Positions 1 through 31,861 of a stretch of 31,861 bases of DNA are shown here, in pieces. The position numbers and the translations under genes were made by a program. The notes below the pieces were generated by a model. That model did not search any database. It was not told where the DNA came from and saw only the letters and a list, made by a program, of their open reading frames with translations. The stretch's first letter is position 1. Each line of letters opens with the position of its first letter. The stretch lies in the IMG/VR virus record IMGVR_UViG_3300034682_000392, positions 1 through 31,861 of that record. The stretch is one strand, 5' to 3'. The DNA comes from a virus.

Positions 1-237
1 TTACAGTAAACCTTTATCGACTAGTGCTCGACGAGTTGCTTCTACGATGAAGCTAGAAAAATCTCCGCACACATCCCCATTGGCTTTTGCTTTCAAGAAC
101 GCTTCTTCGTAAATGACCGGCACGCGGATCTGCTTTGCTTTAATCGCTAACTCTTTTTTTTCAGACTGCGTTTGGCTCGTTTCTGCCAGTGCTGCCCCGC
201 TTGTTGCTACCGCTAGTTGTGCCCATTTGTCCGTCAT
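1..237 (-). CDS. ParG-like small partition protein (putative)
   Basis: A 78-residue protein encoded just downstream of the ParF-like ATPase. Its size, position and layout fit the centromere-binding partner of type Ib partition systems: a polar N-terminal tail (about residues 1-30) followed by a basic segment with a short strand-like stretch (KQIRVPVIYEE) and helices, as in ribbon-helix-helix proteins. The ATG at 235-237 is chosen because GAGG lies 5 nt upstream; a GTG 6 nt further upstream would overlap that ribosome binding site. By family knowledge such proteins bind the partition site and their own operator and stimulate the ATPase. The assignment rests on context and length; no decisive motif is visible, and an unrelated CopG-like regulator is possible. 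Confidence 0.55.
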   Translation of the reverse strand: MTDKWAQLAVATSGAALAETSQTQSEKKELAIKAKQIRVPVIYEEAFLKAKANGDVCGDFSSFIVEATRRALVDKGLL

Positions 238-271
238 AAACACCTCAAATGTATTTTATTTATATCTGTAA

Positions 272-299
272 GATATCTTAAATGTATATTTAAGATATT
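272..299. repeat. AT-rich inverted repeat between parF-like and parG-like genes
   Basis: Two 12-base arms (272-283 and 288-299) are complementary at 11 of 12 positions around a 4-base spacer. The repeat overlaps the stop codon of the ATPase gene. The arms share an AGATAT/TTAA core with repeats upstream of the partition operon (about 989-1015), so it may be a partition-protein binding site. It has no T-run of its own and is a poor terminator. Confidence 0.5.
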
Positions 300-922
300 G
301 AAAGTGTGCTTTTCAGCTCATCGACTAGCGCCTGCATTTCTATTCCCGCATCGCTATACATTGTCGATGTCATGCCTAAAACGCCAAAGCCTTTTGCCAG
401 CGTGTCAGGGTAGATTCGGCGACGCGGGATGACGGTATTAAGTCTTTCCATGTGATGTGATTTAGCTAAGAAGGCATCTACATCACCGAAATTACGACGC
501 CCTGGATGAGTTCGACAAAAGAGCACTCTGGCTGAAATGTGTTTATCCATGCTCTTGCTGATTTCGCTCAGTATCTGATCGAAGCGTTGCAGCCCGATGA
601 GCTCAGATAAATCATCGTTTGCTGGCACGATCACCAAATCAGCTGCAGCAATCGCGATGCGGTTTAATTCAGAGTCAAACCCGCCGCAGTCGATGAGCAC
701 TAATTTATTTTCACTCTCTCTCAGTGTGCTGATTAGCTCATTTTTGTTGTTGTGCGCCACAACATTAAATCGCCGTTGTTCAGGTCGCAGATTATTAATA
801 ATGGCGAGTGATTTGTGAGTGTCTTGGTCGATGACGACATCGGGTGATAACCCATCCGCGATGTTGACTGCGACCGTTGTCTTCCCTACCCCACCTTTAT
901 TGTGTGCAATTGCAATTAACAT
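290..922 (-). CDS. parF: ParF/ParA-family partition ATPase
   Basis: A 210-residue Walker-type cytoskeletal ATPase of the ParA/MinD superfamily. The N-terminus carries the deviant Walker A motif KGGVGKTT (about residues 9-16), and LVLIDCG (74-80) is the Walker B segment. It lacks the long N-terminal HTH domain of P1 ParA or SopA, so it fits type Ib (ParF-like, about 206 residues). These proteins polymerise on the nucleoid with ATP and segregate low-copy replicons. The start at 922 is preferred over an upstream ATG at 949: it has an AGGGGG ribosome binding site, begins in family style, and lies downstream of the predicted promoter. It is followed by the small ParG-like gene. A partition cassette next to the phage immunity region suggests maintenance as a plasmid. 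Confidence 0.88.
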   Translation of the reverse strand: MLIAIAHNKGGVGKTTVAVNIADGLSPDVVIDQDTHKSLAIINNLRPEQRRFNVVAHNNKNELISTLRESENKLVLIDCGGFDSELNRIAIAAADLVIVPANDDLSELIGLQRFDQILSEISKSMDKHISARVLFCRTHPGRRNFGDVDAFLAKSHHMERLNTVIPRRRIYPDTLAKGFGVLGMTSTMYSDAGIEMQALVDELKSTLSIS

Positions 923-950
923 GATAGCCCCCTGCTGGATGTATGGCATA

Positions 951-1015
951 TATATAAAACATATTCATAAAGTATGCAATAAATACACTAAAGATATTTA
1001 ATAGATATCTATGGA
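951..1015 (-). promoter_or_regulatory. Predicted promoter and repeat-rich operator of the partition operon
   Basis: Reading leftward, TTGCAT (979-974) and TATATA (956-951) are separated by 17 bases and would start transcription about 20 bases before the chosen parF start. Immediately upstream (989-1015) is an AT-rich stretch with repeated ATAGATA and AGATAT units, resembling the inverted repeat at 272-299. Autoregulation by the small partner protein is the usual arrangement in type Ib systems; here it is inferred from position and repeats. Confidence 0.45.
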
Positions 1016-1121
1016 GTATCTATTTTGGGTTTTCTGATTTTGCGTAGTGGCGGGGGAGGGGGTGTAGAGTGGCTAAATTTGCCCATCCCCTCGAAAAGGT
1101 AAAATTAGACATTCAGAGAGT

Positions 1122-1151
1122 ATAAAAAAGGCAACCATTCGGCTGCCTTTT
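1122..1151 (-). terminator. Intrinsic terminator of the leftward small-gene operon
   Basis: An 8-bp stem (1126-1133 with 1144-1151) with a 10-base loop is followed on the minus strand by a T-run (complement of 1122-1129). It lies 24 bases beyond the stop of the 89-residue gene and before the partition promoter, so it separates the two leftward transcription units. Confidence 0.75.
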
Positions 1152-1174
1152 GGTGTGACTGTCACGCTGTGCTT

Positions 1175-1444
1175 TTAATCGTCCAGCATATCTTTAATAT
1201 GTCCATTAAGGCTGCGAATTAAAACTGGGGCATAAGAACGGTTTGTTTCAATCAGCATGGGGACAGCATCATCCAGATCTGAGAAAACATGAGCTTTTTC
1301 GATTTTATCCGTCCAGTATTTTGCCTTCCCATCGCCAGCAGATGATTCAAAATACAGTGTTTCACGAGGTTCGTTCTGTTCGCTTGGCGGGTCTGTTGAT
1401 ATAAGCACAAAAGCCCCCGTGATTTTCTCTGCAGTAGGTTGCAT
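1175..1444 (-). CDS. Hypothetical 89-residue protein
   Basis: Last gene of a leftward operon. Its ATG overlaps the stop codon of the 50-codon gene upstream (TAATG), so the two are probably translationally coupled. The protein is acidic overall and soluble, with no membrane segment or signal peptide. It has an N-terminal part ending in a strand-like region (ITGAFVLIST), a charged middle with aromatic residues (KYWTDKIEKAHVF), and a C-terminal helix. I do not recognise a family. A strong terminator follows directly. Probable regulation is by the phage repressor through the operator at 2322-2334. Confidence 0.6.
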   Translation of the reverse strand: MQPTAEKITGAFVLISTDPPSEQNEPRETLYFESSAGDGKAKYWTDKIEKAHVFSDLDDAVPMLIETNRSYAPVLIRSLNGHIKDMLDD

Positions 1445-1596
1445 TATTTTGCCCCACAGCGACGTCTAAGAGCTGGACGATATACACGCTCAGACCAGCT
1501 AAATGTCTTGGTTTGTTCGTTGCCTGTTGAATGTGTTTGCTTCCTTCCGGCCATGGCCAGAGAGGTCATTAAAGATGAATAACTGCCATTTTTCAT
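1444..1596 (-). CDS. Hypothetical small basic protein (50 residues)
   Basis: A short frame with an excellent ribosome binding site (AGGAG, about 7 bases before the ATG at 1594-1596) and a stop that overlaps the next gene's start as TAATG. The product has 50 residues, is rich in Arg, Lys, Ser and Thr, and has a basic C-terminus (LRRRCGAK). It fills what would otherwise be a gap between the LuxR-like gene and the 89-residue gene, which supports it as part of the same operon. No family is recognised; a nucleic-acid-binding micro-protein would fit its composition but is only a guess. Confidence 0.6.
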   Translation of the reverse strand: MKNGSYSSLMTSLAMAGRKQTHSTGNEQTKTFSWSERVYRPALRRRCGAK

Positions 1597-1626
1597 CTGG
1601 TTCTCCTTTGCTGGGTGGTTAACTAA

Positions 1627-2004
1627 TTAGGCTTCTACTTCTCTGCCGCCAGCGCCACTGCGAAGGCGCATTTGTACGCTTGGAATTCTTCCGCCACGGG
1701 TCGGCGTTCTGGTGCGGCGAGCGTCATCCATATGCTGCAAACTCATAAAGCAAATGATCATACAAAGCGTTCGCATGATGCCTAGTTGAAATGCTCGGCT
1801 AATGGCATGCGGTAGCGTGTTAGCTGCTAGCTTGCGGCGTATATCCATTTCGACTTGTGTTAACTGCGCTAATGACAATGCATGCGCTTCCCGAATTACT
1901 TGCTGTGTCTCACCCTCGCCGATCCGCAATAGCACGTCAGATTCAAGTGGTGTTAGCGATGAATGGTCATCAATCATTACTTCCTTGCCAATGATGTATG
2001 TCAT
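1627..2004 (-). CDS. LuxR/GerE-type helix-turn-helix phage protein
   Basis: A 125-residue protein. Residues about 17-75 resemble the LuxR C-terminal HTH: LTPLESDVLLRIGEG opens the domain and DIRRKLAANTLPHAISRA matches the usual end of the recognition-helix module. There is no receiver or autoinducer domain. After the HTH comes a short hydrophobic stretch (77-89, MRTLCMIICFMSL), then an Arg-rich tail. Similar short proteins with an HTH, a hydrophobic patch and a basic tail occur in phages and plasmids, usually as unassigned regulators. Its start is 2 bases after the stop of the upstream 90-residue gene, so the two form one operon. Target genes are unknown. Confidence 0.7.
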   Translation of the reverse strand: MTYIIGKEVMIDDHSSLTPLESDVLLRIGEGETQQVIREAHALSLAQLTQVEMDIRRKLAANTLPHAISRAFQLGIMRTLCMIICFMSLQHMDDARRTRTPTRGGRIPSVQMRLRSGAGGREVEA

Positions 2005-2006
2005 TT

Positions 2007-2279
2007 TTACTCTCGATCCATGTTGATAAATGTTTCTGCGATGTCCTCTCCAATTACTTGCGCCATCGCTGCCATTTCTTGCATTGCATTGGTCAGTTGC
2101 TGGATTTTTTCCATATTGACTGGCGTTTGATGTATCAGCTCTTGCGTCTGTATTAGCATCGACTCTATAGCAGTTAGAAAGCTGCGGTTTTGATGCACTT
2201 TTTTCTGTATTTCACATCGCGCCCGAAAGATAGCCAGTGAGTTATCTTTATCACTGACTATCTGAACATTGTTATTCAA
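2007..2279 (-). CDS. Hypothetical helical 90-residue protein
   Basis: First gene of the leftward operon. It probably starts at TTG (2279) with GGAG 8 bases upstream. The product looks almost entirely helical, rich in Gln, Met and Ile, and likely to form coiled coils (residues about 25-80: repeated IQ, LIQ and MAAMAQ patterns). No domain is recognised. The operator at 2322-2334 lies in its presumed promoter, so it should be silent in the lysogen if the repressor binds there. Confidence 0.6.
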   Translation of the reverse strand: MNNNVQIVSDKDNSLAIFRARCEIQKKVHQNRSFLTAIESMLIQTQELIHQTPVNMEKIQQLTNAMQEMAAMAQVIGEDIAETFINMDRE

Positions 2280-2317
2280 TTGTAAACTCTCCGTGGTTTT
2301 TTATTCTCTGTGTGTAA

Positions 2318-2348
2318 ATTATCACTTTAAGTGATCAGTAGGCCGCAA
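2318..2348 (-). promoter_or_regulatory. Predicted leftward promoter with a repressor-type operator
   Basis: A perfect TCAC-N5-GTGA palindrome at 2322-2334 matches the operators between repressor and cro. Reading leftward, TTGCGG (2348-2343) and TGATAA (2324-2319) are spaced 18 bases apart, and the operator lies between and over the -10. Binding would block RNA polymerase for the operon at 2279-1175. Confidence 0.55.
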
Positions 2349-2378
2349 TAAAACGGGCCGTAGCCCGTTTAGGTATTT
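2347..2378. terminator. Terminator after the repressor gene
   Basis: An 8-bp stem (2351-2358 with 2363-2370) with a CGTA loop is followed by TTTTATT on the minus strand and by AGGTATTTTTTT on the plus strand. It sits directly after the repressor stop codon and insulates the leftward operon from repressor transcription. Confidence 0.75.
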
Positions 2379-2380
2379 TT

Positions 2381-3010
2381 TTAGAAATTTCGCAAGGCGT
2401 TTATCACTCTGCCAATAATTTTTGGATATAAATCATCGGCTAGCAGTGTGATGTCAGGGTAAAAACCAGTTTGATTGTTCGATGTTATTTTCAATAAATG
2501 TTCATCATCGGTATGCGTGATGCGCCGAACCAGTAGTGCGCCATTGTTATCAATCGCATAAATTTTATCGGGAGAAATATCTTGTTCGCTAATATCGATA
2601 ACAATCACTTCTCCCTCTTCAATGTCACCCTTTAACCCCTGATCTGGCATGCGCGTAGTGACCAGATGCTCTGAGTTAATCATGCGGTCGTCCAGTAACG
2701 AACGGTGTAACCCGAGCAGTTCGTAGCTGTGTTTCAAGCCAGTTGGATAAATCAAATCATCCGTTAGTCCAGCCAGATAAGCAGGGTGTTTTTTATATTG
2801 CTGTGAGATTTCAAAAAATGTGTATGTCACGGGCACTCGCGCCCCCGTTTCCCACATACCAATTCGGCTTTTAACCGGCGGGTTATGTGCCGGATATAGT
2901 GCAATTGCCGCTTCTCTTAGCCCATGGAAAAGATCTTTCCGAGCCAAATGCAGGCGATTTGCAACCAGCTGTCGCCATTCTTCTTCTGTCGGAATTGATG
3001 ATTTAGACAT
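2381..3010 (-). CDS. CI-like repressor with degenerate S24 peptidase-like domain
   Basis: A 209-residue protein. The N-terminal part (about 10-85) looks like a DNA-binding HTH domain of phage repressors. The C-terminal part (about 115-205) aligns by pattern with the LexA/CI S24 domain: an acidic loop and IVID strand, KIYAIDNNGALLVRRI, and a final GRVI strand. Where the family has Gly-Asp-Ser-Met this protein has Pro-Asp-Gln-Gly (122-125), and the usual catalytic Lys is Arg162. No Ala-Gly cleavage site is visible in the linker. I infer a maintenance repressor that probably cannot self-cleave with RecA. It is divergent from cro, with three operators between them. Confidence 0.82.
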   Translation of the reverse strand: MSKSSIPTEEEWRQLVANRLHLARKDLFHGLREAAIALYPAHNPPVKSRIGMWETGARVPVTYTFFEISQQYKKHPAYLAGLTDDLIYPTGLKHSYELLGLHRSLLDDRMINSEHLVTTRMPDQGLKGDIEEGEVIVIDISEQDISPDKIYAIDNNGALLVRRITHTDDEHLLKITSNNQTGFYPDITLLADDLYPKIIGRVINALRNF

Positions 3011-3045
3011 TACTAATTAACCCAATGGGTAGATTTTATTAATTA

Positions 3046-3128
3046 TTGTCAAATTATCACACGCCGTGAATACATCAAGGAAAAAGTGGAAATTGTCACG
3101 AGCTGTGATATTTTACACTTTAGGTGTA
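3046..3128. promoter_or_regulatory. Immunity operator region: three 13-bp operators
   Basis: Three palindromes with the same geometry lie between the repressor and cro: TCAC-N5-GTGA at 3057-3069 and 3096-3108, and ACAC-N5-GTGT at 3115-3127 (flanked by a T:A pair). Centres are at 3063, 3102 and 3121. TTGTCA occurs at 3046-3051 and 3094-3099 as possible rightward -35 boxes, and the complement of 3048-3053 is TTGACA for leftward transcription. This is the expected PRM/PR switch; exact -10 elements are unclear. Confidence 0.7.
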
Positions 3129-3143
3129 CAAAAGGGGCTTTGC

Positions 3144-3374
3144 GTGAACTTCAAACAGTGGGTTGAAAAGAACTATATCGATGCAGGACGCACACAAATT
3201 GATGCCGCTAAAGATTTAGGTCTTTTGCCGACTACGGTAAATCAATACATGAATTTAAAGCGCTTCCCGTTGATTGAAGGCCAAAGCCAATTAGAGGCTC
3301 ACTGCGAAGGGCTCGATTTATCCCAGTGGCGCAATGAATATCTGGCTGAAAAAAAGAGGAAATCCGCTGCATGA
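3144..3374 (+). CDS. Cro-like helix-turn-helix regulator
   Basis: A 76-residue HTH protein divergent from the repressor. The GTG at 3144 is chosen because it has AGGGG about 7 bases upstream; the longer frame from 3066 would begin inside an operator. The HTH is visible at about residues 14-40 (RTQIDAAKDLGLLPTTVNQYM), in which helix 2 and the recognition helix follow the pattern of Cro and YdaS-like regulators. The tail is basic (AEKKRKSAA). It should bind the three upstream operators and repress the lysogenic promoter during lytic growth. Its stop overlaps the start of the next gene (ATGA), so it leads the early rightward operon. Confidence 0.75.
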   Translation: MNFKQWVEKNYIDAGRTQIDAAKDLGLLPTTVNQYMNLKRFPLIEGQSQLEAHCEGLDLSQWRNEYLAEKKRKSAA

Positions 3375-3787
3375 TCCTCGTTGTTATTGGAAATCAGCAG
3401 AGTGCTGAACAATTTACGGATGAACTGGTGACATCGTTTAGCGGTCGAGTTCAACGTCTGAGTGCTAGTCATATAAAAGATATCGATTCACGCATAGCGT
3501 ACTTATCCCGATTTATGACCGGTCATATAAAACACTCGCTGTTTTTGACTGTGTTACCAACGATTTCAACGCCCGAAGAAATCGATTTTTTGCGCTCACA
3601 CGGTGCTTATGTCGCGCACGTTCATGGGCCCATGTCAGCCGCCCATAATCAAATCCGAATTTTACACACTGATTTGATTGTTAAGTTAAACGCTAAGAAA
3701 GCGCCTCCGCATGTGTTTGATGCAGATGAAGTGTTTTCTGAGTTGCTGCGTCGTCATCGCTCTTTAAAAAAATATTGTTCTGTGTAG
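3371..3787 (+). CDS. Hypothetical early protein, possible alpha/beta fold
   Basis: A 138-residue protein overlapping the cro stop by ATGA. It begins with a strand-like ILVVIGN followed by a helix, and has later alternations of strand (LFLTVLPTI, YVAHVHGP, LIVKL) and helix, suggesting a Rossmann-like or nucleotide-kinase-like fold. The loop after the first strand (GNQQSAEQ) lacks the Lys-Ser/Thr of a P-loop, so it is not an active P-loop kinase. No family is recognised with confidence. It lies where lambdoid phages carry early regulators and replication genes. Confidence 0.6.
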   Translation: MILVVIGNQQSAEQFTDELVTSFSGRVQRLSASHIKDIDSRIAYLSRFMTGHIKHSLFLTVLPTISTPEEIDFLRSHGAYVAHVHGPMSAAHNQIRILHTDLIVKLNAKKAPPHVFDADEVFSELLRRHRSLKKYCSV

Positions 3788-3795
3788 GAGGTTGT

Positions 3796-4095
3796 ATGAC
3801 TGTTCATATCCCCATGACCAACGAGCAGTTATCAATATCAATTGCATGTCAGCGCCGCGCAAGTCACGAACTCAACCTTGTTAAGACAAAACAAAAAACA
3901 GATTGGCAGCTCAGACAGGAAATTTCTGCAATGTCTGAGGGGTTTGAAAAAGATGAGTTCCGTCGCTGGTTGAATCATTTTCGCCACATTATCAACCCCA
4001 CGCAGCCACCAGAGTCAAAATCTCTGAATAGTAATGATGGGAAAAAGAAAAGAAGAAAAAAACAACCACGCTATGACGGTAGGAGTCGTTCTTGA
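3796..4095 (+). CDS. Hypothetical basic early protein
   Basis: A 99-residue protein starting at 3796, with AGGAGG placed well upstream. The N-terminal two thirds is helical and mixed in charge; the C-terminal 25 residues are very basic (KKKRRKKQPR), typical of RNA- or DNA-binding tails. Position after cro recalls small early regulators such as N-like antiterminators, but I see no nut-type sites and make no claim. Its stop overlaps the start of the next gene. Confidence 0.6.
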   Translation: MTVHIPMTNEQLSISIACQRRASHELNLVKTKQKTDWQLRQEISAMSEGFEKDEFRRWLNHFRHIINPTQPPESKSLNSNDGKKKRRKKQPRYDGRSRS

Positions 4096-4499
4096 CGCTC
4101 GATAACGCACTTGAGCTGTGGGCCAGATGGGTTGTCAGTGGTGGCCATGAGCAACGCGGTTTTCAATCAGTGATCCACATGATGATGGTCACTCAGTGCG
4201 TGTTTTCCGGCGGTGGTAAGCCCGCTGGCATTCAGGGTGACGGTATCGAGGCTGACATTGAATCTGCTTTGCTGGCATTACGGCAAGTTGATATGCCCGC
4301 TGCGGATGCGGTGCGCGTTGAGTATATGCGCCAAGGCACTCAGTTGCAGAAGGCAATGTCATTGCAGCTGACATTGCGAACATATCGGAAACATTTACAA
4401 AAAGGGCGCGCCGCCCTGTTACGACATTTGGCAGAACGTCGTGGCGGACAGTGGGCGGTGCTCTTTCACTTATCCACAAAAAAACTGAATAAGGTGTGA
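4092..4499 (+). CDS. Putative Q-like late antitermination protein
   Basis: A 135-residue protein starting at TTG (4092), overlapping the previous stop, with AGGAG 7 bases upstream. The N-terminal segment ALELWARWVVSGG and the later helical region with an HTH resembling sigma-70 region 4 (about residues 85-120, ending RTYRKHLQKGRAALLRHL) follow the pattern of the phage antitermination Q family (Phage_antitermQ type). Such proteins load on RNA polymerase paused near the late promoter and let it pass terminators. A promoter-terminator pair of the right kind is present at 10142-10282. Unlike lambda Q it is not adjacent to the late promoter; about 5.6 kb separate them. Confidence 0.5.
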   Translation: MTLDNALELWARWVVSGGHEQRGFQSVIHMMMVTQCVFSGGGKPAGIQGDGIEADIESALLALRQVDMPAADAVRVEYMRQGTQLQKAMSLQLTLRTYRKHLQKGRAALLRHLAERRGGQWAVLFHLSTKKLNKV

Positions 4500-4501
4500 T
4501 T

Positions 4502-4681
4502 ATGTTTATCGCTACCCAGCCTGAACTCCCTGTTCGTGACATGCAACTGGCTACGGCCTATCTGAAATACCTCAGTTTTAAATTGGTCCGTGGTGCTTGG
4601 CTGAAAGGCCAGCACCATGGTGCTGAAATTCGAATTACGCCAAACGGCACTGCCAAAATAAAAATTGGTAAGCACGTATGA
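4502..4681 (+). CDS. Hypothetical 59-residue protein
   Basis: A small protein with start ATG at 4502, AAGGTG upstream, and a stop overlapping the next start as ATGA. It has a helix (RDMQLATAYLKYLSFKLV) followed by two strand-like segments (GAEIRITPNGTAKIKIG), suggesting a compact alpha/beta mini-domain. No family is recognised. Its operon position implies early expression. Confidence 0.55.
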   Translation: MFIATQPELPVRDMQLATAYLKYLSFKLVRGAWLKGQHHGAEIRITPNGTAKIKIGKHV

Positions 4682-5043
4682 CCCCAGAAGAAAAGCTGCA
4701 GCGCAAGCGGGAAAAAGCCGCAGAACGCAAACGGAATCAGCGTCTGCGGGAAGCTGAACAAAATGCAGAGCAAATCATCGTCACGCTTGAGCCTATCGAG
4801 CAGCAACGCGCTGCTGAGTTGTGCCGCGTTCGGGCTGTTATCGGTGAGCCGTATTCGCTCGATGAGTATCTCAGCACACTGATCGCCCGCGATTGGGATC
4901 GCTGGCAGAAAGAGAAAGCTGATTTAGAAAAGCGGGGCAATTGCCCGAAGTGTAACTCGCCATTGCCGGAAGGGTGTGGCGGTTTATGGAAAGGTGAAAC
5001 GGCCTGCTATCGAACACACCAGATCAAGGAACTGCAGCTATGA
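4678..5043 (+). CDS. Hypothetical protein with N-terminal coiled coil and zinc-ribbon-like motif
   Basis: A 121-residue protein. Residues 1-35 are extremely rich in Lys, Arg, Glu and Gln (coiled coil). The middle is amphipathic helix, and the C-terminus has CPKC (about 94-97) followed by GC and ACY, which could chelate zinc. Both ends are translationally coupled to neighbours (ATGA overlaps). The combination suggests nucleic-acid binding, but I recognise no family. Confidence 0.6.
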   Translation: MTPEEKLQRKREKAAERKRNQRLREAEQNAEQIIVTLEPIEQQRAAELCRVRAVIGEPYSLDEYLSTLIARDWDRWQKEKADLEKRGNCPKCNSPLPEGCGGLWKGETACYRTHQIKELQL

Positions 5044-5507
5044 GATTAAGCCACCGCTTCAAAGTCGCGAGTAAGAAAAAGGGGGGCATGGCTGCATGTC
5101 GCCGGCGCTACTGCTGGATAAAAAAATACTGTGGCTATATTGAAAGCACTATTGACGAGACTAATCGCCGTGAGATCCCTGAACCGATAGCCGAACCATT
5201 GCCGGCTGTTGGTGTAGATCATGGTGGCTATCAATCACCTGAAGTTTTGGATCTTAATTGTTACCCGTTATTAAAGGGAGAAGTAGTTTTACATGTTGAA
5301 CCAAAATTATCGCTTCAATCCTTTCTAAAAACGCTGCCTGCGCCGCCAACGGCACCATTACTACCGAAACACGAAAGATACATATCTATGGGATGTGTTA
5401 AAGATGTTTTAAATGTATCTGAACCAGCAAAAAAAACGGTAACACAAAAAATGGCGGGCTTTATAACTTCACTAACTAATCGTGTTCGTGGGGTGTTTAA
5501 TGCCTGA
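5040..5507 (+). CDS. Hypothetical 155-residue protein
   Basis: It starts with a strongly basic, Cys-containing segment (residues 1-35: Lys-Lys-Gly-Gly, Arg-Arg-Arg-Tyr-Cys-Trp), followed by a Pro-rich acidic middle (about 44-110) that looks disordered, and a C-terminal amphipathic helix (about 130-155). Genes on both sides overlap it by a few bases. No domain is recognised. A basic head plus disordered linker would suit a protein that brings a nucleic acid and a partner together; this is a guess from composition. Confidence 0.5.
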   Translation: MRLSHRFKVASKKKGGMAACRRRYCWIKKYCGYIESTIDETNRREIPEPIAEPLPAVGVDHGGYQSPEVLDLNCYPLLKGEVVLHVEPKLSLQSFLKTLPAPPTAPLLPKHERYISMGCVKDVLNVSEPAKKTVTQKMAGFITSLTNRVRGVFNA

Positions 5508-5703
5508 TCCCGTGTTGTCTGGAAACCATTATTCTGTGTGGAAAACGCGACACGGTGGCCTGTCTGTTGACTGCAACGACCCCATGAAAGCGTTGCATGA
5601 AATGGCCTATGAGCTGTATGAAACGAAACTGAAACTGGTTAATCAGATCGCGCTGAATGTTGCGCTGGAATTGGATTTGCAACATGCCCCGCACAGTTCG
5701 TGA
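5500..5703 (+). CDS. Hypothetical 67-residue protein upstream of the integrase
   Basis: Start ATG at 5500 overlaps the previous stop; its 3' end overlaps the integrase start by 20 bases. A short N-terminal strand region (HYSVWKTRHGGLSVDC) is followed by a helix (MKALHEMAYELYETKLKLVNQIALN). Position directly before int is where an excisionase often sits, but the sequence shows no winged-helix or MerR-type motif, so I do not call it Xis. Confidence 0.5.
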   Translation: MPDPVLSGNHYSVWKTRHGGLSVDCNDPMKALHEMAYELYETKLKLVNQIALNVALELDLQHAPHSS

Positions 5704-6895
5704 AAAACTCTCTCTGCATGTCATCACAAAGCATGCGAGTGATGGCGATATTCGTGAAATCGTGGACTTGGGTTGCCCTGGGCTTTTATTTCGATTTCAC
5801 GCATCGCGCAAATCGGGCTCGTGGTATTCATTTTTCTATGAAAATGGGCGCATGAAACCAGCCAAGTTTGCGAACTGGCCAACCCATTCTGTTAAAGATG
5901 CCCGCGCCCATGTCAGTGCAGAACTCGATAAGCGCATGGGGCGAGATGCGAAAAAAGACCAAGCCAGCGAGTATTCAACCGTTGCCGAATTAATGCAGTG
6001 GTTTTGTGACCGGGTATCAAAACAAACCGACATTTCTCCGGCCCGTAAACGCTCTGTTCTGTCAGTTATTAAGAATCGAATCTTGCCGTTGATTGGTTCT
6101 GAACCAATATCAACGCTCGATAAACGCCGCATCGATGCCGCGTTCTGGCTGCCACTGCAGGCAGACTATGAACTCTCAACAGTCATGATCACACTGCGCG
6201 TGTTGAAACAAGCATTCGCCCTGGCTGCTGACCATAGGCTCATTCCTGATAACCCAATCGCGGATATTAAACAGACCTCCTTTACTAACAGTAAAATCGA
6301 ACCAAAGCCGGGAAAATTAAAGCCCTATCAAGTCACCGAAGTCACCAGCTTGATGGATTCCATCACTCCGGCGGTGATGCTGTGTTTGCTGCCCCTGCTG
6401 TTTGGCACCCGAATCGGTGAAACACGCTGCGCCGAATGGAGCGAATTCGATCTGTATGGTGGCGTCTGGTATGTGCCCAAAGAGCACACAAAATCACGCC
6501 GTGAATTTACAGTTCCACTGTCGGTAATGAGCGTCAACTTTTTGCATAAATACCGAGAATATCAGCGGGAAAATGGCTACAACGGCGACTATTTATTCCC
6601 TGATGGTAAGGGCCACCCACTTAATGACCGTGCAGCGAGGCGGCTTGTTGAGGCTGTCAGCAAAAAAAAATGGGCCGCTCATGATCTGCGGAAGTTGTTC
6701 AGCGCACGGCTAATGGAAATGAAAGTGAATGATTCGGTGCGTGAGCTGATGCTGAATCACGCACTGGATAGGCTAAAGACCACATATTTGCAAACAGCTA
6801 ATGCGCTGGAAGAAAAGCGCGAAGCGATAAATGTGTATCACCAGTGGTTACAGGAAAGCGGATTAAGTTCTTGTTTTATTCGTAATGATGAGTAA
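5684..6895 (+). CDS. int: Tyrosine recombinase / integrase (P4-type)
   Basis: A 403-residue tyrosine recombinase. Residues about 1-90 resemble the DUF4102 arm-binding domain of P4-family integrases (DLGCPGLLFRFHASRKSGSW), followed by a core-binding domain (about 100-200) and the catalytic domain. The full active site is visible: Arg243 (GTRIGE), Lys270, His333 and Arg336 (HDLR), His359, and nucleophile Tyr368. Start 5684 is the ATG nearest the family start; an in-frame ATG at 5657 adds 9 residues. It may integrate the phage chromosome, or resolve multimers if the element is a plasmid. It is oriented with, and embedded in, the lytic operon, which is unusual for a phage integrase. No attP core could be identified. 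Confidence 0.92.
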   Translation: MPRTVREKLSLHVITKHASDGDIREIVDLGCPGLLFRFHASRKSGSWYSFFYENGRMKPAKFANWPTHSVKDARAHVSAELDKRMGRDAKKDQASEYSTVAELMQWFCDRVSKQTDISPARKRSVLSVIKNRILPLIGSEPISTLDKRRIDAAFWLPLQADYELSTVMITLRVLKQAFALAADHRLIPDNPIADIKQTSFTNSKIEPKPGKLKPYQVTEVTSLMDSITPAVMLCLLPLLFGTRIGETRCAEWSEFDLYGGVWYVPKEHTKSRREFTVPLSVMSVNFLHKYREYQRENGYNGDYLFPDGKGHPLNDRAARRLVEAVSKKKWAAHDLRKLFSARLMEMKVNDSVRELMLNHALDRLKTTYLQTANALEEKREAINVYHQWLQESGLSSCFIRNDE

Positions 6896-6925
6896 CTGCC
6901 AAATATTTAGCGCAAGGAATAAATA

Positions 6926-7411
6926 ATGACTCAGTTAAATCAACAACAACTGTCGCATGCAATTATGGCCGACCTATTACGGCAGAACCCAAACCTGCCA
7001 TTTGAAAAACGTATTTACGATTGCGTTATAAAGGCGTCGATCTCTATTTGTCATGAGCTGAATACCCCAATAATCAAAGTGCGAAAGTCAATGGGCCTAG
7101 ATGAGTGGCTTAAAACTGAAGATGTTATTAGATGCACTAAATACATGGCTGGAGTCCTTTCTAAACAAATAATCCCTGAATATACAGTCCCTGATTATCC
7201 ACGAAGCGTTTCAGAATTTGGTTGTTGCGTCAGACTGTTGGATGCAGTTCCAGAGTTTTTAGGAAAAATTAAATATCTTGGAATCAACAGCCGCCATTGG
7301 ACTGCCTTGGTAGCTAACTGGGATGAGCTAACAAAACTTTATAATGATGATAGACGGGATGAATTAAACAAAAGAATGCAGGAAATTTATGGAGCTGCAT
7401 TATATGAATAA
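6926..7411 (+). CDS. Hypothetical 161-residue protein
   Basis: A largely helical soluble protein with AAGGAA upstream of the ATG. It has clear amphipathic helices near residues 5-45 and 60-95 and at the C-terminus. No conserved catalytic motif or zinc site is evident despite two adjacent Cys residues (about 105). It opens the accessory block after int, in DNA that looks more AT-rich than the structural genes. No family is recognised. Confidence 0.6.
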   Translation: MTQLNQQQLSHAIMADLLRQNPNLPFEKRIYDCVIKASISICHELNTPIIKVRKSMGLDEWLKTEDVIRCTKYMAGVLSKQIIPEYTVPDYPRSVSEFGCCVRLLDAVPEFLGKIKYLGINSRHWTALVANWDELTKLYNDDRRDELNKRMQEIYGAALYE

Positions 7412-7679
7412 AAATGTATTAGATATACCTGAGCAGAGTCAACAGATTTCTAATGACATCCCCACTCTAATAATAAAAGGCCGAACACTTGGTAAAAGTG
7501 AAGAAATTGATTTTTCTAAGTTACTTTTCCCTGCCTTCAGGATACTTCCTGTCATTAACGAATCTGAAAATATTGTTGTTGAAGCAATCAAGCGTATGCG
7601 GGCCGCGCATGTTCCATGTGCTGACCTTATTCTCCGCGCCGAAAACTTAATGCAAACAATTAAACGGATAAAACAATGA
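7389..7679 (+). CDS. Hypothetical 96-residue protein
   Basis: Overlaps the preceding gene. ATG 7389 has AGGA 5 bases upstream and gives 96 residues; an alternative ATG at 7404 has GGAG 9 bases upstream and gives 91. The middle includes strand-like FPAFRILPVI, then a C-terminal amphipathic helix (IVVEAIKRMRAAHVP onward). The stop overlaps the following start by ATGA. No family is recognised; coupling suggests that it works with its neighbours. Confidence 0.55.
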   Translation: MELHYMNKNVLDIPEQSQQISNDIPTLIIKGRTLGKSEEIDFSKLLFPAFRILPVINESENIVVEAIKRMRAAHVPCADLILRAENLMQTIKRIKQ

Positions 7680-8122
7680 TAAGACACATCAAAAAAGGAA
7701 AATGGGGCGGCTGTAATGTCAAAAATTGCGGCGAACTACTTGGTTGCATCCATGAATACATACCGTATGCATGCCATATCTGTGGTAATCAAATGGTCAT
7801 GGTTACAAAAAACGGGCATGTATTTTGTGAGGGTGGGCATTATGAACCATGCTATGAAGCAGATTCATTGGAAGTAGCAAAAGCAAAGCTAATCCCAATG
7901 ATTGACGGTGAGTTCATCCCTGATCCGCCGTCGTACTTGCCGTACATGATGCGTTCAGTAGCTAAAGACGGTAAACCAGAGAAAAAGGATAAACGGCAGG
8001 TGCTAGCGTATACACCGAATATCTATGATGAATTTTCTTGGAGTATCACATCTGCGAAACTTTTTGAGAAAGCATGCGGCAATGCTACACACTGGATTTA
8101 TTTAGATAAACCAGTAAATTAA
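7676..8122 (+). CDS. Hypothetical Cys-rich protein with zinc-ribbon-like motif
   Basis: A 148-residue protein. The first 65 residues hold many Cys and His: CNVKNC, CIHEY, CHICGNQ and FCEGGHYEPC, which could form one or two zinc sites. The rest is mixed alpha/beta with a Lys-rich stretch (about 98-108). It is the last gene before a strong terminator at 8158-8187. I do not recognise the family. Confidence 0.6.
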   Translation: MIRHIKKGKWGGCNVKNCGELLGCIHEYIPYACHICGNQMVMVTKNGHVFCEGGHYEPCYEADSLEVAKAKLIPMIDGEFIPDPPSYLPYMMRSVAKDGKPEKKDKRQVLAYTPNIYDEFSWSITSAKLFEKACGNATHWIYLDKPVN

Positions 8123-8157
8123 TAATAGGCTAAAAACGCCTAACATTTATATTTACA

Positions 8158-8187
8158 AATAGGCGCATTGCGCCTATTATTATTTCA
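8158..8187 (+). terminator. Intrinsic terminator closing the post-integrase block
   Basis: A 9-bp perfect stem (8158-8166 with 8170-8178) with a 3-base loop is followed by ATTATTT. A second partial copy of the AATAGGC arm lies at about 8124-8130. It separates the 6926-8122 genes from the HsdS-like gene. Confidence 0.75.
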
Positions 8188-8250
8188 ACGGTGGCGCACA
8201 GAAAGCCACTCGTTCTGAGGGGGCTAGTTGATGCCACCGATGGAAACGAG

Positions 8251-8538
8251 ATGAAACTTTCTGACCTGGCAACCATCAAGACAAACTATCAAGAGGCTGA
8301 TTTCTGGGTAGTGCGTCGAGGCTCTTTAAAAACAGTTGGCAGCGTGACCCGTGAATATAACCCGGAACACATAGGCATTAAGGTTAACCGAACCGACATC
8401 CTTCTTCCTGATTATCTCTACTATTGCTTGATGGCTTTACATCAGGCAAAACGATGGGAACCGCTGGCAACCGGCACACTGAGTCTGGTTAACATCAGAA
8501 CAGCTGATATCCGTAACATCGTGCTGTCACCACAGTAA
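8251..8538 (+). CDS. Orphan type I restriction S-subunit-like half domain
   Basis: From ATG 8251 the product has 95 residues (a GTG at 8191 would add 20, but no ribosome binding site is seen there). The order MKLSDLATIKTN at the start, then GIKVNRTDILLPDYLYYCLMAL, then GTLSLVNIRTADIRNIVL closely follows the layout of a single target-recognition domain of HsdS (the PEYLYYFL and I..LKLSDIKNI patterns). Full HsdS has two such domains plus conserved coiled coils, and no HsdM or HsdR gene is present. It may be a decoy, an adaptor altering host enzyme specificity, or a domain recruited for another role. Function is unproven. Confidence 0.55.
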   Translation: MKLSDLATIKTNYQEADFWVVRRGSLKTVGSVTREYNPEHIGIKVNRTDILLPDYLYYCLMALHQAKRWEPLATGTLSLVNIRTADIRNIVLSPQ

Positions 8539-8540
8539 AA

Positions 8541-8558
8541 CAGGGGCTTCGGCCCCTG
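8541..8558 (+). terminator. GC-rich hairpin without T-run
   Basis: A 7-bp stem with UUCG loop (CAGGGGC, TTCG, GCCCCTG) lies 2 bases after the HsdS-like stop. No T-run follows, so it may be a weak terminator, a 3'-end stabiliser, or a pause site rather than a full stop. Confidence 0.5.
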
Positions 8559-8584
8559 ATACTGCACAGCGCAAAGGGGTGAAC

Positions 8585-9097
8585 ATGGAAATTAAATTAC
8601 CTGGTATTTCAGAACAGCAGCAATTCATTTTTGCAGCTGGTCTCGATGAAGCTATTTATCAGTTACAGCAAAACAAATCGGCTCGCGTTGTACGACCGAT
8701 GATAGAAGTTGATGAAAGCAAATATCCAAGAACGCATCTATTAAGAGAGCATGAAGGCTGGGAGCCGCCACACCCTGATATCGTGGGCGCGTATTTCCGC
8801 CACTTTCAATCGTTCTGCGTTGAATATGATACCGATGCAAAACTAGCGGCACTGTTGGGGCTAACATCAGACCGCAGAGTGAGAGAGTTTAAACAGGGAA
8901 CGCGTCCTGTGCCGTTTGGCGTATGGCGTAAGTTCTTGGTAATGACTGGTCGAGCGGTGCAAGACATTATTCCTGTTAAATTTATAACATCAGGAAATCA
9001 CAACGTGGATTGTGACGAATGTGGTGGGCTTGGCTACTACTCGCCAATAGATGAAGAAATCGAATGCCCGAAATGTAAAGGTAATGGTTTTTTGTAA
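8585..9097 (+). CDS. Hypothetical protein with C-terminal DnaJ-like zinc module
   Basis: A 170-residue protein starting at ATG 8585 (AAGGGG upstream). The middle (about 75-125) contains a helical segment (LAALLGLTSDRRVREFKQGTRPVPFGVWRKFL) resembling an XRE-like HTH. The C-terminal 30 residues carry CDECGGLGYY and CPKCKGNGF, two CxxCxGxG motifs as in the DnaJ Cys-rich domain, likely binding one zinc. An HTH fused to a zinc knuckle suggests DNA binding. The whole protein is not recognised as a named family. An AT-rich gap of 53 bases follows. Confidence 0.65.
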   Translation: MEIKLPGISEQQQFIFAAGLDEAIYQLQQNKSARVVRPMIEVDESKYPRTHLLREHEGWEPPHPDIVGAYFRHFQSFCVEYDTDAKLAALLGLTSDRRVREFKQGTRPVPFGVWRKFLVMTGRAVQDIIPVKFITSGNHNVDCDECGGLGYYSPIDEEIECPKCKGNGFL

Positions 9098-9150
9098 GCT
9101 TTTTTTAAATTACCTTTGTTTATACGACAAAATCATTTAAAGGTTGAACG

Positions 9151-9411
9151 ATGACTTATCAAGAGATGCTTTCCTTCATTGAATTTGCAAATGAAAAAGC
9201 CGATGAAGAATTAAATAAATATGATTCTGTTTCGGATGCTAGAGCCATTTTGCGTTTCGCTTTTTATGTTTTAGATCGTGAAGTGGGCGTATGTCAATCA
9301 ACTCCTATTGGTTGTGCTATGCCTCTTACTCTTGATGAATGTAAATCCATTATTGATTTATCTGGTGAACTTCTTACTAAATCACGAAATATAGGTCGCG
9401 CAGATGAATAG
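9151..9411 (+). CDS. Hypothetical 86-residue protein
   Basis: A helical acidic protein with AAAGG upstream of the ATG. It has no recognisable domain. Its last bases overlap the next gene by 8 bases, so the two are a coupled pair. Codon use is AT-rich compared with the structural genes. Role unknown. Confidence 0.55.
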   Translation: MTYQEMLSFIEFANEKADEELNKYDSVSDARAILRFAFYVLDREVGVCQSTPIGCAMPLTLDECKSIIDLSGELLTKSRNIGRADE

Positions 9412-9826
9412 ATACGTTAAAGAGATTTTACGCGATGAAATAAGAGATCTAATTAATCGCACTATCACCCCCAACACTGGTTATTCAATAGAGTTTGAAA
9501 CGCTACAACAAGCGGTTGATGCCAGTGTTGAATCTATATATGAAAAAGTGAATAACTTTGAAGTTCTCACTCAAGAGATGATAGACGAACAAGCGGATGA
9601 TGATGGGTATCTTGAAGGGGCTCAGGCTGGCGACTTGGTATTCTTTGATGATCCCATGTTGGTGTCGGAAGCAACTATTAGCGAGTGGTATGGTCAATCT
9701 ACCGCCGATATTCGTAAGCAATCTTTAGATATCAGTGATACTGAAAACATTGTGTTCTATGCACTGATTTTAAATCGCCTTTGGTTATACAACCAAAACA
9801 ACATGCCAGCAGATCCAGTTAACTAA
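9404..9826 (+). CDS. Hypothetical acidic 140-residue protein
   Basis: Second gene of the coupled pair and last gene of the early region. The protein is acidic (patches such as EQADDDGYLEG) and mainly helical, ending with an aromatic-rich segment (ILNRLWLYNQNN). No known domain. Strong acidity is common among DNA-mimic and anti-defence proteins, but nothing specific supports that. A clear terminator follows at 9849-9869. Confidence 0.55.
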   Translation: MNRYVKEILRDEIRDLINRTITPNTGYSIEFETLQQAVDASVESIYEKVNNFEVLTQEMIDEQADDDGYLEGAQAGDLVFFDDPMLVSEATISEWYGQSTADIRKQSLDISDTENIVFYALILNRLWLYNQNNMPADPVN

Positions 9827-9848
9827 AATGTATCTAGCGTCAGGAACG

Positions 9849-9869
9849 ACCCGCTTCGGCGGGTTTTTT
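9849..9869 (+). terminator. Terminator at the end of the early operon
   Basis: A 6-bp GC-rich stem with UUCG loop (9849-9854 with 9859-9864) is followed directly by TTTTTATT. It ends early rightward transcription 23 bases after the last accessory gene. Confidence 0.88.
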
Positions 9870-10141
9870 ATTGCCTGAAATTCGTGAGAACCATCAAATA
9901 TTTTACGATTTCTTAAATTATTTTCAGCGCGAACCCGTCACGACAAAACCACAACACCACAACAACACCCAAACAAAACTGCTATGTCATGCAATCCAAG
10001 CAGCGATGCGCCTTTGCGCCCTATCGCTGCCTTGTTCGTAAAAGACTCGGCAAGTCCGTAGTGATGCGTGACAGTCACGCTAATGCATTAAAATGTCACG
10101 CTGTTTTGTTCTCTTTGGGTGGTTTTGTTCACGATGGGTGA
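9870..10141. other. Intergenic region with palindromes; no gene seen
   Basis: About 270 bases without a convincing gene. It contains a C/A-rich stretch (about 9940-9982, repeated ACAACACC-like units) and a 15-base perfect palindrome centred on 10073 (GCGTGAC A GTCACGC). A second GTCACGCTG half-copy lies at 10095-10103. A GTGAC-T-GTCACGCTG match also occurs at 1155-1169. These could be binding sites for a regulator or partition/replication factor. An open frame on the minus strand at 10129-10413 opposes the holin and is not supported. Confidence 0.4.
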
Positions 10142-10177
10142 TTGTTTTGCCGTGTCACTCGGTATATGATTTCTGTC
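10142..10177 (+). promoter_or_regulatory. Predicted late promoter (PR'-like)
   Basis: TTGTTT (10142-10147) and TATGAT (10165-10170) are spaced exactly 17 bases apart, predicting a start near 10177. A strong terminator follows about 65 bases later and before the lysis genes, which is the lambda PR'-tR' arrangement. Confidence 0.5.
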
Positions 10178-10243
10178 ATGGTGGTGTAAGTACCTGAGTT
10201 GGCCGCCATTTTACGTAAGCCAGTTTTTATCCCGTTCCATTTT

Positions 10244-10282
10244 AACCCGCCGCTTGGTTCACCCCTCGGCGGGTTTTCTTTT
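10244..10282 (+). terminator. Leader terminator before lysis genes (tR'-like)
   Basis: A 9-bp perfect stem (10244-10252 with 10267-10275) with a 14-base loop is followed by TTCTTTT. It lies 15 bases before the holin start. All late genes would be silent unless an antiterminator, presumably the Q-like protein, overrides it. Confidence 0.85.
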
Positions 10283-10296
10283 ATCTGGACCTCACC

Positions 10297-10590
10297 ATGC
10301 AACTCATCGACAAACTCTCTGACCTGAAAGGCCGATTGATTGCCTATTTGGGCGGCAGTGGGGTCTTCGCTTACAGCTCTAACGCTACCGCCACCGCGAA
10401 AGAAATCGTGCAATCAGCCCATGACGTTGCTGTTCAGCAATCAAGCAATCTGATGTCCGTACATATCACGTCTTACATGACCGTCGCCGACTTACTCGCT
10501 GTAGTCGGTGCTGTGGTGGTGCTTGGTCGCTTTGTGCTGGATGTCGTGAAATACATTCGTCCAGTGAGGACTCGTGATGATTCAAATTGA
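10297..10590 (+). CDS. Putative holin
   Basis: A 97-residue protein with one clear membrane segment at about 64-84 (ADLLAVVGAVVVLGRFVLDVV), a mostly polar N-terminal part with a mildly hydrophobic stretch (about 14-27), and a short basic tail. Size, single or double membrane span, and position directly before the endolysin fit a holin, which permeabilises the inner membrane and times lysis. It overlaps the endolysin by 14 bases. The sequence gives no family name with certainty. Confidence 0.7.
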   Translation: MQLIDKLSDLKGRLIAYLGGSGVFAYSSNATATAKEIVQSAHDVAVQQSSNLMSVHITSYMTVADLLAVVGAVVVLGRFVLDVVKYIRPVRTRDDSN

Positions 10591-11134
10591 GTTAAAGAAA
10601 AACGCCATTGCAGAAGTAATTGAACGTGAAGGCGGCTCCAAATTCACCAACCGTGCCGCTGACCGTGGCGGCCCAACGCGTTGGGGTGTTAAAGAGTCGA
10701 ACATGCGGCGCATGGGTTGGACTGGTGAGCCGAAAGATTTTCCGTATGACCTCGCTTACAAGTTTTATGAGCTGGTCTGGGAGCAGTGCCGCTGTGACGA
10801 TTTAGCAACATTCAATCACGACTTAACCATCTATGTTTTTGATTTCGCTGTTAACTCCAGTGAACAGAAAGCAGGAAACCGCCTGCAACGTATTCTTAAT
10901 GTGCTGAATAATCGGGGCAAGTTATATCCTGACATTGCAGTTGATGGGGATATCGGCTCACAAACAGTGGCGTCACTGGCGGCGTTCGTGCGAGTTCGCG
11001 GGGAAGGTGGCCTGCGAATGCTAACTGAGGTTTTTAAAGCTCTTCGTATCGGCCTTTGCTTCGATTTGGCTGAAAAGTCAGAGGACCAAGAAGAGAACGC
11101 CACCGGTTGGTTTAACCGGATCTGCTCACTGTAA
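10577..11134 (+). CDS. Endolysin, glycoside hydrolase family 108
   Basis: A 185-residue peptidoglycan hydrolase. The N-terminal EREGG motif (catalytic Glu about residue 18) followed by DRGGPTRWGVKE matches the GH108 signature EGGxxNxxxDxGGxTxxGI. The C-terminal half has a peptidoglycan-binding_3-like region (GKLYPDIAVDGDIGSQTV). It lacks a signal peptide, so export depends on the holin. ATG 10577 is used; a GTG three bases earlier is possible. Lysis of the host wall at the end of infection is its role. Confidence 0.9.
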   Translation: MIQIELKKNAIAEVIEREGGSKFTNRAADRGGPTRWGVKESNMRRMGWTGEPKDFPYDLAYKFYELVWEQCRCDDLATFNHDLTIYVFDFAVNSSEQKAGNRLQRILNVLNNRGKLYPDIAVDGDIGSQTVASLAAFVRVRGEGGLRMLTEVFKALRIGLCFDLAEKSEDQEENATGWFNRICSL

Positions 11135-11145
11135 GGAGTCATAAC

Positions 11146-11352
11146 GTGGATGTATCAACTGTTATTGATGCCGGTATTACTGTTGTCAGTACCGCATCAT
11201 CAGTCGTCGGCGTCAGTGCATTTGCTGCCGCCTTGTTGCCTAAACCATCAGTTAATACTGTAAAGGTTTATAAATTGGTTCGTTTAGTTGTTGATTTCAT
11301 TGGTGCTAACTGGATTAACGCCAAGAACCAGACATCAGAGAAGGATGAATAA
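11146..11352 (+). CDS. Small membrane protein of the lysis cassette
   Basis: A 68-residue protein beginning at GTG 11146 with AAGGAG 9 bases upstream. It is hydrophobic from about residue 4 to 31 (one membrane span), followed by a second moderately hydrophobic helix (VYKLVRLVVDFIGANW) and a charged tail. It lies directly after the endolysin, where spanins, antiholins or a second holin are found. No lipobox is present, so an o-spanin is unlikely. Confidence 0.55.
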   Translation: MDVSTVIDAGITVVSTASSVVGVSAFAAALLPKPSVNTVKVYKLVRLVVDFIGANWINAKNQTSEKDE

Positions 11353-11355
11353 AAA

Positions 11356-11709
11356 ATGGAAAACCAACACCGAAAAATTAAAGGCTATCGCGAATTAAGC
11401 CAGGAAGAAATTGACCTGATGAATCGCATTAAAGCCAAAGGTGCTGAATTGTTATCGTTGCAGGCTGAACTAGCTGGGCGACTCGATACTGATTTAGTTA
11501 CTAAACGGAATGATGCTAGACGATCCATGTGTGGGTCTGAGTCTTTAACCGGAACGCCATATGATGAAAATAATGGTGGATCTGATGAATGTCACGAATT
11601 CAGACGATTTGCTGACGCCGAACCTCAGCGCTGGGCTGCTATCGGTAAGACGGATATCCAGACTGGAATCATGGCGTTAGTTCGCGCAATTGCCCAGCCA
11701 TCTGTATAA
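11356..11709 (+). CDS. acb2: Acb2/Tad1-family cyclic-nucleotide sponge (anti-CBASS/anti-Thoeris)
   Basis: A 117-residue protein. The N-terminal HRKIKGYRELSQEEIDLMNRIKAKG and C-terminal WAAIGKTDIQTGIMALVRAIAQP blocks match the helical-hairpin Acb2/Tad1 family of phage proteins. Known family behaviour: they bind and sequester cyclic di- and trinucleotides made by CBASS (and in Tad1, Thoeris signals), blocking abortive defence. Tyr11 and Lys26, the residues I recall as essential for cyclic-dinucleotide binding in the Pseudomonas phage PaMx33 protein, are at the same positions. Residues about 45-93 form a long insert between the two blocks (including Cys59, Cys79 and an Asp/Glu/Asn-rich part), so the protein is longer than the usual 90-100 residues. 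It starts 3 bases after the upstream stop. Confidence 0.85.
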   Translation: MENQHRKIKGYRELSQEEIDLMNRIKAKGAELLSLQAELAGRLDTDLVTKRNDARRSMCGSESLTGTPYDENNGGSDECHEFRRFADAEPQRWAAIGKTDIQTGIMALVRAIAQPSV

Positions 11710-11719
11710 CAAATAGTTT

Positions 11720-12252
11720 CCCATTCAATGAGTGGGCAACTATCAGCGACTTCACCGGAATCACTTTTAATATGAAGTTCGAACTCTCTGCCGGATGAGG
11801 TCGCTGATAGTTGTGTAATGCGGTGAAGGTGGTCGTCCACAACCGTATCAACTGTTAAGCCTGAAACGTAAAGACAGGCGCACAACGGGGATTGTTTTGA
11901 CAAAGATTGCTAGAGACGAAGCCCGCAATCTATTTAATGGGTGAAAGTGACGACAAGTAACCATGAGATTGGGTGATTCAAAACAATCCGCCGTTGTGTT
12001 CGTAGCACAACATTATCAGTGAATGTCCCTAAGCGGTGGCGGTCGTTGATACATCTCATGATGGACACAATAACCAATCAGTATTCAACGTAACTGATTA
12101 TCGGGAGGCACCCGACGCTGATTTCATTTTGGCCTGAATAACCGAAATGAATTCAATACTGCAACGCTCCATTACAGACGGCAGCGTCAAGGCTCTTTGA
12201 TTCAAAAACGGATGTGAGTTGAGTGTACTTGCGGGGCTTCGGCCCCGTCTTT
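11720..12252 (+). ncRNA. Candidate large ornate structured RNA (GOLLD/ROOL-like, family unknown)
   Basis: No convincing protein gene exists here, but complementary segments are dense. P1 pairs 11720-11725 with 11731-11736. P2 pairs 11737-11758 with 11791-11813 (22 bp, one bulged A). P3 is the hairpin 11829-11840. P4 pairs 11845-11852 with 12045-12052. P5 pairs 11859-11863 with 11875-11879. P6 pairs 11881-11900 with 11978-11998 (20 bp, one bulged G). P7 pairs 11904-11910 with 11925-11931. P8 pairs 12010-12014 with 12022-12026. P9 pairs 12076-12082 with 12093-12099. P10 is the hairpin 12101-12115. P11 pairs 12114-12120 with 12182-12188. P12 pairs 12123-12132 with 12142-12151. An 8-bp pairing of 11962-11969 with 12053-12060 makes a pseudoknot that would stack on P4. 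U-G wobbles in P1, P2 and P12 support the plus strand. The segment ends in an intrinsic terminator. Size and late-phage location recall GOLLD and ROOL RNAs, but I see no sequence identity to claim membership. Confidence 0.75.
12232..12252 (+). terminator. Terminator at the 3' end of the structured RNA
   Basis: A 6-bp GC stem with UUCG loop (12232-12237 with 12242-12247) is followed by TCTTT. It would define the RNA's 3' end and must be passed, by antitermination, for terminase and head genes to be expressed. Confidence 0.78.
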
Positions 12253-12572
12253 ACATAGAAAACAGCACGTTGTTAGTGATTAATCTCGCTGGTTGATCGC
12301 CATCTTCGCGCTGTCCTCTATGTGCAGACCATACCCCACCCCCCGGTCAAAAGGTACTTCCCAGAGTATTTGACCTGACGGGTCTCGGCGGCACCGGCTC
12401 CGCCGCATTTCACTGTTTTAAAACTGGTCCCTTCTCCCAATGCGATCCAGAAGGGACTGCTCCCGTGGAACATGCGCCACGTCTGAATTTCTGCCAATTT
12501 TCAGAGGTGGGATGATCGCCAGAAAAGTAGGGAGTTTTACAAGATCCTTTTAGATCGTCAGGAGTCCTTTCT
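12253..12572. other. Intergenic region before terminase; probable cos/packaging site
   Basis: About 320 bases without a supported gene, just upstream of the Nu1-like small terminase, where lambdoid phages carry cos. Visible elements are a C-run (12333-12344), an inverted repeat (GGTCAAA at 12345-12351 with TTTGACC at 12369-12375), and a GC-rich hairpin (CGGCGG at 12386-12391 with CCGCCG at 12400-12405). A repeated GATC-containing AT-rich part (about 12541-12558) precedes the gene. The exact cut site cannot be read. Confidence 0.45.
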
Positions 12573-13142
12573 ATGGGGGTGCAACTTAACCGCCAACAGT
12601 TCGCTGATCTGCTCGGCAAATCCCCCAAATGGATTGGTGAACTCATTAAAAAAGGGTTGCCCGTTGAAAGCGGGGGCGGTCGAGGGACACAGCTCGTCAT
12701 CGATAGTGAAAAAGCGATCACCTGGTTGATTGACTATGAAGTTAATCGGCAAGTGGGGGCAGCATTAGATGCCAACATGCCACAACAAGGCACGATTGAA
12801 GGCGAAGAGCTGTTACTCACGATGGCAAAACGCCGTAAGGCATGGGTTGAAGCGGATAAAGCAGAAGACATCGTAGTCGTAAAAGAAGAGGCCGCTCAAT
12901 TTTTTTATGAAGTCTCAACGGTATTCGCCTCCGAACTGGATGGCTTTGGCTCTCGGCTTGCCTCGGAGTTAGCAACTATTGATGATCCAGCCACCATTAA
13001 ACACATCATTTTCGCTGAATCCCGTCGTGTCCGGGCTGCGACGGCAGACCGACTCACGCAGTTCCATGCTGAGTATTCTGGAAAACGGGATACAGATCAT
13101 AGCGGCGAAACCGCCGAGGAATGCGGCGGAATGGGCGACTGA
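12573..13142 (+). CDS. Terminase small subunit, Nu1-like
   Basis: A 189-residue DNA-packaging protein. The N-terminal winged-helix part (LNRQQFADLLGKSPKWIGELIKKGLPVESGGGRG) matches lambda Nu1, which binds cos sites. Then come an acidic helical region and a C-terminal part that would contact the large subunit. Start ATG 12573 has AGGAG about 9 bases upstream. It overlaps the large-subunit gene by 77 bases in another frame. It recognises phage DNA and recruits the terminase motor. Confidence 0.88.
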   Translation: MGVQLNRQQFADLLGKSPKWIGELIKKGLPVESGGGRGTQLVIDSEKAITWLIDYEVNRQVGAALDANMPQQGTIEGEELLLTMAKRRKAWVEADKAEDIVVVKEEAAQFFYEVSTVFASELDGFGSRLASELATIDDPATIKHIIFAESRRVRAATADRLTQFHAEYSGKRDTDHSGETAEECGGMGD

Positions 13143-15129
13143 AAATCGAATTATGCCACCGGGCTCTCCTGAGCCGGGGCCCTATCGGGCATGGCGAACG
13201 CCGTACATGATCCCCGTTTGTGTGGCATTTGCTTTACCAAAATACAAACGTGTCACGTTCGTGATGGGCACGCAAATGGGCAAGTCCGTCACGATGCAAA
13301 ACATTATCGGCTGGCGTGCTGATGATGATCCGGGGCCGATGATTTATGTCGGGCCAACGGAATCAAACATCAACAATGTGGTTGAACCAAAAATTGTTGA
13401 AATGTTCCAACAGGCAAAAAGCCTGTGGCTAAAGTACGACAAAAAAAGCACCAAGCATCGGAAGCGTGTGGCGGGTATTTCGATTCGTTTCGCATGGGCC
13501 GGTTCAGCGACAGAGCTGGCATCTGATTCTGCAGTGATCACCTTGGTTGATGAGTTAGACCGTCCGCCAGAAAATGCGACCGGTGAAGGTGATCTGGTTG
13601 AAATCACCGAGGCGCGTGGCGATGCCTATGCTGACTCAAAGCTCGGTTTAACCAGCACTCCAACCCACGGCCTTGTTTCTACCACGATTAACCCGGTGTC
13701 TGGTTTAACGCATTGGGCTATTGCTGACAAAAGAAAAGTATCGTCCCCGATCTGGCTGCAGTGGGAAAAAGGCACTCGGCACGAATGGGTTGTTCCACAT
13801 CTTGACCCTGATTGTGGCATGTATTTTTCGCCTCGATCTGAATTGTTGTGGTGGCCGGGCAAAGACACTGAAAACGAATGTTCAGCGGTCGAAGCGGTGA
13901 CTGCCGCCCGATTAACCTGCCCGCATTGCGGTGGGCAAATTGCTGATGCTGAACGTCAGCGCATGAATGCGAAAGGTATCGCACTTGCTCCGGGGCAAAT
14001 TCCGTTATCAGTCACTGAATCGGGTGTCATCGTTGAGCAACGTGGCGAAACTCACCTTGTGTCGTTTCATCATCTGCTGGATACGATGGACGGAAATGAT
14101 CATTTCAGTATCTGGGTTTCTGGGCTGTGCTCGTTCTCCGCAAAAAAATCCTATGGGTTTCTGGCCAGAAAACTGATTGAAGCCAGAAGAACGGGTAATC
14201 CATCCAGTTTGTTATCGGTCTATAACACCGGCTTTGGTGAAGTTTATGCCATTGCCGGTGACGCGCCGGATTGGGAAGAGGTCTATGCCCTGCGGTCAAC
14301 GTATCAGTCCGGCTCAGTGCCTGATGGTGTCGATACGCTGATCGCAACCGTAGATGTGCAGAAAAATCGTCTGGTGTATGTGGTTCGTGGTTGGATACCT
14401 GGCTTTTCATCACGCCAGATCGAGAGCGGCGAACTATGGGGTGATACCGACAAGCCGGAAGTATGGGACCTGTTATCTGAGTTGCTGGACCGCGATTTCG
14501 ATGGCCAGAAAATCCGATTAATGGGTGTTGACTGTGGCTATCGCACAGATGAAGTGCTGGCATGGGTTCGCCAGCATCGAGGCAAAACCCGCGCTTTGAT
14601 GGGGTTTGAGCATTTATCTAAACCCTATCGCATGACAAAACTGGAAGTGTCTGTTGCTGGGAAGCTGCGCAAACGTGGTGACAAGCGATGGGACTTTGAT
14701 ACTGGGCTTGCTAAGGCGTGGGTTCATGGTCGTATCACATGGAAACGCGGAACCATTGGCGATTGGCTATTGCCTTCGGATGTCTCAGAGGATTATTGCC
14801 GGCAAATTGTTGCGGAAGAATATGACACTGAAACCGGCAAGTGGCGTCAGTTAGCCAGAGATAACCATTATCTCGACTGTGAGGGGATGCAATACATGGT
14901 TGCGCGAATGTTGAGACTCGACCGCCGTAAAGCGATTACTGATGATGAGCCGTCAGAATCATCAGAATCATCAGAACCAGTAGAACCAAACGCGGAATCA
15001 GATAATGAGCCTGCTGGCCATGACGATGATCCAGTATCAACAGTGGCAAAGAAAAAAACATCTACTTCAAAGAAAAAACCGACTCGCAGAAAACGGAGTT
15101 CGGGTTTTGTTAGCAGGTATCGAACATGA
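13066..15129 (+). CDS. Terminase large subunit, GpA family
   Basis: A 687-residue packaging motor and nuclease. It opens with the family-typical NAAEWATENRIMPPGSPEPGPYR region, then the Walker A variant GTQMGKS (68-74) and a Walker B-like LVDELD (about 160-165). In the nuclease domain are acidic residues in TVDVQ (about 429) and GVDCGYRTDE (Asp about 489). The C-terminal tail (from about 625) is low-complexity, Ser/Glu- then Lys-rich. ATG 13066 is chosen from homologous starts; in-frame starts upstream (12979) would extend deeper into the small-subunit gene. ATGA couples it to the next gene. Confidence 0.93.
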   Translation: MLSILENGIQIIAAKPPRNAAEWATENRIMPPGSPEPGPYRAWRTPYMIPVCVAFALPKYKRVTFVMGTQMGKSVTMQNIIGWRADDDPGPMIYVGPTESNINNVVEPKIVEMFQQAKSLWLKYDKKSTKHRKRVAGISIRFAWAGSATELASDSAVITLVDELDRPPENATGEGDLVEITEARGDAYADSKLGLTSTPTHGLVSTTINPVSGLTHWAIADKRKVSSPIWLQWEKGTRHEWVVPHLDPDCGMYFSPRSELLWWPGKDTENECSAVEAVTAARLTCPHCGGQIADAERQRMNAKGIALAPGQIPLSVTESGVIVEQRGETHLVSFHHLLDTMDGNDHFSIWVSGLCSFSAKKSYGFLARKLIEARRTGNPSSLLSVYNTGFGEVYAIAGDAPDWEEVYALRSTYQSGSVPDGVDTLIATVDVQKNRLVYVVRGWIPGFSSRQIESGELWGDTDKPEVWDLLSELLDRDFDGQKIRLMGVDCGYRTDEVLAWVRQHRGKTRALMGFEHLSKPYRMTKLEVSVAGKLRKRGDKRWDFDTGLAKAWVHGRITWKRGTIGDWLLPSDVSEDYCRQIVAEEYDTETGKWRQLARDNHYLDCEGMQYMVARMLRLDRRKAITDDEPSESSESSEPVEPNAESDNEPAGHDDDPVSTVAKKKTSTSKKKPTRRKRSSGFVSRYRT

Positions 15130-15650
15130 ATGAACCCAAAGAGTTGGATGCCGGAACACGGATCAAGTGGGATTTTGATGACGTTAGAGCCGATGGTTCT
15201 GCCTCGTTTCTGTATTGTCTGCGCGGCCCGTCGAAAATTGATATTGAACCCACTGTATCTGATGGTGTTGTTTCTGTTGATGTCAGTACGGCTGATTCAA
15301 CCAATTGGGTTGCTGGTTTGTATAAATGGCAGCTTTATCTGGTTATTGGCGGTGATAAAGAAATCATCAGCTACGGGAAATTAACAATAAACCCTGATTT
15401 CTCGGCGGTTAATGCTGGCTATGACGCAAGAAGCCACTCAGAACGAATGTTGGACGCTATCGAAGCACGGTTAGAGAACCGAATTATCAGCGACCACGAG
15501 AAATACACCATTGATGGGCGAAGCCTTGACCGAATCCCGATCATCGAATTGCACAATTTACGGCGAGTTTATAAGCGCAAAGTGGCCCGTGAGCGAGGGT
15601 TGAATAAAGGCCCTGCGTTCAAGCGAGTATTATCGAGGCTACCAGCATGA
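15126..15650 (+). CDS. Head-tail joining protein (gpW-position)
   Basis: A 174-residue protein between terminase and portal. The N-terminal half is strand-rich (RIKWDFDDVRADGSASFLYCLRG), as in small beta domains. The C-terminal half has the pattern SERMLDAIEARLENR, then YTIDGRSLDRIPIIELHNLRRVYKRKVARERG, characteristic of gpW-like or DUF6148-like head-completion proteins found at this locus. It probably plugs the portal channel after packaging. Both ends overlap neighbours by ATGA. Confidence 0.65.
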   Translation: MNEPKELDAGTRIKWDFDDVRADGSASFLYCLRGPSKIDIEPTVSDGVVSVDVSTADSTNWVAGLYKWQLYLVIGGDKEIISYGKLTINPDFSAVNAGYDARSHSERMLDAIEARLENRIISDHEKYTIDGRSLDRIPIIELHNLRRVYKRKVARERGLNKGPAFKRVLSRLPA

Positions 15651-17143
15651 GCCGTAATAAAAGAAAATCCAAAGGGGCGCAAATAAGCGCCCCTTCTGTT
15701 ACCCGGCAATCGGCGAATAAAGGGCAAAAGCGATTTGCGGTGGCGAAACACAGCCGGTTAGGTCCGCGCTTTGCCGGTTCATCGTTATCTATCAATGAAG
15801 AACTCCGGCGTGATCTAGCAGCTATCAAAGCTCAGTCAAAGCGCGCTGGCAATGATGATGGTTATGTCACCAAATTCCTGAATATGTGTGAAACGCACAT
15901 TGTTGGCCCGAACGGTTTTTCGTTCTGGATGGAATGTCGTGATTCATCAGGGGTAAAAGACAAGCGAGCTAATGCGGCGGTAGAAGACGCATGGCGGCGC
16001 TGGGGTAAGAAAGGCACTTGTGATGTCACCGGTCAATACAGTTGGACTGACATTGAAAATATGTTTGTCCGCACGGTTGCAGAAGGCGGTGAAATTCTAG
16101 TTCGCTGTATTGATGGCTTCCCTAATGAGTTCGGTTTTGCCGTCCAGTTGCTTGATTGTGACCAACTGCCAATTAGTTATAACCGTGACTTGCCGGATGG
16201 CAACCGAATCCGCATGGGGGTGGAGCTGGATGATTTTGACCGTCCAGTAGCGTATCACTTGTTATCTCGCCACCCTGGTGAAATGAGTTATCACCACGGT
16301 TCAACCCATTATCAACGCATTCCAGCCAGTGATATTGCACTGCGGTTTATGCCGTTCCGACTACATCAATGCCGTGGTCTGCCATGGGCCCACGCAGCTT
16401 TGCTTGAGCTACATCATCTGTATGGGCATCGAGAAGCGGTGCTTACTGGCGCTCGTATCGCTGCCAGCAAAATGATGGCCTATGAGCCCGACCCCGATCT
16501 GGAACCGGAAGATGCCGTCGATGAAGAGTTTATTGAAGAAGTAGAGCCGGGCATGGCGGTTATCGCTCCGCACGGTTACACCATGAAGACGTTGGACTTC
16601 CAAAGTAAGGGTGACGATTTCGGTGCAATCACTAAATTTGGAATGCGCGGAACGTCATCCGGTCTCGATGTTTCTTACAACTCGGTATCTAACGATCTTG
16701 AAGGCGTTAATTTCTCATCATTACGACAAGCCGTTTTGGAAGACCGCGATGGTTGGAAGAAGAAGCAGCGGTGGACTAAAGAAAATTTGCATGAAGACGT
16801 GTTCCCGCGTGCTCTGCGAATGTTCCTGCTTATGGGACAGGTATCTGGTTATGGCGTTCGCCATCTTGATTATCTGAATAAACCGATGTTTCAGGGTCGG
16901 CGCTGGGAATGGATCGACCCGCTGAAAGACCGTCAGGCAGATTCCGAAGGCATTAACAACATGACCTTATCTCCATTGGCGGTGATCCGTGAAAGTGGTC
17001 AGCAGCCTGATGTGGTGATTGAGGAAATTCTCGACTTTGAAGAGCAGGTTGCCGCAATTCGAGAGAAGCGCGCGAAATTCAACAATAACCAACCGCAACA
17101 GAAGGAATCAGCACCTCAACAGGAGACATTAGCAAATGCCTGA
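15647..17143 (+). CDS. Portal protein, lambda GpB family
   Basis: A 498-residue protein. After a basic N-terminal tail come SSLSINEELRRDLAAIKAQSKRAGNDDGYVTKFLN-type sequence and NMCETHIVGPNGF, typical of the lambda portal family, followed by GGEILVRCIDGF and the DCDQLP region. A dodecameric ring of this protein forms the DNA entry vertex and nucleates the procapsid. The C-terminal 50 residues are Gln/Glu-rich and look disordered. It overlaps the protease-capsid gene by 8 bases. Confidence 0.9.
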   Translation: MSRNKRKSKGAQISAPSVTRQSANKGQKRFAVAKHSRLGPRFAGSSLSINEELRRDLAAIKAQSKRAGNDDGYVTKFLNMCETHIVGPNGFSFWMECRDSSGVKDKRANAAVEDAWRRWGKKGTCDVTGQYSWTDIENMFVRTVAEGGEILVRCIDGFPNEFGFAVQLLDCDQLPISYNRDLPDGNRIRMGVELDDFDRPVAYHLLSRHPGEMSYHHGSTHYQRIPASDIALRFMPFRLHQCRGLPWAHAALLELHHLYGHREAVLTGARIAASKMMAYEPDPDLEPEDAVDEEFIEEVEPGMAVIAPHGYTMKTLDFQSKGDDFGAITKFGMRGTSSGLDVSYNSVSNDLEGVNFSSLRQAVLEDRDGWKKKQRWTKENLHEDVFPRALRMFLLMGQVSGYGVRHLDYLNKPMFQGRRWEWIDPLKDRQADSEGINNMTLSPLAVIRESGQQPDVVIEEILDFEEQVAAIREKRAKFNNNQPQQKESAPQQETLANA

Positions 17144-18983
17144 TTTAGTCAAACAGTTAACTATCGGCCCGCAACAGCGTTATCTGCATTTAACTCGTGA
17201 AGCTATCAACGAAGAAGATCGCACCATTGAGCTGAGTTTTTCCAGTGAACAGCCGGTTGAACGCTGGTATGGCATGGAAATTCTGGGGCATAACCCTGAT
17301 GAAGTCGATCTGTCATTACTCAATGACGGTGCGCCATTTTTAATGGATCACAGATTGAATGATCAGCGTGGTGTTATTGAGTCAGTCACCATTGACCAAA
17401 AACGTGGCCGTGCCGTTATCCGTCTTTCTCGCAGTGACCGTGGTGAAGAGCTGCTGCAGGACATGAAGGATAACATCCGTAAAAAAATATCAGTCGGTTA
17501 TGAAGTGATTGAAATCGTCCATATCAAACGGGATGAAAACGGTCTGGACTGGTTTCGCGCTACTAAATGGCGACCGTATGAACTGAGCTCTGTTGCATTA
17601 CCTGCAGATGATTCTGTTGGTGTGGGCCGTGCCGCTGAAAAAATTCAACCAAAAACTTTAAACGTACAACTCCGTGAGGGAACTATGCCAAAACCAACTG
17701 ATAACCCTGAAATTCATCAGCCAGAACAACGCTCCAAGCCACCAGTTCAGCAGCCATTACCTACTCAAAACGCACCTGCCATTGACCCGGTGGAAGCAGA
17801 GCGTACTCGTGCTGCTGAAATCACCAGCATGGGCCAGCAGTTCAACATGATGGAACAGGCTACTGATGCGATCCGTAACAATGTAACCGTACAACAGTTC
17901 CAGTCTGATGTGTTGACAGCGGTGCGTGAAAAACGGGTTAAGCCCGCAGGCACTGATATGACGCTGGATTTAAGCAGTAAAGAGCTGCGTCGTTACAGCC
18001 TGGTGAATGCGGTTCGAGCCAGCATTACCAAGAACTGGAAAAACGCCGGTCTGGAGCGCGACGTGTCTATCGCCCTAGCGGATAAGATGGGCAAAGATGC
18101 TCGTGGTTTCTATGTCAATTATCAGGTTTTAGCAGGATTAGGTCAGCAAAGTCGAGCCGCAAACAACTCAACTGCAGCATCACTTGGTGGAGAGCTGGTA
18201 GCCACTGAGCTGTGGAGCAATGAATTCATCGAATTGTTACGTCCGCAATCCGTTGCAGCCGCATTAGGTGTGCGTTTCGCCACCGGTCTGGTTGGTGATG
18301 TTGATATTCCTAAACGTTTGGCTGGCTCATCGTTCTATTGGATCGATGAAGATGCCGAGCCGAATCAATCAGGCTCTACATTCGGCGTTGTAAAAATGAC
18401 GCCCAAGACCGTCGCAGGGGCGGTGCAAATCACTCGCCGTTTAATGCAGCAATCTACACCTGATGTTGATCTGTTATTGCGCGATGATCTGCTAGTTGGA
18501 CTTGGCTTGGCGATGGATAAGGCTATTTATTTAGGTTCAGGCACTGGTGCCGAACCATTGGGGGCAGTTAATCAAACGGGGGTGCATGCAGTTCCTGTTA
18601 GTGCGTGGGATTGGGCTACGATTGTTAATTTTGAAACGCTGGTTTCTGAATCAAATGCGGGCGGGAATGCAATGGCGTATTTGTCCCGTCCTAGTGTTCG
18701 CGGCACTCTGAAAACCACACCGAAAGTGGCTGGTCAGGCCGTCTTCCTGCATGAAGCCGGTGATGTGAACGGATATCCTCATGTCACTACAACGCAAATG
18801 CCAGCTAATGCGCTGTTGTTCGGCGACCATTCGCAAATCTTATGTGGTTTGTGGGGGGCTTTAGATCTGATGGTTGATGAATCGACCAAGGCGGCCAGTG
18901 GCGGCACCGTTCTGCGTGTATTCCAGGATGCCGATGTTGCTGTTCGTCATCCGCAAGCGTTTGCGTATGGCGTGAAGGTATAA
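17136..18983 (+). CDS. Fused prohead protease and HK97-fold major capsid protein
   Basis: A 615-residue polyprotein. Residues about 1-165 match the HK97 prohead protease (peptidase U35) with His72 (MDHRLN) and Ser119 (KKISVGYEV) as the visible catalytic pair. Residues about 185-330 are Gln/Pro-rich then helical, resembling a scaffold or delta domain. From about 340 to the end is the HK97-fold major capsid protein (ASLGGELVATELWSNEFIELLRP). The protease should free the mature capsid subunit. An internal ATG at 17685 may allow separate synthesis of the scaffold-capsid part. AGGAG lies 10 bases before the ATG. Confidence 0.9.
   Translation: MPDLVKQLTIGPQQRYLHLTREAINEEDRTIELSFSSEQPVERWYGMEILGHNPDEVDLSLLNDGAPFLMDHRLNDQRGVIESVTIDQKRGRAVIRLSRSDRGEELLQDMKDNIRKKISVGYEVIEIVHIKRDENGLDWFRATKWRPYELSSVALPADDSVGVGRAAEKIQPKTLNVQLREGTMPKPTDNPEIHQPEQRSKPPVQQPLPTQNAPAIDPVEAERTRAAEITSMGQQFNMMEQATDAIRNNVTVQQFQSDVLTAVREKRVKPAGTDMTLDLSSKELRRYSLVNAVRASITKNWKNAGLERDVSIALADKMGKDARGFYVNYQVLAGLGQQSRAANNSTAASLGGELVATELWSNEFIELLRPQSVAAALGVRFATGLVGDVDIPKRLAGSSFYWIDEDAEPNQSGSTFGVVKMTPKTVAGAVQITRRLMQQSTPDVDLLLRDDLLVGLGLAMDKAIYLGSGTGAEPLGAVNQTGVHAVPVSAWDWATIVNFETLVSESNAGGNAMAYLSRPSVRGTLKTTPKVAGQAVFLHEAGDVNGYPHVTTTQMPANALLFGDHSQILCGLWGALDLMVDESTKAASGGTVLRVFQDADVAVRHPQAFAYGVKV
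17676..17687 (+). promoter_or_regulatory. Internal ribosome binding site and start in the protease-capsid gene
   Basis: GAGGG (17676-17680) lies 4 bases before an in-frame ATG (17685-17687, residue 184). This is exactly at the junction between protease and scaffold-like region. It would yield a 432-residue capsid precursor without protease, analogous to lambda C/Nu3. Confidence 0.5.
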
Positions 18984-19001
18984 CCGTTCATATCCAATAT
19001 G

Positions 19002-19026
19002 AGGGCTCTACGGGGCCCTTTATTTT
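19002..19026 (+). terminator. Terminator or attenuator after the capsid gene
   Basis: A 5-bp GC stem (19002-19006 with 19015-19019, extendable past a mismatch) is followed by TTATTTTT. It would lower expression of connector and tail genes relative to capsid. Confidence 0.65.
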
Positions 19027-19048
19027 TGTCTGGAATTTAGGAATCACC

Positions 19049-19321
19049 ATGAAAATTGCAATTTTATCCGGTGTCATGATTGCCGGCACGCCCGTGTTCC
19101 CAACTGTAAAAGTATCTGGCAAAGAGACAGCAACGGTTGTCGATGTCAGTAAAAAAGATGCCAAACATTTGATCTTGGCAAAATTCGCCAAATTGGTTGA
19201 TCAAGCAACGCCGGTCACTTTGGAGCTAAAAGCCCCAGTGTCGTCAGCGGAGGAAGCAGCCCTTGATGCGTTCTTCGGTGATGAAGCTGATTCTGATGAC
19301 GATGACGACGAAAAGGAATAA
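19049..19321 (+). CDS. Small head protein, unknown
   Basis: A 90-residue protein between capsid and head-tail genes. It is strand-rich at the start (MKIAILSGVMIAGTPVFPTVKVSG), with a helix in the middle and a very acidic tail (DEADSDDDDDEKE). Location corresponds to lambda FI or small connector proteins, and the acidic tail also recalls head-completion factors. AGGAA precedes the ATG. Identity is not established. Confidence 0.6.
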   Translation: MKIAILSGVMIAGTPVFPTVKVSGKETATVVDVSKKDAKHLILAKFAKLVDQATPVTLELKAPVSSAEEAALDAFFGDEADSDDDDDEKE

Positions 19322-19326
19322 TCCCT

Positions 19327-19605
19327 ATGTCGTTCAAAGACCAGTTACGCGCTGATCTTGATGTTGTGTTTTTTGCTGATTTTGGTGATCTGGCTACAGT
19401 TGATGGTTTACCTGTAACTGGTCATTTCAGCGTTTCACCACACGACTACGGGCCTCTTTCTGGGGTTAGTAAAACGTTTAATGGGCCAGCGCATATGCTG
19501 GCTCATGCCAGACGTGGTAGTCAGGTGGTGATCAACGGGGTCACATACTCAGTCAGCGGTGTGCCACAACACGCAAACGATATCATCTGGTTACCTTTGG
19601 ACTAA
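19327..19605 (+). CDS. Head-tail attachment protein, gpFII-like
   Basis: A 92-residue protein with a small beta-barrel-like pattern: an N-terminal helix (FKDQLRADLDVVF), the strand-rich centre GHFSVSPHDYGP, a GSQVVINGVTYSVSGV segment, and the terminal DDIIWLPL-like strand. This arrangement (RxGD/SxVxINGxxYxVxxV...L.L) is that of FII-family stoppers, which bind the tail to the head. Position before gpZ agrees. Confidence 0.65.
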   Translation: MSFKDQLRADLDVVFFADFGDLATVDGLPVTGHFSVSPHDYGPLSGVSKTFNGPAHMLAHARRGSQVVINGVTYSVSGVPQHANDIIWLPLD

Positions 19606-19610
19606 CTGAT

Positions 19611-20201
19611 ATGAAATTGAGCACGACTGAAATCGACCAGGCTGTTATATCAGCCATCAATAATCTTGATCGGGTATCAAATACCGCAGTTCCAAGAGCC
19701 AGTGCGATGGCGGTCAATCGGGTGGGTAAGCGAGCTATATCGTTGTCTGTCCGAGACACTTCAAAAGATGTGAATGTGCCAGTGAAAGTTTTACGCCGCA
19801 GAGCCAAGTTGTTCAACGCGACGTTCCGAACTCCGGTAGCCATCATTCGCGTCAGTCGTGGTTCAGTGTCGTTATCATCCGTTGGGAATATCAGAAAAAC
19901 CCGCGATGGTGTTCGAGTTGGACGTCACGCGGTTAAAGGCGGGTTCGTCGCTGATGGTTCTGCGATGAAAGGGCAATACCTCGGGCGTGGGAAGTATGCG
20001 GGTACTTCGCTAATGAGCACCCAAATTTTGAAACGGACGGGGAAAGGGCGTTACCCCGTTGAAGTTCAGAAAATCAATATATCCAAGCCGATCACTCAGT
20101 TCTTCAAACAACGGACATCTGAATTGATGAAAACGGATATGCCAAAAGAGCTCAAAGCGGCTTTGGCGCAACAGTTACGGCTCATTATCCGCCGGAGTTA
20201 A
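19611..20201 (+). CDS. Minor tail protein Z-like
   Basis: A 196-residue basic protein. The N-terminal NNLDRVSNTAVPRASAMAVNRVGKRAIS and the central RRAKLFNAT plus IIRVSRGSV regions fit the lambda GpZ family, which is needed for correct tail-head joining and DNA positioning in the tail. It follows the FII-like gene by 5 bases and precedes the U-like gene, the lambda order. Confidence 0.85.
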   Translation: MKLSTTEIDQAVISAINNLDRVSNTAVPRASAMAVNRVGKRAISLSVRDTSKDVNVPVKVLRRRAKLFNATFRTPVAIIRVSRGSVSLSSVGNIRKTRDGVRVGRHAVKGGFVADGSAMKGQYLGRGKYAGTSLMSTQILKRTGKGRYPVEVQKINISKPITQFFKQRTSELMKTDMPKELKAALAQQLRLIIRRS

Positions 20202-20203
20202 CC

Positions 20204-20602
20204 ATGCTGATTAATACACAAATCCGGGAAGCGGTGGCGGGAATTATCCGCGCCTCACAACCGGAATTGGTTATCACGATCGATTCATATCCTAGCGGGT
20301 TTGATGCTACCCGAGAATTGCCCGCTGCAGCAGTTTGGTTTGAGGAGGGGACGCCAGACGATGAATATATCGATTTAGATACCCAATCTGCCGAATTACA
20401 CATCGGTCTTTATGTAAAAACCGATAATTCAGATGCCGATCTGGATGCGTTGGCGGAGCCAATTCGCCTCGCGCTGAAACATGAACTCCTTCCGATTGCA
20501 GCACTGACCTATTCTGGGTTCGCATATGACCGTGATCCCGATTCACCTTGGCGTATTTTGCGCCTGATTTATAACTGCCAATATACACTGGAGGATGCAT
20601 GA
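20204..20602 (+). CDS. Tail terminator, gpU-like
   Basis: A 132-residue protein. It has an N-terminal helix (NTQIREAVAGII), strands with ELPAAAVWFEEG and AELHIGLYVKT, and a C-terminal ILRLIYNCQYTLE strand, the pattern of lambda GpU. GpU forms a hexameric cap that ends tail-tube growth. The ATGA overlap with the tube gene supports coupled expression. Confidence 0.85.
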   Translation: MLINTQIREAVAGIIRASQPELVITIDSYPSGFDATRELPAAAVWFEEGTPDDEYIDLDTQSAELHIGLYVKTDNSDADLDALAEPIRLALKHELLPIAALTYSGFAYDRDPDSPWRILRLIYNCQYTLEDA

Positions 20603-21096
20603 CAATTCCTAATGGAACAAAAGCGCCGGGAGAAGGCAAAGGTACTACGCTATGGCTCTTAAAAGATACGAGCACGCGAGATGCCGCCATTGCGGCACCG
20701 ACCGAAGATGCGTTGTTTGATAAACTTGGTTACCTGATCGATTTTCAGGGGCCCAACATGACTAAAGAAGTCACGTCAGATGCATATCTGGATTCAACAG
20801 ATAGTTATTTAGAAAAATCAGGCGGTGACATTGATCCGGGGCAAATAAAATTTACTGTCGCATATATGCCTGGCAACGAAGTACAGCGTCGAATTTATAA
20901 TAAATTCAACGCAAAAGGCGAGTTGGAATATGGCTTATTCCGTTCAGTGCATATCAGTGGTGCTATCAATTTCTATTACGGCATTATCAGCGGTATATCT
21001 TCCCCATCAAAAGCCGAAAAAGGGAAATTAAAACGTGAAATTTCCGTCGATTTGAGCGGTAAACAAGATTTAGCAGAAGATATTCAGGGGGCCTGA
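20599..21096 (+). CDS. Major tail tube protein, gpV-like
   Basis: A 165-residue protein in the tube position. GTKAPGEGKGTTLWLL begins the family, followed by a beta-sandwich pattern (GQIKFTVAYMPGNEVQRRIYNKF, GLFRSVHISGAINFYYGIISG). It lacks the C-terminal Ig-like domain of lambda V (246 residues). It polymerises as hexamers around the tape measure protein. It overlaps U (ATGA) and G (TGATG). Confidence 0.85.
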   Translation: MTIPNGTKAPGEGKGTTLWLLKDTSTRDAAIAAPTEDALFDKLGYLIDFQGPNMTKEVTSDAYLDSTDSYLEKSGGDIDPGQIKFTVAYMPGNEVQRRIYNKFNAKGELEYGLFRSVHISGAINFYYGIISGISSPSKAEKGKLKREISVDLSGKQDLAEDIQGA

Positions 21097-21512
21097 TGTC
21101 CGCAATACTGAAGACGAAACGGGAGACATTGGGTGAGCAAACGCTCACCCTGTATGAAGCTAGCGCATTGGACTATCTGGATTATCTGGACTATGTAGCG
21201 GAACATCCTTTCCCCGTACTGATGGATGAAGACAGATCTGATATGACAAAAGTTGCTCGGTGGATGCGGGAAATGAACCGAGTTGACCTACTGCATATGA
21301 GCCGTTTTTGTGCTGTTTGCCTGTATCGGGGCTTTGCGCTATCTATTGATGATACTCAGCATATTATTCAGAAAGATTGGCGGTTAGAAGTCACGCAAGC
21401 CCTGTATCTGAAAGCGATCCAGCATAATGGCTTGGCATCTGCCGCTACTGAAACCAGCGAAGAACCAGTCGAATCAGTCACTGATGAAGAACCCATCACC
21501 CCAAAGACGTAG
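21096..21512 (+). CDS. Tail assembly chaperone G-like
   Basis: A 138-residue acidic helical protein upstream of the tape measure, as lambda gpG. Motifs such as LTLYEASALDYLDYLDYV and MTKVARWMREMNRVDLLHMSRFCAVCLYRG fit that family. Near its end lies a slippery CCCAAAG, so a fraction of ribosomes should continue as G-T. It coats the tape measure protein and helps tube assembly, and is not part of the virion. Confidence 0.82.
   Translation: MSAILKTKRETLGEQTLTLYEASALDYLDYLDYVAEHPFPVLMDEDRSDMTKVARWMREMNRVDLLHMSRFCAVCLYRGFALSIDDTQHIIQKDWRLEVTQALYLKAIQHNGLASAATETSEEPVESVTDEEPITPKT
21500..21506 (+). other. Programmed -1 frameshift slippery site (G to GT)
   Basis: C CCA AAG in the zero frame has the X XXY YYZ form used by lambda (G GGA AAG). 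Slipping back one base gives CCC AAA and opens the frame continuing to 21784. The G stop codon follows only two codons later. Confidence 0.82.
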
Positions 21513-21784
21513 TGGCAGCATTGTGGGAATTCGCAAAATTGCTTTCCCGGCAATACAGCATTATCTCCCCCCGTGTTGCCCTTGATGCCATTTCTCTGCC
21601 CGAGCTGCGCGACTGGCAATCGTATTACCAATCAAATTTATCTACTCATGATCTGCTGGTTTATGACTTAGCAGGGAAAGGGCTATTGCCGAATTGCTAT
21701 TCGCGAACTGACCCGATGAATGATGAGCAATTAGAAGATGTGATGTCTGAATTTGCAACGGTCACCTGGAGGCCAAATGAGTGA
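21507..21784 (+). CDS. T extension of tail chaperone GT (frameshift product)
   Basis: Read as the -1 frame extension of G, giving a G-T protein of about 229 residues. The extension (DVVAALWEFAKLLSRQ, LPELRDWQSYY, then EQLEDVMSEFATVTW) matches the T domain, which binds the tail tube subunit while G binds the tape measure. A GTG at 21512 lies in the frame, but no ribosome binding site precedes it, so independent translation is unlikely. It overlaps the tape measure start. Confidence 0.78.
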
Positions 21785-23936
21785 ACAAGCGGGTGATATC
21801 GTTGTTAAATTATCGGCAGACCAAGCAAAATTTGATGCTGATCTGCAGCAGGCCAAAGAGCGATTAAGAAATTTCGGCAATCAATCAAAAGAGACTGATC
21901 AACAAGTCGAAGGACTTGGGAAACGATTAGAAAACGCCGCAGATTACAGCAAGCTGTTCACTATGTCGCTGCAAGATGGTGTCGCGACTTTAACTGGTGC
22001 TGCTGCTGGCGTTATTGGTTTTGCTGCCGGATTATCTGTCTATGTTTCATCTGCCGCAGAGCATGGGCGTGAATTGCAGGAGTACGCCACAAAAGCAGGC
22101 GTTACTGTTGAGCAGATACAAGCATTATCGTATGCGACGGAACAATACAACGTTACCGGCGATAAGATGGCCGACATTCTCAAAGATACCCGCGAAAAGC
22201 TCGGCGAATATGCGGCTACCGGTGGCGGTGGATTTAAAGATTTTTTCGATAATGTAGGGAAGAAAGTCGGATTAACTGCAGCTGAACTGCAAAAGTTGTC
22301 CGGGCCTGATGTTTTAGTCGCAGTAAAAAACGCGATGGATGCAACCAATGTCTCTGCTCAGGAACAAACGTTTTATTTGGAAGGGATCGCCTCTGATCTA
22401 TCGCTGTTAAATCCGTTATTGGAAAATAATGGCCAACGTCTAAAAGATCTTACTGGTCATTACAACAGCCTAAATTCAGCTCTCAGTGCCACCGATATCG
22501 CCAATCTGCAGGCGATGGACCAAAAATTTAAAGATATCGCTATCACCATGCAGGGCGCTTTTGCTCATGGTGTTGTTGGTGCAGGTCAGCAAATTGATTG
22601 GTTTACGGACAAGTTGTCAACAGCGGTTCGCTATTGGGGAACGTTATTTGATAGCTGGTCTGATAACCCTAAAACGGAAGATGCCCTGGTTAAAAAGCTA
22701 GGGGAAAAACGGGAAGAAATCGCCGATCTGAAACAACAGATGGACGATATCAAAGGGAAATACCAGCCTGGCGAAGAAATGCTACGCTGGGATCAAGGTG
22801 CGGTTGATGCCTTGAATCAGCAAATCAAAGAACAGGAAACGGTTCTTGATGATTTACAAAAGAACTACGAAAAAATACGTTTCGGCATGCACGGTGGTTT
22901 GCCCTCCGATAATCCACCGCCGCCAGTTGTAGTTCCTCCGTCGTCGGGCAATTGGCAGCAAGCTAAAAAACCGAAAGAAACAAAAACCAAAGAGCCAAAT
23001 TATGCGGCGGTTGATTCATTCCGTGATGAAACAACCGCTATTGGTCTGGAACTGGAAAAGCGCAAAGCCTTGCTCCAGAACAGCCAGCAGGCTATGACCT
23101 CGTTGGAACAGCAGTATCGTGATCAACGCGCTGTAGATATTCAGACACAATATGGCGCTGAAATTATCGAAGAGCAGAACCGCTACACCAAACAACAGCA
23201 GGCGTTACAGGATAAATACGCGTCAGCATATGATGCAGCCGCAACAAATCATGAGCTTCAGTTCACGCTCCAGCAAGAACGGTACACTGCTCTTGAGAAT
23301 CTAAAACAAGATCATGAAACCAGACTGCTCCAGGCTGAGGTTGATCGCGTAGGGAAACAGCGCGCTTATCAGCAGCAAGTTGCTCAGGAACTGTTGAGTT
23401 ATACCGAACAGACCATGAGCATCACAACCAGCGCTATGCAAAACGCGGGTATGGAGCATACGGCGGTCTATAAAGCGTTGTTCCTGGCTCAAAAAGCGGC
23501 AGCTATTCCGGCAATGGTGGTGTCAACGGAAGAGGCTGCAGCCAAGGCGCTGGCTGCGTTCCCCCCGCCTTATTCAATTGGGTTGTCTAATGCTGTTCGA
23601 ACTATGGGTTATGCCTCTATTGGCATTGTTGCTGGTCAAGCGATTGCGGGTATGGCGCATGATGGTATCGACAATATCCCCAAAGAAGGCACATGGTTAT
23701 TAGACCAAGGTGAACGCGTTGTTGACTCCAGAACTAACTCTGATTTGAAAGATTATCTTGCCTCTCGTGGACGTGGCGGATTTACGGTGTATCAGACGCT
23801 GAACGTCACCGGAAATGGCGATACCGCCTTATATAACGCCATGTTGCAAGCTGCAGAAATCGGGGCACAAAAGGCCTATTCCGCTGTCGGTAGTGATTTC
23901 AAAACAAATGGCCCACTCAGGCGGTCATTATCATAG
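21777..23936 (+). CDS. Tail tape measure protein
   Basis: A 719-residue protein from ATG 21777 (GGAGG upstream). It begins GDIVVKLSADQAKFDADLQQAKERL, typical of lambda H-like tape measures. A hydrophobic segment lies at about 68-88, with coiled coils across much of the middle (Gln/Glu/Lys-rich). The C-terminal AHDGIDNIPKEGTWLLDQGERVVD is the characteristic tape-measure end motif. Its length would set a tail roughly like or slightly shorter than lambda's (H, 853 residues). It also helps DNA entry through the inner membrane. Confidence 0.92.
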   Translation: MSEQAGDIVVKLSADQAKFDADLQQAKERLRNFGNQSKETDQQVEGLGKRLENAADYSKLFTMSLQDGVATLTGAAAGVIGFAAGLSVYVSSAAEHGRELQEYATKAGVTVEQIQALSYATEQYNVTGDKMADILKDTREKLGEYAATGGGGFKDFFDNVGKKVGLTAAELQKLSGPDVLVAVKNAMDATNVSAQEQTFYLEGIASDLSLLNPLLENNGQRLKDLTGHYNSLNSALSATDIANLQAMDQKFKDIAITMQGAFAHGVVGAGQQIDWFTDKLSTAVRYWGTLFDSWSDNPKTEDALVKKLGEKREEIADLKQQMDDIKGKYQPGEEMLRWDQGAVDALNQQIKEQETVLDDLQKNYEKIRFGMHGGLPSDNPPPPVVVPPSSGNWQQAKKPKETKTKEPNYAAVDSFRDETTAIGLELEKRKALLQNSQQAMTSLEQQYRDQRAVDIQTQYGAEIIEEQNRYTKQQQALQDKYASAYDAAATNHELQFTLQQERYTALENLKQDHETRLLQAEVDRVGKQRAYQQQVAQELLSYTEQTMSITTSAMQNAGMEHTAVYKALFLAQKAAAIPAMVVSTEEAAAKALAAFPPPYSIGLSNAVRTMGYASIGIVAGQAIAGMAHDGIDNIPKEGTWLLDQGERVVDSRTNSDLKDYLASRGRGGFTVYQTLNVTGNGDTALYNAMLQAAEIGAQKAYSAVGSDFKTNGPLRRSLS

Positions 23937-23945
23937 GAGGTTACA

Positions 23946-24557
23946 TTGTCAGTTATATTGCAATGGCCCATCGATTTAATGCCCAACGAAATGACGTTAA
24001 CCCCCATTAGTAATTCCAAATCGTTTGCCAGTCCATTTTCTGGATCAACTCAAACAGCGAGGTTCCCAGGAACATATTGGGCAATGGATTTATCATTCAC
24101 AAAATTAAATGATGAAACCGGTCCGCGTTTAGAGGTTCTGATCTCCCAGTTAGACGGCGAAGCAGGACGAATTATGATCTGGGATTTTGCCGCAAAATTG
24201 GTAAGTTCACCGCAACCAGTTTATGGGGCTCCCATCGTTACTTTAGCTACATCATTATCGTCAAATATTATGAGCCGTGGCTGGCAACCCAATACACGAG
24301 TATTGAAATTAGGTGGTTGGGTACAAGTCGGTGACGAACTGAAACGAGTTACTGCGGATGTTGATAGTGACATGTCGGGACAGGCAGTTATTCCTGTTTC
24401 GCCGATGTTACGAAATGACTACGCAAACGGGACGCCATTAATTGTGAGCAGACCCTGCGGTAAATTTAAACTAAAAGACAACTCACAGGGGGCGTCTCAT
24501 CGTAAATCGTCTAAATCCAGCATGTCTTTGTCTTTTGTTGAGGCCTTTTATCCATGA
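23946..24557 (+). CDS. Minor tail tip protein
   Basis: A 203-residue protein from TTG 23946 with GGAGG 6 bases upstream. It is beta-rich (ILQWPIDLMPNEMTLTP, GTYWAMDLSFTKL, GRIMIWDF). It sits in the position of gpM-type distal tail proteins between the tape measure and the DUF2163-like gene. The exact family name is not certain. It probably forms part of the tail tip ring. ATGA overlap couples it to the next gene. Confidence 0.65.
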   Translation: MSVILQWPIDLMPNEMTLTPISNSKSFASPFSGSTQTARFPGTYWAMDLSFTKLNDETGPRLEVLISQLDGEAGRIMIWDFAAKLVSSPQPVYGAPIVTLATSLSSNIMSRGWQPNTRVLKLGGWVQVGDELKRVTADVDSDMSGQAVIPVSPMLRNDYANGTPLIVSRPCGKFKLKDNSQGASHRKSSKSSMSLSFVEAFYP

Positions 24558-25138
24558 CCTTTTACTCTCCGGTATCCGATGAAGTCGCTCAGGCAATGTG
24601 CCAGCCGCACGTTGATATGGTTATCGCCATCAAGATCAGTCTGGAAAACGATGATGTCAGGGCGCATACCGGCGTAGGCCCGCTGGTGATCAATGGTGAA
24701 ACCTATTATGGCGTAGGGAGTTTTGGCGAAATCGGCAGTGTGAAAGAAGAGCATACGACCAGCGCATCAAAACTATCACTAACGTTAAATGGTCTCGATC
24801 AATCACTGGTTGCGCATGTGCTGAATACGAATGTCGTAGGGCGTAGCGTTGAAGAATATCTGGTCGTTATTCAGAACGGAGCCCCGTTGGCCGCGAATCT
24901 GATTTTCAAAGGCAAGATCGCCGACTCCGGTCTGGGCGCGGGAAATACCAATGCAATCAAACTCACTGCCTCAAATATTTTTGAAGACTGGCAGCGAGCT
25001 GCAAAAAAACGCTACACAGAACAAAGCCACCTCAAAGACCATCCCGACGATCACGTGTTTCGCTATGTCGCGCAAATGGCCGAACGAACCATTCTGTGGG
25101 GCGCAAAAGCTGACGCGCCGGGGTTCAATTATTCATAG
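24554..25138 (+). CDS. Tail tip protein, DUF2163-like
   Basis: A 194-residue protein in the gpL position. The pattern VDMVIAIKI, GPLVINGETYYGVGSFGEIGSVKEE, LSLTLNGL and IFKGKI corresponds to DUF2163-like or gene-transfer-agent-like baseplate hub proteins. Lambda L's C-terminal iron-sulfur domain is not evident, as no Cys cluster follows. It should link the tail tip ring to the hub. Confidence 0.65.
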   Translation: MTFYSPVSDEVAQAMCQPHVDMVIAIKISLENDDVRAHTGVGPLVINGETYYGVGSFGEIGSVKEEHTTSASKLSLTLNGLDQSLVAHVLNTNVVGRSVEEYLVVIQNGAPLAANLIFKGKIADSGLGAGNTNAIKLTASNIFEDWQRAAKKRYTEQSHLKDHPDDHVFRYVAQMAERTILWGAKADAPGFNYS

Positions 25139-25146
25139 GTTAAAAC

Positions 25147-25542
25147 ATGCGAAAACCAGACTGGCAGAAACAACTGCTAACCACCATTGAGGCCGCTATG
25201 AAGCGGCCTTTTTGTTGGGGAAAAACCGACTGTTGCCTGTTTGTTGCCGATTGCTGCGTCGCGATTTCAGGGAAAGACCCCGCCGAAAAATATCGGGGCC
25301 AATACGACTCAGAACTGGGCGCGAAAAAAGCCCTGCTTAAATTCGGTTCTATCGAATCGGCTCTCTCCACACTGTTTGCTGAAATTCCCGTCTCGATGGC
25401 GCAGCGCGGTGATGCAGTGCTGTTCGATGGCGATAACGGCAAAACGGTAGGCGTGGTGTGGGCTGGAAAGATTTGGTCAACGGGAGAGAGCGGAGTTGTT
25501 CCTGTTAACGCAAAACCAATCACCGCGTGGAGAGTTGAATAA
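25147..25542 (+). CDS. Tail assembly protein, NlpC/P60-like (DUF6950)
   Basis: A 131-residue protein. MKRPFCWGKTDCCLFVADC shows the WGxxDC signature of phage tail peptidase-like proteins (DUF6950; Cys nucleophile within TDC), followed by GKDPAEKYRGQY and RGDAVLFDGDNGKTVGVVW. Lambda K is the functional counterpart: local cell-wall hydrolysis or tail tip assembly. TAATG overlap with the J-like gene. Confidence 0.8.
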   Translation: MRKPDWQKQLLTTIEAAMKRPFCWGKTDCCLFVADCCVAISGKDPAEKYRGQYDSELGAKKALLKFGSIESALSTLFAEIPVSMAQRGDAVLFDGDNGKTVGVVWAGKIWSTGESGVVPVNAKPITAWRVE

Positions 25543-28500
25543 TGGGGCAAGTAGTTGAGTCGATTGCAATTGGCGTCGGTGTCGGTGCATTGGTTTTCTT
25601 TACCGGCGGGCTTGGCATCGCTGCTTTGAGCGGATTTGGCGCGGCAGTTGGCATTGGTGCAGCGGCAATGTCACTAAGCATGACGCTGATGATGAAAACC
25701 CCCAATACATCAGCATATACCAGCCAATCGGAACGTAAACAGGTTTTACGTTCTGCAGCTGCATCAAAAACGGCAACCTACGGTAAAACAGTTTCAGCCG
25801 GTGTGCTGATCTTCGCCGAGGAACAATCCGGTGAACAAACAGATGGTGAATGGGTGCATTTGGTGATCGCTATTGCCGGGCATTATTTACACGGCATTGG
25901 CACTATCTGGCTCGGTGATAACACCATTGATACCTACGGTGAGTATGCCAGTCATGAATTAATCAACGATGCACAAACGGTAAATCAATTTTTAGTAGAT
26001 AACTGCCCATCATGGAAATCAGACATGATTGGGAAAGGGGTTGCATTATTACGGGTTAGCCTGAAATTCAATGCTGATAAATTTCCATCCGGCATTCCAA
26101 ATATAAAATTGGAAAAATTCGGGCGTGAATTATATGACCCACGAGACGGGCTGACGAAATATTCAAATAACGCTGCATTAGTAATTCTGGATTATTACCG
26201 CAATTATTTATACGTGTCTGATAGTGAATTGCTATGGGATTACTGGAAAGAAGCCGCCAATATTTGTGATGAGACAGTTACTAATAGTGATGGCACCACA
26301 GAGCCACGTTATACTATTAACGGCGAATTTGATTTATCTGAAACCAAGACCAAAGTTTTGGATGATATGTTATTGGCCTGTGCTGGTGATCCAGTCTATG
26401 TCGGCGGTAAACATGGTCTAATGGTGGGCGCGTATTACGGCCCCGATACGCTTGATTTATATGATTATCAAATTTCCGGTGATATTTCGATCACGCCGGA
26501 AAGTTCGATGACCGATCGCATTAATACTGTCACCGGAAAATTCGTTGACCCAGAGCAGAGTTATGCCGACACCGATTTTCCGGCGGTAACTGTCGATGCA
26601 TGGATTGAAGCCGACGGCGGAGAAATCAAAGAGGATGTCACTTACCGTTTTGTGACATCTGAATGGCAGGCCCAGCGGTTAGCTAACATCAAATTACGCC
26701 TTAAACGCTATGGCCGCACCATCAAAGTGCCGATGAACATGTCGGGTTTTGCTTATCGTCCGGGCCGTTATGTAAATCTGTATATCAAAACACTGGGTAT
26801 TGACGGGCATACATTCCGCATTCGTGACTGGGATTTTCATCCGCAGAACGGCATTGCAATCACACTCAGAGATGAACCGCCAGAGGTGTATGGCGACGCT
26901 ATCGGCGCGGCACTCATTCGCTCTGCATTAACCTCATTACCGACCGGCGGCGTGGCGATGCCGGATAACCTGCAGTTCGTCACCGAGCAGGTTGGTGACG
27001 TGGTGCAGGGGCTGCTGACCTGGACAAACACCGGCACAATCACGGTCAATAATGTAATTGTTCGTCGTGATGGCACAACGGTATTAACCGCGCAGACACC
27101 GGGCCAGTCATGCCGACTGTCTGGCTTACCGTCCGGTCAGTACACTGCAGAGGTTCGCGCCGCGGCATTAACCGGCGCACAGTCGCCAGCCGCCGGAGTA
27201 TCGTTCACGATTGCAACGCCACCCATTCCGGTGGCAGTGAATATCGAAGCGGCCAACTGGTCGTTAGAGTTGCGGCCTGTTTTTGCCACTGCTGCATCAT
27301 TTGGCACGCTGTGTGAGTTTTTCTTCTCAACGGTTAACGTGCCATTGGCCAACGTCGAGGCGACCACCACAAATCTCGGCCTTGCGGCTTATCTGGTGCA
27401 CACAGGTTTACAGCCGGACACGGAGTATCACTACTGGATCAGGGCGGTTAATGCTTATGGGAAATCAGCGTTTTATGCGCTGACCGCCCGAACCGCCTAT
27501 GACCCTGCCAGCTTGATCGCCGTGTTGGATAGTCAGATCGGTGCGGAGCAACTGCGTGCTGATTTGCGAACACAGATTGAACTGATACCAGGCAACACAT
27601 CGTCACTGCAAAAAATCCAGGTTGATTTAAGTTCGCTGACGACGCGTCAAGAGCAGGCCGAGGCCATTCTAAAAGCGGCGCAGGACACGCTGGGTAGCAC
27701 TACGATCAACGTGTCTCTGCTGCATGATGAATTGAGCCGGTTGGTGCAGAAGAACAGCGCCGATGTGCAGTCATTGCGCGAAGCGATTTTCACGGTTAAC
27801 GCCGAAACCGGCGAGATCACCGCTGATGCGCTGGCTGCAGAACGCAACGAAAGACTTCTCAGTATTAACCAGGTGACGCAGCGGCTGGCTGCAGCAGAAG
27901 GGCTGATCAGTCAGAAAGCAACGACTGTAGACGTTGAACTGCAACGCTCGCGTCTCTCGACTGTTGAGTCACAGATTGACTCAATTAACGGTCAGCTTAT
28001 CGAAACGGTCACACAGGCTGAATTTGGCGATGCGGTTGAAGATGTTACGCAATTAACAAATCGAATGTCAGCAGCTGAAGGGGCGATCAACTCCAAAGCC
28101 GAGGCGCAATCAGTCAATGAGGTCAGTCAGCGCGTTTCCACAGCTGAGCAGACACTGCAGGCGGTGAATAATGACTTGCAGTCAAAGGCGCAGCAGATCA
28201 ATCAAATCAGCTCCGCCTATCAGCAGGCCGATCAGCAGAACACTGCCGCTATTACTGAGCTTGGGCAAACGGTTGCCACTCAAAATCAGACTACCGCGCA
28301 GCAGCTGCAATCGCTGGGCTCGTCACTGGGCGAACTCGATAGCTCGGTGACTGAATTGCAACAGACGGTCACCGGTGAAAGTAGCAGCATGGCCGGAAAG
28401 TTGGAAATTTTGCAGGCGCGTGCGAATGCGGCAGCAGTTGCAGCTGCCAATGCGGCGTTAGCTGATGATGAAACCGCACGCGGAAACCGCAAATCAGAGG

Positions 28501-29882
28501 CCGCGATTAAACATGATCAATCTGTTTTAGCTAACGAACAGGAGGCACAGGCTAAAACTATTGAGCAAATCAGTGCTGAACTGGTGACGACAGAGCAGGA
28601 GCTGACAGCAAAAATAACGGAGGCGAAAACAACCAGTGCGAACGCGGTGCAGGCACTCTCGCAAACCGTTGAAACACTGGAGTCAGAGTTAAAAGCGGCG
28701 GATTCTCAGGCCCGATCATCAGTTGAACAGCTCGAACAAACTGTCGCGACTGAAAATGAGGCCATGAATCAGCGGGTGACGCAGGCTGTGTCCGGTTATC
28801 AATCGTCGGATGCTGCACTACAGGCCGCACTGCAACAGGAAGGCACCACGCGCGCACTGGTTGATGGCGCTCAGGCCCAGCAAATCGCGCAAATGTCGGC
28901 TGATTACAAGTCTGCTGATGCCGCGTTGGGCGGGCGGATCACTGATGTGAACAACACGCTGGTAGCGGGTGATGCTGCACTGGCGCAGCGAATGACACTG
29001 ATTGAGTCAACAGCGCAATCGGACAAAGCCACGCTGCAGGCATTGATCCAGCAAGAGGGCACAACTCGTGCGGGTGTTGATGGTGTTCAGGCACAACAGA
29101 TCGCGACCTCACAGGCTGCAGCCAATGAAGCGTTATCTTCTGTGCAAACTGTTAGCCTGGCACAAGCAGGAACTGCCAATCAGTTGGCCGCGTTATGGGC
29201 CACAAAAGCACAGGTCAACGGTGCCTCTGCCGGTTTCGGCCTCGAAGTGCAGCTGAATGCCGACGGCTCTGTAATCAGCTCATTTATCATTGATGCTGAT
29301 GTGTTTGCGGTGCTAAGTCGCGCCATTGGCGTAACCAGCACTATTCATCCGTTTGTAGTAAAAAACGGCATCGTTTATATCAATCACGCGATGATAGACA
29401 GTGCCGAAATTAATCAACTGATCGCGAGTTATATTTCAGTCACTGAGTTGGTTGGGGTTGTTATTCGCGGGGCTGCTATTTACGGCACGAATATATTCGG
29501 TGGCGCGTTAAATATCGGCTCAGGAAAGGCGTTAATTAACTCGGATGGACGGGCAACATTTCAGGATATTGTTGTATCTGGCGGCTCAATTAATATCGGC
29601 AATGGAAAGGCTGTTATTAATCCGGATGGTTCGGCATATTTTGAAAATCCGGTAATTAGCCGGGATATTGTTGTTGATAGTGGTTCTGTAAGTGTTGGAA
29701 ATATTCTCTCTGCAGCAGATTGGCAGGATGTTGGTGATTTGATGCCGTTGCCGACAGGATATACCGACCGTTCTCGCAAACATCGACGAAAAATTATTAT
29801 TGCAAATATTCCATTTGGCCAGTGGTCAGGGTCTGAAACCTATATGGGGTCGTCTCAGAAAACGGAAAATAAAGCACGCTAA
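25542..29882 (+). CDS. Tail tip host-specificity protein J-like, truncated by transposon
   Basis: A 1446-residue product; the last 11 or so residues come from the transposon's inverted repeat. The N-terminus has a Gly/Ala-rich hydrophobic stretch (about 8-52). About 60-460 is the tail-tip hub, including [18 protein letters not shown] and the baseplate-like region. Two fibronectin III-like domains follow (about 470-555 and 560-655), then a long coiled-coil region with internal repeats (about 680-1215), a DUF1983-like segment (about 1200-1270), and a Gly-rich beta-repeat part (about 1310-1390: [20 protein letters not shown] and similar repeats). Homologues bind the receptor with the C-terminus. 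Here that end is cut, so infectivity is likely lost or altered. Confidence 0.88.
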
Positions 29883-29883
29883 G
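29846..29883. repeat. 38-bp terminal inverted repeat of Tn21-type transposon
   Basis: The 38 bases start GGGGTCGTCTCAG and end GCACGCTAAG, the standard terminal repeat of the Tn21 subgroup of Tn3-family elements. It overlaps the stop codon of tnpA. TATAT (29841-29845) immediately outside would be one copy of the 5-bp target duplication; the partner lies outside the window. Confidence 0.93.
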
Positions 29884-31861
29884 CCGGTTGCAGCGGCCGT
29901 AGCGGCCTGAACTTGCCCGCGCCGATCTTGGCGCTGCTGCGCCAGAGGTAATCGCCGGTCAGGTTGATGTGCTCCCAGCCGAGCGGCGACAGGTACTGCA
30001 ACAGGCCGTCATCGACGGCTTGACCGTGGCCACGCAAGGCGTTCGCGGCCCGTTCCAGATAAACCGTGTTCCACAGCACGATGGCTGCCGTCACCAGGTT
30101 GAGGCCGCTGGCCCGGTAGCGTTGCTGCTCGAAACTGCGGTCGCGGATTTCGCCCAGGCGGTTGAAGAACACGGCACGGGCCAGCGCGTTGCGGGCCTCG
30201 CCCTTGTTCAGTCCGGCATGCACACGGCGGCGCAGCTCGACGCTTTGCAACCAGTCTAGGATGAACAGCGTGCGCTCGATGCGGCCCAACTCGCGCAGGG
30301 CGACGGCCAGACCATTCTGGCGCGGATAGCTGCCGAGCTTGCGCAGCATCAGCGAGGCCGTCACCGTGCCTTGTTTGATCGACGTGGCCAGCCGCAGGAT
30401 TTCATCCCAATGGGCGCGGACGTGCTTGATGTTGAGCGTGCCGCCGATCATCGGTTTCAATGTCTCGTAGGCGGCATCGCCCTTTGGAATGTAGAGCTTG
30501 GTGTCGCCCAGGTCACGGATGCGCGGCGCGAAGCGGAAGCCCAGCAGGTGCATCAGCGCGAAGACGTGATCGGTGAAGCCCGCCGTGTCGGTGTAGTGCT
30601 CCTCGATGCGCAGGTCGGATTCGTGGTACAGCAGGCCGTCGAGCACGTAGGTCGAGTCGCGCACGCCGACATTCACCACCTTGGTGTGGAACGGCGCGTA
30701 CTGGTCGGAGATGTGGGTGTAGAACGTCCGCCCTGGGCTGCTGCCGTATTTTGGGTTGATGTGGCCGGTACTCTCGGCCTTGCTGCCGGTGCGGAAGTTC
30801 TGGCCGTCCGATGACGACGTGGTGCCGTCGCCCCAGTGCTCGGCGAAGGGATGCCGGAACTGCGCGTTGACCAGCTCGGCCAGCGCCGCCCCGTAGGTTT
30901 CGTCGCGGATGTGCCAGGCTTGCAGCCAGGCCAGCTTGGCGTAGGTTGTGCCGGGGCAGGACTCTGCCATCTTGGTCAGGCCCAGGTTGATCGCGTCGGC
31001 GAGGATCGTGGTCAGCAGCAGGTTCTTGTCCTTGGCCAGGTCGCCCGATTTCAGATGCGCGAAGTGCCGGGTGAAGCCCGTCCATTCGTCCACCTCCAGC
31101 AGCAATTCGGTGATCTTGACGTGCGGCAGGGCCATTGCGGTCTGGTCGATCAGGGCCTGCGCGGTGTCGGGCACCGCCGCGTCGAGTGGCGTGATCTTCA
31201 GTCCCGATTCGGTGATGATGGCATCCGGCAACTCGTTGGCCAGCGCCATGCGGTTTACGGTGGTGAGCTGCGTTTCCAGCAGCGTCAGCCGTTCATGCAG
31301 GTACTGGTCGCAATCGGTGGCCACAGCCAGCGGCAATTCGCTGGCCTGCTTGAGGCTGGCAAATTTCGCTGGCGGCACCAGGTAGTCCTCGAAATCCTTG
31401 AACTGGCGGGAGCCTTGCACCCAGATGTCGCCGGAGCGCAGTGCGTTCTTCATCTCCGACAGCGCGCACAGTTCGTAGTAACGCCGGTCGATTCCGGCGT
31501 CGGTCATCACCAGCTTTTGCCAGCGCGGCTTGATGAAATCGGTTGGCGCATCGGCGGGCACCTTGCGGGCGTTGTCGCTGTTCATGTTGCGCAGCACTTC
31601 GATAGCGTCGAGCACGTCCTTGGCGGCGGGCGCGGCCCGCAGCTTGAGCACGGCGAGGAATTCCGGCGCGTAGCGGCGCAGCGTGGCATAGCTCTCGCCG
31701 ATGCGGTGCAGGAAATCGAAGTCCTCGGGCTGCGCGAGTTTCTGCGCCTCGGTGACGCTCTCGGCGAAGGCATCCCAGGACATGACGGCTTCGATGGCGG
31801 CGAACGGATCGCGGCCGGCTTGCTTGGCCTCGATCAGCGCCTGGCCGATGCGTCCGAATAG
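29879..31861 (-). CDS. tnpA: Tn3-family transposase TnpA (5' end beyond window)
   Basis: The C-terminal 660 residues of a transposase that is about 990 residues in full Tn21 elements; the frame is open to the window edge. Diagnostic Tn3-family segments are visible: SSSDGQNFR (likely first catalytic Asp), [34 protein letters not shown] (second Asp), and [25 protein letters not shown] with the candidate catalytic Glu region. The end [12 protein letters not shown] is that of Tn21-subgroup TnpA. It binds the 38-bp ends and carries out replicative transposition. The stop (TAG) lies inside the terminal repeat. Confidence 0.96.

Follow-up and report, generated by a model that had tools for sequence, protein, structure and literature searches.

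The window analysed here, a 31,861-nt stretch of viral DNA (IMG/VR record IMGVR_UViG_3300034682_000392), contains a 533-nt non-coding and strongly folded RNA on the plus strand (11720-12252), between acb2 and terS. The upstream neighbor is an acb2-like anti-CBASS gene (11356-11709, plus strand; Pfam PF24729, Acb2_Tad1_hairpin, 1.2e-18), and the downstream one is terS, encoding a Nu1-like terminase small subunit (12573-13142, plus strand; Pfam PF07471, phrog_57). An earlier note on this DNA had named an anti-CBASS gene and a terminase as neighbors with no credible gene between them, and both points are borne out. From the acb2 stop (11709) to terS (12573), the plus strand has no open reading frame of at least 50 residues, and the two minus-strand frames that reach into the RNA region (11625-11903 and 11669-11851) were matched to nothing. 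A DNA similarity search with the whole RNA returned nothing in phages or E. coli, and a tRNA search of the 31.9-kb window found none. Elsewhere in the window, a gap of ~470 nt ahead of the lysis genes (9827-10296) holds only short or minus-strand open reading frames and is possibly the late promoter and leader. In two acb2 relatives (L043, 1854-2022; L110, 2513-2688), a long gap upstream of the gene contains the Pseudomonadales-1 RNA (RF03046).

The region folds with a z-score of -5.8 on the plus strand vs. -3.7 on the minus strand and no shuffle folds equally well, so the plus strand is favored. The earlier description of a large structured RNA with a plus-strand preference thus stands, the structure being far beyond chance. 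Two long helices dominate the 5′ part. Long helix 1 (11736-11758/11791-11814, spanning 11736-11814) has a CAAC/GUUG base and a single bulge at A11795, and long helix 2, termed P_L (11880-11900/11978-11999, spanning 11880-11999), has a CACAAC/GUUGUG base and a single bulge at G11990. Their scores are 20.6 and 19.3, whereas dinucleotide-shuffling these 533 nt 200 times gave at most 14.5 for the best helix and 12.3 for the second best; the two single-bulge helices of 20-22 bp claimed before were correctly placed and lie outside all 200 shuffles.

Each long helix belongs to a unit of the same plan, in which a hairpin is followed by CAAC or CACAAC, the one-bulge helix of 20-22 bp, and GUUGUG. In unit 1, these are hairpin hp1 at the 5′ end (CCCAUUC/GAGUGGG; 11720-11736), which is present in both the minimum-free-energy and centroid structures and refolds alone, then CAAC, long helix 1, and GUUGUG at 11810-11815. 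Unit 2 comprises hairpin hpX (GCCUG/CAGGC; 11859-11879), GCACAAC directly 3′ of it, P_L, and GUUGUG at 11993-11998. Each unit has a further CACAAC 3′ of its helix (11838-11843 in unit 1, 12006-12011 in unit 2) with which GUUGUG could pair instead. For unit 2, this alternative is a local hairpin, GUUGUG-UUCGUAG-CACAAC (11993-12011; -8.2 kcal/mol alone), that is mutually exclusive with the base of P_L. The co-occurrence of three CACAAC and two GTTGTG motifs in 533 nt was reproduced in none of 200 shuffles. No close homolog of unit 1, with its long helix 1, was found.

The 3′ core of the RNA is a conserved module (12015-12122, plus strand) comprising a closing helix P1 (12015-12021/12116-12122), hairpin A with loop CUAAGCG (12025-12040), a P3/P4 pseudoknot, and the invariant hairpin B (UCGGG-AGGCA-CCCGA; 12101-12115). 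The 3′ strand of P3 (CGUUGA/UCAACG; 12044-12049/12085-12090) lies within the loop closed by P4 (12076-12082/12093-12099). Further 3′ are an AU-rich hairpin (12123-12152; -9.1 kcal/mol alone) and a UUCG-capped GC hairpin with a short U-tract (12230-12252; -13.6 kcal/mol), which may mark the 3′ end. The earlier note had called the latter a terminator: the hairpin is real, but a scan for intrinsic terminators did not accept it and found none past the module, where the first GC hairpin, after ~110 nt, has a short U-tract. There is likewise no σ70 promoter-like site before helix P1 in the window.

At gathering cut-offs, Rfam gave no match to the window RNA. In a permissive search, run before any motif was chosen, the best match was RF02076 (STnc100; 12017-12120, plus strand; E=0.026), centered on hairpin CGGGAGGCACCCG, at 20.8 bits against a gathering cut-off of 47 bits. 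STnc100 belongs to the prophage sRNAs of Enterobacteriaceae, and a recent preprint connects it with PasD, another such sRNA, which was detected by Hfq RIL-seq and northern blot (PMC13192938). STnc100 copies are expressed in EHEC, for which eleven are listed and one was verified by northern blot (PMC5331693). The module shares with STnc100/PasD helix P1, GUGAAU, hairpin A with a CUAWGCG loop, and hairpin B, on the same strand and in the same order. Thus, while the absence of an Rfam identity at gathering cut-offs was rightly noted, a class without relatives is not what we find: the module itself is of a known kind, the STnc100/PasD prophage sRNAs. The Rfam models of GOLLD and ROOL, to which the earlier note had likened this RNA in size, complexity, and late-phage position while recognizing no identity, gave no match at gathering cut-offs nor up to E=10, and these and other Rfam families were ruled out as its identity for lack of a covariance-model match. 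The T4 stable RNAs rnaC and rnaD were also rejected as relatives, as neither of our module models (below) matches the T4 tRNA region.

To define the module, loci were collected by pattern scans for hairpin CGGGAGGCACCCG in viral contigs, which revealed a common fold, and a wider pattern (GTGAAT-CTAWGCG-CGGGAGGCACC) gave at least 120 stretches. Alignment A2 holds 16 lambdoid copies and A3 holds 24 of the wider-pattern stretches; the window is in neither, and models R1 and R2 were built from module alignments without it. In A2, 95.2% of cells are paired and 13 pairs are changed on both sides, and in A3 the values are 97.9% and 9, with none of 500 shuffles as good in either case; helix P1 and hairpin A covary in both. 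R1 finds the window module with 27.4 bits (E=4.7e-5) and R2 with 61.1 bits (E=1.9e-12) and zero non-standard pairs. Hairpins A and B contributed letters to the collecting patterns, which makes the constancy of these letters and part of the E-values circular; this does not touch the first Rfam match, helix P1, the long helix, or the pairing of P3/P4. In the window, helix P1 and hairpin A are both formed with all pairs standard, and when the module is folded alone, P1, hairpin A, P4, and hairpin B form.

The pseudoknot is a property of the family. The segment that follows hairpin A tends to find its reverse complement in the loop of P4, just before hairpin B: among 60 distinct copies, the P3 strand inside the loop pairs over a mean of 5.4 bp vs. 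3.2 bp when shuffled (0 of 200 sets), and the window shares this arrangement with the collected copies, its P3/P4 pairing alone giving p=0.02. In the lambdoid group A2, P3 precedes P4 and there is no knot. The printed consensus of RF02076 differs in having no pseudoknot. A long-range helix proposed earlier (11845-11852/12045-12052) matches in its letters but overlaps the family-conserved P3, which leaves it as no more than an alternative pairing, and we reject it as the main state. The 8-bp pairing that accompanied it as a pseudoknot (11962-11969/12053-12060) survives insofar as its letters are complementary and it is compatible with P3. Of the copies scanned, only a few (L114 and L208) reached the RF02076 cut-off; the lambdoid GAGGTG group and the scanned extended forms were not among them. 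Tandem STnc100-type modules occur in L250, L254, L278, L296, L318, L366, and L367, with a terminator between the copies in L250 and L367.

These data also bear on whether the region might fold only as DNA and yield no RNA, as with secondary structure at a replication or packaging site. Terminase relatives (L005-L010 and L039, among others) conserve a stretch between the RNA and terS (about 12330-12470) that is probably the cos or packaging region, so a candidate for such structure does lie just downstream. It is, however, separate from the RNA, and the strand preference, the compensatory changes in RNA-type pairs including G-U, and the expressed homologs argue against an artefact, which we regard as very improbable.

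Most collected copies of the module resemble autonomous sRNA genes, in which the module is preceded by a σ70-like promoter (TTGACC...TAAATT) ending ~9 nt upstream and has a terminator ~45-60 nt past it. Other copies form a second set, marked instead by a helix of 16-21 bp that is nearly perfect, has a CACAAC/GUUGUG base or close to it, and nearly always abuts the module. Members are phages P1, phiES15, ST64B, and Sal3 and the loci L307, L315, L317, L343, L389, L391, L393, L443, and L445. The CACAAC/GUUGUG clamp together with one early defect in the helix occurs in 11 loci, and a P_L-like clamp with a single early defect is seen in P1, phiES15, ST64B, Sal3, L307, L343, L389, L317, and L315. The letters of the long helix vary while pairing is kept, as from ATGAAGCACACTCC/GGAGTGTGCTTCAT in L343 to ATGAAGCGCATTTC/GGAATGCGCTTCAT in phiES15. 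Hence the notion of an orphan class is not sustained for the long-helix domain either, which has relatives in P1, phiES15, ST64B, and Sal3.

The full order seen in unit 2, namely a hairpin or tRNA, CACAAC, a helix with one early defect, GUUGUG, and the module, is shared with P1, phiES15, ST64B, Sal3, L307, L343, L389, L393, and L443. At the position of hpX, hairpins with different paired sequence are found in L307, L393, L343, and L443, and L389 has a tRNA-Thr in its place; we considered that hpX may be a degenerate tRNA. In local alignment, the hpX region is not significantly similar to that of L343 on sequence alone (94 of 1000 shuffles as good), and higher-scoring matches to L377 and L266 were set aside because they make no structural sense. 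There are also differences. In P1 and its kin the helix abuts the module, whereas 16 nt separate them in the window; most P1-type relatives apparently have a single unit, whereas the window has two; and genome positions vary. In P1, ST64B, and phiES15, GUUGUG can instead pair with the 3′ side of an extended helix P1. ST64B (L447) carries a second unit of CACAAC, long helix, and GTTTTGTG after the module, and arrays of clamped units thus also exist outside the window. In phage P1 (NC_005856, about 70003-70201) the RNA is unannotated. There, two genes annotated on the minus strand, plp and upl, cover the region from tRNA-Thr to the module (L446, 68900-70900) and may be spurious open reading frames lying across the RNA's 5′ part.

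The long helix and the promoter tend to exclude each other. By a strict measure, a σ70-like promoter at helix P1 is found in none of 14 copies with the long helix vs. 33 of 71 without it (Fisher p=6e-4), the promoter test being a crude consensus score with thresholds chosen after a first version, with a looser measure of the long helix, had shown no significant exclusion (p=0.17). The window module, too, departs from STnc100 in falling below the Rfam cut-off, in having no promoter at helix P1, and in being embedded in an RNA of ~0.5 kb with two long helices in front.

One could suppose that the module alone matters, as an Hfq-binding, base-pairing sRNA, and that the 5′ half is an unrelated folded leader or repeat carried along. 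The module is indeed far more conserved than the 5′ half, and PasD is bound by Hfq (PMC13192938). Yet drift does not produce two helices of 20-22 bp that share their clamp motifs, and the combination of clamp and helix recurs ahead of modules in unrelated phages, which makes this explanation quite unlikely.

The setting of the RNA in its genome is not a conserved one. A search with TerS through the viral and genome collections returned no relatives. Among the scanned loci of terminase relatives, the stretch just upstream of terS is shared but the RNA is not, none of these loci having the module, and the only scanned acb2 relative with a module (L114) has it ~2 kb from its acb2. The position between acb2 and terS therefore reflects no conserved association; the late-operon site proposed earlier is true of this window but is not kept in the scanned acb2 or terminase relatives. 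In other genomes, the module follows tRNA genes or lies close to early recombination genes. This variation weighs on the idea that the RNA is a cis-acting element of the late transcript, controlling terminase expression through antitermination or readthrough or as a barrier of mRNA stability. Its place inside the late operon directly before terS, with a GC hairpin after it, would suit such an element, as would the phiES15 and ST64B copies lying ahead of early genes. But positions range widely (after tRNAs, early, and late), the scanned terminase relatives lack the module, and the autonomous copies with their own promoter and terminator yield a discrete RNA. We consider a cis-acting role unlikely.

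With exact-pattern sampling, module cores were found in 8 of 395 genomes in the order of Raoultella, and a class-level sample with a stricter pattern gave none in 369 genomes. Because one genome per species under-samples prophages, these figures establish no more than that the module resides mainly in Enterobacterales phages.

Larger relatives are found in the Ackermannviridae. In Salmonella phage P46FS4 (L239, 8020-9250), the module lies inside an unannotated region of ~1.2 kb that neighbors tRNA genes and has a folding energy of -477 kcal/mol. Related regions occur across the family (including L450-L453); the ~1.2-kb query matched 603 records, a number that overstates the spread because its first ~75 nt also match many Felix O1-like phages. 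Segments of this RNA such as CCAGCCTCGTTTGGTCCGAGCG are nearly invariant across genera. A fully compensated helix is present in P46FS4, KpS110, and FEC14, as from GCAAAGTAGAGT/ACTCTACTTTGC in P46FS4 to ACAAATCGAAGT/ACTTCGATTTGT in KpS110. The RNAs of P46FS4, KpS110, and UPM 2146 thus resemble that of the window in having the module, which all three contain, and a fully compensated helix of ~20 bp, but the Ackermannviridae RNA is much larger, its conserved flanks are not shared with the window, and some members lack the module. In the aligned regions of FEC14 and LIMEstone1 the module is missing while the flanking segments remain, so it behaves as a separable domain. Two lambdoid prophages (L139, 5890-6520; L144, 9264-9910) have RNAs of 630-650 nt between tRNA genes and a terminator, with z-scores of -7.1 and -5.5.

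Such large forms lend substance to the main rival explanation, in which the whole RNA of ~0.5 kb is the functional unit and works intact in late infection as an RNA-only or RNP assembly, like GOLLD and ROOL; the module would be its conserved 3′ domain and the long helices its structural arms. GOLLD and ROOL have a variable 5′ part and a tRNA neighborhood, and GOLLD a conserved 3′ part (PMC12286853). The window RNA is like them in size, complexity, phage origin, and its variable 5′ and conserved 3′ parts, tRNA neighbors are frequent among its related copies, and in Ackermannviridae the module sits within a conserved, folded RNA of ~1.2 kb. Unlike them, it has no match to either covariance model and no tRNA in the window. 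The separability of the module, which exists as an autonomous sRNA and is lost from FEC14 and LIMEstone1 with the flanks kept, also speaks against an obligate whole. We therefore consider an intact assembly rather improbable.

The reading that we prefer, and give somewhat better than an even chance, is that the region is a large structured ncRNA, an embedded and extended form of STnc100/PasD that is freed by processing to act in trans. The module, without a promoter of its own here, would be transcribed as part of the late operon. Helices of about two turns are known substrates of RNase III. Judging from helix length, the two long helices could be RNase III-type excision stems at which the module is cut from the longer transcript, and they may do for embedded copies what the promoter next to helix P1 does for autonomous ones. 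Before cutting, GUUGUG would be paired with the upstream CACAAC; afterwards, it could re-pair with the downstream CACAAC and so lock the mature end, or, in P1, ST64B, and phiES15, with the 3′ side of helix P1. Once freed, the RNA would work in trans, either as a compact sRNA or as an RNP scaffold, the role assumed for STnc100 and PasD.

A broader proposal, which we rate slightly below even, is that these RNAs form an undescribed class of widespread, large, modular phage RNAs with an STnc100-type pseudoknotted core, ranging over lambdoid, P1-like, Ackermannviridae, and VP882-related phages. The clamped helices would serve as a processing switch or as multimer arms, and STnc100/PasD would be the smallest autonomous members. 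In the open literature searched, we found no description of the large form with clamped helices, of the pseudoknot, or of the occurrence in P1 and Ackermannviridae.

The analysis thus links an RNA that had stood as an orphan with a family of prophage sRNAs that is known but still unexplained. That family, STnc100, gains a conserved pseudoknot that is absent from Rfam's model, and a revision of RF02076 to include P3/P4 would catch more copies. The core of the family is built into large unannotated RNAs of classical phages such as P1 and of the Ackermannviridae. The split between helix and promoter amounts to a concrete, falsifiable model of processing, and since laboratory E. coli supports the growth of P1, the question of what such large phage RNAs do, posed ever since GOLLD, can now be put to a direct test.
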